Of a DNA stretch of 54,354 nucleotides, positions 1-54,354 are shown one piece after another. Location of the stretch: positions 1 through 54,354 of the forward strand of contig JAGKSX010000094.1 of assembly GCA_018993155.1 (NCBI GenBank), in the 5' to 3' direction. The position numbers and the translations under genes are program-made. How positions within the stretch are numbered: the first letter of the stretch is position 1; every line of letters starts with the position of its first letter. The notes under the pieces were generated by a model, which made no database searches, was not told where the DNA came from, and was given only the letters and a program-made list of their open reading frames with translations. This DNA comes from Hydrogenophaga sp. GTDB lineage: Bacteria; Pseudomonadota; Gammaproteobacteria; Burkholderiales; Burkholderiaceae_C.

Positions 1-364
1 TCATGCCCTTCTCGCGCGGGGTCAGGTCGAAGGTGGCGCCGTAGGCCAGCATCAGGCGGCGGCGCTCGACCGACATGCTGTCGGGCATCACCAGGATCAG
101 CTTGTAGCCCTTGACGGCGGCCACCATGGCCAGGCCGATGCCGGTGTTGCCCGAGGTGGGTTCGACGATGGTGCCGCCGGGCTGCAGCGCGCCCGAGCGC
201 TCGGCGTCTTCCACCATGGACAGGGCGATGCGGTCCTTGATGGAGCCGCCCGGGTTGCTGCGCTCGGACTTGATCCACACCTGCTGGCTCGCGTCGCCGA
301 ACAGGCGCTGCACGCGGATGTGTGGGGTACGGCCGATGGTGTCGAGAACGTTCTGGGCTTTCAT
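1..364 (-). CDS. cysK: Cysteine synthase A, N-terminal part (cut by window edge)
   Basis: PLP-dependent O-acetylserine sulfhydrylase, which makes cysteine from O-acetylserine and sulfide in the cytoplasm. About 121 N-terminal codons are present; the rest lies beyond base 1. Visible hallmarks are NPGGSIKDR with the PLP-binding Lys at residue 43, and the substrate loop PTSGNTGIG near residue 69. The start codon overlaps the msrB stop as ATGA, so translation is probably coupled. A CysM-type enzyme is an alternative that the missing C-terminus would settle. Neighbours msrB and selO make a redox/sulfur operon with cysK as the last visible gene. Confidence 0.9.
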
Positions 365-780
365 GGCGTGTCCTTCTTGGGTTGGTGTTCCAGCGAAGCG
401 GAGTTCATGCAGTAGCGCAGGCCGGTGGGGGCGGGGCCGTCCTCGAACACGTGGCCCAGGTGTGCGCCGCACTGGCTGCAGACGGTTTCCACGCGCACCA
501 TGCCGTGGCTGCGGTCGGTGATCTCGGTGATGGCGCCCGGCACGGCCAGCGAGAAGCTGGGCCAGCCGCAGCCCGCGTCGAACTTGGTGTCGGCGTCGAA
601 CAGCTTGTTGCCACAGCAGATGCAGTGGTAGCTGCCGTCGGCCCAGACCTGCTCGAACTTGCCGGTGTAGGGGCGTTCGGTGTGGGCGTGGCGGGTCACG
701 TCGAAGGCCCGTGGCTCGGCGCCTTTGGCGGCCAGCACTTCGCGCCATTCGGCTTCGGTTTTCTGGATGGGAAAGGTCAT
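361..780 (-). CDS. msrB: Peptide-methionine (R)-S-oxide reductase
   Basis: Reduces methionine-R-sulfoxide in oxidised proteins using thioredoxin. The 139-residue single-domain protein is the usual size. It has two zinc CxxC pairs (Cys53/Cys56 and Cys101/Cys104), the GCGWPSF motif with a likely resolving Cys71, and the catalytic Cys124 in RYCMNSASL. The start at 780 is preferred over an in-frame ATG 45 bases upstream because AGGAGACCCG sits just before it and the upstream ATG lies inside selO. That ribosome-binding site overlaps the selO stop codon. The stop overlaps the cysK start by 4 bases. Confidence 0.95.
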
Positions 781-788
781 CGGGTCTC

Positions 789-2276
789 CTAGGACGAGCA
801 GCTGATTTCGATCTGGCTGGCCCAATCGGGCGGGAAAGCGGCCAGGTCTTGCTGGCCGGGAAGTTCTTCAAATGGGTGTTCGAGCGCGTTTTGCAACCGC
901 GCGACCTCGCTGAAGTCGCCCTGTTTGGCGCGCTGGATGGCGATCTCCCCCAAATGGTTGCGCAGCACCACCTGCGGGTTGGTGCGCAGCATGCGGCTCT
1001 GCGTGGCAGCGGCATCGAAGCCGGGCTCGGCCTGAAGGCGCTCGCGCCAGCGCTGGGCCCACGCATCGAAGGCTTCGCGTTGCAGGAACAGGTCGCGCAC
1101 GGCATCGATCGGGCCGGCCACGGCGTGGCTCAGGCGGCGCCAGAAGATGGTGAAGTCCACCGCGTCGGCCGCCATCAGCTTCATCAGCGATTCGGTGAGT
1201 TCGGCGTCGCCGTCTTCCGTGCGGCCCAGGCCCAGCTTGGCGTTCATGCGGCGCTGCAGCGCGGCCGGCATCAGCGCCTTGTAGGGTTCCAGCGCGTCCA
1301 GCGCCTGCTGCTGGTCGTCCATCAGCGGCAGCAGCGCCTGGCCCAGCGCGAACAGGTTCCAGTAGGCGATGTTGGGCTGGCGGTTGTAGGCGTAGCGCCC
1401 GCCGGTGTCCGAGTGGTTGCAGATGTGGCCGGGGTTGAAGGCGTCGAGAAACTGGAACGGGCCGTAGTCGATGGTCAGGCCCAGGATGCTCATGTTGTCG
1501 GTGTTCATCACCCCGTGGCAGAAGCCCACGGCCTGCCACTGCGCCACCATCTCGGCGGTGCGCGCGCTCACGGCCTCCAGCAGGGCCGCGTAGGGGCTGC
1601 CCGGTGCTTCGCGGCAGGCGGGGTAGAAGCGGTCGATCACGAAGTCGGCCAGCTGGCGCAGTTCACCGTGCAGGCCGTGGTGCGAAAAATGCTCGAAGTG
1701 GCCGAAGCGGATGAAGCTGGGCGCCACGCGCGTGACCACGGCGGCGGTCTCGATCTCCTCGCGGCGCACCGGCGCGGGCGAGCCGGTGACGCACAGCGCG
1801 CGGCTGGTGGGAATGCCCAGGGCGTGCATGGCCTCGCTGCAGAGGAACTCGCGGATCGAACTGCGCAGCACCGCGCGGCCGTCGCCCATGCGCGAATACG
1901 GTGTGAGGCCGGCGCCCTTGAGCTGCACCTCCTGCGGGCCCGAGGGCGTGTCCACCTCGCCGAGCAGGATGGCGCGGCCGTCGCCCAGCTGGCCGGCCCA
2001 TTGGCCGAACTGGTGGCCGCTGTACACGCTGGCCAGCGGCTGCGTGCCGGCAATGGGCAGGTTGCCGGTGAAGGCATCCAGCGCGGCGGGCGAGGACAGC
2101 CAGGCCCGGTCCAGACCCAGCAGATCGGCCACGGTCGGGCTGGTGCCCACCCAGTGGGGCGAGGGCAGGGGGGTGGGGGCTCTGAGGGTGTAGAAGGCCT
2201 CGCCCAGGCTGGCGAAACGGTTGTGCCAGGCCAGGCCCAGATCCAGGCTGGCGGCCATGTCGACGGGTCGGTTCAT
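789..2276 (-). CDS. selO: Protein adenylyltransferase SelO (YdiU family pseudokinase)
   Basis: Transfers AMP from ATP to Ser/Thr/Tyr of protein targets; the characterised bacterial enzyme acts on redox proteins during oxidative stress. At about 495 residues it is near the usual length. Visible family motifs are [40 protein letters not shown], the catalytic-loop-like GVMNTDNMS and [11 protein letters not shown]. It ends in Cys-Ser-Ser; this Cys replaces the selenocysteine of eukaryotic SelO. The start at 2276 (MNRPVD) has AGGG about 12 bases upstream; ATGs at 2285 or 2324 are possible. It is first in the operon with msrB and cysK, 8 bases before msrB. Confidence 0.93.
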
Positions 2277-2334
2277 GCCTGCCATTGTCCCTATCGGGGG
2301 CGACATGGCCGGGTGCAGGGTCAATGCAGGTTGC

Positions 2335-2356
2335 TTTCAACCGCATGCGGTTGAAA
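2335..2356. promoter_or_regulatory. 22-bp perfect palindrome between selO and the di-iron protein gene
   Basis: Perfect self-complementary sequence, left arm TTTCAACCGCA, centred between 2345 and 2346. Outside it, TTGC at 2331-2334 can pair with GCAA at 2360-2363 across an A-run. It lies between the divergent starts of selO (2276) and the gene at 2452. Neither strand shows a T-run after the stem in the right direction for an intrinsic terminator, so an operator for a dimeric regulator is the simpler reading. The regulator is unknown. Confidence 0.55.
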
Positions 2357-2451
2357 AAAGCAATCCACAATTACTACTAACAAACCAACGTGTCATTTGG
2401 TAAATAATCCAAAAGCGGTCTTCACGAGAGGTCGCAAAAGAGGAGGCAGAG

Positions 2452-3108
2452 ATGGGCAGCACTTTCATCGAAAACATGCGCACCTCGGTAGACGCACAGT
2501 GGGGCGAGATCAAGCAGGGTGTGTTCTGGTGCCGGGTGATGGAACGTCCGGTCACCCTCGGGTTCTATCGGGACCTGATGCTTCAGATGTGGCATCACTC
2601 GCGGCACAACGCGATGAACCAGGCTGTCGCCACCTTTGTGCCGGCACCTGAGGCCTTGCTGAAGTTCTTCTACCGTCAGGCAGCGGAAGAACTCGGCCAC
2701 GAGCGCATGGTGGTACACGACCTGAAGAGCATTGGCATTTACGACGAGACCGACTTGAATCGCCCGCCGTTGCCAGCCACCGAAGCGCTGATCGGCTATC
2801 TCTACTATGTGGGGTTGCGTTACGGCGCGGTGGCTCGCTTGGGGTACAGCTTCTGGGCTGAGCGGTCTCACGATCACGTCAAGGAACTGATCGCCAAGAT
2901 CAGTGACGATCTGAACCTTGCGCATCAGGACGTCACGTTTTTCAGCAAACATGCGCAGGCCGACCTGATGCAGGCCTTCCAGGTGGAACAAGCCCTGGAG
3001 CGATTTGCGATCAGTTCCCGGGAGCAGGAACTTGCCCGGCAAGTGGCCACCACAAGCCTGTTCCTGACCGGCCAGCTGCTGAATCAGGCGGCGGTTCGAC
3101 ACCTCTGA
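2452..3108 (+). CDS. Heme-oxygenase-like di-iron (HDO superfamily) protein of unknown substrate
   Basis: 218 residues, all-helical by composition and resembling the TenA/PqqC/heme-oxygenase-like fold annotated as iron-containing redox enzymes. Candidate metal ligands are Glu80-x2-His83 in EELGHERMVVHD, Glu137 in FWAERSHDH, and His167-x3-Asp171 in FFSKHAQAD. The family usually has another His three residues after that Asp; here it is Gln174, so the metal site may be altered. GAGGAGG lies just before the ATG. The gene is solitary, with selO divergent upstream and an araC-type gene convergent downstream. Known relatives do oxidative C-C or N-O chemistry (UndA, SznF, CADD), but no reaction can be assigned here. 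Confidence 0.7.
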   Translation: MGSTFIENMRTSVDAQWGEIKQGVFWCRVMERPVTLGFYRDLMLQMWHHSRHNAMNQAVATFVPAPEALLKFFYRQAAEELGHERMVVHDLKSIGIYDETDLNRPPLPATEALIGYLYYVGLRYGAVARLGYSFWAERSHDHVKELIAKISDDLNLAHQDVTFFSKHAQADLMQAFQVEQALERFAISSREQELARQVATTSLFLTGQLLNQAAVRHL

Positions 3109-3137
3109 TCAGGCCGGTTGGGCAGAGATCCATTGGT

Positions 3138-4211
3138 TCAGGCCAGCGGCTCGGCCTCGGCCAGCCGCGCGCGGTACTGGCCCGGTGACACGCCGAACCA
3201 GCGTTTGTTGGCGCGGAAGAAGTTGCTCTGGTCGGCAAAGCCCAGCAGGTCGGCCACCTGGGCCAGGGTGTAGCGGTCTTCGGCCAGGTATTTCTGCGCC
3301 AGGTCGCGCCGGGCGTCGTCGAGCAACTGCTGGAAGTTGGTGTCTTCCTCGCGCAGGCGGCGCTGCAGGGTGCGGTCGGCCATGGCCAGGCTGCTGGCGA
3401 TGTCTTCGCGGCGCGGCTCGCCCAGGTGCAGGCGGTGGATGATTTCCTCGGTCACGCGCTGGCCGGTGCTGGCATGGCCCAGCCGCACCAGGCGCGATTC
3501 GATCACGCGCTGGTGCATGTCGAACAGCACCGGGTCGCTGGAGAGCAGCGGCATCTCCAGGTCCCGGTTGGTCAGCAGCAGCCGGTTGCGCGGCTGGCCG
3601 AAGCGCACCGGGCAGCCGAACGCGGCCACGTAGGGGCGGGCATCCGCCGGCTCGGGGTCGACGAACTCCACCGCCTGGGGCTGCACGTCGCGCCGCGTGA
3701 TCCAGCGGCACAGCGTGGCCACGGTCAGCAGGCTGTATTCCAGCCGCTGGCGCGGCAGCGGCCGGGTGTTGCCGATCAGGCCCAGCACCATCCACTGGTT
3801 GCTGCCGTCGGGTTCGAGGTCGAGCGTGATTGCGTCCGAGATCACGGCGTAGTAGCGCGAGAGGTTCATCAGCCCGGCCTTGAGGGTCGGGCTGGCCAGC
3901 ATCACGTAACCCACCATGTCGAAGTTGACATGCCGCGCCGGCAGCTCGCGGTCCATGCCCAGGGCCGGGTTGCCCGACCAGGCCACCGCCAATTCCCACA
4001 GGCGCGTGATGTCATCGACTTCCACCCGACCGTCCGGGTCCTGCAACAGGGCGTCATCGATGCGCGCGCCGGCCAGCAGGCGCGGCGCGTCCAGGCCCCG
4101 GGAGGCGAACATGTCGGCGAGGCATCTGACCCAGAGGGCGGAGCTGCTTCTTCGGCTGGGGTGGTGGCGTCGTGAAGTCACTCGATTGGTCGTGTTGCGA
4201 TAGCGGCGCAT
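3138..4211 (-). CDS. AraC-family transcriptional regulator (arabinose-binding-type N-terminus)
   Basis: About 357 residues. The N-terminal ~200 residues match the AraC N-terminal ligand-binding type found in OruR/VirF-like regulators. The C-terminus carries two helix-turn-helix units, including EDIASSLAMADRTLQRRLRE and LAQVADLLGFADQSNFFRAN, followed by the GVSPGQYR signature. The start at 4211 (MRRYRN) has AGGA 11 bases upstream; an ATG at 4271 is less likely because it overlaps the intergenic region. It is divergent from the esterase gene at 4332 with a gap of about 120 bases, so control of the esterase and acyl-CoA ligase is a reasonable inference. Confidence 0.88.
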   Translation of the reverse strand: MRRYRNTTNRVTSRRHHPSRRSSSALWVRCLADMFASRGLDAPRLLAGARIDDALLQDPDGRVEVDDITRLWELAVAWSGNPALGMDRELPARHVNFDMVGYVMLASPTLKAGLMNLSRYYAVISDAITLDLEPDGSNQWMVLGLIGNTRPLPRQRLEYSLLTVATLCRWITRRDVQPQAVEFVDPEPADARPYVAAFGCPVRFGQPRNRLLLTNRDLEMPLLSSDPVLFDMHQRVIESRLVRLGHASTGQRVTEEIIHRLHLGEPRREDIASSLAMADRTLQRRLREEDTNFQQLLDDARRDLAQKYLAEDRYTLAQVADLLGFADQSNFFRANKRWFGVSPGQYRARLAEAEPLA

Positions 4212-4331
4212 CGGGCACCCGTTCCTAGAATTTCCGAGGACGGTGGGCATCGGCGGGAAGCTGGAATTCAAAAGGATTTCAGGCGCTGGCGCAAGCGGGT
4301 TATCGCTTCAAAGAATCACAGGAGACAAGAC

Positions 4332-6053
4332 ATGGGCAGCAACACACGGTGGTGGGTGGCGGGCGCAGCCTGCCTGAGTTTGATGGCCTGCGGCGGCGGG
4401 TCCGACGAGACGCCGTCCGTCCCGGGGCCGGAGGTGCGGCAGATCGTCCAGGGCACGATCAAGGGCCGCAACGACGCGGCCATCAATGGCACCTATGCCT
4501 GGAAGGGCATCCCCTTCGCGCAGCCGCCGGTGGGCGCTCGGCGCTGGAAGGCGCCCGCAGCGGTGGCGGCCTGGAGCGGCACGCGCGACACCACCCAGTT
4601 CGGCGCGGCCTGCCTGCAGAACGGACGCCTCTACGGGCCAGGCGCCAACAACCGTTTCGACGCCACGATCGGCGCGACGCTGAACACGCCGGTGGGCAGC
4701 GAGGACTGCCTGTTCCTCAACGTGTGGCGGCCGGCCAGCGCCGCCACCGGGCTGCCCGTGATCGTGTTCGTGCACGGCGGCAGCAACATCACCGGCTATA
4801 CCGCCGACCCGATCTACGACGGCGCGGCCCTGGCGCGCAGCGCCAACGCGGTGGTGGTCACGCTCAACTACCGCCTGGGCGTGCTGGGCTTCATGAACCT
4901 GCCACAGCTCAAGACCGGGCTCGACAGCGCGGAGGATTCGGGCAACTTCGCGCTGCTCGACATCGTGCAAGGCCTCAAGTTCGTGCAGCAGAACGCCGCC
5001 GCCTTCGGTGGCAACGCGGCCAACGTGACGCTGATGGGTCAGTCGGCGGGCGCGACCAACGTCTGGTCGCTGGTGGCCTCGCCGCTGGGGGCCGGCCTGT
5101 TCCACAAGGCGGTGCCGATCTCGGGTGGGATTTCGCTGGCGAGCAACCTGCCGCCGGGCACCATCCCCTCGCTAAACCCGGCGTCCACCTCGCTGACGCA
5201 GGCCAACACGCTGCTGGCGCGGCTGGTGATCGCCGATGGCCTGGCCGTCGACCTGCCAACGGCGCAGGCCTACATCGCCACGCAGTCGGCGCCGCAGGTG
5301 GCGGACTACCTGCGCGGCAAGACCGGCGCGGCCGTGCTCACCACCCTGTTGGCCAACGGCCTCACGGGCTCGGGCCCGATCCCGGACGGCACGGTGCTGC
5401 CGCTGGACCCGATCGCCGCGTTCGCGGCCGGCACCTACAACAAGTTGCCGGTGCTGGCCGGCACCACGGCGGAAGAGGGCAAGCTGTTCCCCAGCTTCCT
5501 CACCCTGCTGGGTGGGCCCGCCGGTTTCATCGTGACCGATGCCCAGCTGTTCGACATGCTGTTCAACTTCGCGCCGGACGGCCCCACGCTGCTCACGGAG
5601 GGCGACATCCTGAACGCCGCCTACCTGCCGTCCAACACGGCGGTGACCGGCTGGACGGCGCGCGCCGCGCAGCTCACCGCCGCCTCCTTCGGCGCTGGCC
5701 GCGACAACGTGCTCAACACGCTGCGCACGCAGCAGGCCGACATCTGGCACTACCAGTTCGACTGGGCGCAGCAACCCGCGCCATGGAACACGGTGTACGG
5801 CGCCGCGCACGCCTTCGACCTGCCGTTCGTGTTCGGCAACTTCGGCCCCTCGCTGTTCGCCAACGCCATCGGCGGCAACGCCAACCGGGCAGGGCGCCTG
5901 GCGCTGTCGGGCCACATGATGGCCAGCGTGGGGCAGTTCGCCCGCACCGGCAACCCCAACCACGCCACGCTGGGGGCCACCTGGCCCGCGTGGCCAGGTC
6001 AGGTGCGGTTCAACGCTTCGCTCACGGCGGCGCAGATCACCGCCGTGCCTTGA
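4332..6053 (+). CDS. Type-B carboxylesterase, predicted outer-membrane lipoprotein
   Basis: 573 residues. The N-terminus has a basic start, a hydrophobic stretch and lipobox LMAC with Cys20 followed by GGGSD, indicating a lipoprotein. The alpha/beta-hydrolase body has the nucleophile elbow GQSAGA (Ser238), an acidic triad candidate in AGTTAEEGKLF and a His in GAAHAFDLPF. It hydrolyses carboxylic esters; the substrate is unknown. An AGGAGA site precedes the ATG. An AraC regulator is divergent upstream and an acyl-CoA ligase follows 161 bases downstream, which fits release of an acid that is then CoA-activated. Confidence 0.92.
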   Translation: MGSNTRWWVAGAACLSLMACGGGSDETPSVPGPEVRQIVQGTIKGRNDAAINGTYAWKGIPFAQPPVGARRWKAPAAVAAWSGTRDTTQFGAACLQNGRLYGPGANNRFDATIGATLNTPVGSEDCLFLNVWRPASAATGLPVIVFVHGGSNITGYTADPIYDGAALARSANAVVVTLNYRLGVLGFMNLPQLKTGLDSAEDSGNFALLDIVQGLKFVQQNAAAFGGNAANVTLMGQSAGATNVWSLVASPLGAGLFHKAVPISGGISLASNLPPGTIPSLNPASTSLTQANTLLARLVIADGLAVDLPTAQAYIATQSAPQVADYLRGKTGAAVLTTLLANGLTGSGPIPDGTVLPLDPIAAFAAGTYNKLPVLAGTTAEEGKLFPSFLTLLGGPAGFIVTDAQLFDMLFNFAPDGPTLLTEGDILNAAYLPSNTAVTGWTARAAQLTAASFGAGRDNVLNTLRTQQADIWHYQFDWAQQPAPWNTVYGAAHAFDLPFVFGNFGPSLFANAIGGNANRAGRLALSGHMMASVGQFARTGNPNHATLGATWPAWPGQVRFNASLTAAQITAVP

Positions 6054-6214
6054 TTCACCCCATTCGACGCAACACCATGTTGATGAAGGCCGAGGTGCCG
6101 TGTCCCGCAATGGACACCGAGGGCGTCCCCCCTGGATATCCCAGGGGCAGCCGTGCGGGGCAACCCGCTACGATGGGCGCCGATACCAACCCCCTCATCG
6201 ACAGGAGACTCCCC

Positions 6215-7858
6215 ATGCTGGGCCAGATGCAGAGCCAACCCCTTTTGATTTCCTCGCTGATCGTGCATGCCGAGCGGCATCATGCAAGTGGCGAAATCGT
6301 GTCCCGCCGTGTGGAAGGCGATATCCACCGCAGCACCTGGGGCCAGATCGCAAGCCGCTCGCGCCAGGTGGCCAACGCGCTCGACGGCCTGGGCCTGGCC
6401 CAGGGCGACCGCGTGGCCACGCTGGCCTGGAACGGTTACCGCCATCTGGAACTGTATTTCGGCGTGAGCGGCACTGGCCGCGTGCTGCACACCCTCAACC
6501 CGCGCCTGCACCCCGAGCAATTGGTCTGGATCGTCAACCACGCGGAAGACAAGGCCGTCTGTTTCGACATGACCTTCCTGCCGCTGGTCAAGGCGGTGGC
6601 CGCCAAGTGCCCGACGGTGAAACACTGGATCGCCCTGTGCGACGCCGACAAGCTGCCGGCCGACAGCGGCATTCCCGGTCTGCAGAGCTATGAGGCCTGG
6701 ATGGGCAAGGAGCCCGACACCTACGCCTGGCCGAGCTTCGACGAGAACTCGGCCTCGAGCATGTGCTACACGAGCGGCACCACCGGCAACCCCAAGGCCG
6801 CGCTGTACTCGCACCGCTCCACCATCCTGCATGCGTTTGGTGCGGCGCTGCCCGACGCCATGTGCCTCTCGGCGCGCGACAGCGTGCTGCCCGTGGTGCC
6901 CATGTTCCACGTCAATGCCTGGGGCCTGCCGTACGCGGCCGCGGCCATCGGCTGCAAGCTGGTGTTCCCCGGTGCGGCGCTGGACGGCAAGTCGGTCTAC
7001 GAACTCATTGAAGCCGAGAAGGTGACCATGGCCGCTGGCGTGCCCACCGTCTGGCAGATGCTGCTGAGCCACCTGCAGGCCAACCACCTGAAGTTCAGCA
7101 CGCTCAAGCGCACCGTCATCGGCGGTTCGGCCTGCCCGCCGGCCATGATCAGCGCGTTCAACGACGTGTACGGCGTGGAAGTGCTGCACGCCTGGGGCAT
7201 GACCGAGATGTCGCCGCTGGGCACGGTCTGCACGCTGAAGAACGCGCAGCTGGAACTCTCGCCCGCCGAGCAGCTCAAAGTCCGCCTCAAGCAGGGCCGT
7301 GCCATCTTCGGCGCCGACATGAAGATCGTCAACGAGGTCGGCGAAGAACTGCCCTGGGACGGCAAGACCTACGGCGACCTGCTGGTGCGCGGCCCCTGGA
7401 TCATCGCGAGCTACTTCAAGGGCGAGGGCGGCGACCCGCTGCGCTACGACGCGCGGGGGCACGGCTGGTTCCCCACTGGCGACGTGGCCACCATCGACGC
7501 CGACGGCTTCATGCAGATCACCGACCGCAGCAAGGACGTGATCAAGTCCGGCGGCGAGTGGATCAGCTCGATCGACGTGGAAAACATCGCCATGGCGCAC
7601 CCCGCCGTGGCCATGGCCGCCTGCGTCGGCATGAAGCATCCCAAGTGGGACGAGCGTCCCATCGTGGTGGTGGTGAAGAAGCCCGGCACCGATCTCACGC
7701 GCGAGGAGCTGCTGGCCTTCTACGAAGGCAAGATCGCCAAGTGGCAGATCCCGGACGACGTGGTGTTCGTCGACGCGATCCCGCTCGGCGCCACCGGGAA
7801 GATGCAGAAGATGACCCTGCGCGAGCAGCTCAAGGACTACGTGTTGCCGGGGGCGTGA
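6215..7858 (+). CDS. Fatty-acyl-CoA synthetase (AMP-forming, AlkK/DmdB-like)
   Basis: 547 residues, ANL superfamily. It activates a carboxylic acid to its CoA thioester through an acyl-adenylate. Motifs in order are the P-loop [16 protein letters not shown], the A5 region [24 protein letters not shown], the hinge [15 protein letters not shown] and the C-terminal catalytic Lys in GATGKMQKM. The N-terminus resembles medium/long-chain ligases including 3-methylthiopropionate-CoA ligase. Substrate cannot be decided from sequence. The start at 6215 is chosen from the ACAGGAGAC site 8 bases upstream; the frame is open far upstream without a gene. A carboxylate importer follows downstream. Confidence 0.92.
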
Positions 7859-7863
7859 ACGGG

Positions 7864-7917
7864 GCCCGGGTGCACCATCGCGTGGCGTCTTGTCGCCTGC
7901 GCGATAGAAGCCCGGGC
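7864..7917 (+). terminator. Nested three-stem RNA hairpin between acyl-CoA ligase and livK
   Basis: Three coaxial stems can form. The outer stem is GCCCGGG (7864-7870) with CCCGGGC (7911-7917), the middle is ATCGCG (7877-7882) with CGCGAT (7900-7905), and the inner is GGCG (7884-7887) with CGCC (7894-7897) around a 6-base loop. It starts 6 bases after the ligase stop codon. No T-run follows, so it may be a Rho-assisted terminator, an mRNA 3'-end protector or a leader structure of livK. Confidence 0.5.
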
Positions 7918-7990
7918 AATCCCCTACGCTGCACCGCACCAGAAGCCCTTACGCTGCGCCTGTTCGATTCGTCAACAAGGAGACATAGGT

Positions 7991-9226
7991 ATGAAACTGA
8001 CCGTGAAGATCGTTGCGGGCGCCGCCATGCTGGTGGCCGCCGGTGCATCGTTTGCCCAGGCGGGTGAAACCGTCAAGATGATCCGGATCGACCCCCTGAC
8101 CGGCCTGCTCGGCCCGGTCGGTGTGAGCCAGATCAAGGGCTACCAGTTCTTCGCCGAGAAGTTCAGCGGCAAGGGCAACCCGGCTGGCGTGAAATTCGAA
8201 GTCACCCCGATCGACAACAAGCTGAGCCCGGCCGAAAGCCTGAACGCGCTCAAGGCCGCGATCGACCAGGGCGCGCGCTACATCATCCAGGGCAATGGCT
8301 CCTCCGTCGCGCTGGCGCTGGCCGACGCGGTCGAGAAGCACAACGCCCGCAACCCCGGCAAGGAGGTTCTGTACCTCAACGACTCCGCCGTGGACCCGGA
8401 CCTGACCAACAGCAAGTGCAGCTATTGGCACTTCCGCTTCGATGCCGACACCTCGATGAAGATGGAAGCCATGGCCAGCTTCATGGCCAAGCAGCCCGAC
8501 ATCAAGAAGGTGTACTTCCTGAACCAGAACTACTCGCACGGCCACCAGGTCGTGAAGTTCGGCAAGGAAGCCCTCGCGCGCAAGCGCCCGGACATTCAGG
8601 TGGTGGGTGAAGACCTTCACCCCCTGGCCCAGACGCGCGACTTCGCTCCCTACATCGCCAAGATCAAGGCCTCGGGCGCCGACACCGTGATCACCGGCAA
8701 CTGGGGTTCCGACCTCTCGCTGCTGGTCAAGGCCGCCAACGAAAACGGCTACACGGGCAAGTTCTTCACCTACTACGCCGGCGTCACCGGCACGCCCACC
8801 GCGCTGGGCACCAACGGCGCCGGCCGCGTCTACCAGATCGCCTACAACCACTACAACATGGGTGGGCAGATGGACAAGTGGATGAAGGAATTCAACCAGA
8901 AGTACAACGACGACTTCTACACCGGTTCCACCATCCGCATCTTCGAGTTCCTCGGCGCGGCCATGGCCAAGGCCAAGTCCACCGACCCCGTGAAGGTGGC
9001 CGCCGCCATGGAAGGCCTCACCGTCAAGAGCTTCAACGGCGAGGTGCAGATGCGCAAGAACGACCACCAGCTGCAGCAGCCGCTGTACATGTCGGTCTGG
9101 CAGAAAGCCGACGCCAAGTACCCCTACAGCCCCGAGAAGACCGGCATGACGCTGGCGCCGGTGGCGGAGTACCCGAACTACGTGTCGAGCACGCCGACGA
9201 GCTGCCAGATGAAGCGACCGGGCTGA
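7991..9226 (+). CDS. livK: Branched-chain amino acid/carboxylate ABC transporter, periplasmic binding protein
   Basis: 411 residues, Periplasmic_BP_6 type. The N-terminal signal peptide ends near SFAQA. The protein has the two-lobe Leu/Ile/Val-binding fold, including the conserved GAxYIIQGNGSSVALALADA-like stretch near residue 100. It delivers the ligand to LivHM. AAGGAG precedes the ATG at good spacing. The gene is first of livKHMGF and is followed by a repeat and a strong hairpin before livH. Given the acyl-CoA ligase upstream and beta-oxidation genes nearby, an aromatic or aliphatic carboxylate is as likely a ligand as an amino acid. This is inference. Confidence 0.9.
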   Translation: MKLTVKIVAGAAMLVAAGASFAQAGETVKMIRIDPLTGLLGPVGVSQIKGYQFFAEKFSGKGNPAGVKFEVTPIDNKLSPAESLNALKAAIDQGARYIIQGNGSSVALALADAVEKHNARNPGKEVLYLNDSAVDPDLTNSKCSYWHFRFDADTSMKMEAMASFMAKQPDIKKVYFLNQNYSHGHQVVKFGKEALARKRPDIQVVGEDLHPLAQTRDFAPYIAKIKASGADTVITGNWGSDLSLLVKAANENGYTGKFFTYYAGVTGTPTALGTNGAGRVYQIAYNHYNMGGQMDKWMKEFNQKYNDDFYTGSTIRIFEFLGAAMAKAKSTDPVKVAAAMEGLTVKSFNGEVQMRKNDHQLQQPLYMSVWQKADAKYPYSPEKTGMTLAPVAEYPNYVSSTPTSCQMKRPG

Positions 9227-9232
9227 GGAAGC

Positions 9233-9310
9233 ACCCCCGCCGCGCTTCGCGCGACCCCCTCGAGGGGGCGACACTGGCGGCCCGGCAGAGCCGGTTCCGC
9301 GGTGTCTCTT
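9233..9310 (+). repeat. Intergenic hairpin repeat, copy A
   Basis: Contains GCGCTTCGCGC, then the palindrome CCCCCTCGAGGGGG (9255-9268), then GGCAGAGCCGGTTCCGCGG. The same module order recurs at 19270 and 22793. This copy begins just after the livK stop, inside the transporter operon. It looks like a genus-level intergenic repeat of REP type. Confidence 0.7.
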
Positions 9311-9328
9311 GAGGGGGAGTCGAGCGCC

Positions 9329-9365
9329 GAAAGAGCCCGAGCGGGTTGCCGTTTCGGGCTCTTTC
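9329..9365 (+). terminator. 12-bp perfect hairpin between livK and livH
   Basis: GAAAGAGCCCGA (9329-9340) pairs perfectly with TCGGGCTCTTTC (9354-9365) across a 13-base loop. It is followed by ACTTTCA, a weak T-rich tail. It lies 30 bases before livH and probably attenuates transcription, so that the binding protein is made in excess over the membrane components. Confidence 0.65.
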
Positions 9366-9394
9366 ACTTTCAACGATGAGGAAGGTTTGAGGGA

Positions 9395-10429
9395 ATGGAG
9401 TTTTTCATCATCTCGATGCTGAACGGGCTGAGCTACGGGCTCCTGCTGTTCATGCTGAGTTCGGGTCTCACGCTGATTTTCAGCATGATGGGCGTGCTCA
9501 ACTTCGCGCACGCCAGTTTCTACATGCTGGGGGCCTACGTGGGTTACACGGTGGCGCAGTTCGTGGGCTTCTGGCCCGCGCTGCTGATCGCGCCCATCGT
9601 GGTGGGCCTGCTGGGCGCGGCGTTCGAACGCCAGTGCCTGCGCAAGGTGCACAAGTACGGCCACGTGCCTGAACTGCTGGTGACCTTCGGCCTGTCCTAC
9701 GTCATCGTCGAGCTGGTGCAGCTCGTCTGGGGCCGCATCGCGGTCGAGTTCCGCCCGCCGGAAGAGCTTCGCGGTCCGGTCTTCACCCTGATCAACAACT
9801 CCGTCGAAGGCCTGCGCATGGTCTGGGGCGCCGCGCCGCCCGAGCTGTGCAGCGCCGCCGACGCGGCCATCCGCGTCGTCTGCTCGCCGTTCCCGGCCAC
9901 GCGCGGTTTCATGATGCTGGTGGCGGTGGTGATGCTGGCCTCGGTCTGGCTGTTGCTCACCCGCACCCGCATCGGCCTGGTGATCCAGGCCGCGCTCACG
10001 CACCCTGAAGCCGTCGAATCGCTCGGCCACAACGTGCCGCGCGTGTTCATGCTGGTGTTCGGTGCGGGCTCCGCGCTGGCTGGCCTGGCCGGCGTCATCG
10101 GCGGCAGCACCTTCCTCACCGAGCCGGCCATGGCCGCCACGGTGGGCTCGGTGATCTTCGTGGTGGTGGTGGTCGGCGGCATGGGCTCGCTCTCGGGCGC
10201 CTTCGTCGCCTCCATCCTCATCGGCGTGATCCAGACCTTCGCCGTGGCCTTCGAGTACTCGCTGGCCACGCTGGCCCAGCAGATCGGCCTGCCGCTGCCC
10301 GAGGCGGTGGCCAACAACTCGTACATCAAGCTCACGCTGTCCCAGGTCGCGCCCATCCTGCCGTACCTGTTCCTGGTGCTGATCCTGATCTTCCGGCCGC
10401 GTGGCCTGCTCGGCAAGCGGGAGGGCTGA
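9395..10429 (+). CDS. livH: ABC transporter permease LivH
   Basis: 344 residues with about eight hydrophobic helices. It has the family start NGLSYGLLLFMLSSGLTLIF and the cytoplasmic GMGSLSGAFVAS loop that contacts the ATPases. It forms the inner-membrane channel with LivM. A loop of about 50 residues near 125-175, with two Cys, is longer than in E. coli LivH and probably faces the periplasm. GAAGG lies about 11 bases before the ATG. The livM start follows 3 bases after the stop. Confidence 0.92.
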   Translation: MEFFIISMLNGLSYGLLLFMLSSGLTLIFSMMGVLNFAHASFYMLGAYVGYTVAQFVGFWPALLIAPIVVGLLGAAFERQCLRKVHKYGHVPELLVTFGLSYVIVELVQLVWGRIAVEFRPPEELRGPVFTLINNSVEGLRMVWGAAPPELCSAADAAIRVVCSPFPATRGFMMLVAVVMLASVWLLLTRTRIGLVIQAALTHPEAVESLGHNVPRVFMLVFGAGSALAGLAGVIGGSTFLTEPAMAATVGSVIFVVVVVGGMGSLSGAFVASILIGVIQTFAVAFEYSLATLAQQIGLPLPEAVANNSYIKLTLSQVAPILPYLFLVLILIFRPRGLLGKREG

Positions 10430-10432
10430 GCG

Positions 10433-11725
10433 ATGACGACCAAGTTCTACGAATTCAAACCGCTCAACGTCGGGCGCTGGCTGACCTGGGGCCTTTTCGC
10501 GCTGCTGCTCATCGTGGCGCCGAAGATCTTCACCAGCGGCCTGGCCATGACGGTGCTCTCGCAGATGGGCATCGCCATCATCGCCTGCCTGTCCTACAAC
10601 ATCCTGCTGGGGCAGGGCGGCATGCTCAGCTTCGGGCATGCGGTCTACACCGGCCTGGGCTCCTTCCTGGCGATCCACGCGCTCAACAGCGTGACCGCCG
10701 GCTCGCTCCCCTTGCCGGTGTCGCTGATCCCCATCGTGGGCGGTCTGGCCGGTGTGGGCTTCGCGGTGCTGTTCGGCTACGTGACCACCCGCAAGTCGGG
10801 CACCACCTTCGCCATGATCACCCTGGGCCTGGGCGAGCTCGTGTTCGCGCTCTCGCTGATGATCCCCGAATTCTTCGGCGGCGAAGGCGGCGTCTCGGGC
10901 GACCGCATGGCCGGCAAGCCCTTCATGGGCATCACGTTCGGGCCGCAGGTGCAGGTGTACTACCTGATCGCCATTTACACCTTCATCTCGGTCGGGCTCA
11001 TGTTCGCCTTCACCCGCACGCCACTGGGCCGCATGCTCAATGCCGTGCGCGACAACCCCGAACGCGTGGAGTTCGTGGGCTACGACACCCAGCGGGTGCG
11101 CTACATCGCCTTCATCATCGCGGGCTTCTTTGCCGGCATCTCGGGCGGCCTGGGCGCGCTGAACTTCGAGATCGTCACCGCGGAGGTGGTGGGTGCGGCG
11201 CGTTCGGGTGCCTACCTGCTGTTCACCTTCCTGGGGGGCGCCACCTTCTTCTTCGGGCCCATCATCGGCGGCATCCTCATGGTGCTGGCCTTCGTGCTGC
11301 TCTCGGAGTTCACCAAGGCCTGGCTGCTCTACCTGGGCCTGATCTTCCTGTTCATGGTGATCTACGCCCCCGGCGGCATCGCCAGCCTGATCATGATGAA
11401 CCTGCGCGTGGCGGCCTTCGGGCGCCTGCGCGAACTCTGGGTGAGCTACCTCGCGCTGGCCGGCACCGCCCTGGTGATGCTGGTGGGTGCGGCAGCCATG
11501 ATCGAGATGGTCTACCACCTGCAGCTCAACACCACGCTGGGTTCCGAACTGCGCTTCCTCGGCGTGCCGCTGGACGCCCACGGCGTCAACAGCTGGTTCG
11601 GTGCGGCCCTGGTCATGGTCACCGGCCTGGGCCTGTTCGAGCTCACGCGCCGCACGTTCCTGCGCCAGTGGGGCGAGATCCAGGAATACATCGAAAAGGA
11701 AATCAAGCGGAGGGAGGCGCTGTGA
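10433..11725 (+). CDS. livM: ABC transporter permease LivM
   Basis: 430 residues with about ten hydrophobic helices and the LivM signature LSYNILLGQGGMLSFGHAVY near residue 55. The coupling region is VRDNPERVEFVGYDTQRVRY. The C-terminal ~70 residues hold an extra hydrophobic segment and end in a charged tail (EIQEYIEKEIKRREAL), longer than typical LivM. GGGAGG precedes the start, and the gene abuts livH and livG. It pairs with LivH in the inner membrane. Confidence 0.92.
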   Translation: MTTKFYEFKPLNVGRWLTWGLFALLLIVAPKIFTSGLAMTVLSQMGIAIIACLSYNILLGQGGMLSFGHAVYTGLGSFLAIHALNSVTAGSLPLPVSLIPIVGGLAGVGFAVLFGYVTTRKSGTTFAMITLGLGELVFALSLMIPEFFGGEGGVSGDRMAGKPFMGITFGPQVQVYYLIAIYTFISVGLMFAFTRTPLGRMLNAVRDNPERVEFVGYDTQRVRYIAFIIAGFFAGISGGLGALNFEIVTAEVVGAARSGAYLLFTFLGGATFFFGPIIGGILMVLAFVLLSEFTKAWLLYLGLIFLFMVIYAPGGIASLIMMNLRVAAFGRLRELWVSYLALAGTALVMLVGAAAMIEMVYHLQLNTTLGSELRFLGVPLDAHGVNSWFGAALVMVTGLGLFELTRRTFLRQWGEIQEYIEKEIKRREAL

Positions 11726-11727
11726 GC

Positions 11728-12513
11728 ATGAATGCACCATCATCGACCTATGCGCTGGAACTCAAGGACCTGCGCAAGAGCTTCGGCAAGACCGAAATCA
11801 TCCGGGGCGTGAACCTGGCCGTGAAGGCCGGCGAACGCGTCGGCATCATCGGCCCCAACGGCGCGGGCAAGTCCACGCTGTTCAACCTCATCAGCGGGCG
11901 CTTCGCGCCCAGCAGCGGCGAGGTGCTGCTCAACGGCCAGCGCATCGACGGCAAGAAACCGTTCGAGATCAACCGCGCCGGCCTCTCGCGCAGCTTCCAG
12001 ATCACCAACATCTTTCCCAAGCTCAGCGTGTTCGAGAACCTGCGCTGCGGGGTGCTCTGGAGCCTGGGCTACAAGTACACCTTCCTCAAGTTCCTGGCCG
12101 ATCTGGACGACGCCAACGAGCGCGCCGAGCAGCTCATGGAAATGATCAAGCTCGACCGCAAGCGCGACACACTGGCCATGAACCTCACCTACGCCGAACA
12201 GCGCGCGCTGGAGATCGGCATCACCATCGCTGGCGGTGCCAACGTGATCCTGCTCGACGAGCCCACCGCCGGCATGAGCAAGAGCGAAACCAGCCGCTTC
12301 ATCAGCCTCATCAAGGAAGTGACCGTGGGCAAGACCCTGCTCACGGTGGAGCACGACATGGGCGTGGTGTTCGGCCTGGCCGACCGCATCGCCGTGGTCG
12401 TCTACGGCGAGGTGCTGGCCTTCGACACGCCCGCCGCCGTCCGGGCCAACCAGCGCGTGCAGGAGGCCTACCTGGGCTCGCACGTGGCAGACGCACAGGG
12501 AGCGGCGCACTGA
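11728..12513 (+). CDS. livG: ABC transporter ATP-binding protein LivG
   Basis: 261 residues with a complete nucleotide-binding domain: Walker A GPNGAGKST (Lys48), signature-type LTYAEQRALEIG, Walker B VILLDEPTAG and switch His in TVEHDM. The start ATG at 11728 follows the livM stop by 2 bases with GGGAGG upstream. An in-frame ATG at 11668 lies inside livM and is rejected. The stop overlaps the livF start as TGATG. Because LivF has a substituted Walker A Lys, LivG carries the only canonical ATP site of the heterodimer. Confidence 0.93.
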   Translation: MNAPSSTYALELKDLRKSFGKTEIIRGVNLAVKAGERVGIIGPNGAGKSTLFNLISGRFAPSSGEVLLNGQRIDGKKPFEINRAGLSRSFQITNIFPKLSVFENLRCGVLWSLGYKYTFLKFLADLDDANERAEQLMEMIKLDRKRDTLAMNLTYAEQRALEIGITIAGGANVILLDEPTAGMSKSETSRFISLIKEVTVGKTLLTVEHDMGVVFGLADRIAVVVYGEVLAFDTPAAVRANQRVQEAYLGSHVADAQGAAH

Positions 12514-13208
12514 TGCTCAAGATCGAAAACCTCCACGCCTACTACGGCAAGAGCCACGTCCTGCACGGCGTGAGCTTTGACGTGCAGCCCGGCGAGATCG
12601 TCGCGCTGCTGGGCCGCAACGGCTCGGGCCGCTCCACCACCGCCAAGGCCGTCATGGGCCTGGTGGAATGCCAGGGCAGCATCCACTGGAAGGGCCAGCA
12701 GATCATGGGCAAGAAAGCCTATGAGGTGGCCCACCTGGGCCTGGGCTACGTGCCCGAGAACCGCGACATCTTCCCCACGCTCACCGTGCACCAGAACCTG
12801 ATGCTGGGGCAGAAGGGCAGCGGCAAGGGCTCGCGCTGGAGCTTCGAGGACATGTACGGCATGTTCCCGCGCCTGCGCGAGCGCCAGCACACCGAAGCGG
12901 GCGTGCTCTCGGGCGGCGAGCAGCAGATGCTCACCCTGTGCCGCACCCTCATGGGCGACCCCGACCTCATCATCATCGACGAGCCCACCGAGGGCCTGGC
13001 GCCCAAGATCGTGGAGCTGGTCGGCCAGTACCTGCAGACGCTCAAGTCGCGCGGGATCTCGGTGCTGCTGATCGAGCAGAAGCTCACCATCGCCATGGCG
13101 ATTTCCGACCGCGCGCTGGTCATGGGGCACGGCAGCATCGTGTTCCAGGGCACGCCGGAGAGCCTGCGCGCCGATCCTTACACCCGCAAGGAGTGGCTGG
13201 AGGTCTGA
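12513..13208 (+). CDS. livF: ABC transporter ATP-binding protein LivF with Arg in Walker A
   Basis: 231 residues of the LivF family. Walker A reads GRNGSGRST, with Arg40 (codon CGC at 12630-12632) where the nucleotide-binding Lys is expected. The other motifs look intact: LSGGEQQMLTLCRTL signature, LIIIDEPTEG Walker B and IEQK in the switch region. The start overlaps the livG stop. The last 31 bases overlap the 3' end of the convergent sensor kinase gene. The substitution could be a lineage-wide variant that keeps partial nucleotide binding; this cannot be judged from one sequence. Confidence 0.92.
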   Translation: MLKIENLHAYYGKSHVLHGVSFDVQPGEIVALLGRNGSGRSTTAKAVMGLVECQGSIHWKGQQIMGKKAYEVAHLGLGYVPENRDIFPTLTVHQNLMLGQKGSGKGSRWSFEDMYGMFPRLRERQHTEAGVLSGGEQQMLTLCRTLMGDPDLIIIDEPTEGLAPKIVELVGQYLQTLKSRGISVLLIEQKLTIAMAISDRALVMGHGSIVFQGTPESLRADPYTRKEWLEV

Positions 13209-14860
13209 TTCAGCGAGGTGCGGAGCGCGGTCGTCAGCGCATCGACATCGATGGGCTTGCCCAGCACGCCCTGCATGCCGGCTTCCCGGGCCTCTGCAAG
13301 CACATCCGCCGAATCGTCTGCCGTGAGTGCGAGCACCGGTACGCGGCCGGCGGCACCCGGTAGGGCTCTCAGCCGGCGCGTGGTGCTCATGCCATCGAGC
13401 CCGGGCATGCTCATGTCCATCAGCACGATGTCTGGCATGGCGCCACCTTGCAGCATGTCCAGCGCCTGTTGGCCGTGCTCGGCCTCCAGCACGGTCATGC
13501 CCAGGCTGGCGGTCACCGTGCGCGCGACGCTGCGGTTGAACCAAATGTCATCGACGATCAAGACGGTGTGACCCTTCAGCGAGGGCATCGGCTCCGGCAT
13601 GGCGGGTGCGGCTTGGGCGGGTGCGGGTGCCGGCGAGGGGCAGGATGGCAGGTTGATCGTGAACTCGGTGAAGTGGCCGTGCTCTGATCGGCAGGCAATG
13701 GCGCCGCCCCACTCGTGAATGGTTCTGTAGCAGAAGGCCAGCCCCAGGCCCGTGCCCTCGGCCTTGCCATGGGTCTGGAATTCCTGAAAGAGGCGGCTCA
13801 ACACGTCGGGCGGAATGCCTGGGCCGGTGTCACGCACCACGATGCAGGTGGTCGGCGTGGTTTTCACCGTGACGCCGATCTCCATGGTGGGACGCACAGG
13901 CAGGTAGTACAGCGCGTTCTTCAACAGGTTGAACAGCATCAGCTCGAACGTGGTGGCATCGCCTTGGAAGTGGAAGTCTTCTTCGACCCGCAGATGCACG
14001 CATTCGCGGGCTTCGGGCGAGTCGTAGGCGTACTCGTCCAAAGCCTTGCGAGCGCACTGCTCCGCGGACAAGGGCCGCAGCTCCAGTGGCGCTGGTTTGC
14101 GGTGGCTGACCTGCCGCAATGTGATGGTGATGGACTGCAGGCCGCGCTGGATGGCGGAGTGGCCCTGACGGACGAGGCGTGCTGCCTCCGAGTCGGGGGA
14201 GACCTCGGCCTCGATGCAGCGAAAGACGTGCTGGATCTGGGCCAAGGGGGTGCGCATTTCGTGGGCGACGGAGCCGGCGAGGCCGGCGTACAGGCGGCGC
14301 ATGCGTTCGAGTTCTGCTCGCTTCTCCACGTACTTGGAAATGCTGCCGCAAGCAACCAAAACTCCGCACATGGGTATCCACCAGAGAATGAAATCGATGG
14401 GTAGATGAGGGGTGGATACCGTTGCCCAGAAAACCGCCACGCTAAGTGCATATCCGCTGCTCAGCACAATGATGGTGTTACGCCAATCCGTTAGCAAGAC
14501 GATCAACGCCGCGCTCCATATCATGTTCACCACTGTCGGAGTCGCCGCCTTGTTGTGCAGCATGGTTAGCGGGAGCAGAAACGCAAGACAGTAAAAAATG
14601 GTGAAGTAGGAGTAGGCGAAGTAGTAGGGCTGTGCTGCGCTCGGCCATCTCCTTCGCAGCGCAAGTACTGCGCACAAGACGGTGGCCACGATTCGCCATC
14701 CAATATCGTCGTACAGCACCGGGAAGTTGCTGTTCATGCGAAGGAGGTAGAGCAGGGGGAAGGCAACCGCGCCTACGGCTCCGATCCATTCCAAGAGAGA
14801 TCTGTTGGCTTCGTGGTGGCGTACGTATCGTGCGAAAAGGTCGCGCATTAGTTTCCCCAT
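13178..14860 (-). CDS. Hybrid sensor histidine kinase with CqsS/PhcS-like membrane sensor and receiver domain
   Basis: 560 residues. Residues ~20-172 form about six membrane helices with short loops, like the sensors of CqsS, LqsS and PhcS, which detect small lipophilic autoinducers. The kinase core has an H-box with phosphoacceptor His200 (SVAHEMRTPL), N-box NLLKNALYY (~311-319), G1 DTGPGIP (344) and G2 GTGLGLAF. A Pro/Ala linker leads to a receiver with Asp482 (LMDMSMPGLDG) and Lys535. There is no DNA-binding output domain. The start could also be the ATG at 14848. A sigma70 promoter and an inverted repeat lie just upstream, and the upstream gene encodes a putative signal synthase. The N-terminal half is visibly less GC-rich than its neighbours. 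Confidence 0.88.
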   Translation of the reverse strand: MGKLMRDLFARYVRHHEANRSLLEWIGAVGAVAFPLLYLLRMNSNFPVLYDDIGWRIVATVLCAVLALRRRWPSAAQPYYFAYSYFTIFYCLAFLLPLTMLHNKAATPTVVNMIWSAALIVLLTDWRNTIIVLSSGYALSVAVFWATVSTPHLPIDFILWWIPMCGVLVACGSISKYVEKRAELERMRRLYAGLAGSVAHEMRTPLAQIQHVFRCIEAEVSPDSEAARLVRQGHSAIQRGLQSITITLRQVSHRKPAPLELRPLSAEQCARKALDEYAYDSPEARECVHLRVEEDFHFQGDATTFELMLFNLLKNALYYLPVRPTMEIGVTVKTTPTTCIVVRDTGPGIPPDVLSRLFQEFQTHGKAEGTGLGLAFCYRTIHEWGGAIACRSEHGHFTEFTINLPSCPSPAPAPAQAAPAMPEPMPSLKGHTVLIVDDIWFNRSVARTVTASLGMTVLEAEHGQQALDMLQGGAMPDIVLMDMSMPGLDGMSTTRRLRALPGAAGRVPVLALTADDSADVLAEAREAGMQGVLGKPIDVDALTTALRTSLNQTSSHSLRV

Positions 14861-14895
14861 GTTTTCACCGTATGTTCCATTGATGAATGAATTGT

Positions 14896-14928
14896 TTAAA
14901 CCTTTGGTGTTTTATTGCAAAGGTTTAA
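14896..14928 (-). promoter_or_regulatory. Perfect inverted repeat in the kinase leader
   Basis: Arms TTAAACCTTTG (14896-14906) and CAAAGGTTTAA (14918-14928) are perfectly complementary over 11 bp, separated by 11 bases. On the kinase strand it lies just downstream of the predicted transcription start and about 35 bases before the start codon. It could be an operator for a dimeric regulator or an RNA stem controlling translation. Confidence 0.6.
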
Positions 14929-14943
14929 TCCTAGAAAACTGGA

Positions 14944-14973
14944 ACTATAGATTTAATTTTATGTATTCGTCAA
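14944..14973 (-). promoter_or_regulatory. Sigma70-type promoter of the sensor kinase
   Basis: Read on the minus strand, TTGACG (14973-14968) is followed after 18 bases by TATAGT (14949-14944), each matching consensus at 5 of 6 positions. The -35 box contains the TGA stop codon of the upstream synthase gene. Predicted transcription starts near 14937, giving a leader of about 77 bases. Confidence 0.65.
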
Positions 14974-15626
14974 TGGAGGATCCGTACAACATCAACTGCC
15001 TGGCCCAGCACCAATACAAAGGGCTCTCCACTCTTGCCTTGCATGTGCATGACGACGTGCAGCCCAAACCGCCTCCATAGGCGTGCCATCGCTGGCGAGG
15101 CGATCGCGTAGAACTGACGCACCGGGTGTCGACGTGTCAGCTCACCCATTGCCAAGTTCAGGCAACTCGTCAGCGTCTGAAAGCTTCTTTCTCGGGGATC
15201 CACGATCAGGCGTCCTACTTCCCAGCTCCCTGGCTCTAGCAACGGGAGCGTTGCGCCAGTGAGCTGCATCAGGCGCTCACCCCCCGTCAGGCCATGGCCA
15301 CTTGGTACGCATCGCAGGGTTCCGATAGCGCGGGAGCCCCGGAAGATCGCAGTCACCACACCGATTTCGTCTCTGTCGCGCTCAAATGGACTGAGCTGCA
15401 AACCCAGGTCGTCTTCTACGCCGGCAGGTGCGTATTGCCGCAATTCCGTGATCGCTACGCGCTCTTGTGGTGTTCCCAGCACGCGCGTGTTCAGCTGTAG
15501 TGACGGATTGGTATCTCCTATTGACGTGACCTGACGAAGGGCGGGCCTAGCGAGAAGGTGGGATGGCCAAGTGGGTGCTTGACGGTGGACGGGAAGTAGA
15601 TGGTGGGACTGTTCGGTGTTGTGCAT
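14970..15626 (-). CDS. Putative autoinducer / N-acyl amino acid synthase (LuxI-FeeM-like GNAT fold)
   Basis: 218 residues. The C-terminal ~170 residues fit the LuxI/FeeM branch of the GNAT fold: acidic pair Asp84/Asp86, GTLR with Arg105, and WEVGRLIVDP with Glu136-x2-Arg139. The Arg105-Glu136-Arg139 spacing (31 and 3) equals that of the conserved Arg, Glu and Arg of LuxI-type synthases as I recall them. Such enzymes join an acyl chain from acyl-ACP or acyl-CoA to an amino donor. AAGGAG lies 5 bases before the ATG. The gene is followed by the hybrid sensor kinase on the same strand. The acyl donor, the amino acceptor and even signalling function are inference; a housekeeping N-acyltransferase is the alternative. 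Confidence 0.7.
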   Translation of the reverse strand: MHNTEQSHHLLPVHRQAPTWPSHLLARPALRQVTSIGDTNPSLQLNTRVLGTPQERVAITELRQYAPAGVEDDLGLQLSPFERDRDEIGVVTAIFRGSRAIGTLRCVPSGHGLTGGERLMQLTGATLPLLEPGSWEVGRLIVDPRERSFQTLTSCLNLAMGELTRRHPVRQFYAIASPAMARLWRRFGLHVVMHMQGKSGEPFVLVLGQAVDVVRILH

Positions 15627-15680
15627 GAGAGCTCCTTCTTGGTTGCTATGGACGTTGAATGGATGCCGTGGAACACGCCC

Positions 15681-15774
15681 GTATGAGGCAAAGCGCTGCG
15701 GCGGCACCAGAATGGCTTTTGAGGTACAGGAGTGAGGGCGGAAGGAATGAGGCGGTCGTTCACAAGAATGAGTC
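15681..15774. repeat. Iterated GAATGAGGC-like motifs upstream of the synthase gene
   Basis: Four related 9-mers in the same orientation: GTATGAGGC at 15681, GAGTGAGGG at 15730, GAATGAGGC at 15745 and GAATGAGTC at 15766. The last two are 21 bases apart, two helical turns. They occupy the 291-base gap between the divergent synthase and beta-oxidation genes and could be binding sites of one regulator, although short motifs can recur by chance. Confidence 0.35.
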
Positions 15775-15830
15775 ACCGCGCATGTCCCTCTTGAGACAAA
15801 CTCCCCTGTCCCAACACCCTGGGCGCCTCC

Positions 15831-15849
15831 TAGAATCGAACGATCGTTC
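15831..15849 (+). promoter_or_regulatory. -10 box and TetR-type palindromic operator of the beta-oxidation genes
   Basis: TAGAAT (15831-15836) matches the -10 consensus at 5 of 6 positions, but no good -35 box is seen. The perfect palindrome GAACGATCGTTC (15838-15849) covers the expected transcription start, about 70 bases before the hydratase/dehydrogenase start codon. TetR-type repressors such as PsrA and FadP control fatty-acid degradation in proteobacteria from palindromes in this position; which protein binds here is unknown. Confidence 0.5.
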
Positions 15850-15917
15850 TTTTTGACGAAGAGCGTCACAGTCAACGCCCTCAGGCACTGTCCGACATAC
15901 AACGAAGGAGCTTTTTC

Positions 15918-18029
15918 ATGACCGCTGAGTACCAGGTCCACGGCGATGTGGCCGTCATCACCATGAACAACCCGCCGGTCAACGGTCTGGGGCTGTCCAC
16001 CCGCCAGGGCATCACCGACGGGCTGGCCAAGGCCGAGGCCGATGCGGCCGTGAAGGCCATCGTGCTGACGGGTGCCGGCAAGGCGTTTTCGGGTGGGGCG
16101 GACATCCGTGAGTTCGGTTCGCCCAAGGCGCTGGCCGAGCCGAACCTGCTGTCGGTGATCCTGGCGGTGGAAAACGCGTCCAAGCCGGTCATCGCCGCGA
16201 TCCACTCCGTGGCCATGGGCGGCGGCCTGGAGCTGGCCCTGGGCTGCCATTACCGCATCGCCGCGCCCGGCACCAACGTGGCGCTGCCCGAGGTGAAACT
16301 GGGCCTGATTCCCGGTGCCGGTGGCACGCAGCGCCTGCCGCGCGCCCTGGGCGTGGAGCCCGCGCTCAACATGATCGTGAGCGGTGAGCCGGTCAAGAGC
16401 GAGATGCTGGCCCAGGTGCCCGGCCAGATGCTGTTCAACAAGTTGTCCGCCTCGCCCGAGAGCCTGGCTGAGGAGGCCCTGGCCCTGGCCCGCGAGATGG
16501 TCGCGAAGCACGCCGACGGCAGCGCGCTGCCCCGCGTGCGCGACCTGCCGTGCAAGCACCCCAAGGGCGATGCGTACTTCCAGTTCGCGCGCAACATGGT
16601 CAAGGGCATGTCCAAGAATTTCCCGGCGCCCGCCAAGTGCGTGGACGCGGTGGAAGCCGCGACCAAGAAGAAGTTCGACGACGGTATGGTCTTCGAGCGC
16701 GAGATCTTCATCAACCTGATGTGGACGCCCGAGTGCCGCGCGCTGCGCCACCTGTTCACGGCCGAACGCGCCGCGAGCAAGATCCCCGACGTGCCGGAAG
16801 ACACGCCCAAGCGCGAGATCGCCTCGGTGGCCGTCATCGGCGCCGGCACCATGGGCGGTGGCATCTCCATGAACTTCCTCAACGCCGGCATCCCGGTGAA
16901 GATCCTGGAGATGAAGCAGGAGGCGCTGGACCGCGGCATCGCGACCATCCGCAAGAACTACGAAGCCCAGGTGAAGAAGGGCAAGCTCAAGCAGGACAAG
17001 TACGAGCAGCGCATGGCGTTGCTGAGCACCACGCTGAGCTACGACGACATCGGCTCGGCCGACCTCGTGATCGAGGCCGTGTTCGAAGAGATCGGCGTGA
17101 AGGAAAAGGTCTTCAAGGAACTCGACCGCGTGATGAAGCCGGGCGCGATCCTGGCGTCCAACACCTCCACGCTGGACGTGAACCAGATCGCCAACTTCAC
17201 CCAGCGCCCGCAGGACGTGGTGGGCCTGCACTTCTTCAGCCCGGCCAACGTGATGAAACTGCTGGAAGTGGTGCGCGGCGAGAAGACCGCCAAGGACGTG
17301 ATGGCCACCGTGATGGCCGTGGCCAAGAAGATCAAGAAGACGGCCTTGGTCTCCGGCGTGTGCGACGGCTTCATCGGCAACCGCATGATCGAGCAGTACG
17401 GCCGCCAGGGCGGCTTCCTGCTGGACGAGGGCTGCACGCCCGAGCAGGTGGACAAGGCGATCGAGAAGTTCGGTTTCGCGATGGGCCCGTTCCGCATGGG
17501 CGACCTGGCCGGCAACGACATCGGCTGGGCGATCCGCAAGCGCCGCTACCAGGAAAAGCCGGACATGAAGTACAGCAAGACGGCCGACCTGCTGTGCGAG
17601 AAGGGCCGTTTCGGCCAGAAGACCGGCGCCGGCTGGTACGACTACGTGCCGGGCAAGCGCGACGCGATCCCGAACGCCGAGGTGGTGAAGATGATCGAGG
17701 ACCATCGCAAGTCGCTCGGCATCACGCCGCGCAAGATTTCCGACGAGGAAATCGTGCAGCGCCTGGTGTATTCGCTGGTGAACGAGGCCGCGCACATCCT
17801 GGAAGAGGGCATCGCCAACAAGGCCAGCGACATCGACGTGGTCTACATCTTCGGCTACGGCTTCCCGATCCACCGCGGCGGTCCGATGATCTACGCGGAC
17901 ACCGTGGGCCTGTTCAACGTGGTGCAGAGCATGAAGCGCTTTGCGAAGAACCCGCTGGACGACGCGAAATTCTGGGAGCCAGCGCCGCTGCTGGCCCGAC
18001 TGGTCGCCGAAGGCAAGACCTTCAACTGA
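15918..18029 (+). CDS. Bifunctional enoyl-CoA hydratase / 3-hydroxyacyl-CoA dehydrogenase
   Basis: 703 residues carrying two consecutive beta-oxidation steps. The N-terminal crotonase domain (~1-190) has [12 protein letters not shown], the oxyanion loop [13 protein letters not shown] and catalytic Glu in [14 protein letters not shown]. The C-terminal dehydrogenase has the NAD motif [12 protein letters not shown] (~300), catalytic-His motif [15 protein letters not shown] and a second C-terminal domain with [11 protein letters not shown]. It belongs to the FadB/FadJ/MFE-1 class. AAGGAG precedes the ATG. The thiolase gene follows after 40 bases. A TetR-type palindrome marks its promoter. Confidence 0.95.
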
Positions 18030-18069
18030 CCCCCAGCCCGCTCACGACCGAATCAGGAGAATTTTCATC

Positions 18070-19245
18070 ATGACCAACGCCGTCATCGTTTCCACCGCCC
18101 GCACCCCCCTGGCCAAGAGCTGGAAGGGCGCTTTCAACATGACCCATGGCGCCACGCTCGGCGGCCACGCGGTGCAGCACGCCGTGCAGCGCGCCGGCAT
18201 CGAAGCCGCTGAAGTGGACGACGTCATCATGGGCTGCGCCAACCCCGAAGGCGCCACCGGCGCCAATATCGCGCGCCAGATCGCGCTGCGCGCCGGCCTG
18301 CCCATCACCACCTCGGGCGTCACCGTCAACCGTTTCTGCTCGTCCGGCCTGCAGACCATCGCCATGGCCGCGCAGCGCATCATCGCCAACGAAGGCGATG
18401 TGTACGTGGCCGGCGGCGTGGAGAGCATTTCCTGCGTGCAGCAGGAGATGAACACCCACATGCTGGCCGATCCCTGGCTGGTGAAGAACAAGCCCGAGAT
18501 CTACTGGAACATGCTGCAGACCGCCGAGCAGGTGGCCAAGCGCTACAACATCTCGCGCGACGCCATGGACGAGTACGGTGCCGCCAGCCAGCAACGGGCC
18601 ACGGCCGCGCTGGAAGCGGGCCTTTTCAAGACCGAGATCGCCCCCATCACCGTGACCGCCGGCGTGGCCGACAAGGTCATGGGCCTGATCACCAAGCAGG
18701 TGACGGTGGAGAACGACGAGGGCATCCGCGCCGGCACCACGAAAGAGGGCATCAGCGGCATCCGCCCGGCGATCCCGGGTGGCCTGGTCTCCGCCGGCAA
18801 CGCCAGCCAGTTCAGCGATGGTGGCGGCGCCTGCGTGGTCATGAACGAGACCCTGGCCGAGAAGCGTGGCCTGAAACCCCTGGGCCGTTTCCTCGGCTTC
18901 GCGGTGGCCGGCTGCGAGCCCGATGAAATGGGCATCGGCCCGGTGTTCGCCATCCCCAAGGTGCTCGCGCGCCTGGGCCTGAAGATGAACGACATCGACC
19001 TGTGGGAGCTCAACGAAGCGTTTGCGGTGCAGGTGATCTACTGCCGCGACAAGCTGGGCATTCCGGGCGATCGCCTCAACGTCAACGGCGGCGCGATCGC
19101 CGTGGGCCACCCCTATGGCGTGTCGGGCCAGCGCCTGACCGGCCATGCCCTGATCGAAGGCAAACGCCGTGGCGCCAAGCGCGTCTGCGTGACGATGTGC
19201 ATCGGCGGTGGCATGGGCGCGGCCGGGGGGTTTGAAGTGTTGTGA
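18070..19245 (+). CDS. Acetyl-CoA acyltransferase (3-ketoacyl-CoA thiolase)
   Basis: 391 residues, thiolase family. It cleaves 3-ketoacyl-CoA with CoA to acetyl-CoA and a shortened acyl-CoA. The nucleophile is Cys90 in [10 protein letters not shown]; the C-terminal signature has [10 protein letters not shown] with the catalytic His and [10 protein letters not shown] with the second Cys. The start at 18070 has AGGAGAAT upstream. It is the partner of the preceding hydratase/dehydrogenase, forming a FadBA-like pair. A hairpin repeat lies directly after the stop. Confidence 0.95.
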
Positions 19246-19269
19246 CGCCGCGCGCTGCGCGGTCGCACA

Positions 19270-19343
19270 ACACCCCCGCGCCGCTTCGCGTCACCCCCCG
19301 GAGGGGGGCAATGTCTGTGGACCGGCGAAGCCGGTTCCACGGC
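19270..19343 (+). repeat. Intergenic hairpin repeat, copy B
   Basis: Same module order as copies A and C: GCCGCTTCGCG, then CCCCCC (19294-19299) pairing with GGGGGG (19303-19308), then GGCGAAGCCGGTTCCACGGC. It lies between the thiolase and acyl-CoA dehydrogenase genes, in the same orientation as transcription. Confidence 0.7.
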
Positions 19344-19403
19344 ATTCTGGATAAGCTTCCCCTCGCGCGGGAGGATTGTCTTTTTTTGAAGGAAGAGGGT
19401 TCC

Positions 19404-21227
19404 ATGTCGCTGCGCCCCACCGTCGATTTCCTGCTCTACGACTGGCTCGACGCACCCGCGCTGAGCGGGCGCGAGCGCTTCGCCGACCACAGCCGCGAGA
19501 CCTTTGACGCCGTGCTCGACACCTGCGAGCGCATCGCGCGCGAGAAGTACGCGCCGTTCAACCGCGTGGTGGACACGCAGGAGCCGCACTTCGACGGCGA
19601 GAAGGTGATCCTGCCGCAGGCCACGCACGATGCGCAGAAGGCCTATGCGGAGAGCGGCATGCTCAGCGCCGCGCAGGATTACGAGGTGGGGGGCATGCAG
19701 TTGCCCTACACGGTGGAGGCGGCCGCCAACGCCTTCTTCGCCATGGCCTCGGTGAGCATCGGCAGCGGCATGTTGACCACCGGCAACGCCAACCTGCTCA
19801 TGGCGCACGGCACCGAGGCGCAGAAGACCGTGTTCGCGCTCAACGAGTTCTCGGGGCGGTTCTCGGGCACCATGTGCCTCTCCGAACCTCAGGCCGGCTC
19901 GTCGCTGAGCGACGTGATGACCCGCGCCGTGCCCGACGGCGCCGGTTTCGAGAGCGACCCGCTCGGGCCGCGCTACCGCCTCAAAGGCAACAAGATGTGG
20001 ATCTCGGCCGGCGAGCACGAGCTGACCGAGAACATCGTCCACCTGGTGCTGGCCAAGATTCCCGATGAGAGCGGCAAGCTGGTGCCCGGCACGCGCGGCA
20101 TCTCGCTCTTCATCGTGCCCAAGAAACTGGTGAACACCGCCGGGGAACTGACGGGCGAACGCAACGACGTGGCGCTCGCTGGCCTGAACCACAAGTGCGG
20201 CTGGCGCGGCACCACCAACACGCTGCTGAACTTCGGCGAGGGCAAGTACCCGGTGCAGGGCGAAGCCGGCGCGGTGGGTTACCTGGTGGGGCAGGCGGGC
20301 AAGGGCCTGCACTGCATGTTCCACATGATGAACGAGGCCCGCATCGGCGTGGGCATGGCCGCCACCATGCTGGGCATGGCGGGGTACCACGCCAGCCTGG
20401 ACTACGCGAAGAACCGTCCCCAGGGCCGCCCCATGGGCCCGGCCGGCAAGGACCCGGCGCAGCCGCCGGTGCGCATCATCGAACACGCGGACGTCAAGCG
20501 CATGCTGCTGGCGCAGAAGGCGTATTGCGAAGGCGCGCTCGCGCTGGAGCTGTACTGCGCGCGCCTGGTGGACGAGCAGCACACGGGCGACGCCGCCACG
20601 GCAGACGATGCGCGCCTGCTGCTGGAGGTGCTCACGCCCATCGCCAAGAGCTGGCCCAGCGAGTGGTGCCTGGAGGCCAACAGCCTGGCGATCCAGATCC
20701 ACGGCGGCTACGGTTACACGCGCGATTTCCCGGTGGAGCAGTACTGGCGCGACAACCGCCTGAACATGATCCACGAGGGCACGCACGGCATCCAGGCCAT
20801 GGACCTGCTGGGCCGCAAGGTGCTGATGGAAGGTGGCAAGGGCCTGAGCCTGCTGGCCGCCCGCATCAACGACACCATCCAGCGCGCCATCCACATCCCC
20901 GAACTGGCCGCCCATGCCAATGCGCTGGGCCAGGCGCTCGCGCAGGTGGGTGCCGCCACCAAGGCCGCCTGGGCCACCGGCGAACCCACCGATGCGCTGG
21001 CCAACGCCGTGCCCTACCTGCAGGCCTTCGGCCACACGGTGCTGGCCTGGGTCTGGCTGGACGTGGCGCTGGCCGCGCACACCGCACCGGACTCGAACGC
21101 CCGCACCGGCCGCCTGGCGGCGATGCGTTTCTTCTTCCACTACGAGCTGCCCAAGATCGGCGCGTGGCTGCAGGTGGTGAGCCAGCGCGACCAGACCTGC
21201 GCGGCCCTGCCCGAGGAGGCCTTCTGA
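19404..21227 (+). CDS. Acyl-CoA dehydrogenase, long (DmdC-like) type
   Basis: 607 residues, an FAD-dependent dehydrogenase with an extra C-terminal domain as in FadE/DmdC-type enzymes. It has TMCLSEPQAGSSLSD (FAD/substrate loop), KMWISAGEHE, the flavin-binding IHGGYGYTRDFPVEQYWRD and catalytic Glu in NMIHEGTHGIQA. It introduces the 2,3-double bond into an acyl-CoA, the step before the hydratase. The start at 19404 (MSLRPTVDF) has GGAAGAGGG upstream; an ATG at 19290 would run through the repeat and is rejected. Its stop overlaps the next start as TGATG. Confidence 0.93.
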   Translation: MSLRPTVDFLLYDWLDAPALSGRERFADHSRETFDAVLDTCERIAREKYAPFNRVVDTQEPHFDGEKVILPQATHDAQKAYAESGMLSAAQDYEVGGMQLPYTVEAAANAFFAMASVSIGSGMLTTGNANLLMAHGTEAQKTVFALNEFSGRFSGTMCLSEPQAGSSLSDVMTRAVPDGAGFESDPLGPRYRLKGNKMWISAGEHELTENIVHLVLAKIPDESGKLVPGTRGISLFIVPKKLVNTAGELTGERNDVALAGLNHKCGWRGTTNTLLNFGEGKYPVQGEAGAVGYLVGQAGKGLHCMFHMMNEARIGVGMAATMLGMAGYHASLDYAKNRPQGRPMGPAGKDPAQPPVRIIEHADVKRMLLAQKAYCEGALALELYCARLVDEQHTGDAATADDARLLLEVLTPIAKSWPSEWCLEANSLAIQIHGGYGYTRDFPVEQYWRDNRLNMIHEGTHGIQAMDLLGRKVLMEGGKGLSLLAARINDTIQRAIHIPELAAHANALGQALAQVGAATKAAWATGEPTDALANAVPYLQAFGHTVLAWVWLDVALAAHTAPDSNARTGRLAAMRFFFHYELPKIGAWLQVVSQRDQTCAALPEEAF

Positions 21228-21529
21228 TGCTGCACCACATCGTCATGTGGAAGATCAAGGCCACGCCCGACGGCAGCAGCCACGAGGCCAACATCGCCAA
21301 GGCCAAGGCCTTGCTCGATGCCTGTGCCCAGCTGGTGCCAGGCATCGTGCGCTTCGACGTGGCCATTGCCGGGACCGACCTGGAATGCACCTACGATCTG
21401 GTGCTCAACAGCAGCTTCACCGGCCGCGACGCGCTCGCCGCGTACCAGAACCATCCCTCGCACACCGCCCTCAAGCCCTTCATGCGGCTGGTCGTTCAAG
21501 ACCGCCAGTGCATGGACTACGAGACCTGA
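21227..21529 (+). CDS. Dabb-domain (dimeric alpha/beta barrel) small protein
   Basis: 100 residues covering one stress-response A/B barrel domain (Dabb). The pattern is MLHHIVMWKIK at the N-terminus, a helix rich in Ala/Lys and a C-terminal YQNHPSHTALKPFMR motif typical of the family. Members are dimers; some act as enzymes in aromatic polyketide or cannabinoid cyclisation, most are uncharacterised. It is translationally coupled to the acyl-CoA dehydrogenase by a 1-base overlap, which suggests a role in the same pathway. No function is assigned. Confidence 0.85.
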   Translation: MLHHIVMWKIKATPDGSSHEANIAKAKALLDACAQLVPGIVRFDVAIAGTDLECTYDLVLNSSFTGRDALAAYQNHPSHTALKPFMRLVVQDRQCMDYET

Positions 21530-21556
21530 TTCTTCACAGACACCACAGGAGACCCC

Positions 21557-22348
21557 ATGACCCGAACCATTCCCCAACTCTTCGACCTCAAGGGCAGGAC
21601 CGCCCTGATCACCGGTGGCTCGCGCGGCCTGGGCCTGCAGATGGCCCACGCCCTGGGTGAGGCCGGCGCGCGCGTGCTGGTGAGTTCGCGCAAGGCCGAA
21701 GACCTGGAGAGCGCCACCGCCGAACTGCAGGCCGCCGGCATCGACGCGCGCTGGATCGCGGCCGACTGCTCGAAGGAAGAAGACATCCACCGCCTGGCCG
21801 ACGAAAGCCTGCAGCGCCTGGGCGACATCGACATCCTGGTGAACAACGCGGGCGCCGCCTGGGGCGCACCGGCCGAAGACCACCCGGTGGAGGCCTGGGA
21901 CAAGGTGATGAACCTCAACGTGCGCAGCTACTTCATCCTGAGCCAGGTGATCGCCCGGCGCAGCATGATCGCGCGCAAGTCGGGCCGCATCATCAACACC
22001 GCGTCCATCGCCGGCCTGGGCGGCAACCCATCGGGCATGAACACCATCGCCTACAACACCTCCAAGGGCGCGGTGATCAACTTCACCCGCGCGCTGGCCG
22101 CCGAGTGGGGCAAGTACGGCATCACCGTCAACGCGATCTGCCCGGGCTTCTTCCCGAGCAAGATGACCGTGGGCACGCTCAAGACCATGGGCGAGGAAAA
22201 ACTCGCCTCGCACGCGCCGCTGCGCCGCCTGGGCGACGACGAAGACCTCAAGGGGCTGACCGTGCTCTACGCCTCCGACGCCGGCAAGCACATCACCGGC
22301 CAATGGCTGGCGGTGGACGGCGGTGTCAGCGTGATCACCGGAGGCTGA
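21557..22348 (+). CDS. SDR-family oxidoreductase
   Basis: 263 residues, classical short-chain dehydrogenase. It has cofactor motif TGGSRGLGL (~19-27), NNAG (~96), the catalytic Ser region IINTASIAG and Tyr-x3-Lys in YNTSK, and a C-terminal GQWLAVDGG. An Arg and Lys following the glycine motif (SSRKAED) suggest NADP preference. It is probably a 3-oxoacyl reductase or a 2-alkyl-3-hydroxyacyl-CoA dehydrogenase, given its beta-oxidation neighbours. AGGAGA precedes the ATG. Confidence 0.9.
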   Translation: MTRTIPQLFDLKGRTALITGGSRGLGLQMAHALGEAGARVLVSSRKAEDLESATAELQAAGIDARWIAADCSKEEDIHRLADESLQRLGDIDILVNNAGAAWGAPAEDHPVEAWDKVMNLNVRSYFILSQVIARRSMIARKSGRIINTASIAGLGGNPSGMNTIAYNTSKGAVINFTRALAAEWGKYGITVNAICPGFFPSKMTVGTLKTMGEEKLASHAPLRRLGDDEDLKGLTVLYASDAGKHITGQWLAVDGGVSVITGG

Positions 22349-22355
22349 TTCGTCC

Positions 22356-22784
22356 ATGGATTTTTCCGTCCGCATTCCCTTCGTCGAACTCCTGGGTTTC
22401 GAGCTGCACCGGTTCGAAGGCGGGGAGGCGGAACTGCGCTTCGACCCCGGGCCCGACCACATGAACTCGTTCGACGTGGTGCACGGCGGCGCCAGCATGA
22501 CGCTGCTCGACGTGGTCATGGCCCACGCCGCGCGCTCCACCGAGCCCGACATGGGCGCGGTCACCATCGAGATGAAGACCAGCTTCATGCGTGCCGCCAA
22601 GGGGCCGCTGCGGGCCACGGGCCGCACGCTGCACCGCACCGCCACGATGGTCTTCACCGAAGGCCACATCTTCGACGCCGCCGACAAACTCTGCGCCCAC
22701 GCCACCGGCACCTTCAAGCTCATGCCGCGCCTGGCCACGGGCGCCAGCAGCGCACAGCCCCTCAACCGCATCAAGACCGACTGA
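22356..22784 (+). CDS. Hotdog-fold acyl-CoA thioesterase (PaaI-like)
   Basis: 142 residues with a single 4HBT domain. The signature VVHGGASMTLLD carries the HGG motif and the following acidic residue near 51; TIEMKTSFMRAAKG forms the second half. It likely hydrolyses acyl-CoA to recycle CoA or relieve accumulation of dead-end intermediates. It starts 7 bases after the SDR stop with no clear ribosome-binding site, so coupling is likely. Hairpin repeat copy C follows. Confidence 0.9.
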   Translation: MDFSVRIPFVELLGFELHRFEGGEAELRFDPGPDHMNSFDVVHGGASMTLLDVVMAHAARSTEPDMGAVTIEMKTSFMRAAKGPLRATGRTLHRTATMVFTEGHIFDAADKLCAHATGTFKLMPRLATGASSAQPLNRIKTD

Positions 22785-22792
22785 AACATGAA

Positions 22793-22872
22793 AGCCCCCC
22801 TGCGTCGCTTTGCGCCTTCCCCCCGTCGGGGGGACGAGACCTGCGGCCTGGCGGAGCCAGTTCCGCGGTCTC
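22793..22872 (+). repeat. Intergenic hairpin repeat, copy C
   Basis: GCGTCGCTTTGCGC, then CCCCCC (22819-22824) pairing with GGGGGG (22828-22833), then GGCGGAGCCAGTTCCGCGG. It lies between the thioesterase and reductase genes in the same orientation as copies A and B. It is the most diverged copy in the first module. Confidence 0.7.
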
Positions 22873-22945
22873 TCTGGACGCCGCCTCGCATGTCCACACG
22901 CGCTCAGCGCGCCACCTTGTAACTTTATTGACCCGGAGAAACACC

Positions 22946-23962
22946 ATGCCCGCCAACCAGCAGATCCTTCTCGACAACCGCCCACAAGGCGAAGCCACCG
23001 TGGCCAACTTCAAGCTGGTCACCGCCCAGACGCCCGCGCTGGCCGACGGCCAGGTGCTGGTGCGCCACCACTTCCTGAGCCTGGACCCCTACATGCGCGG
23101 CCGCATGAACGACAGCAAGAGCTACGCCGCGTCGCAGCCGCTGGGCGAGGTGATGATCGGTGGCACCGTCGGCGAGGTCGCCGAATCGAAGCACCCCAAG
23201 TTCCAGCCCGGCGACAAGGTCGTGGGCATGGGCGGCTGGCAGGAATACAGCGTGGTGGACGCCGGCCAGCCCGGCGCGCTGCGCAAGGTGGACACCACCC
23301 ACGTGCCGCTCTCGCACTACCTGGGCGCGGTCGGCATGCCCGGCGTGACCGCCTGGTACGGCCTGGTGAAGATCATCAACCCCAAGGCGGGTGACACCGT
23401 GGTGGTCAGCGCCGCCACGGGCGCGGTGGGCAGCGCCTTCGGTGCCTTGGCCAAGGCGCGCGGCTGCCGCGCGGTGGGCATCGCCGGCGGCCCGGACAAA
23501 TGCAAGTACGCGGTGGAGGAGCTGGGCTTTGATGCCTGCATCGACTACAAGCTGCACAAGGATGCGCACTCGCTGTCCAAGGCCATCAAGGAGGCCTGCC
23601 CGAACGGCATCGACGGCTACTTCGAGAACGTGGGCGGCATGGTGCTCGACGCGGTGCTGCTGCGCATGAACGCCTTCGGCCGCATCGCCGTGTGCGGCAT
23701 GATCGCCGGCTACGACGGCCAGCCGCTGCCGCTGGCCAACCCCGCGCTGATCCTGGTGAACCGCCTCAAGGTCGAGGGCTTCATCGTCAGCGAGCACATG
23801 GAAGTCTGGCCCGAGGCCCTGACCGAGCTGGGCACGCTGGTGGGCACCGGCAAGCTGCGCCCGCGCGAAACCGTGGCGCAGGGCCTGGCCGCCGCGCCCG
23901 AGGCCTTCATGGGCCTGCTCAAGGGCAAGAACTTCGGCAAGCAGCTCGTCAAGCTGGTCTGA
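22946..23962 (+). CDS. NADP-dependent MDR oxidoreductase (CurA / prostaglandin-reductase type)
   Basis: 338 residues, zinc-free medium-chain reductase. It has the N-terminal family motif FLSLDPYMRGRMND, nucleotide-binding VVSAATGAVGSAFGALAK and a Lys in GGPDKCKY for NADP phosphate, and the C-terminal GKNFGKQLVKL. It reduces the 2,3-double bond of enones or enals. GGAGA precedes the ATG at 22946; an upstream ATG at 22928 is less well placed. It closes the beta-oxidation block. Confidence 0.9.
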   Translation: MPANQQILLDNRPQGEATVANFKLVTAQTPALADGQVLVRHHFLSLDPYMRGRMNDSKSYAASQPLGEVMIGGTVGEVAESKHPKFQPGDKVVGMGGWQEYSVVDAGQPGALRKVDTTHVPLSHYLGAVGMPGVTAWYGLVKIINPKAGDTVVVSAATGAVGSAFGALAKARGCRAVGIAGGPDKCKYAVEELGFDACIDYKLHKDAHSLSKAIKEACPNGIDGYFENVGGMVLDAVLLRMNAFGRIAVCGMIAGYDGQPLPLANPALILVNRLKVEGFIVSEHMEVWPEALTELGTLVGTGKLRPRETVAQGLAAAPEAFMGLLKGKNFGKQLVKLV

Positions 23963-23978
23963 GCAGCCGGGGTCGCGC

Positions 23979-25034
23979 GTGGACACGCCGGGCCAGCAGC
24001 AAGGTGAAGAGTTCCGCCAGGACCTGCGGGCACCCGGCGCGCGCAACGCGCAGGCGCGCCGCCTGCTCAGCACGGCCGAGCTGGCACCGCTGACCCAACT
24101 GTCCACGGCGCGCTCCCTGCTGGCGATCGCGCAGACCCTGGGCTGGATCGCCGCGGCCGTGGCGCTGGCGCTGCTCACCTGGCCCAGCCCATGGCTGCTG
24201 CTGAGCGTGCTGGTGCTCGGTGTGGCGCAGCACGCCGTCTTCATCCTGATCCACGAGGCCGCCCACTACCGCCTGTTCGCCGCGCGCGGGGCCAACGACG
24301 GGCTGGGCCGGCTGATGGGCATGGCCGTGGGCCTGTCGATGTGCACCTACCGCGTCACGCACCGGCTGCACCACAACCACCTCTACACCGAGGAAGACCC
24401 GGACACCGCCATCCACGGTGGCTACCCGCGCGGCCGCCTGTACCTGTTGCGCAAGCTCGGTGAAGACCTGCTGGGCCTCAACGCCTGGAAGACCTACGCC
24501 TACTTCTTCGGTGCGCCCGCCATCAACGAAGACACGCGGCGCGAGATCCGCCCGCTGGACGACACCTCGCCCGCCTTGCGCGCCGCCGCGCGGCAGGACC
24601 GCTGGCTGGTGCTGGCCTTTCAGCTGGCCGCGCCGCTGACGGCCTTCGCCTGGGGTGGTGCACAAGGCCTGCTGATGTACGCGGTGCTGTGGCTGCTGCC
24701 CCTGGTCACGGTGCTGCAGCCCATCCTGCGCCTGCGCGCCATCTGCGAGCACGGCGCGGTGACCGACCTGTCCTCGCCGCTGACCGCGGCGCGCTGCAAC
24801 CGCACCAGCGGCTCGCTGGCCAACTGGCTGGGCCGCGCGCTGCTGTTCCCGCACCATGTGAACTTCCACCTGGAACACCACCTGTACCCGGCCGTGCCGC
24901 ACTACCACCTGCCGCGCCTGCACCGGCTGCTGCGCGACAAGGGCGCGCTGGACGCCGCCGAGGTGCGCGACCTGAGCGACACCTGGACCCGGATCTTTGC
25001 CCCGAGGAGACCCCGAGATGCCCGCCACGCATGA
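23979..25034 (+). CDS. Membrane fatty-acid desaturase
   Basis: 351 residues, integral-membrane di-iron desaturase. The three His boxes are HEAAH (92-96), HRLHHNH (128-134) and HLEHH (297-301). Hydrophobic pairs flank the boxes near 50-90 and 215-250. It inserts double bonds into acyl chains of lipids or acyl carriers. The GTG start is inferred; no good ribosome-binding site is seen and no ATG lies near. The 3' end overlaps aidB by 17 bases, so the two are co-expressed. Confidence 0.88.
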   Translation: MDTPGQQQGEEFRQDLRAPGARNAQARRLLSTAELAPLTQLSTARSLLAIAQTLGWIAAAVALALLTWPSPWLLLSVLVLGVAQHAVFILIHEAAHYRLFAARGANDGLGRLMGMAVGLSMCTYRVTHRLHHNHLYTEEDPDTAIHGGYPRGRLYLLRKLGEDLLGLNAWKTYAYFFGAPAINEDTRREIRPLDDTSPALRAAARQDRWLVLAFQLAAPLTAFAWGGAQGLLMYAVLWLLPLVTVLQPILRLRAICEHGAVTDLSSPLTAARCNRTSGSLANWLGRALLFPHHVNFHLEHHLYPAVPHYHLPRLHRLLRDKGALDAAEVRDLSDTWTRIFAPRRPRDARHA

Positions 25035-26667
25035 CGTTTTCAACCAGCCCGAGCCGCTGGTGGATGTGAACCTGTTCGCCGGGAACCGGCCGATGCAGGC
25101 GGCGTTGAAATTCAACGCGCCCGCCCTGGACACCGCGCCGCTGCAGGCGCTGGGCGCCACGGTGGGCGGTGGCGAGATGCAGACGCACGCGCGCCTGGCC
25201 AACGTGCACACGCCGCAGCTCAAGACGCACAGCCGCTTCGGCCACCGCATCGACCAGGTGGAGTTCCACCCGAGCTACCACGCGCTGATGACGGCCGCGG
25301 TGGGCGCGGGCCTGCACGGCACCGCGTTCTCGGCCGAGCAGCAGGCCACCGGCCACGCCCACCAGTTGCGCGCCGCCGGCTTCATGCTCTTCACCGAGCT
25401 GGAGCCGTCCATCCTGTGCCCCATCTCCATGAGCTACGCGGTGGCGCCCGCGCTCAAGGACAACCCGGCCATCTACCAGGACTGGGCGCCCGGCCTCACC
25501 AGCCGCGCCTACGACCCGGCGCTCAAGGTCTGGCGCGACAAGCCCGGCCTGACCATGGGCATGGGCATGACGGAGAAGCAGGGTGGTTCCGACGTGCGCG
25601 CGAACACCACGCGCGCCGAGCCCGCCGGCAGCGACGCCTGGGGCCAGCGCTTCAGCGTCACCGGCCACAAGTGGTTCTTCTCGGCGCCGATGTGCGACGC
25701 CTTCCTGATCCTGGCGCAGACCGCCAGCGGGCTCTCGTGCCTGTTTCTGCCGCGCGTGCTGCCCGACGGCACGCTCAACCAGCTGTTCATTCAGCGCCTC
25801 AAGGACAAGCTGGGCAACAAGGCCAACGCGAGCTCCGAGGTGGAGTTCGTGGGCGCCAGCGCCTGGCTGGTGGGCGAGGAGGGTCGCGGCGTGCCGCAGA
25901 TCCTGGCCATGGGCACCATGACGCGGCTCGACTGCGCGCTGGGCACCAGCGGCCTGATGCGCCAGGCGCTGTCCATCGCGCTGAACCACACCACGCAGCG
26001 CAAGGCCTTCGGCAAGGCGCTGATCGACCAGTCGCTGATGAAGAACGTGCTGGCCGACCTGGCGCTGGAGTCCGAGTCGGCCACCGCGCTGGCCCTGCGC
26101 CTGGCGCGCAGCTTCGACCGGGCGGCCGACCCGCACGAGCAGGTGATGACGCGCCTGCTCACCCCGGTGGCCAAGTTCTGGATCTGCAAGCGCGGCAGCC
26201 ACTTCGCGCAGGAAGCCATGGAATGCCTGGGCGGCAACGGCTATGTGGAGGAGGGCGGTGAAGGCATCATGGCGCGCATCTACCGCGAAATGCCGCTCAA
26301 CTCCATCTGGGAGGGTGCGGGCAACATCATGGCTTTGGACCTGCTGCGCGCCTTGCGCAAGGCCGATGCCGCCGCCGCGCTGGCGCACGAACTCGCACCC
26401 GCGCGCGGCATGCACCCCGCGCTGGATCACCTGGCCGATCGCCTGCCGGCGCGCGTGGAAGAGATGGCCATCGAAATGGAAGCCCGCCGCCTGGCGCAGG
26501 ACGTGGCCCTGGCCGTGCAGGCCGCGCTGCTGGCGCAGACCGCGCCTGCGGCGGTGTTCGGCGCCTTCTGCGAGTCGCGCCTGGCCGGGCAGTGGGGTTA
26601 CAGCTTCGGATCGCTGGGCGCGGGCACCGATTTCGATGCCATCATTGCCCGAGCCATGCCGCGCTGA
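25018..26667 (+). CDS. aidB: AidB-type acyl-CoA dehydrogenase homologue
   Basis: 549 residues, colinear with E. coli AidB: HDVFNQPEPLVDVNLF at the N-terminus, MGMTEKQGGSDVRANTTRAE, GHKWFFSAP, RLKDKLGNKANASSEVEF and EMPLNSIWEGAGNIMALD are all recognisable. AidB is a flavoprotein of the Ada alkylation response that binds DNA and has weak isovaleryl-CoA dehydrogenase activity. GAGGAGA precedes the ATG within the desaturase gene. An O6-alkylguanine methyltransferase lies 2.4 kb downstream in the same run of genes, which supports an alkylation-stress connection. Confidence 0.92.
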   Translation: MPATHDVFNQPEPLVDVNLFAGNRPMQAALKFNAPALDTAPLQALGATVGGGEMQTHARLANVHTPQLKTHSRFGHRIDQVEFHPSYHALMTAAVGAGLHGTAFSAEQQATGHAHQLRAAGFMLFTELEPSILCPISMSYAVAPALKDNPAIYQDWAPGLTSRAYDPALKVWRDKPGLTMGMGMTEKQGGSDVRANTTRAEPAGSDAWGQRFSVTGHKWFFSAPMCDAFLILAQTASGLSCLFLPRVLPDGTLNQLFIQRLKDKLGNKANASSEVEFVGASAWLVGEEGRGVPQILAMGTMTRLDCALGTSGLMRQALSIALNHTTQRKAFGKALIDQSLMKNVLADLALESESATALALRLARSFDRAADPHEQVMTRLLTPVAKFWICKRGSHFAQEAMECLGGNGYVEEGGEGIMARIYREMPLNSIWEGAGNIMALDLLRALRKADAAAALAHELAPARGMHPALDHLADRLPARVEEMAIEMEARRLAQDVALAVQAALLAQTAPAAVFGAFCESRLAGQWGYSFGSLGAGTDFDAIIARAMPR

Positions 26668-26689
26668 ACATCCCCACAAGGCCCCCGAT

Positions 26690-27625
26690 ATGTCCGACCT
26701 CATCCTTCACCACTACGCCACGTCGCCGTTTTCCGAAAAGGCGCGCCTGATGCTGGGCCACAAGGGCCTCGCCTGGCAGAGCGTGAACATCCCGCGCATC
26801 ATGCCCAAGCCCGACGTGGTCGCGCTCACCGGCGGCTACCGCCGCACGCCCATCCTGCAGGTCGGTGCCGACATCTACTGCGACACCGCGCTGATCTGCG
26901 ACGTGCTGGAACACCGCAAGCCCCAGCCCGCGCTCTACCACGAGCACCACAAGGGCGTGGCGCGCGTGCTGGCGCAATGGGCCGACACCACGCTGTTCTG
27001 GGCCGCCATGGCCTACAGCCTCAGCCCGAAGGGCGCGGCCGCGCTGTTCGCCGGCCAGCCGCCCGAAGCGGCCCAGGCCTTCGCGGCCGACCGTGGCGCC
27101 ATGCGCGGCGGCATGACCAGCCTGCGCCCGGGCGACGCCACCGCCGCCTACCGCAGCTACCTGCGCCGCCTCTCCACCATGGTCGAGGAACAGCCCTTCC
27201 TGCTGGGCGACGCGCCCTGCGTGGCCGACTTCGCCGCCTACCACCCGCTGTGGTTCAGCCGCGTGGTCAACCCCGCGATGGCCGGCATCCTGGACGCCAC
27301 GCCCCACGTGATCGAGTGGCTGGACCGCATGGCCGCCATCGGCCACGGCACGTCTCACAAGATGACGTCCACCGAGGCGATCGCCATCGCGGCCGCCGCC
27401 GAGCCCGCGCCGCTGACCGACGACATCTTCCAGGACGAACACGGCATTGCCCTGGGCAGCCGCGTGACCGTGACCGCCGAGTCCTTCGGCCCCGAGCCCA
27501 CCGAAGGCATCCTGCGCGCGGCCACGCGCACTCGCTACACGCTGGAACGCACCGACGAGCGCGCCGGGCGCCTGCACGTGCACTTCCCGCGCATCGGCTA
27601 TGTGTTGAGGGAAGTGCGCGCTTGA
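26690..27625 (+). CDS. Glutathione S-transferase family protein with C-terminal extension
   Basis: 311 residues. The thioredoxin-like N-terminal domain (~1-80) has YATSPFSEKARLML and the cis-Pro motif RRTPILQ, then DTALICDVLE. A helical C-terminal domain follows to about 230. A further ~70 residues (EHGIALGSRVTVTAESFGPE) look like a small beta domain not present in standard GSTs. It would act on electrophilic substrates with glutathione. It starts 22 bases after aidB and overlaps the next gene by 4 bases. Confidence 0.85.
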   Translation: MSDLILHHYATSPFSEKARLMLGHKGLAWQSVNIPRIMPKPDVVALTGGYRRTPILQVGADIYCDTALICDVLEHRKPQPALYHEHHKGVARVLAQWADTTLFWAAMAYSLSPKGAAALFAGQPPEAAQAFAADRGAMRGGMTSLRPGDATAAYRSYLRRLSTMVEEQPFLLGDAPCVADFAAYHPLWFSRVVNPAMAGILDATPHVIEWLDRMAAIGHGTSHKMTSTEAIAIAAAAEPAPLTDDIFQDEHGIALGSRVTVTAESFGPEPTEGILRAATRTRYTLERTDERAGRLHVHFPRIGYVLREVRA

Positions 27626-28089
27626 GCTCCCCGACCCCGAACCTGACCTGGCGCTGCCTGCCTTTTGATGCCCTGCATGCCCGCAACCTGTATGCCCTGC
27701 TGCAACTGCGCACCGAGGTGTTCGTGATGGAGCAGAACTGCGTGTTCCAGGACATGGACGGCGCCGACGCCCGGTGTTTCCACCTGCTCGGCGAACGCAC
27801 CGACGGCACGCTGGCGGCCTACGCCCGCCTGGTGCCGGCCGGCCTGAAATTCACCGAGGCCAGCATCGGCCGCGTGGTCACGCTGCCGGCGGCGCGCGGC
27901 GGCGGCCTGGGCCATGTGCTGATGCGCGAAGCGGTGCAGGCCTTGCACGGCCTCTGGGGCGTGCAGCCCATCCGCATCGGCGCGCAGGCGCGGCTGGAGG
28001 GTTTCTACCGCCAGCATGGCTTCGAACCGGCCAGCGAGATCTACATCGAAGACGGCATCGACCACATCGAAATGGTTCGGGCTGCCTGA
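27622..28089 (+). CDS. ElaA-type GNAT acetyltransferase (TTG start)
   Basis: 155 residues, close in length to E. coli ElaA. It has the family features LRTEVFVMEQNCVFQDMDGAD and a C-terminal RLEGFYRQHGFEPASE. The acetyl-CoA loop is GRVVTLPAARGGGLGHVLM. No ATG or GTG is available in frame near the start; TTG at 27622 overlaps the GST stop codon and gives a protein beginning MSSPTPNLTW. Substrate unknown. Confidence 0.85.
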   Translation: MSSPTPNLTWRCLPFDALHARNLYALLQLRTEVFVMEQNCVFQDMDGADARCFHLLGERTDGTLAAYARLVPAGLKFTEASIGRVVTLPAARGGGLGHVLMREAVQALHGLWGVQPIRIGAQARLEGFYRQHGFEPASEIYIEDGIDHIEMVRAA

Positions 28090-28114
28090 GTTCTTTCACA
28101 TACAGGAGACATCC

Positions 28115-29020
28115 ATGATTCAGGACTTCAAGGGCAAGACGGCGGTGCTCACCGGCGCCGGTTCGGGCTTCGGCCTCGAATGCGCGCGCATCGGCGCGAA
28201 GCTGGGCATGAACCTGGTGCTGGTGGACGTGCAGCAGGACGCGCTGGACAAGGCCACGGCCGAGATCGAGGCCACCGGCGTGCAGGTGCTCTCGCGCAAG
28301 GTCGACGTCTCCAGCCAGGAACAGATGGAAGCCCTGGCCAAGGCGGTCGAACAGCGTTTCGGCGCGCCGCACTTCGTCTTCAACAACGCCGGGGTGGGCT
28401 CGGCCGGCCTGGTGTGGGAAAACTCGGTGCGCGACTGGGAATGGGTGCTCGGCGTCAACCTCTGGGGCGTGATCCACGGCGTGCGCCTGTTCACCCCCAT
28501 GATGCTGGCCGCCGCGAAGAAGGACCCGAACTGGCGCGGCCACATCGTCAACACTGCCAGCATGGCCGGCCTGCTCACGCCGCCCAACATGGGCATCTAC
28601 AACGTGAGCAAACACGCCGTGGTGAGCCTGACCGAGACGCTCTACCAGGACCTGAAGCTGGTGAGCGACCAGCTCAGCACCAGCGTGCTGTGCCCGTACT
28701 TCGTGCCCACCGGCATCAACCAGAGCCACCGCAACCGCCCGGCCGAGATGGCCGACGAAAAAGCCACGCAAAGCCAGCTGATCGGCCAGGCCATGACCGA
28801 CAAGGCCGTGGGTTCGGGCAAGGTCTCGGCCGCCGAGGTGGCCCAGCTGGTGTTCGACGCCATCAGCGCCGATCGCTTCTACATCTTCAGCCACCCGCGC
28901 GCGCTGGGCAATGTGCGCGCGCGCATGGAAGGCATCGTCAACCAGACCAATCCGGCCGACCCGTTCCTCGAACGGCCCGAGATCGGTGCGGGTTTGCGCG
29001 CGGCGCTGCGCGCCGTGTGA
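28115..29020 (+). CDS. SDR-family oxidoreductase
   Basis: 301 residues, classical SDR. TGAGSGFGLECA (~13-24) binds the cofactor, with Asp in LVLVDVQQ suggesting NAD. FNNAGVG, NTASMAGLL and YNVSK give the catalytic Asn, Ser, Tyr and Lys. The C-terminal ~60 residues (SAAEVAQLVFDAISADRFYI) match the longer SDRs often annotated as short-chain alcohol dehydrogenases. AGGAGAC precedes the ATG. It sits between the ElaA-like and methyltransferase genes; substrate unknown. Confidence 0.9.
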   Translation: MIQDFKGKTAVLTGAGSGFGLECARIGAKLGMNLVLVDVQQDALDKATAEIEATGVQVLSRKVDVSSQEQMEALAKAVEQRFGAPHFVFNNAGVGSAGLVWENSVRDWEWVLGVNLWGVIHGVRLFTPMMLAAAKKDPNWRGHIVNTASMAGLLTPPNMGIYNVSKHAVVSLTETLYQDLKLVSDQLSTSVLCPYFVPTGINQSHRNRPAEMADEKATQSQLIGQAMTDKAVGSGKVSAAEVAQLVFDAISADRFYIFSHPRALGNVRARMEGIVNQTNPADPFLERPEIGAGLRAALRAV

Positions 29021-29027
29021 GGCCGCG

Positions 29028-29585
29028 ATGGACGGCGGCCACACGCTGTTCGAGACCACCATCGGTGCCATCGGCATCGCCTGGGGGCCGCACGGCGTGG
29101 TGGCGGTGCAGTTGCCCGAAGCGGATGCCACGCGCACCCGGGCGCGGCTGCTGAAGGGCCTGCCGCCGCTGCCGGAAGACGCGCACCCGCCCGCGCCGGT
29201 GCAGGCCGCCATCGAAGGCGTCCAGGCCTTGCTGGCAGGCGCCTCGCGCAGCGATCTGCGCGAGATCGCGCTCGACATGAGCGGACTCACCCCGTTCCAG
29301 CGCGAGGTCTATGCCCTGGCCCGCGCGATACCGCCCGGCGAAACGCGCACCTACGGCGAACTGGCGCAGGCCCTGGGCGACGCCGGCCTGGCCCGGGCGG
29401 TGGGGCAGGCCATGGGCCACAACCCGTTCGCGCCCATCGTGCCCTGCCACCGCGTGCTCGCCGCAGGCGGGCGCTCGGGTGGTTTTTCGGGCGGCAGCGG
29501 CGTGCCGACCAAGCTGCGCATGCTGCAGATCGAGCGTGCCCGCATCGGCAACGAGCCCGGCCTGTTCGACGGAGAGCCGCCGTGA
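29028..29585 (+). CDS. ogt: Methylated-DNA-[protein]-cysteine S-methyltransferase
   Basis: 185 residues. It repairs O6-alkylguanine by irreversible transfer of the alkyl group to Cys140 in [13 protein letters not shown]. The DNA-binding helix region [13 protein letters not shown] precedes the active site as usual. It is a stand-alone Ogt/AdaB-type enzyme without the Ada regulator domain. The start lies 7 bases after the SDR stop; the stop overlaps the AraC-type gene as GTGA. Together with aidB it suggests part of this gene run handles alkylation damage. Confidence 0.93.
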
Positions 29586-30502
29586 TCACCGCCACCGAGC
29601 TGCAGACCGGCCCGGTGCGCGTGGTGGACTACCGCTGCGGCACAGGCCCGGCCGAGCGGCCGTTCACCGAGGTGCACCGGGGCCATTCGGTGTCCTATGT
29701 GCGCAAGGGCACCTTCGGTTACCGGGTGGGGCGCGATGCCTACGAGCTGGTGGCCGGCTCGGTGCTGGTGGGCCACCCGGGCGACGAGTTCATGTGCACA
29801 CACGACCACGCGGTCTGCGGCGACGAGTGCCTGGCCTTCCACCTCTCGCCCGGTTTTGTCGAGCTGGTCGGCGGCGACCAACGCACCTGGCGCACCGGTG
29901 GCCTGCCGCCGCTGCCCGAGCTGATGGTGCTGGGCGAACTCGCGCAGGCCGTGGCCAGCGGCCAGGGCGATGCCGGCCTGGACGAGGTGGGCCTGTGGTT
30001 CGCGTCGCGCTTCGTGGAGGTGGTGAGCGGCCGCGAGCTCGCGCCCACGCCGGTGGCCGGACGCGACCGGCGCCGCGCGGTCGAGGCCGCGGCGTGGATC
30101 GCGGCCCATTCGAGCGAGGCGGTCGATCTGGACCGGGCTGCGGGCGAAGCGGCCCTGAGCCCGTTCCATTTCCTGCGGGTGTTCTCGCGGGTGCTCGGCG
30201 TCACGCCGCACCAGTACCTCGTGCGTACGCGCCTGCGGCACGCGGCCCGGCTGCTGGCCGAGGACGATCGCCCGGTGACCGAGGTGGCGCTGGAGGTGGG
30301 CTTCGCCGACCTCAGCAATTTCGTGCGCAGCTTCCACCGCGCGGCCGGCCTGTCCCCGCGCGGCTTCCGGCGCGCCGCCCGCAACGGCCCCTCGAAAGAC
30401 CGCAAGATTCTCCAAGACCGACTGGCGACCCTGCTCGAAGATGAACGCCTCATCCACCCATCGAGCAGGAAACCTTCGCCATGTACGACCACCTCGGACT
30501 GA
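29582..30502 (+). CDS. AraC-family transcriptional regulator
   Basis: 306 residues starting with GTG overlapping the ogt stop. The N-terminal half looks like a cupin-type sensor ([39 protein letters not shown]) with several His/Cys residues. The C-terminal half has two helix-turn-helix units: [20 protein letters not shown] and [20 protein letters not shown], then [10 protein letters not shown]. There is no Ada-type methyl-acceptor zinc domain. The last 22 bases overlap the VOC gene. It may control the preceding genes or the VOC gene. Confidence 0.9.
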
Positions 30503-30840
30503 AAGTCAACGACCTCGCCAAGAGCACCCGCTTCTACGAAGCCGCGCTCGCGCCGCTCGGCCACGTGCTGGGCTCCCACGACGACAGTTATGCCGGCCTG
30601 GGGCCGAAAGACGCCCCCGCGCTGTGGCTCTACGCGGCACCGGGCCACCAGGGCCCGGGCACCCACGTCGCGTTTCGCGCCCCCGACCACCGGGCGGTGG
30701 ACGCCTTCTACAAAGCGGGCCTGAAGGCCGGCGCGCGCGACAACGGCGGCCCCGGCGCGCGACCCGACTACAGCGCCACCTACTACGCGGCCTTCCTGAT
30801 CGACCCCGACGGCAACAACGTCGAGGCCGTCTGCCCGTGA
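30481..30840 (+). CDS. VOC-family (glyoxalase/bleomycin-resistance type) protein
   Basis: 119 residues, one vicinal-oxygen-chelate domain. It starts [20 protein letters not shown], has a central [16 protein letters not shown] and ends [19 protein letters not shown]. Likely metal ligands are His4, the central His and the C-terminal Glu. Members act on glyoxals, epoxides, catechols or antibiotics; the substrate here is unknown. AGGAAACC lies 5 bases before the ATG, within the AraC gene. Confidence 0.9.
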
Positions 30841-30844
30841 GGGT

Positions 30845-32638
30845 TCAGGCCGGGGCCTGCGCGTCCTGGCCCTCGGCCTGCTGCCTCTTCACCTGGTTGC
30901 CCAGCACCAGCTGGCGGCCAGCGAACAGGCCGCCGGCGGCTTCGAGGGCCATGCGCTCGGCGTCGCGCCGGCGCAGGTGTTCCATCACCTCATCGGCTTC
31001 CTCCTCGGCGGCACCGAGGGTGAGCACGGCCTGGCGGCCCATGGCCATGGCCGACTCGAAAGTCTCGCGCACCAGGTAGCTCACGTCGGCCTTGCGCAGT
31101 TCGAGCACGTGTTCGCGGTCGAACGCGCGCACCAGCAGCTCGGCGTGCGGGAACTCGGTCTTGGCCAGCTCGGCGATGCGCGTGGCGGCTTCCTTGTTGT
31201 CCAGGCAGACCAGGATGGCCTGCGCGGCGTGGGCGCCGGCCGCGTGCAGCACGTCGGCTCGGCAGCCGTCGCCGTAGTAGACCTTGAAGCCGTAGGCCTC
31301 GGCGTCGCGGATCATCTGCACGTTGTTGTCGATGATGGTGATGCTCGCGCCCCGGGCGATCACGCCCTGGCTGGCGATCTGGCCGAAACGGCCGAAACCG
31401 ATCACCAGCACGCTCGCGGCCCGGTCGGCCACGGTCTCGATGCCGTCCATGGACACGTCAGCGTCCTTGGCCGCGAAGCGCCGGTGCACCAGCACCACCA
31501 GGGGGGTGAGCGCCATGGACAGGACCACGATGGCGGTCATGTTGGCATTGACCACCGGGTCGATCACCTTGGCGCCCAGCGCGGCGGCGAACAGCACGAA
31601 GGCGAATTCGCCGCCCTGCGCCATGAGCACGGCGCGGTCCAGCGCGTCGGCGTGCGAGCTGCGGGCGAAGCGCGCCACGCCGTAGATGCACAGGGCCTTG
31701 ACCAGCATCATCGCCACCACGCCGGCCACGATGATGGGCCAATTGCTCGCCACGGCCGCCAGGTCCAGCGACATGCCCACGCTCAGGAAGAACAGGCCCA
31801 GCAGCAGGCCCCGGAAGGGCTCGATGTCGGCCTCCAGCTGGTGGCGGAAGGTGGATTCGGACAGCAGCACGCCGGCCAGGAAGGCGCCCATGGCCATGGA
31901 CAGGCCACCGACCTGCATCAGCAAGGCTGCGCCCAGCACCACCAGCAGGGCGGCCGCGGTCATCACCTCGCGCGCCTTGGCGTTCGCCAGGATGCGGAAG
32001 AGGGGGTTGAGCAGCCACACGCCCGCGGCCACCAGCGCCACCAGCGAGCCCAGGCCCAGGCCGATCGCGCCCCAGCGCGACGAGGTGGCGGCCACCGGCC
32101 CGCCGATGTCGGGCGGCGCCATGAAGGCCACCACCGCCAGCAGCGGCACGATCAGCAGGTCTTCGAACAGCAGGATGGCGACGATCTTCTGCCCACGCGG
32201 CTGGGCCATGTCGCCGCGCTCTCCCAGCAGCTGCATCACCACGGCGGTGGAGGTCAGCACGAAGCCCATGGCGCTCACGAAGGACACGCCCAGCGGGAAA
32301 CCGAAGGCCAGGCCGACACCGGTGAGCAGGAAGCCGCACACCACCACCTGCAGGCTGCCCAGACCGAAGATGGCCTTGCGCAGGCTCCAGAGATGCGAGG
32401 GCTGCATCTCCAGGCCGATCACGAAGAGGTACATCACCACCCCGAGCTCGGCCGTGTGCAGGATGGTGGCCGGGTCGCTGATCAGGCCCATGCCGAACGG
32501 CCCGATGGCCAGGCCCGCGGCCAGGTAACCCAGCACCGAGCCCAGGCCGATGCGTTTGAACAGGGGCACGGCGACCACCGCTGCGCCCAGCAGGGTCACG
32601 ACTTTGAGCAGGTCGCCTGCGCTGCCTTCAACGGCCAT
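30845..32638 (-). CDS. CPA2-family cation:proton antiporter with RCK/TrkA-N domain (KefB/C-like)
   Basis: 597 residues. The N-terminal ~380 residues are a hydrophobic antiporter domain of about 12-13 helices (LGYLAAGLAIGPFGMGLI, MAQGGEFAFVLFAAALG). A cytosolic TrkA-N domain follows with the Rossmann motif VIGFGRFGQIASQG and acidic Asp in ITIIDNN. It probably exchanges K+ or Na+ for protons and is gated by nucleotide or glutathione adducts. The C-terminal tail is charged. It is convergent with the VOC gene (4 bases apart) and divergent from the exporter gene at 32763. Confidence 0.92.
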   Translation of the reverse strand: MAVEGSAGDLLKVVTLLGAAVVAVPLFKRIGLGSVLGYLAAGLAIGPFGMGLISDPATILHTAELGVVMYLFVIGLEMQPSHLWSLRKAIFGLGSLQVVVCGFLLTGVGLAFGFPLGVSFVSAMGFVLTSTAVVMQLLGERGDMAQPRGQKIVAILLFEDLLIVPLLAVVAFMAPPDIGGPVAATSSRWGAIGLGLGSLVALVAAGVWLLNPLFRILANAKAREVMTAAALLVVLGAALLMQVGGLSMAMGAFLAGVLLSESTFRHQLEADIEPFRGLLLGLFFLSVGMSLDLAAVASNWPIIVAGVVAMMLVKALCIYGVARFARSSHADALDRAVLMAQGGEFAFVLFAAALGAKVIDPVVNANMTAIVVLSMALTPLVVLVHRRFAAKDADVSMDGIETVADRAASVLVIGFGRFGQIASQGVIARGASITIIDNNVQMIRDAEAYGFKVYYGDGCRADVLHAAGAHAAQAILVCLDNKEAATRIAELAKTEFPHAELLVRAFDREHVLELRKADVSYLVRETFESAMAMGRQAVLTLGAAEEEADEVMEHLRRRDAERMALEAAGGLFAGRQLVLGNQVKRQQAEGQDAQAPA

Positions 32639-32762
32639 GGTGGGGTTCTCCGGGGGAAAGTAGGGGGTGGGAGGCGAAATTGTGACCTACCCGGACCGCC
32701 CTTACACCAGAACGGCCCAACCGTGCCCCGGCAAAGCCTTCGCGCCCTGGCGACAATAAGGG

Positions 32763-33977
32763 ATGTTCTTCACCCGTTATCTCAAGATGGCCCTGATTCT
32801 GGGCCTGCTCTCCGCCATCGGCCCTTTCGCCATCGACATGTACCTGCCCGCGCTGCCCGACATTGGCCGCAGCCTGGGCGCCGAGGTCGGTGCGGTGCAG
32901 TTCAGCCTGACCGCGTTTTTCCTGTCCCTGGGTGTGGGCCAGCTGCTCTACGGCCCGGTGTCCGACATGGTGGGCCGCAAGCCGCCGCTGTACTTCGGCC
33001 TGGGCCTGTTCACCCTGGCGAGCATCGGCTGCGCACTGGCCACCGACATCCAGACGCTGGTGGCGCTGCGTTTCCTGCAAGGCCTGGGCGCGGCCGCCGG
33101 CATGGCGATCCCGCGCGCGGTGGTGCGCGACCTGCACACCGGCGCCGATGCCGCGCGCCTGATGTCGCTGCTGATGCTGGTGTTCAGCGTCTCGCCCATC
33201 CTGGCCCCGCTGGCGGGCAGCGGCGTGATCGCGCTGACCGGCTGGCGCGGCGTGTTCTGGGCCGTGGCCCTGGCTTCCGTGGCCGGGCTGGCCCTGGTCT
33301 ACGGCACGCTGCAGGAGACCCGCACCGAAGCCGAGCGCGTGGAAAGCAGCCTGGGCAGCGCCCTGCGTGCCTACGCCTTGCTGCTGCGCGACTGGCATTA
33401 CCTGGGCCTGGTGGGCATCGGCGCCACGGCCATGGCCGGGTTCTTCGTCTACCTGGCCGGCTCGCCCTTCGTGCTGATCAACCACTACGGCCTCACGCCC
33501 ACGCAATACAGCCTGGCGTTCTCGCTGAACGCCATCGCCTTCATCGGCGCCTCGCAGTTCACCGGCGTGCTCGGCCAGCGCTTCGGCCTGGTGCGGCTGG
33601 TGAAGGTGGCGGCCACGGCCTCGGGCATCACCATGGCGCTGATGCTGGCCTACTACCTCGCGGGCGGCGACCAGCTCCTGGTGCTGATCATTCTGTATTT
33701 CATCGCCAGCGCCTTCATGGGCCTGGTCATCCCTACCACCTCGGTGCTCGCGCTGGAGAAACACGGCGCCATCGCCGGCACCGCCTCGGCGCTGCTGGGC
33801 ACCCTGCAGATGCTGGGTGGCGCGGCGGCCATGGGCATCGTGAGCCTGTTCGCCACCGGCAAGCCCCTGCCCATGGTGGTGGGCATGGCCACGGGCGCGC
33901 TGATCGGCGTGGCGCTGACCTGGATCACGCTCTCGGGCGATCCCACGAGGCACCTGGCCGCCGAGGCGCGCGGGTGA
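32763..33977 (+). CDS. Bcr/CflA-type MFS drug exporter
   Basis: 404 residues, 12 hydrophobic helices. Family motifs are IGPFAIDMYLPALPDIG in helix 1, motif A GPVSDMVGRKPP and LRFLQGLGAAAGMAIPRAVVRD in helix 4. It expels drugs, or sugars and metabolites, using the proton gradient. GACAAT lies only 5 bases before the ATG and no Shine-Dalgarno is seen, so the mRNA may be leaderless. The stop overlaps the next exporter gene as GTGA. Confidence 0.92.
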   Translation: MFFTRYLKMALILGLLSAIGPFAIDMYLPALPDIGRSLGAEVGAVQFSLTAFFLSLGVGQLLYGPVSDMVGRKPPLYFGLGLFTLASIGCALATDIQTLVALRFLQGLGAAAGMAIPRAVVRDLHTGADAARLMSLLMLVFSVSPILAPLAGSGVIALTGWRGVFWAVALASVAGLALVYGTLQETRTEAERVESSLGSALRAYALLLRDWHYLGLVGIGATAMAGFFVYLAGSPFVLINHYGLTPTQYSLAFSLNAIAFIGASQFTGVLGQRFGLVRLVKVAATASGITMALMLAYYLAGGDQLLVLIILYFIASAFMGLVIPTTSVLALEKHGAIAGTASALLGTLQMLGGAAAMGIVSLFATGKPLPMVVGMATGALIGVALTWITLSGDPTRHLAAEARG

Positions 33978-35359
33978 CGGCGCAGGACGGTCTGCCGTCT
34001 CCCCAGCGCGGCAAGGCCGTGCTGGTGATCGTGCTCGGCATCGCCATGTCGGTGATGGACGGCAGCATCGTCAACCTCGCGCTGCCCGGCATCGCGCGCC
34101 AGCTCCAGGCCGAGGCCTCGCAGGCGATCTGGGTGGTCAATGCCTACCAGATCGCTTCGCTGGTGATGCTGCTGCCCCTGGCCGCATTGGGCGACCGGCT
34201 GGGCTACCGCCGCGTCTACCTGGTGGGCATGCTGCTGTTCGTGCTGTCCTCGGTGGCCGCCATGCTGGCGGATTCGCTGGCCATGCTCACCGCCGCGCGG
34301 GCGCTGCAAGGGCTGGGCGCTGCCGGCATCATGAGCGTGAACACCGCGCTCGTGCGCCTGGTCTACCCGAGTTCGCGCCTGGGGCGCGGCATCGCGCTCA
34401 ATTCGATGGTGGTGGCCACCTCCACCATGGCTGGCCCGGCGGTGGCGGCGGCCATCCTGTCGGTGGCGTCGTGGCCCTGGCTGTTCGCGCTGAACCTGCC
34501 GCTGGGCCTGCTCACGCTGTGGATGGGGCGGCGCGCGCTGCCCTACAACCCCACGCGCGCCGAGGCCGCGCCCCAGTTCTCGCTGATCGACGTGGCACTC
34601 AACGTGCTCATGTTCACGCTGGTCTTCGTCGGCGCCGATTACCTGGGCGTGCGCAGCGGCGCGGCGCACAGCGCCCCGGTGCTGGGCTGGGCCTTGCTGG
34701 CCGCCGGGGTGGTGGTGGGGTTGGCCTACCTGCGCCGCCAGCGGCGGCTGACGGCGCCCCTGTTTCCGCTGGACCTGCTGCGCATTCCGGTGTTCGCGCT
34801 GTCCATGGGTTCGTCGCTCGGGGCCTTCTGCGCGCAGATGCTGGCCTTCCTCAGCCTGCCGTTCCTGCTGCTGGAAGTGCAGGGCCGCTCGCACATGGAC
34901 GCGGGCCTGATCATGACGGCCTGGCCGCTGGCCACCGTGGTCGTGGCGCCGATCGCCGGCCGCCTGATCGGCCGTTACCCCGCGGGCTGGCTGGGCGGCA
35001 TCGGCATGGTGGTGTTCGCCACCGGCCTGCTGCTGGTGGGCCTGCGGCCCGACCACGCCACCAGCTTCGAGATGGGTTGGCGCCTGGCCTTGTGCGGCGC
35101 GGGTTTCGCGCTGTTCCAGTCGCCCAACAACCACACCATCGTGACCACCGCGCCGGTGCATCGCAGCGGCGCGGCCAGCGGCATGCTGGGCACGGCGCGG
35201 CTCACGGGGCAGACGCTGGGCGCGGTGATTCTGGCGGCCATCTTCGCAGTCTGGAACCAGCATGACGGCCGGGCCGAAACGATCGCGCTGTGCCTGGCGG
35301 CGGGCTGCGCGCTGCTGGCCGGGCTGAGCAGCTCACTTCGTGTGAGAGCCACCCGCTAA
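33974..35359 (+). CDS. MFS transporter, DHA2 (EmrB/QacA-like) type
   Basis: 461 residues starting at a GTG that overlaps the preceding stop. About 14 hydrophobic helices; the DHA2 signature is AMSVMDGSIVNLALPGIARQ in helix 1, then WVVNAYQIASLVMLLPLAAL with motif A GDRLGYRRVY. The protein is somewhat shorter than EmrB. Its 3' end overlaps the convergent DUF72 gene by 27 bases. Co-translation with a Bcr/CflA exporter suggests joint expression, but not a shared substrate. Confidence 0.9.
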   Translation: MTAQDGLPSPQRGKAVLVIVLGIAMSVMDGSIVNLALPGIARQLQAEASQAIWVVNAYQIASLVMLLPLAALGDRLGYRRVYLVGMLLFVLSSVAAMLADSLAMLTAARALQGLGAAGIMSVNTALVRLVYPSSRLGRGIALNSMVVATSTMAGPAVAAAILSVASWPWLFALNLPLGLLTLWMGRRALPYNPTRAEAAPQFSLIDVALNVLMFTLVFVGADYLGVRSGAAHSAPVLGWALLAAGVVVGLAYLRRQRRLTAPLFPLDLLRIPVFALSMGSSLGAFCAQMLAFLSLPFLLLEVQGRSHMDAGLIMTAWPLATVVVAPIAGRLIGRYPAGWLGGIGMVVFATGLLLVGLRPDHATSFEMGWRLALCGAGFALFQSPNNHTIVTTAPVHRSGAASGMLGTARLTGQTLGAVILAAIFAVWNQHDGRAETIALCLAAGCALLAGLSSSLRVRATR

Positions 35360-36394
35360 TCCTTCGGCCAGGGCCCGCACCGACAGCGGTGCGCAGCCCT
35401 CGGCCTTGTTGCTGATGGTGACAAAGACGTTCTGGCCGGCGCCCGCGATGCCGGCCATGGTGCGCACCAGCAGCTCGCGCGTGTCCTGGTCCACGTCGTG
35501 GAGGCGGTCGTAGGGGCTGTACTCGCGCTGGGCGTCTTCGTAGCCGTAGGCGCCGTGCAGCGGATTGAGGTTCCAGCGGCAGACCATGGGGCCGGGCCAG
35601 AGCATGCGCAGCAGGGGCAGCTGCTGCTCCAGGCGGGGCATCTTGGCGTGCAGGCACAAGCACCAGGTGGCGCCGGTTTCACGCAGAACGGCGGCGAGCT
35701 CGTGCACGAAGGGTTCATCCAGCCACTGCGGGTCTCGCACCTCCACCGCCAGCACGCCGTCGGGCGCGGTGGGTGCCAGCGGCGGCTGGGCCAGCAGCAG
35801 CTTGCGCAGCCGCTGCAGCACCAGCGGCAGGTTGTGCAGCAGGTGCCGGGGCAGGGGGCTGAGCTGGAACACCAGCGCGCCCACCTTGTGGCCCAGGCCC
35901 GCGAGCGAGGGCGCCACGAAGTCCTGCGTGGCCAGCGCGGGATCGAGGAAGGCCGGGTTGGGTTGCAGGCCCCGGCCGTCCTCGCCACGCACCAGTGCGT
36001 CCGTCACGTGGCTGGGCGCCTTCACGACGAAGCGGAAGTCGTCCGGTACCTGGGCGGCGTAGCGTGCGTACTGGTCTTGTGTGAGGGGGCGGTAGAAGCT
36101 GCGGTCCACGCTCACCGAGCGCATCAGCGGGTGCTGGCCGTAGGCGCGCAGGCCTTCCTTGGACAGCAGGGTTTCGGGGTATTCGGTGTCCCACACCAGG
36201 CCGGCCCAACCGGGGTAGGTCCAGGACGAGCTGCCCAGCCGCACGCGAGCGGGCAGGGCGGCAGCCAGTGCCTGCAGCACCGGATCGGGCGGCGCGGGAT
36301 TCACCCGGCCCAGGCTTTTGCGCGCGGCCGGGGCGGGTGAGGGCGCCGAGGGCGCGGGAGGAGGAGGCGGGTCGCCGAAGAGGTCGTCTTGCAT
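35333..36394 (-). CDS. DUF72 TIM-barrel protein (YecE-like)
   Basis: 353 residues. After a Pro/Ala-rich N-terminal tail of about 45 residues it matches DUF72: RLGSSSWTYPGWAGLVW, SVSVDRSFYRPLTQDQYARY, FVVKAPSHVTD, LAVEVRDPQWLDE and the C-terminal VTISNKAEGCAPL. The fold is TIM-barrel-like; the reaction is unknown in the family. It is divergent from tex and convergent with the MFS gene. Confidence 0.9.
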   Translation of the reverse strand: MQDDLFGDPPPPPAPSAPSPAPAARKSLGRVNPAPPDPVLQALAAALPARVRLGSSSWTYPGWAGLVWDTEYPETLLSKEGLRAYGQHPLMRSVSVDRSFYRPLTQDQYARYAAQVPDDFRFVVKAPSHVTDALVRGEDGRGLQPNPAFLDPALATQDFVAPSLAGLGHKVGALVFQLSPLPRHLLHNLPLVLQRLRKLLLAQPPLAPTAPDGVLAVEVRDPQWLDEPFVHELAAVLRETGATWCLCLHAKMPRLEQQLPLLRMLWPGPMVCRWNLNPLHGAYGYEDAQREYSPYDRLHDVDQDTRELLVRTMAGIAGAGQNVFVTISNKAEGCAPLSVRALAEGLAGGSHTK

Positions 36395-36491
36395 GGTGGA
36401 AACGGGTCAGGCGCCTACCACAAACAGCGCCCATGGTAGCCCCAACGGCTGTGGCAAACTCGCGCGCTTCTTGTTTTCACATCGACGGTGC

Positions 36492-38864
<2,373 letters not shown>

Positions 38865-38897
38865 GCCCGCGCCGGGGCCCGGTCGGGCAGGGGCGAC

Positions 38898-38925
38898 AGA
38901 CTTGAGGCCCACCGGCCTCAAGTCT
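38898..38925 (+). terminator. Perfect 12-bp hairpin after tex
   Basis: AGACTTGAGGCC (38898-38909) pairs perfectly with GGCCTCAAGTCT (38914-38925) around the loop CACC. It lies 33 bases after the tex stop. The following TCGGTTGAG is only weakly T-rich. It probably terminates tex transcription ahead of the HDOD genes. Confidence 0.65.
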
Positions 38926-38993
38926 TCGGTTGAGTCGCCGATAAGGAGGGAAATCGGAAATCCTTCTGCACGCACGGCCTTCACCACCACCCC

Positions 38994-39821
38994 ATGGAAC
39001 TCGAAGCCCTCCTGAACTACCCGCGCGCATTGCCCGCGATGTCGCGCACCGTCTCGGACCTGCTGGCCGAGATGAACAAGGAAGACCCCAGCCCCAAACG
39101 CGTCGCCAGCCTGGTGGCGCACGATCCCGCGCTCACCACCCGCGTGCTGCGCCTGTCGAATTCGGCCTTCTTCCGCGTCAGCCGCCAGATCGGCAGCGCC
39201 GAGGAGGCCGTGGCCCTGCTGGGCATGACCCATGTGCGTTCGCTGGTGATGGCCGCGGCGCTGGGCTCAAGCTTCAAGAACGTGCCGGGCGTGGACATGG
39301 TCCAGTTCTGGCGCTACAGCCTGCGGGTGGCCGACATCTCGCGCTCGCTCTCCAGCCTGCTGCGCCAGAACGAGGGCAATGCCTTCACCGCCGGTCTGGT
39401 GCACGCCATCGGCGACCTGATCATGCACATCGCGATGCCTGACCTGATCGGCCCCATCGACATGGGCACGCCGCCGCTGGACCTGCGCCGCGCCGAGGTG
39501 GAGCGCTCGGTGCTGGGCTATACCTACGCCGAGGTCGGCGCAGGCATGGCCGAGAAGTGGCAGTTCCCCACCACCATCGTCTCCGCGCTCAGGCACCAGA
39601 CCGCGCCGTTCGATGGCGAGGTGTACGACGCGCTCGGTGGCGTGCTTCACCTGGCGTCCTGGCGCGCCCGCGCCGAGGAAATCCAGCTCGACGAAGCCGG
39701 CCTGGTGGCCACCTTCCCCGACATGATCGGCCTCACGCTGGGCCTGGACCTGGACAGCGTGCTGGGCAAGGATCCCACGGAATGGTCATTCAGCCAGGCC
39801 CTCAGCGCCTTCATTGACTGA
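38994..39821 (+). CDS. HDOD-domain signalling protein, first of tandem pair
   Basis: 275 residues, almost entirely one HDOD domain: LPAMSRTVSDLLAEMN, VAHDPALTTRVLRLSNSAFF, AFTAGLVHAIGDLIM and YAEVGAGMAEKWQFP are family features. HDOD proteins resemble HD hydrolases but usually lack the full metal site and act in signal transduction. No other domain is attached. Its neighbour at 39904 is a paralogue with the same layout, pointing to a local duplication. Confidence 0.9.
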   Translation: MELEALLNYPRALPAMSRTVSDLLAEMNKEDPSPKRVASLVAHDPALTTRVLRLSNSAFFRVSRQIGSAEEAVALLGMTHVRSLVMAAALGSSFKNVPGVDMVQFWRYSLRVADISRSLSSLLRQNEGNAFTAGLVHAIGDLIMHIAMPDLIGPIDMGTPPLDLRRAEVERSVLGYTYAEVGAGMAEKWQFPTTIVSALRHQTAPFDGEVYDALGGVLHLASWRARAEEIQLDEAGLVATFPDMIGLTLGLDLDSVLGKDPTEWSFSQALSAFID

Positions 39822-39835
39822 AAAGTTCTAAAGTG

Positions 39836-39851
39836 CGTCGCCTTTGCGACG
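39836..39851 (+). terminator. Short hairpin between the HDOD genes
   Basis: CGTCGC (39836-39841) pairs with GCGACG (39846-39851) across CTTT. It lies 15 bases after the first HDOD stop and has no T-run, so it is a weak terminator or processing stem at best. Confidence 0.35.
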
Positions 39852-39903
39852 ATGACACAGGGACAACTTTCTTGCAGTCACGTCTCAGCAAAGGCAGGTC
39901 ACC

Positions 39904-40737
39904 ATGCAACTCGAAAAGCTCCTCAAGCAACCGAATGCACTCCCGTCTGCGCCCAAGGTCGTGCGCAAGCTGATCGAGACCTTCGACAAGGAAGATGTCG
40001 ACGCCATGCTGGCGGCCTCGCTGATCGAAGACGATCCGGTGCTGACCGCCAAGCTGCTCAAGACCGCCAACTCCGCCTTCTTCGGCCTGCACCGCTCGGT
40101 GAGCAATGCCCGCGACGCGATCAATGTGCTGGGCCTCATCAAGGTGCGCGCGCTGGTGATTGCGGCTTCGCTCGGCGAGGGTTTCCACACCGTGGGGGGC
40201 GTCAACCTCAACCAGTTCTGGCGCTACAGCCTCAACACCGCCAATCTTTCGCGCTACATCGCGCTGCCGATCAAGATGGACGAGAACACCGCGTTCACGG
40301 CCGGCCTGATCCACGGCATCGGTGAGCTCGTCATGCACGTGGGCATGCCCGAGGCCATGATCGATCTCGACCGCAGCGTGCCCATGCTCGACCTCAAGCG
40401 CGCCAAGGCCGAACGCGGCCTGTTCGGCTACAGCTACGCCGAGGTGGGGGCCGCGCTGGCCCGCGAATGGCACTTCCCCAAGCGCATGATCAACGCGATC
40501 CTGCACCAGACCGCGCCGTTCGACAACGACGTGTACGAGCCCATCGCCGGCGTGATCCACATCGGTTCTTGGCGCGCTCGCGCGGAAGAGCAGCAGATGC
40601 GTTCGGAGCTGCTGATCAACACCTACCCGGACCCGGTGGGCCTGGTGCTCGGCATCGACCCCGACACCGTGGTGGCCGAAGAGATCCCGTCGATCTCGCG
40701 CCACTCGGAAGTCACCGAGGCGTCCGAGCCGAACTGA
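39904..40737 (+). CDS. HDOD-domain signalling protein, second of tandem pair
   Basis: 277 residues with the same architecture as the preceding gene: LPSAPKVVRKLIETF, IEDDPVLTAKLLKTANSAFF, AFTAGLIHGIGELVMHVGMP and YAEVGAALAREWHFP. Identity to its neighbour is evident along the whole length (for example QFWRYSL and HQTAPFD occur in both), consistent with a tandem duplication followed by divergence. Output and partners are unknown. AAAGGCAGG lies upstream of the ATG. Confidence 0.9.
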   Translation: MQLEKLLKQPNALPSAPKVVRKLIETFDKEDVDAMLAASLIEDDPVLTAKLLKTANSAFFGLHRSVSNARDAINVLGLIKVRALVIAASLGEGFHTVGGVNLNQFWRYSLNTANLSRYIALPIKMDENTAFTAGLIHGIGELVMHVGMPEAMIDLDRSVPMLDLKRAKAERGLFGYSYAEVGAALAREWHFPKRMINAILHQTAPFDNDVYEPIAGVIHIGSWRARAEEQQMRSELLINTYPDPVGLVLGIDPDTVVAEEIPSISRHSEVTEASEPN

Positions 40738-40777
40738 TCTTTTTGAACCTAAGGGGCTGCGCGACAATCGCAGCCCT

Positions 40778-41872
40778 ATGTCCGCGCTCCGTTTCTACGC
40801 CGGCCCCACGGCCCGGCGGCACATCGAACAACACGGCCTGCGTCCCCACGACGTCGGCATCATCCCCGCCGCAGCGGGCGGCCCCAAGGGCCTGATCCTC
40901 GGCCCCATCGACCGCTTCCTGTTCGGGGAGTGGCTGCCGCGCAGCCAGCAGCCTGTGCACCTCGTCGGTGCGTCCATCGGCGCCTGGCGCATGGCCACGG
41001 CCTGCCTGGGCAACCCCGTGGACGCCTTCGAGCGACTCGAACGCGACTACATCGCCCAGCACTACGAGCTGCCGCCCGGGCAGAAGCGAGCCACGGCCAG
41101 CCAGATCAGCCAGCGCTTCGGCGAGAACCTGCAGCTGTTCTACGGCGGCCGGGTGGAGGAAGCGCTGCACCACCCCCGGTACCGTTTGCACATCGTCACC
41201 TCGCGCGGGCGGTTGCTGCTGCGGCACGAGGGCCACCTGCGCACGCCGCTGGGCTACCTGGGCGCCTTCACCGCCAACGCCTTGCACCGCAAGGCCCTGG
41301 GCGCGTGGCTGGAGAGGGTGGTGTTCTCGTCCGTGCCCGAGGGTTCGGGCGGCGTGAGTCCGCTGCCGTTCGGCACGCTCGATTACCGCACGCGGCAGGT
41401 GCCGATGTTCGCCGACAACTTCATGGACGCGCTGCAGGCGAGCTGCTCGATCCCGTTCATGCTGCGCCCAGTGCGCAACATCGCGGGCGCGCCACCCGGC
41501 ACCTACTGGGATGGTGGTCTCACCGACTACCACCTGCACCTGCAGTACCAGCCGCCGGCGGCGTCGCCCATCGTGCTGTACCCCCACTTCCAGAAGGCGG
41601 TGGTACCGGGATGGCTCGACAAGGCCTGGAAAGGCCGGCACCGCAGCAGCCCGGCGCTGGACGCGATGCTGGTGATCGCCCCCGATCCCGACTGGGTGAA
41701 ACAGCTGCCCAACGGCAAGCTGCCCGACCGGGACGACTTCAGCCGCTACGGGCAGGACCTGCCGGCGCGCATGAAAGCCTGGAACGGCGCCACCGGTGCG
41801 GCCCGCCAGTTGGCCGACGAGTTCGCCGAGTGGGTGGAGAAGCCCGACCTCTCGCGCATCGACCCGCTCTAG
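40778..41872 (+). CDS. Patatin-like phospholipase
   Basis: 364 residues. It has a Gly-rich oxyanion stretch AAAGGPKGL (~31-39), nucleophile elbow GASIG with Ser66, and the catalytic Asp in TYWDGGLTDYH. This Ser-Asp dyad layout is that of patatin-like lipid acyl hydrolases. No signal peptide is seen, so it is probably cytosolic. No Shine-Dalgarno precedes the ATG; GACAAT lies 9 bases upstream, compatible with a very short leader. Confidence 0.85.
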   Translation: MSALRFYAGPTARRHIEQHGLRPHDVGIIPAAAGGPKGLILGPIDRFLFGEWLPRSQQPVHLVGASIGAWRMATACLGNPVDAFERLERDYIAQHYELPPGQKRATASQISQRFGENLQLFYGGRVEEALHHPRYRLHIVTSRGRLLLRHEGHLRTPLGYLGAFTANALHRKALGAWLERVVFSSVPEGSGGVSPLPFGTLDYRTRQVPMFADNFMDALQASCSIPFMLRPVRNIAGAPPGTYWDGGLTDYHLHLQYQPPAASPIVLYPHFQKAVVPGWLDKAWKGRHRSSPALDAMLVIAPDPDWVKQLPNGKLPDRDDFSRYGQDLPARMKAWNGATGAARQLADEFAEWVEKPDLSRIDPL

Positions 41873-41887
41873 GGAGCGCGGGATAAT
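41859..41887 (+). promoter_or_regulatory. Promoter of trhO, probably leaderless
   Basis: TCGACC (41859-41864) and GATAAT (41882-41887) are separated by 17 bases; the -10 box matches consensus at 5 of 6 positions. The trhO ATG begins 6 bases after the -10 box, where transcription should start, and no ribosome-binding site fits between. The -35 box lies within the last codons of the patatin gene. Confidence 0.55.
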
Positions 41888-41893
41888 CCCCCC

Positions 41894-42826
41894 ATGCCTG
41901 CCTATCTCACCGCCGCCCTGTACCAGTTCGTCGACCTGCCGGACCACGCCGACCTGCGCGAGCCGCTGCTGGCGTGCTGCGAGGCCCATGGCGTCAAGGG
42001 CACGCTGCTGCTGGCGCGCGAGGGCATCAACGGCACCATCGCGGGGCCGGAAGAAGGTGTGCTGGCGGTGCTCGCCCACCTGCGCGCCGACCCGCGCCTG
42101 GCGCAACTGCCACACAAGACCTCGTGGAGCGACCACCCGCCGTTCCACCGCATGAAGGTGCGGCTGAAGAAGGAGATCGTCACGCTGCGCGTGCCCGGGC
42201 TGGACCCGAACCAGACCGTGGGCCAGTACGTGAAGCCGCAGGACTGGAACGCCTTGCTGGCCGACCCGGACGTGGTGCTGATCGATACGCGCAACGACTA
42301 CGAGGTGGCGATCGGCACCTTCCAGGGCGCGATCAACCCGAACATCAGGACCTTCACCGAATTGCCGGCCTGGCTGGACGCACAACCGGCCTTGCAGGCC
42401 GAAGGCCGCAAGCCCAAGGTGGCCATGTTCTGCACCGGCGGCATCCGCTGCGAGAAGTCGACCGCGCTCATGAAGATGCGCGGCTTCGACGAGGTCTACC
42501 ACCTGGAAGGCGGCATCCTCAAGTACCTGGAAGAGGTGCCACCTGAGCAAAGCACCTGGCAGGGCGACTGTTTCGTGTTCGACGAACGCGTGAGCGTGGG
42601 CCACGGCCTGGTGCCCGGGCCACACGAGCTCTGCCGCTCGTGCCGCTGGCCGCTGAGCGCCGAGGACAAGGCCTCACCGCATTACGTCAGGGGCGTGAGC
42701 TGCGCGCATTGCCACGACCAGCGCAGCCCGGAAGAAAAGGCGCGCCTGGCCGAGCGCCAGCGCCAGGTGGAACTGGCCGAAGCGCGCGGCGAGGTGCACG
42801 TGGGCGCGCGCATGCCCGAAGGCTGA
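41894..42826 (+). CDS. trhO: tRNA uridine(34) hydroxylase TrhO (rhodanese-related, YceA family)
   Basis: 310 residues. The N-terminal acylphosphatase-like domain contains [15 protein letters not shown] rhodanese domain follows with [12 protein letters not shown] and the active-site loop [11 protein letters not shown] (Cys180, Cys186). A C-terminal Cys-rich part has CRSCRWPL and CAHCHDQ. The E. coli homologue makes 5-hydroxyuridine at the tRNA wobble position. The stop codon directly abuts that of the convergent alcohol dehydrogenase gene, reading TGATCA. Confidence 0.92.
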
Positions 42827-43963
42827 TCACATCGACGCCTGGAGCATGGCGCGGTAGTCGTCCGCGCTGGCCAGGCGCGGGTTGGTCTTGTGGCAGTGGT
42901 CGGCCAGCGCGCCTTCGATCACGCGGTCGAACAGGTCGGGCGTGACGCCCATGGCCGCCAAGCCACTGGGCAGGCCCAGGCGAGCGCTCATGTCCTTGAC
43001 GGCCTCGGGCACGTCGCTGCCGCTGGCGAGACCCATGGCGTGGGCCATGCGTTGCAGGCGGTGGTCCTTCTTCATCGACTCGGCTTCGGCGTTGAAACGG
43101 ATGACGGCGGGCAGGAACACCGCGTTGAGCGTGCCGTGGTGCAGGCGAGGGTTCACGCCGCCCAGGCTGTGGCTGAGCGAATGCACACAGCCCAGCCCCT
43201 TCTGGAACGCCATCGCGCCCTGCATGGACGCGCTCATCATGTTCAGGCGGGCCTCTCGGTCCTGGCCATCTTTGGTGGCGCGCTCGATGTGCGCCCAGCC
43301 GCGCTGCAGGCCGTCGAGGCCTATGCCATCGGCCGGTGGGTTGAAGGGGGGCGCCATGAAGGTCTCCATGCAGTGGGCGATGGCGTCCATGCCCGTGGCG
43401 GCGGTGAGCATGGGCGGCAGGCCCAGCGTGAGCTCTGGGTCGAGCAGGGCGGTCCTGGGCACCAGGTGCCAGCTGTGGAAGCCCAGCTTGCGGCCGTCGT
43501 CCACGATCACGATGGCGCCGCGCGCCACTTCGCTGCCGGTGCCGGCGGTGGTGGGCACGGCGATCAGCGGCGGCACGCGGTCGGTGATCTTCGGTGAACC
43601 GCCTTCGATGGTGGCGTAGGTCTTGAGCGGGCCTTCGTGCGTGGACGCGATGGCCACGCCCTTGGCGCAGTCGATGGCGCTGCCGCCGCCGAGCGCGATC
43701 AGGCCGTCGCAGCCGGCTTGCCGGTAGACCTCGACGGCGGCGCGCACGGCCGCTTCGGTCGGGTTGGATGGCGTCTGATCGAACACCGCTGGCTGCAAGC
43801 CGGGCAGGGCCGCCAGGGTCCTGTCGAGCAGGCCCGCGGCCTTCACGCCCGCGTCGGTGACGATGAGTGGGCGGGCGATGCCGATGCGCTCACACTCCGC
43901 TTTCAACTGCGCGAGGGCGCCGAAATCGATCAGGATGTTGGTGACGTAAAGAATCTGGGCCAT
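42827..43963 (-). CDS. Iron-containing alcohol dehydrogenase
   Basis: 378 residues, group III alcohol dehydrogenase. It has the NAD-binding GLIALGGGSAIDCAKG (~89-104), PTTAGTGSEV, and metal ligands in TGMDAIAHCMETF and CVHSLSHSLGG plus the following PRLHHGTLNAVFLP. It oxidises or reduces alcohols and aldehydes; the substrate cannot be told. GGAGACAG precedes the ATG. The stop abuts that of trhO. A promoter lies 29-57 bases upstream. Confidence 0.93.
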   Translation of the reverse strand: MAQILYVTNILIDFGALAQLKAECERIGIARPLIVTDAGVKAAGLLDRTLAALPGLQPAVFDQTPSNPTEAAVRAAVEVYRQAGCDGLIALGGGSAIDCAKGVAIASTHEGPLKTYATIEGGSPKITDRVPPLIAVPTTAGTGSEVARGAIVIVDDGRKLGFHSWHLVPRTALLDPELTLGLPPMLTAATGMDAIAHCMETFMAPPFNPPADGIGLDGLQRGWAHIERATKDGQDREARLNMMSASMQGAMAFQKGLGCVHSLSHSLGGVNPRLHHGTLNAVFLPAVIRFNAEAESMKKDHRLQRMAHAMGLASGSDVPEAVKDMSARLGLPSGLAAMGVTPDLFDRVIEGALADHCHKTNPRLASADDYRAMLQASM

Positions 43964-43991
43964 GTGGGTCTGTCTCCGTGGTGCGAAGAAA

Positions 43992-44020
43992 ACTATACGG
44001 TTGACCCGGGGCCTTGCCTA
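43992..44020 (-). promoter_or_regulatory. Promoter of the iron alcohol dehydrogenase
   Basis: On the minus strand TAGGCA (44020-44015) and TATAGT (43997-43992) are 17 bases apart; the -10 matches consensus at 5 of 6 and the -35 at 4 of 6 positions. Transcription should start near 43985, giving a leader of about 22 bases with a GGAG ribosome-binding site. Confidence 0.5.
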
Positions 44021-44070
44021 TGGCGCGCTGCCCGCGCGGGTCGCGCAAAAGACAGCCACAATCGCATGCC

Positions 44071-45054
44071 ATGTCGAATGCACCCGATCCCCGCGACCTG
44101 CTCACGCCCATGATGCGTGGGGTGCTCGACCGCATCGCCCGCGCGGGGCACCCGCCGCTGCATGCGCTTCCCCCCGACAAGGCCAAGGCGGCCTACGAGG
44201 CCGGTGCCGGCGTGCTGGAGGTGCCCTCGCACCCCATGGCCCGTGTGGAAGACCTGCGCATCCCCGCACGCGATGGTGTCGACCTGCCGGCGCGCCTCTT
44301 CGCGCCCGAGTCAGGGAGCCCGCTGCCGGTGCTGCTGTACTTTCACGGCGGAGGCTTCACGGTGGGCAGTGTCACCACCCACGGGCCGCTGTGCCGCCAG
44401 CTGGCCCATCTCGCGGGCTGTGCCGTGCTCTCGGTGGACTACCGGCTCGCGCCCGAGGCGAAATTTCCGACCGCGGTGCACGATGCCTGGGACAGCCTGG
44501 CCTGGCTGCGTGAACACGCCAGCGCACTCGGACTGGATGGCAGGCGCATCGCGGTCGGTGGCGACAGCGCGGGTGGAACCCTGGCCGCGGTGACGGCGAT
44601 CGCCGCGCGCGATGCGGGCTGGCCGCTGGCCTTGCAATGCCTGTTCTACCCCGGTTGCGCGGGCCACCAGGACACGGCCAGCCACAAGACCTTCGCCCAG
44701 GGTTTCCTGCTCGAAGAAGCGGACATCCGCTATTTTTTCGGCCACTACCTGCGCGACGCGGCCGACCGGGACGACTGGCGCTTTGCCCCGCTGGACGGGG
44801 TCGACGAAAGCGGTCACCCGCGCGATCTCGACGACGTGGCGCCGGCCTGGATCGGCCTGGCCGAATGCGACCCCCTCACCGACGAGGGCGTGATGTACGC
44901 CGACCGCCTGCGCCATGCCGGCGTGGCGGTGGACCTGGAGATCTACGCCGGCGTGGTTCACGGCTTCATCAACTTCGGTCGCGCCATTCCCCAGGCCAGG
45001 ACCGCCCACCAACACGCGGCCCTGGCGCTGCGCAACGCTTTTGGAGCCGCTTGA
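44071..45054 (+). CDS. HSL-family alpha/beta hydrolase (esterase)
   Basis: 327 residues, hormone-sensitive-lipase family: oxyanion motif HGGG (92-95), nucleophile GDSAGG with Ser166, and C-terminal Asp in AECDPLTDEG and His in VVHGFINF. It hydrolyses short acyl esters. The start at 44071 (MSNAPDP) is preferred; CACAAT lies 8 bases upstream and no Shine-Dalgarno is visible. The next gene begins 1 base after the stop, so the two are co-translated. Confidence 0.9.
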   Translation: MSNAPDPRDLLTPMMRGVLDRIARAGHPPLHALPPDKAKAAYEAGAGVLEVPSHPMARVEDLRIPARDGVDLPARLFAPESGSPLPVLLYFHGGGFTVGSVTTHGPLCRQLAHLAGCAVLSVDYRLAPEAKFPTAVHDAWDSLAWLREHASALGLDGRRIAVGGDSAGGTLAAVTAIAARDAGWPLALQCLFYPGCAGHQDTASHKTFAQGFLLEEADIRYFFGHYLRDAADRDDWRFAPLDGVDESGHPRDLDDVAPAWIGLAECDPLTDEGVMYADRLRHAGVAVDLEIYAGVVHGFINFGRAIPQARTAHQHAALALRNAFGAA

Positions 45055-45055
45055 G

Positions 45056-45919
45056 ATGAGCTTGACCCGGTCCGACTTCCGCTTCTTCCACCGCCTGCGC
45101 GTGCGCTGGGCCGAGGTGGACATGCAGAAAATCGTGTTCAACGCACACTATCTGATGTACTTCGACACCGCCATCACCGACTACTGGCGCGCCCTGGCCC
45201 TGCCGTACCACGAGACGATGGAGCAGCTCGAAGGCGATCTGTACGTGGTGAAGGCCACCGTGGAGTTCCATGCCTCCGCGCGGGTGGACGACCAGATCGA
45301 CGTGGCCATGAAGTGCAGCCGCATCGGAACCTCGTCGCTCAGCTTCACCGGCGCGATCTTTCGCGGTGACGAGCACCTGATCAGCGGCGAGCTGATCTAC
45401 GTGTTCGCCGACCCCGCCACGCAGAAGTCCCGCCCGGTGCCGCCCGCGCTGCGCGAGGCCCTCAACGGTTACGAGGCCGGCGAGCCCATGAGCTCGGTGC
45501 GCGTGGGACCCTGGAGCGAACTCGGCCCCGACGCACAGCGCCTGCGCACGGCGGTGTTCGTGGAGGAACAGCGCATCCCCAAGGAACTCGAATGGGACGA
45601 AGCCGATGCGGTCGCGCTGCACGCCGTGGCCTACAACCGCCTGGGCCGCGCGGTGGCCACGGGGCGCATGCTGCCGCACGAACCGGGCGTGGCGCGCATC
45701 GGCCGCATGGCGGTGGAGCGTTCGTTGCGGGGCGGGCGGTTGGGGCGGGACGTGCTGCACGCATTGATGGGCGCGGCCCGCGAGCGCGGCGACACCGAAG
45801 TGATGCTGCACGCCCAGCGCAGCGCCGAGGGCTTCTACACCCGGCTGGGCTTCGACCGCCGGGGAGAGGCCTTCGAAGAGGCCGGCATCCCGCACCAGGA
45901 AATGGTCGCGAAGCTCTGA
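45056..45919 (+). CDS. Fusion of hotdog thioesterase and GNAT acetyltransferase
   Basis: 287 residues with two domains. Residues ~1-137 are a YbgC/FadM-type 4HBT thioesterase (RVRWAEVDMQKIVFNAHYLM, with Asp22 in the catalytic position). Residues ~146-287 are a GNAT domain of the YjcF type (AVFVEEQRIPKELEWDEADA, IGRMAVERSLRGGRLGRDVL, FYTRLGFDRRGEAFEEAGIP). The reading frame runs through without a stop between domains. The thioesterase would release an acyl group from CoA and the GNAT would use acetyl- or acyl-CoA, but no reaction is known for the fusion. It is co-translated with the upstream esterase. Confidence 0.88.
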   Translation: MSLTRSDFRFFHRLRVRWAEVDMQKIVFNAHYLMYFDTAITDYWRALALPYHETMEQLEGDLYVVKATVEFHASARVDDQIDVAMKCSRIGTSSLSFTGAIFRGDEHLISGELIYVFADPATQKSRPVPPALREALNGYEAGEPMSSVRVGPWSELGPDAQRLRTAVFVEEQRIPKELEWDEADAVALHAVAYNRLGRAVATGRMLPHEPGVARIGRMAVERSLRGGRLGRDVLHALMGAARERGDTEVMLHAQRSAEGFYTRLGFDRRGEAFEEAGIPHQEMVAKL

Positions 45920-45932
45920 ACCGGCGGGCCCT

Positions 45933-46790
45933 TCACCACACCAGCGTTTCGCGCCGGTGGGGCACGGCCTCGAACGGGCCGCCCAGTGCCGCGTGGTCGT
46001 GTGTCCACTCGTCCATGCGCACCTCCCAGCCCTGGTCGGCGCCGGGCCGCGCGCTCACCACCAGGCTGCTGCGGGTGCCGTAGGCACGGTCGGGCATGTG
46101 CACGAAGGGGCTGGAGAGTGCGCGCTCCATGTCGTCGGGCACGCCGGTGTGCGGCAGTTCGCGCACTTCGGCCTGCGCGCGGTCGGTGAGCGTGCGCGCC
46201 AGCGGCTGCAGCCAGTCGTCCGAGGCGCAGCGCTGGTGCAGGCCCACCAGCGCGTCGGCCACGGCCCGCTTGAGGCGCTGGGTCTTGGGCCAGGGCGTGT
46301 CCAGGCTGGCGTTGGACAGGCCATAGACACCAGCCTCCAGTGCCTTGCGGTACAGCCCGGGCGAGCGCGCCTCGTGCGGTGCATCGGGGTGGCGGTTGCT
46401 CAGCCAGGTCCAGCGGTGGCGGTGGAAGTCGCCCACCACCAGGTTGAAGCCGCCGTAGGCGCCGGGATCGATCGTGGTGGCGAGTTGGTCCGCGTCGTGC
46501 TCGTCGCTCTGGCCCTGCAGCCAGCGCGTGACCAGCTCACCCCGGCTGCGCGGGCCCGGGCCGGCCTGCGTCTGCCGCACATTGGTGAGCATGGCGACCC
46601 GGCCACGAGGGCTCAAACCGAGCCAGGTACCGCCGTCGCGCAGGTCGCGCCCGGCCACGATCTCGGTGCCGTCGGCCAGGGTCCAGCGGTGCAGGGCTTC
46701 GGTCGGCCGGTCCAGGAACTCGTCGCGGTTGGCCGCGATGAGCAGGGGACAGCCCGGGTCGGCATGCAGGGCAAAGGCGATCAGACACAT
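45933..46790 (-). CDS. NRDE-family (TANGO2-like) protein
   Basis: 285 residues. It begins MCLIAFA with the conserved Cys2 and has the NRDE signature at 21-24, followed by RDLRDGGTWLGLSPRGRVAMLTN-type residues and the GGFNLVVGD stretch, as in the TANGO2/NRDE family. The Cys2 resembles N-terminal nucleophile hydrolases. The function is unsettled; eukaryotic TANGO2 is linked to heme and lipid metabolism. It lies 19 bases after ygfZ on the same strand and is convergent with the thioesterase fusion. Confidence 0.88.
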   Translation of the reverse strand: MCLIAFALHADPGCPLLIAANRDEFLDRPTEALHRWTLADGTEIVAGRDLRDGGTWLGLSPRGRVAMLTNVRQTQAGPGPRSRGELVTRWLQGQSDEHDADQLATTIDPGAYGGFNLVVGDFHRHRWTWLSNRHPDAPHEARSPGLYRKALEAGVYGLSNASLDTPWPKTQRLKRAVADALVGLHQRCASDDWLQPLARTLTDRAQAEVRELPHTGVPDDMERALSSPFVHMPDRAYGTRSSLVVSARPGADQGWEVRMDEWTHDHAALGGPFEAVPHRRETLVW

Positions 46791-46809
46791 GGCGCACCCG
46801 CCGCGTTGC

Positions 46810-47754
46810 TCAGATGTCGTCCAGCAAGGGGTAGGGCAGGGGCAGCAGTTGCAGCGCCGGGCCCTGCGCGCCGCCGATGTGCAGGCTGCCTTGCGCGGCC
46901 GCGCGGGTCTGCAGCGAGACGATGGCATCGAAACCACCCGAAGGATGGGCCGCCGCCTGCACCACGGTGCCGCAGGGTTGTTCGGCGTCGACGTCATGGA
47001 ACACATCCTGGCCGGCCGCCATGGGTGTCTGGCCATGCACCAGATAGGCGCGGCGCTTGAGTGTGCCGCGAAACTGGCTGCGGGCCACCACCTCCTGCCC
47101 GGGGTAGCAGCCCTTCTTGAAGTTCACGCCCCCGACCGATTCGTAGTTCAGCATCTGCGGCACAAAGGCCTCGAACACCGGCTGGCTCACGGTGGCCACG
47201 CCGCTGCGAACGTCCAGCCATTGCCACAGCGGCTCGGCCATGGCGTCCCCCGCCGGTGCCTGGGTTTGCACAGGCGCAACCCACAGGGCTCGCGCCAGGC
47301 CTTCGGCCGGGTACAGGCGCACCACGCTGGCCTCGCCATCGCGCCACTGGCTCCACAAGGTGGGTGGCAGGGCCGGCGGCACGGCGCTGCCCACGAGGCC
47401 GAAGAGGGCGTAGGCCTCGCTGGCGTCGCTGAGCCTGGCCTTGGCGCGCAGCACGAACATGGACAGGCGCTTGAGCGTGGTGGCCAGCAGGTCGCGGCTG
47501 CAGACCAGCAGGATCTCGTCGGGGCTGCGCTTGAAGCCCACGAAGCTGGCCTGCATGCGGCCCTTGGCCGAGCAGAACGCGGCCAGGCGGGCCTCGGACT
47601 GGCCGAGCATGGCGAAATCCTGCGTCAGCTGACCCTGCAGGAACTTCGCGGCGTCTTCGCCTTCCACCCGGATCACACCCAGGTGCGGCAGCGGGGCAAC
47701 GCCGCTTGTGGCCAGGCCGTCGGGGATGCTGGAGGGGATCGTCGAGGTGCTCAT
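46810..47754 (-). CDS. ygfZ: Folate-binding YgfZ/GcvT-like protein
   Basis: 314 residues of the GcvT-like fold. The YgfZ signature FKKGCYPGQEVVARSQFRG with Cys216 is intact. YgfZ supports assembly or repair of certain Fe-S enzymes such as MiaB in a folate-dependent way. The start at 47754 (MSTSTIPSS) is preferred to an ATG five codons upstream, which lies nearer the divergent mltG promoter region. It leads into the NRDE gene. Confidence 0.9.
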   Translation of the reverse strand: MSTSTIPSSIPDGLATSGVAPLPHLGVIRVEGEDAAKFLQGQLTQDFAMLGQSEARLAAFCSAKGRMQASFVGFKRSPDEILLVCSRDLLATTLKRLSMFVLRAKARLSDASEAYALFGLVGSAVPPALPPTLWSQWRDGEASVVRLYPAEGLARALWVAPVQTQAPAGDAMAEPLWQWLDVRSGVATVSQPVFEAFVPQMLNYESVGGVNFKKGCYPGQEVVARSQFRGTLKRRAYLVHGQTPMAAGQDVFHDVDAEQPCGTVVQAAAHPSGGFDAIVSLQTRAAAQGSLHIGGAQGPALQLLPLPYPLLDDI

Positions 47755-47825
47755 GGCGTCGATTATCATGGCCGGCCCGGTTCCCCGCCGCCCCTCCACG
47801 CCTTGTCCCTGCCGAGCCCAAGCCT

Positions 47826-48836
47826 GTGATCCGTCTCCTGAAAATGTTGCTGGTTGTGTCCCTGCTGCTGGGCATGCTGCTGGCCGCGGGCGGCATGTGG
47901 TGGCTGCAGCAACCGCTGCCCCTGGCAGCCAGCACCTCGGCACAGAACCCGCTGCTCGTCACGATCGAGCCCGGGGCCTCGGCCCAGTCGGTGGCCGACA
48001 CCCTGCAGGCCTCCGGCGTGAACACGCCCTCGCAGTTGCTGTATGCGTGGTTCCGCTTTTCCGGCCAGGCCCGCGACATCAAGGCCGGCACCTACGAAAT
48101 CGCACCCGGCACCACGCCTCGCGCGTTGCTGTCCAAGCTGGTGCGCGGCGAACAGGCGCTGCGCAGCATCACCCTGCTGGAAGGCTGGAACATCCGCCAG
48201 GTGCTGCAGGCCGTGCGCACCTCGCCCGACCTCACGCAGGACATCGAGGGCATGAGCCAGAACGACATCATGGCGCTCATCGGTTACCCGGGCCGGCATC
48301 CCGAAGGGCGCTTCTTCCCGGACACCTACCGCGTGGTCACACGCGCCCCGGCCTCCAGCGTGCTGCGCCAGGCCGCGCAGGCCATGGAGCAGCGCCTGAC
48401 CCAGGTGTGGGAGCAGCGCGACCCGGCATCGCCGCTGCGCACGCCCGATGAAGCGCTCATCCTGGCCAGCATCGTCGAAAAGGAAACCGGCCTCGAGAGC
48501 GACCGCCGGCGCGTCGCGGGGGTGTTCTCCAACCGCCTGCGCATCGGCATGCGACTGCAGACCGATCCGGCGGTGATCTACGGCCTGGGCGAACGTTTTG
48601 ACGGCAACCTGCGCCGGGTCGACCTGCAGACCGACACCGCCTACAACACCTACACCCGCGCCGGCCTGCCGCCCACGCCCATCGCCATTCCGGGCATGGC
48701 CTCGCTGCTGGCGGCCGTGCGTCCCCAGCCCACCAACGCCATCTATTTCGTCTCGCGCGGCGACGGCTCCAGCCAGTTCAGCGCCACCCTCGAAGAGCAC
48801 AATGCCGCGGTCCAGCGCTACATCCTGCGCCGCTGA
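47826..48836 (+). CDS. mltG: Endolytic murein transglycosylase MltG
   Basis: 336 residues. One N-terminal membrane helix (~6-25) anchors the YceG domain in the periplasm. Family features are the LysM-like start [23 protein letters not shown] and catalytic Glu in [10 protein letters not shown], then DPAVIYGLG and the C-terminal [15 protein letters not shown]. It cleaves nascent peptidoglycan strands. The GTG at 47826 is chosen; an ATG 18 bases later would leave the helix without its basic residues. It is the first gene of mltG-tmk-holB-pilZ-tatD. Confidence 0.93.
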
Positions 48837-48867
48837 CCCCGTGCAGGCGCTCACCAGATTTCCGAAC

Positions 48868-49527
48868 ATGCACTCCGCCGGACTCTTCATCACCTTCGAA
48901 GGCATCGACGGCGCGGGCAAGTCCACCCACATCGCCGCGCTGGCCGACGCTTTCCGGGCGGCGGGCCGCAGCGTTGCGCTCACCCGCGAGCCCGGTGGCA
49001 CCCCGCTGGCGGAAAAGCTCCGCGAACTGGTGCTGAACGACGCCATGGATCCGCTGAGCGAGGCCTTGTTGATGTTCGCGGCGCGCCGCGATCACCTGCA
49101 ACAGGTCATCGAACCCGCCCTCATGCGTGGCGAGGTGGTGCTGTGCGACCGGTTCACCGACGCCACCTTCGCCTACCAGGGCAGCGGACGGGGGTTCGAC
49201 CTCGCGGTCCTGCGGCAACTCGAGCGCTGGGTCCAGGGGCAGCCTGGCACGGACGCGCTTCGCCAACCCGACCTCACGGTGTGGTTCGACCTGCCGCCCG
49301 CCGTGGCCGCGCAGCGCTTGGCCTGCGCCCGCGTGCCCGACCGTTTCGAGTCGCAGCCGCAGGCGTTCTTCGAGCGGGTGGCGGCGGGCTACGCCCAACG
49401 CATGGAAGGCGCGCCCGAGCGCTTTGCCCGCATCGCCTCCGACCAGCCCAAGGCCGAGGTCTGGCAGCAGGTGCGTCAGGCGTTCGAACAGCGTGGCTGG
49501 CTTCAACCCACCGAGGCCCGCGCATGA
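48868..49527 (+). CDS. tmk: Thymidylate kinase
   Basis: 219 residues. It phosphorylates dTMP to dTDP. It has P-loop [11 protein letters not shown] (Lys18), [14 protein letters not shown], the DR motif [19 protein letters not shown] and the LID region near residue 150 (RVPDRFESQ). The ATG at 48868 is preferred over a GTG at 48841. The stop overlaps the holB start as ATGA. Position between mltG and holB is the common arrangement in proteobacteria. Confidence 0.95.
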
Positions 49528-50549
49528 GCCAGCTCGCCCCCTGGCTGCAGAAACAGCTGCGCGGCCTGCTGGCCCAGCGCGGCCACGCCTTGCTGCTGTC
49601 CGGCCCGTCGGGCCTGGGCCAGTACGACCTCGCGCTGGCGCTGGCCCGCGCCTGGCTGTGCGAGCAGCCGACCCCCGATGGGGCCTGCGGCGTCTGTGGC
49701 AGCTGCCATGCGATCGACGTGCGCACCCATGCCGACCTGTGCGCGCTCATGCCCGAGACCCTGAGCCTGGAACTCGGCTGGCCGCTGGACGAGGGCGCGC
49801 AGAAAGAAATCGACGACAAGAAGCGCAAGGCCAGCAAGCTCATCCGGGTGGAGGCGGCGCGCGAGGCGGTGGGCTTCACGCAGTTCACGCGCTCGCGCGG
49901 CCGCACCAAGGTGATCCTGGTGCACCCGGCCGAGCGCATGAACATCGAGTCGGCCAACACCTTGCTCAAGACGCTGGAAGAACCGGTGGGGGAAGTGCGC
50001 TTCGTGCTCTCCACCGAAGCCGCGCACCAGCTGCTGCCCACCATCCGCAGCCGCTGCCAGACCCACAGCATGGTGTGGCCCGAGGAGGCCGAGGCGCTGG
50101 ACTGGCTGGTGCAACAGGCCACCGACGGCAACAAGGCGGTGGACCGCGCGCAGGCCGCCGTGTGGCTGCAGGCCGCCGGTGGTCGGCCCGACGATGCCCT
50201 GGCCTGGGCGGCCACCGGTTTGCAGGGCGCGACCTGGGCACAACTGCCCCAGGCGCTGGCCCGGGGCGACTGGGGCACCCTCAATGGATGGCCGCCGGCC
50301 CAGCAACTCGCCGTGCTGCAGAAGCTGTGCCACGACCTCATGGCCCGGGCCGCAGGCGCGCCCGCGCGCTTTTTCCAGACCGATCAACTGCCCCCCGCAC
50401 CCCGCTGGGGTGCGCTGGCGCAGTGGTCGCGCGAGCTCATGAGCGCCGCACGCTCGGTCGAACACCCCTACAACGCCGGCCTGATGCAGGAAGCCTGGGC
50501 GGCGCGCACCCGGCAGGTGCTGGCCAGCGGGGCGGCGCGCAAGGGCTGA
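49524..50549 (+). CDS. holB: DNA polymerase III subunit delta'
   Basis: 341 residues, AAA+ clamp-loader subunit. The zinc-binding Cys residues are Cys46, Cys55, Cys58 and Cys61. The Walker A region is degenerate (GPSGLGQYD, Gln33 in the Lys position), as usual for delta', which does not bind ATP. The SRC motif is present in TIRSRCQ. It starts within the tmk stop. The pilZ gene follows 55 bases later. Confidence 0.93.
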
Positions 50550-50604
50550 CGCACGGCCTTAAAACCACCCGCGCGGCAGGGTATTGCCGCTAAACTCGCC
50601 AACC

Positions 50605-50976
50605 ATGAGCACCTCCCCCCCTCCATCGGCTGCGGCGGCGCGGCCGAGCGTGATCCAGCTCTCCATCAAGGAAAAGGCGGCGCTGTACGCCGCGTACATC
50701 CCCTTGTTCGCCGACGGCGGCATCTTCATCCCTTCTTCGCGCGAGTACCGCCTGGGCGACGATGTGTACGTGCTGCTCAGCCTGCCCGACGACCCGCAGC
50801 GTTACCCGGTCGCGGGCAAGGTGGCCTGGGTCACCCCCGCCAAGGCCCAGGGCGCCCGCACGCAGGGCGTGGGCATCCGGTTCCCGGCAGACGAGAAGTC
50901 GCGCCAGCTCAAATTGAAGATCGAGGAGATCCTGGGCTCCAGCCTCGGTTCCGACCGCGCCACCCAGACACTCTGA
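50605..50976 (+). CDS. pilZ: PilZ-domain protein
   Basis: 123 residues, one PilZ domain of the type-IV-pilus PilZ type: IKEKAALYAAYIPLFADGGI, DDVYVLLSLPDDPQRYPVAG and GVGIRFPADE. The canonical c-di-GMP motif RxxxR is not evident, as in PilZ itself, which works by binding partner proteins in pilus assembly. TAAACT lies 8 bases before the ATG and no Shine-Dalgarno is visible. The place between holB and tatD is conserved in betaproteobacteria. Confidence 0.9.
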   Translation: MSTSPPPSAAAARPSVIQLSIKEKAALYAAYIPLFADGGIFIPSSREYRLGDDVYVLLSLPDDPQRYPVAGKVAWVTPAKAQGARTQGVGIRFPADEKSRQLKLKIEEILGSSLGSDRATQTL

Positions 50977-51052
50977 CACACCGATTCCCGGCCAGCCGAT
51001 GCGGCGCACAATGCGGTGCCCATCGGCTTTTTCATGCCGGCACCTTTTCCGT

Positions 51053-51895
51053 ATGTTCACCGACTCCCACTGCCACCTCAGCTTTCCCGAGCTCCGGGCC
51101 CAACTGCCCGACATCCTCGACGCCATGTCGCAAGCCCAGGTCGACCGGGCCCTGTGCATCTGCACCACGCTGGAAGAATTCGAAGACGTCTACAGCCTCG
51201 CCCGCGACCACGACCACCTCTGGTCCACTGTCGGGGTGCACCCCGACAGCGACGAGGTGCAGGAGCCGACGCTCGACGACCTGCTGGAACGCGCGGCCCG
51301 CCCTCGGGTGGTGGGCATCGGTGAAACCGGGCTGGACTACTACCGCCTGGGCGACCGCACGGTGGCCGACATGGAATGGCAGCGCGAGCGGTTTCGCGTC
51401 CACATCCGCGCCGCCCGCCAGACCGCGCTGCCCCTGGTGATCCACACCCGCAGCGCGTCCGACGACACGGTGGCGATCCTGCGCGAGGAGGGCGGTTTCG
51501 CCTCCGGCACCGCCGCCGGGCTGGCGCCGGCAAAAGGGGTTTTCCACTGCTTCACCGAAAGCATGACGGTGGCCCGTGCCGCACTCGACCTTGGCTTTTT
51601 CATTTCTTTCTCCGGCATCCTGACGTTTCGCACCGCGGCCGATCTGCGCGAGGTGGCCGCCTATGTGCCGCTGGACCGCACCCTCATCGAAACCGACAGC
51701 CCCTACCTCGCACCCGTGCCCTACCGCGGCAAGACAAACACGCCGGCTTACGTGCCCTGGGTCGCCAAGCAGGTCGCCGAGCTCAAGGGACTCAGCGTGG
51801 AGGCCGTGGCGGAAGCCACCAGCCGCAATTTCGAGCAGCTGTTTGACCAGGTGACCGCTGCTCCATCGGCACAAATTTCCTCATCCAATACATGA
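51053..51895 (+). CDS. tatD: TatD-family metal-dependent hydrolase
   Basis: 280 residues, TIM-barrel nuclease/hydrolase. Metal ligands are visible as DSHCH (His6, His8), Glu in GIGETGLDYYR, His in LPLVIHTR, His in GVFHCFTES and Asp in LIETDSPYLAP. An insertion of about 15 residues (EEGGFASGTAAGLAPAKG) before the fourth ligand is longer than in E. coli TatD. The start at 51053 is the first ATG that keeps the DSHCH motif near the N-terminus. The stop overlaps the ankyrin gene as ATGA. Confidence 0.93.
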   Translation: MFTDSHCHLSFPELRAQLPDILDAMSQAQVDRALCICTTLEEFEDVYSLARDHDHLWSTVGVHPDSDEVQEPTLDDLLERAARPRVVGIGETGLDYYRLGDRTVADMEWQRERFRVHIRAARQTALPLVIHTRSASDDTVAILREEGGFASGTAAGLAPAKGVFHCFTESMTVARAALDLGFFISFSGILTFRTAADLREVAAYVPLDRTLIETDSPYLAPVPYRGKTNTPAYVPWVAKQVAELKGLSVEAVAEATSRNFEQLFDQVTAAPSAQISSSNT

Positions 51896-52572
51896 GAAAT
51901 CTTAAAAAGTACATTGTTTTTAAATGGATCGCTGCTCTGATCCTGGCGTGCACGGGTTCGGTCTGGGCCAGCTCGTTCGACGACTTCTTCATCGCCATCG
52001 CGAAAGACGACGTCGCCACCGTGCGGCAGCTCGGGCAGCGGGGTTTCGACCTGAACACCCGCAACGCCGCAGGCGAGCATGCCTTGTACCTTGCGATTCG
52101 CGGCGACGCGCCGCAGGTGACCGACTTTCTGCTGAGCCAGAACAAGGTGGACGTGGAGGCTCGCACCAGCAAGGATGAGAGCCCCCTGATGATCGCGGCG
52201 ATCAAAGGCCAGCTGGATCTGGCCAAACGGCTGATCGCGCGCAAGGCCGAGGTCAACAAGCCGGGCTGGACGCCCTTGCACTATGCCGCCAGCCACGCCG
52301 GCGACAACAGCGCGGCCATGGTGCGGCTGCTGCTCGAACACCACGCCTACATCGACGCCGAGTCGCCCAACAAGACCACGCCCCTCATGATGGCCGCCCA
52401 ATACGGCAGCGCGGGCGTGGTCAAGCTGTTGCTGGAGGAGGGCGCCGACCCGCTGCTCAGGAACGAACGGGGACTGACCGCGATTGATTTCGCGCGGCAG
52501 GCGAATCGGCAGGCTTCCGCCGATATCATTGCGGCCTTTGTGCGCGCCCAGCAGCCCAAAGGCAAGTGGTGA
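51892..52572 (+). CDS. Exported ankyrin-repeat protein
   Basis: 226 residues. A basic N-terminus and hydrophobic segment (KWIAALILACTGSVWAS) form a signal peptide, probably cleaved after Ala26. About five ankyrin repeats follow, for example SPLMIAAIKGQLDLAKRLIA and TPLMMAAQYGSAGVVKLLLE. The product is a periplasmic protein-binding scaffold; the partner is unknown. The first ~15 codons are strikingly AT-rich, which may help initiation. It overlaps tatD by 4 bases. Confidence 0.9.
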   Translation: MRNLKKYIVFKWIAALILACTGSVWASSFDDFFIAIAKDDVATVRQLGQRGFDLNTRNAAGEHALYLAIRGDAPQVTDFLLSQNKVDVEARTSKDESPLMIAAIKGQLDLAKRLIARKAEVNKPGWTPLHYAASHAGDNSAAMVRLLLEHHAYIDAESPNKTTPLMMAAQYGSAGVVKLLLEEGADPLLRNERGLTAIDFARQANRQASADIIAAFVRAQQPKGKW

Positions 52573-52632
52573 AGCCAGGCCTGCGACCCGCAGGCTCTGG
52601 TCGAACTGGCCTGGAGTAGGTGTAACCCACAT

Positions 52633-52646
52633 GCGCCAAATGGCGC
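52633..52646. promoter_or_regulatory. Short inverted repeat upstream of tctB
   Basis: GCGCCA (52633-52638) and TGGCGC (52641-52646) flank AA, 46 bases before the tctB start. The spacing is too tight for an RNA hairpin, so an operator half-site pair is more likely. No regulator gene is adjacent. Confidence 0.3.
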
Positions 52647-52692
52647 GGCCGCATCAAAATCGCCCCCGACACCCACAAATTGAGGAGACGCC

Positions 52693-53181
52693 GTGAAATT
52701 GGCAAGCCAAAAGGACTTTTTCTCTGGACTCATGTTCACCATCGTTGGCATCACGTTTGCCATCGGAGCGACCAACTTCACGGTTGGCAGCGCGGCGCGC
52801 ATGGGCCCAGGCTACTTCCCACTGTTGCTAGGCATCGTCCTGGCGGGGCTGGGACTGATCGTGACGCTGCAGTCGTTCAAGAGCAAGGCCATCGATGGTG
52901 ACCCCATCGGCAGCATTGCCTGGCGCCCCCTGGGCTTCATCATCGGCGCCAACCTGGCTTTCGGCATCCTGCTCGTCGGCCTGCCAAGCGTGGGCCTTCC
53001 CGCCTTCGGTCTGATCGTCGCGATCTATGCACTGGTCCTCATCGCCGGCTACGCGCGCCCCAACTCCAGCCTCAAGGAGTCGGTGATCCTCGCGACCATC
53101 CTTGCCGTCGGCAGCTACGGCGCCTTTGTCTACGCATTGAATCTGCAGTTCCCGGTGTGGCCTGCGTTCCTGACCGCCTGA
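52693..53181 (+). CDS. tctB: Tripartite tricarboxylate transporter small membrane subunit TctB
   Basis: 162 residues with four predicted membrane helices (~10-30, 42-60, 75-98, 110-150). It starts with GTG preceded by GAGGAGACG. The TctB signature MGPGYFPLLLGIVLAGLG is present. It partners with the large subunit TctA encoded 16 bases downstream. The periplasmic binding protein TctC, usually encoded just upstream, is absent; it may lie past the right edge or elsewhere. Confidence 0.93.
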   Translation: MKLASQKDFFSGLMFTIVGITFAIGATNFTVGSAARMGPGYFPLLLGIVLAGLGLIVTLQSFKSKAIDGDPIGSIAWRPLGFIIGANLAFGILLVGLPSVGLPAFGLIVAIYALVLIAGYARPNSSLKESVILATILAVGSYGAFVYALNLQFPVWPAFLTA

Positions 53182-53197
53182 TCCGGAGACTCTTTTC

Positions 53198-54354
53198 ATG
53201 GAACTTTTTGACCATCTGGCGCTGGGCTTCGGCGTCGCCTTCACTTTCCAGAACATCCTCTACGCCCTGGTGGGTTGCTTGCTGGGCACCCTGATCGGCG
53301 TGCTGCCCGGCATCGGCCCGGTTGCCACCATCGCCATGCTGCTGCCCGCCACCTACGGCCTGCCGCCCGTGGCCGCACTGATCATGCTGGCCGGTATCTA
53401 CTACGGCGCGCAGTATGGTGGTTCCACCACCGCCATTCTGGTCAACCTGCCCGGCGAATCGTCGTCGGTGGTGACCGTGATCGACGGCCACCAGATGGCG
53501 AAGAAGGGCCGGGCAGGCCCTGCGCTGGCGGCCGCTGGTCTGGGTTCGTTCTTTGCGGGTTGCGTCGGCACCTTGGTGCTGGCCGCGTTCGCGCCGCCGC
53601 TGACCGAGGTGGCCCTGAGCTTCGGCCCCGCCGAGTACTTCTCGCTCATGATCGTGGGCCTGATCGGCGCCGTGGTGCTGGCTTCGGGTTCGCTCGTCAA
53701 GGCGCTGGCCATGATCGTGCTGGGCCTGCTGCTGGGCCTGGTGGGCACCGACGTGAACTCGGGCGTGGCGCGCTTCAGCTTCGACGTGCCTGAGCTCACC
53801 GACGGCATCAGCTTCGTCGTGATCGCCATGGGCGTGTTCGGCTACGGCGAGATCATCCACAACCTGTCCCACCCCGAAGGCGAGCGCCAGGTGTTCACCG
53901 ACAAGGTGCACGGCCTGATGCCCACCAAGGAGGACTTCAAGAACATGCTGCCGGCGGTCCTGCGTGGCACGGCCCTGGGTTCGGCGCTGGGCATCCTGCC
54001 TGGCGGTGGTGCGCTGCTGTCGGCTTTCGCGGCCTACACGATCGAGAAGAAGGTCAAGCTCAAGCCCGGAGAGATCCCGTTCGGCAAGGGCAACATCCGT
54101 GGCGTGGCCGGCCCCGAGTCCGCCAACAACGCCGGTGCGCAGACCTCGTTCATCCCGTTGCTCACGCTGGGCATTCCGCCCAACGCCGTGATGGCGCTGA
54201 TGGTCGGTGCCATGACCATCCACAACATCCAGCCGGGCCCGCAGGTCATGACCAGCAACCCGGAACTGTTCTGGGGCCTGATCGCTTCCATGTGGATCGG
54301 CAACGCCATGCTGATCATCTTGAACCTGCCGCTGATCGGCATGTGGATCAAGCT
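53198..54354 (+). CDS. tctA: Tripartite tricarboxylate transporter large subunit TctA (cut by window edge)
   Basis: The first ~385 residues are present, of about 500 expected. It is a multi-helix membrane protein with the duplicated family motif: GTLIGVLPGIGPVATIAML near residue 30 and GILPGGGALLSAFAAYTIEK near residue 270. GIYYGAQYGGSTTAILVN is also typical. It forms the transport channel for citrate-like or other carboxylates. GGAGAC precedes the ATG. The gene continues past the window end. Confidence 0.93.
   Translation, partial: MELFDHLALGFGVAFTFQNILYALVGCLLGTLIGVLPGIGPVATIAMLLPATYGLPPVAALIMLAGIYYGAQYGGSTTAILVNLPGESSSVVTVIDGHQMAKKGRAGPALAAAGLGSFFAGCVGTLVLAAFAPPLTEVALSFGPAEYFSLMIVGLIGAVVLASGSLVKALAMIVLGLLLGLVGTDVNSGVARFSFDVPELTDGISFVVIAMGVFGYGEIIHNLSHPEGERQVFTDKVHGLMPTKEDFKNMLPAVLRGTALGSALGILPGGGALLSAFAAYTIEKKVKLKPGEIPFGKGNIRGVAGPESANNAGAQTSFIPLLTLGIPPNAVMALMVGAMTIHNIQPGPQVMTSNPELFWGLIASMWIGNAMLIILNLPLIGMWIK

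What the first reader, a model, noticed from the sequence alone, without database searches (positions are those of the whole stretch)
13178..15626. Candidate new quorum-sensing pair: LuxI/FeeM-type synthase next to a CqsS/PhcS-like hybrid sensor kinase
Seen: a 218-residue protein with Arg105, Glu136-x2-Arg139 and an acidic pair, followed on the same strand by a six-helix membrane hybrid histidine kinase (His200, Asp482). Known: CqsA-CqsS, LqsA-LqsS, PhcB-PhcS and LuxM-LuxN pair other synthase types with membrane hybrid kinases, while LuxI/GNAT-fold synthases normally pair with cytosolic LuxR receptors. Inferred: a GNAT-fold acyltransferase making an N-acyl amino acid or related signal sensed at the membrane by a CqsS-type kinase would be a new combination. 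No LuxR-type gene is nearby.
Basis: partly seen in the sequence, partly recalled or inferred. Interest (0 to 1): 0.87.

Follow-up and report, generated by a model that had tools for sequence, protein, structure and literature searches.

The report
Signal synthase paired with membrane kinase
A bacterium related to Hydrogenophaga carries two neighbouring genes that look like a chemical-signal maker of one known type wired to a signal receptor of another known type, and in related bacteria the maker gene appears to be readable only if the cell shifts reading frame at a run of eight A's.

Summary
Confirmed. A 218-aa GNAT-fold acyltransferase (14970-15626, -) is followed 109 bp downstream by a six-TM hybrid histidine kinase (13178-14860, -). 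By sequence the enzyme belongs with LuxI/FeeM: a family profile finds one significant match among all PDB sequences, the AHL synthase TofI (E 2.5e-6), and some relatives pass Pfam's FeeM cut-off (the window protein does not). The kinase sensor is homologous to kinases encoded beside alpha-hydroxyketone autoinducer synthases (LqsA/CqsA). The kinase follows the enzyme in 49 of 50 distinct genes examined in Hydrogenophaga, Ramlibacter and other Burkholderiaceae, and the two co-diverge. No LuxR was found in the genome; it has a separate lqs-like cluster. The combination is real and I found no description of it. Signal and response are untested.

Unexpected: in a sister clade (34 loci; not the window, whose gene is in frame) the synthase gene is split at a GAA-AAA-AAA tract, and a -1 shift restores homology. 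Both parts look under purifying selection and internal starts are rare. I read this as programmed frameshifting or transcriptional slippage in an autoinducer-synthase-like gene. A haem-oxygenase-like oxidase and a PhcR-like RR-kinase sometimes join the operon; the window keeps an orphan oxidase (2452-3108).

The parts
14970..15626 (-). GNAT-fold LuxI/FeeM-like acyltransferase (putative signal synthase), 218 aa, read in a single frame
13178..14860 (-). Six-TM hybrid histidine kinase (LqsS/CqsS-type sensor, HisKA, HATPase, one REC; no Hpt found), 560 aa
14306..14860 (-). Membrane sensor module, residues 1-185 of the kinase
14861..14969 (-). AT-rich (29% GC) spacer between the genes; one sigma-70-like match 14973-14944, no more than expected by chance
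2452..3108 (+). Haem-oxygenase-like (PF14518) oxidase, orphan here; 54-64% identical to four oxidases that sit in related GNAT-kinase operons. Lies between a SelO-like gene and an AraC-type regulator, where one relative (L063) carries GNAT-kinase-RR/kinase (SelO and the L063 neighbours named by reading)

Best explanation
The two genes form a self-contained cell-cell signalling module. The GNAT-fold enzyme takes an acyl group from acyl-ACP or acyl-CoA and puts it on the amine of a small molecule, more likely an amino acid or other small amine than the SAM-derived homoserine lactone. The lipidic product leaves the cell and is bound by the six-TM domain of the neighbouring LqsS/CqsS-type kinase, which changes phosphorylation of its own receiver (His200 to Asp482) and, through an Hpt protein encoded elsewhere, of a downstream regulator. 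Shown: gene structure, LuxI/FeeM kinship and conserved catalytic-site residues of the enzyme, LqsS/CqsS kinship and predicted six-TM topology of the sensor, near-constant linkage in the loci examined, co-divergence, no LuxR found. Inferred: the acyl-amine product, its export, its recognition by this kinase, the phosphorelay and its output. In the sister clade the synthase seems to be made only through a -1 frameshift (or slippage) at a fixed A8 tract, which would hold synthase level low; that too is inferred from sequence.
For: Linkage: the kinase sensor lies downstream on the same strand in 32 of 32 loci fetched and, sets pooled and duplicates removed, in 49 of 50 distinct GNAT genes (49; the exception L015 = L046; in 4 of the 49 the long start-to-start distance is an oxidase gene between). 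Co-divergence: Mantel r 0.87, n=47 pairs, 0 of 2000 permutations as high (common descent not corrected for). Enzyme: TofI is the only significant PDB sequence for two profiles (E 4.7e-4; 2.5e-6), with D86, R105, E136 and R139 aligned to identical TofI residues; FeeM matches 9 of 11 family members at E<=1, best 1.1e-8, and 31.9 and 37.2 bits, over the cut-off of 27, in two of four sister-clade parts (the others 25.4 and 26.0). Sensor: profile A5 finds kinases in 14 of 273 other genomes of the class; two neighbours scanned are NF005526 synthases at 482 and 584 bits (cut-off 428); LqsR-like regulators by reading; in the family survey 5 of 6 weaker sensors sit, by reading, in regulator-kinase-PLP synthase clusters. 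No LuxR.
Against: No product, ligand or phenotype is known. P0001 itself scores below the Pfam cut-offs (FeeM 14.9 of 27, Autoind_synth 13.8 of 24), reaches TofI alone only at E 0.4, and is a long, fast-evolving branch (1.07). Fold comparison does not separate LuxI/FeeM from ordinary acetyltransferases. The module is sporadic: 5 of 100 relatives, own genome included, 12 strong of 399 in the family, own included, against 43 of 60 in one genus. No Hpt domain was found in the window kinase, unlike longer relatives. One GNAT (L015 = L046) has no kinase beside it, and two closely related sensors have no GNAT beside them (L020, L156; a third, L155, runs off its contig and cannot tell).
Confidence: 0.72

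Rival explanations
1. The acyltransferase modifies or lipidates something in the cell (an amino-acid lipid, biosurfactant or membrane lipid), and the kinase senses membrane or envelope state; linked, but not a cell-cell signal.
For: FeeM-type enzymes make N-acyl amino acids whose physiological function is said to be still not clear (PMC4897644, passages). Fold matches include many non-signalling GNATs.
Against: The sensor's relatives sit beside dedicated autoinducer synthases; co-divergence of synthase and sensor fits a ligand pair, though common descent would also give it.
Confidence: 0.2
2. It is an AHL system after all: the enzyme makes an acyl-homoserine lactone, sensed by a membrane kinase as in LuxM-LuxN.
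For: TofI and RpaI are the closest solved sequences; the kinase core scores best with LuxN in NCBIfam (E 6e-65, residues 185-552 only).
Against: Below the Autoind_synth cut-off; no conserved Trp between R63 and D86 where LuxI has one (the LuxI position is recalled); FeeM scores better than Autoind_synth in relatives.
Confidence: 0.12
3. For the sister clade: the split genes are pseudogenes, sequencing errors, or phase-variable ON/OFF genes rather than programmed frameshifts.
For: Long A runs are likely hypermutable (PMC1088944, passage); no downstream RNA structure or Shine-Dalgarno-like stimulator is conserved; one member (L054) lies inside the clade but reads in frame.
Against: 34 of 34 loci keep the same register and GAA-AAA-AAA codons although AAA is only 257 of 1801 Lys codons in genes called in these loci; the closest pairs have dN/dS below 1 on both sides; none of the 34 tract-bearing loci is in the in-frame register that phase variation should give in some; they include single-contig assemblies (G369, G892).
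Confidence: 0.1

Closest known systems
LqsA-LqsS-LqsR / CqsA-CqsS (alpha-hydroxyketone quorum sensing)
   Same: Homologous six-TM sensor kinase beside a small-molecule synthase gene
   Different: The synthase is a GNAT-fold acyltransferase, not a PLP-dependent synthase; no LqsR-type gene seen beside it. The organism also has an lqs-like cluster on another contig (L157, by reading)
LuxI-LuxR (AHL quorum sensing)
   Same: Enzyme fold, conserved Arg/Glu/Arg/Asp positions, TofI as nearest solved sequence
   Different: No LuxR found in the genome; membrane kinase as partner; below the LuxI Pfam cut-off
[quoted passage not shown]
   Same: Pfam family matched by most relatives (9 of 11), two of four sister-clade parts over cut-off
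   Different: The FeeM-type enzymes in PMC4897644 (passages) make surfactant N-acyltyrosines and carry a PilZ domain; no receptor kinase is mentioned there (0 occurrences of 'histidine kinase'); 0 papers held both 'FeeM' and 'histidine kinase'
PhcB-PhcS-PhcR(-PhcQ)
   Same: In 7 loci of the sister clade a receiver-plus-kinase protein lies beyond the kinase (only the L062 protein was scanned for domains); PhcR is described with both domains (PMC10653808, passages)
   Different: PhcB is a methyltransferase (same passages); kinship with PhcS was not tested; no such third gene lies beside the window pair
FseA, +1 frameshift in a quorum-sensing-controlled mobile element (PMC5009743, passages)
   Same: Frameshifting tied to a quorum-sensing circuit, proposed to damp noise
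   Different: There the frameshift makes an excision activator, not the signal synthase; +1, not -1

Membership tests
LuxI AHL synthases (PF00765) | Score over curated Pfam cut-off (24 bits) | tested here: not met
   13.8 bits; own genome has nothing over the cut-off
LuxI AHL synthases (PF00765) | Catalytic-site Glu and Arg (WExxR), Arg on the preceding strand, Asp of the acidic motif (roles recalled) | tested here: met
   D86, R105, E136, R139 invariant and aligned to identical residues of TofI
LuxI AHL synthases (PF00765) | Conserved N-terminal Trp of the SAM-binding region (position recalled, from no call) | tested here: not met
   no conserved Trp between R63 and D86
LuxI AHL synthases (PF00765) | Cognate LuxR receptor | tested here: not met
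   PF03472 0 of 1, (genome about 94% complete)
FeeM N-acyl amino acid synthases (PF21926) | Score over curated cut-off (27 bits) | tested here: inconclusive
   window protein 14.9 (below); sister-clade parts 31.9, 37.2 (over), 25.4, 26.0 (below)
FeeM N-acyl amino acid synthases (PF21926) | Makes N-acyl amino acids | not testable with these tools
   needs product analysis
LqsS/CqsS-type receptor kinases | Homologous six-TM sensor plus histidine kinase | tested here: met
LqsS/CqsS-type receptor kinases | Encoded beside an alpha-hydroxyketone (CqsA/LqsA) synthase | tested here: not met
   the neighbour is the GNAT protein (by reading); the own lqs-like cluster is on another contig
PhcBSR system | PhcS sensor homology, PhcB methyltransferase | not tested
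   no PhcS or PhcB sequence was used as query
Programmed -1 frameshifting (sister clade, not the window) | Slippery A_AAA_AAA heptamer at the frame junction | tested here: met
   34 of 34
Programmed -1 frameshifting (sister clade, not the window) | Both frames under coding selection; fused product matches the in-frame homologue | tested here: met
   (34 of 34 gain, mean 18.6 bits; no other-frame control was run)
Programmed -1 frameshifting (sister clade, not the window) | Stimulatory structure or upstream SD-like sequence | tested here: not met
   one proven IS case also has no established stimulator (PMC4066793 passage)
Programmed -1 frameshifting (sister clade, not the window) | Frameshift product detected | not testable with these tools
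   needs protein or reporter data

The most novel reading that the evidence does not exclude
A further type of Gram-negative small-molecule quorum sensing: GNAT-fold acyl-amine synthases paired with LqsS/CqsS-type membrane kinases (optionally with a haem-oxygenase-like oxidase that tailors the signal and a PhcR-like relay), in which one whole clade makes its signal synthase only through a conserved -1 ribosomal frameshift or transcriptional slippage at an A8 tract, so that signal production is tied to decoding at two tandem AAA lysine codons.
Probability: 0.5. Interest if true: 0.92.

Novelty: new variant of a known kind. Interest (0 to 1): 0.82.

Why it matters
It joins the enzyme fold of LuxI/FeeM with the receptor class of CqsS/LqsS, a combination I did not find described (listings; open-access papers only). 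It gives a possible purpose to FeeM-type enzymes, whose function is called still not clear in PMC4897644 (passages), and it points to new extracellular signals: 43 of 60 species genomes of one genus, which I infer to be Ramlibacter, carry the synthase. If the frameshift is real, it would be, to my knowledge, the first autoinducer synthase made by recoding (0 papers), and testable with a simple reporter.

Tried and rejected
Fold comparison to decide LuxI/FeeM against other GNATs: tied, undecided. NCBIfam for P0001: only the PEP-CTERM-associated acyltransferase at E 0.008, far below its cut-off. Plasmid search with P0001: no match. Order-wide survey: only the own genome of 399, so I kept to the family. 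Downstream RNA structure and SD-like sequences at the A8 tract: none conserved (simple shuffles, not dinucleotide-preserving). Internal initiation of the C-terminal part: an ATG or GTG with an SD-like 4-mer within 60 nt in 2 of 34 only (TTG not considered); rejected as the general explanation. Phase variation: none of the 34 in the 'on' register; the single A9 (L063) is a substitution of equal length, not an indel, by comparison with its sister L094 (sequences). Sensor fold against PDB: no significant match; best is adenylyl cyclase Rv1625c (E 0.11), whose six-TM anchor a paper replaced with a Vibrio harveyi quorum-sensing receptor (PMC4821796, abstract start in the listing); a hint only. Rfam: nothing over gathering score in the window. 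Promoter and terminator scan: at chance level.

Rows dropped: 7 weak genomes of 19 (E 5e-5 to 8e-4) were not examined. Of the 52 rows, 30 came with loci and one more (G860 contig 125) was fetched later as L159; the other 21 were not examined, except that the second G852 row should be the second pair of L042. 2 of 49 pairs were left out of the Mantel test and tree for short pieces.
Full report
OBSERVATION. Both genes are present as described: P0001 (14970-15626, -, 218 aa) and P0002 (13178-14860, -, 560 aa), 109 bp apart. The site lies between a branched-chain amino-acid ABC transporter operon and an enoyl-CoA hydratase/hydroxyacyl-CoA dehydrogenase gene (labels by reading the sequences). The same two flanks surround the pair in L016-L018 (same genus), L042-L045 (Ramlibacter), L048, L050 and L053 (by reading). 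GC3 of the pair (0.63, 0.79) is far below that of the flanks (0.94-0.96).

RECEPTOR. P0002 has six predicted membrane helices, a kinase core and one receiver; several longer relatives have further receiver and C-terminal (Hpt in L062) parts. A sensor-only profile (A5) finds homologues in 14 of 273 other genomes of the class. Of the 16 stretches fetched around them, two have an NF005526 'alpha-hydroxyketone-type quorum-sensing autoinducer synthase' near the kinase (L127 482 bits, L130 584 bits, cut-off 428; most other neighbours were judged by reading). Ten have a protein of about 310-350 aa beside the kinase that I read as LqsR-like (L117, L118, L120, L122, L124-L126, L128-L130); of these only the L130 protein was scanned (Response_reg 3.3e-8). 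In the family, 13 of 200 genomes, own included, have the sensor; of 6 weaker hits, 5 lie, by reading, in regulator-kinase-PLP-synthase clusters (L149, L151-L154; L150 unclear). The own genome has such a cluster on contig 77 (L157, by reading), two strong sensors (window and contig 64) and no LuxR hit.

LINKAGE. Survey counts for the enzyme: 5 of 100 relatives, own included; 19 of 399 in the family, 12 of them strong, own included; 10 loci in named genomes; 1 of 399 over the order, the own genome; 43 of 60 in one genus (I infer Ramlibacter, because L078 is identical in the compared part to the named Ramlibacter locus L044); 2 of 87 in another genus, both known. The kinase sensor follows on the same strand in 32 of 32 loci fetched. 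Pooled and without duplicates: 49 of 50 (49; exception L015 = L046). That exception sits beside cydAB; at the cydAB site of the window's genome a lone kinase remains (L020). My reading is that these are complementary remains of one pair. Distances of synthase and sensor correlate (r 0.87, n 47; 0.80 within the frameshift clade, 0.92 within the in-frame set); common descent is not removed from this figure.

FRAMESHIFT IN THE SISTER CLADE. While aligning relatives I saw that in many the homology starts only at residue 83, because the first part lies in another frame. In 34 distinct loci the two parts meet at GAA-AAA-AAA (A8 in 33, A9 in one), 32 of them as GAAAAAAAAGAGA. Reading on after a -1 shift gives ...EKKRDE..., against the window's ...ERDRDE.... 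AAA makes up 257 of 1801 Lys codons and AGA 22 of 4176 Arg codons in genes called in these loci; A/T runs of 8 or more number 38 in 223,694 bases, the 34 tracts among them. Joined products gain on average 18.6 bits against the in-frame profile (34 of 34 positive; no other-frame control). In each part, read in its own frame, third codon positions vary most (N 0.46/0.38/0.56, C 0.36/0.30/0.56), and the 12 closest pairs listed of 59 (N) and of 114 (C) have dN/dS of about 0.08-0.56 (pairs not independent). Both parts are open in 34 of 34; in 10 a stop in the C frame lies within 27 nt upstream. Internal ATG or GTG with an SD-like motif: 2 of 34. In the tree of 47 rows one split (100/99) parts the 32 frameshift rows plus L054, nested and in frame, from the other 14 in-frame rows, the window among them. 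The simplest story is one gain of the shift and one loss; the root is a midpoint only. Ribosomal -1 frameshifting on A_AAA_AAA and RNA-polymerase slippage predict the same protein and cannot be told apart here. Precedents: A_AAA_AAA in a proven IS cluster, there with a stem-loop (PMC4066793, passages), and slippage, for which selection is evident at nine A or T in many genomes (PMC1088944, passages). I found no mention of a signal synthase among recoded genes (PMC3711429 passages; PMC5009743 passages, of which the tool holds only the first part).

ACCESSORY GENES. A PF14518-like protein lies beside or inside the operon in 10 of 46 loci (L073, left out there, has one too). In 7 loci, L062 the query among them, a receiver-plus-kinase protein lies beyond the kinase, the architecture given for PhcR in PMC10653808 (passages). 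Many loci have only about 1.5 kb flanks, so both counts are lower bounds; L019, L051 and L060, with long flanks, show no such protein. PF14518 proteins also lie beside LqsS-type kinases in three distant stretches (L123, L125, L131). The window keeps such a gene at 2452-3108 between a SelO-like gene and an AraC-type regulator, where L063 carries GNAT-kinase-RR/kinase between the same two kinds of neighbour: probably what is left of a second system.

VERDICT. A real, conserved synthase-receptor module with a new combination of parts (confidence 0.72 that it is a signalling pair), in a genome that also has an lqs-like cluster; plus, in its sister clade, strong sequence evidence for programmed frameshifting in the synthase gene.

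Noticed in passing
L019, L051, L055-L063, L159 and 22 of the loci L069-L094; 34 loci: Synthase gene split at a GAA-AAA-AAA (A8, once A9) tract with -1 register; candidate programmed frameshift or transcriptional slippage. Not present in the window's own gene.
   Followed up: yes
window 2452-3108 (+), between SelO-like 789-2285 and AraC-type 3138-4112: Haem-oxygenase-like oxidase, 54-64% identical to four oxidases of related GNAT-kinase operons; looks like a remnant of a second operon.
   Followed up: partly
L020 (own contig 64) and L015/L046: At the cydAB site the own genome has the kinase without the GNAT gene, a relative has the GNAT gene without the kinase.
   Followed up: partly
L157 (own contig 77), 3946-7501: A separate PLP-synthase / LqsR-like regulator / LqsS-like kinase cluster in the same genome (by reading).
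   Followed up: partly
L042, 3236-8412 (Ramlibacter monticola): Two GNAT-kinase pairs in tandem, falling in different branches of the in-frame group.
   Followed up: partly
L123 5820-6533, L125 4547-5275, L131 4157-4843: PF14518 proteins beside LqsS-type kinases in distant genomes of the class; a possible general partner of this receptor class.
   Followed up: no
window 13178-15626: GC3 of the pair (0.63-0.79) is far below that of its neighbours (0.94-0.96), suggesting transfer or unusual codon selection.
   Followed up: no
window 14306-14860 (sensor model): Best, non-significant fold match (E 0.11) is mycobacterial adenylyl cyclase Rv1625c, which has a six-TM anchor.
   Followed up: no
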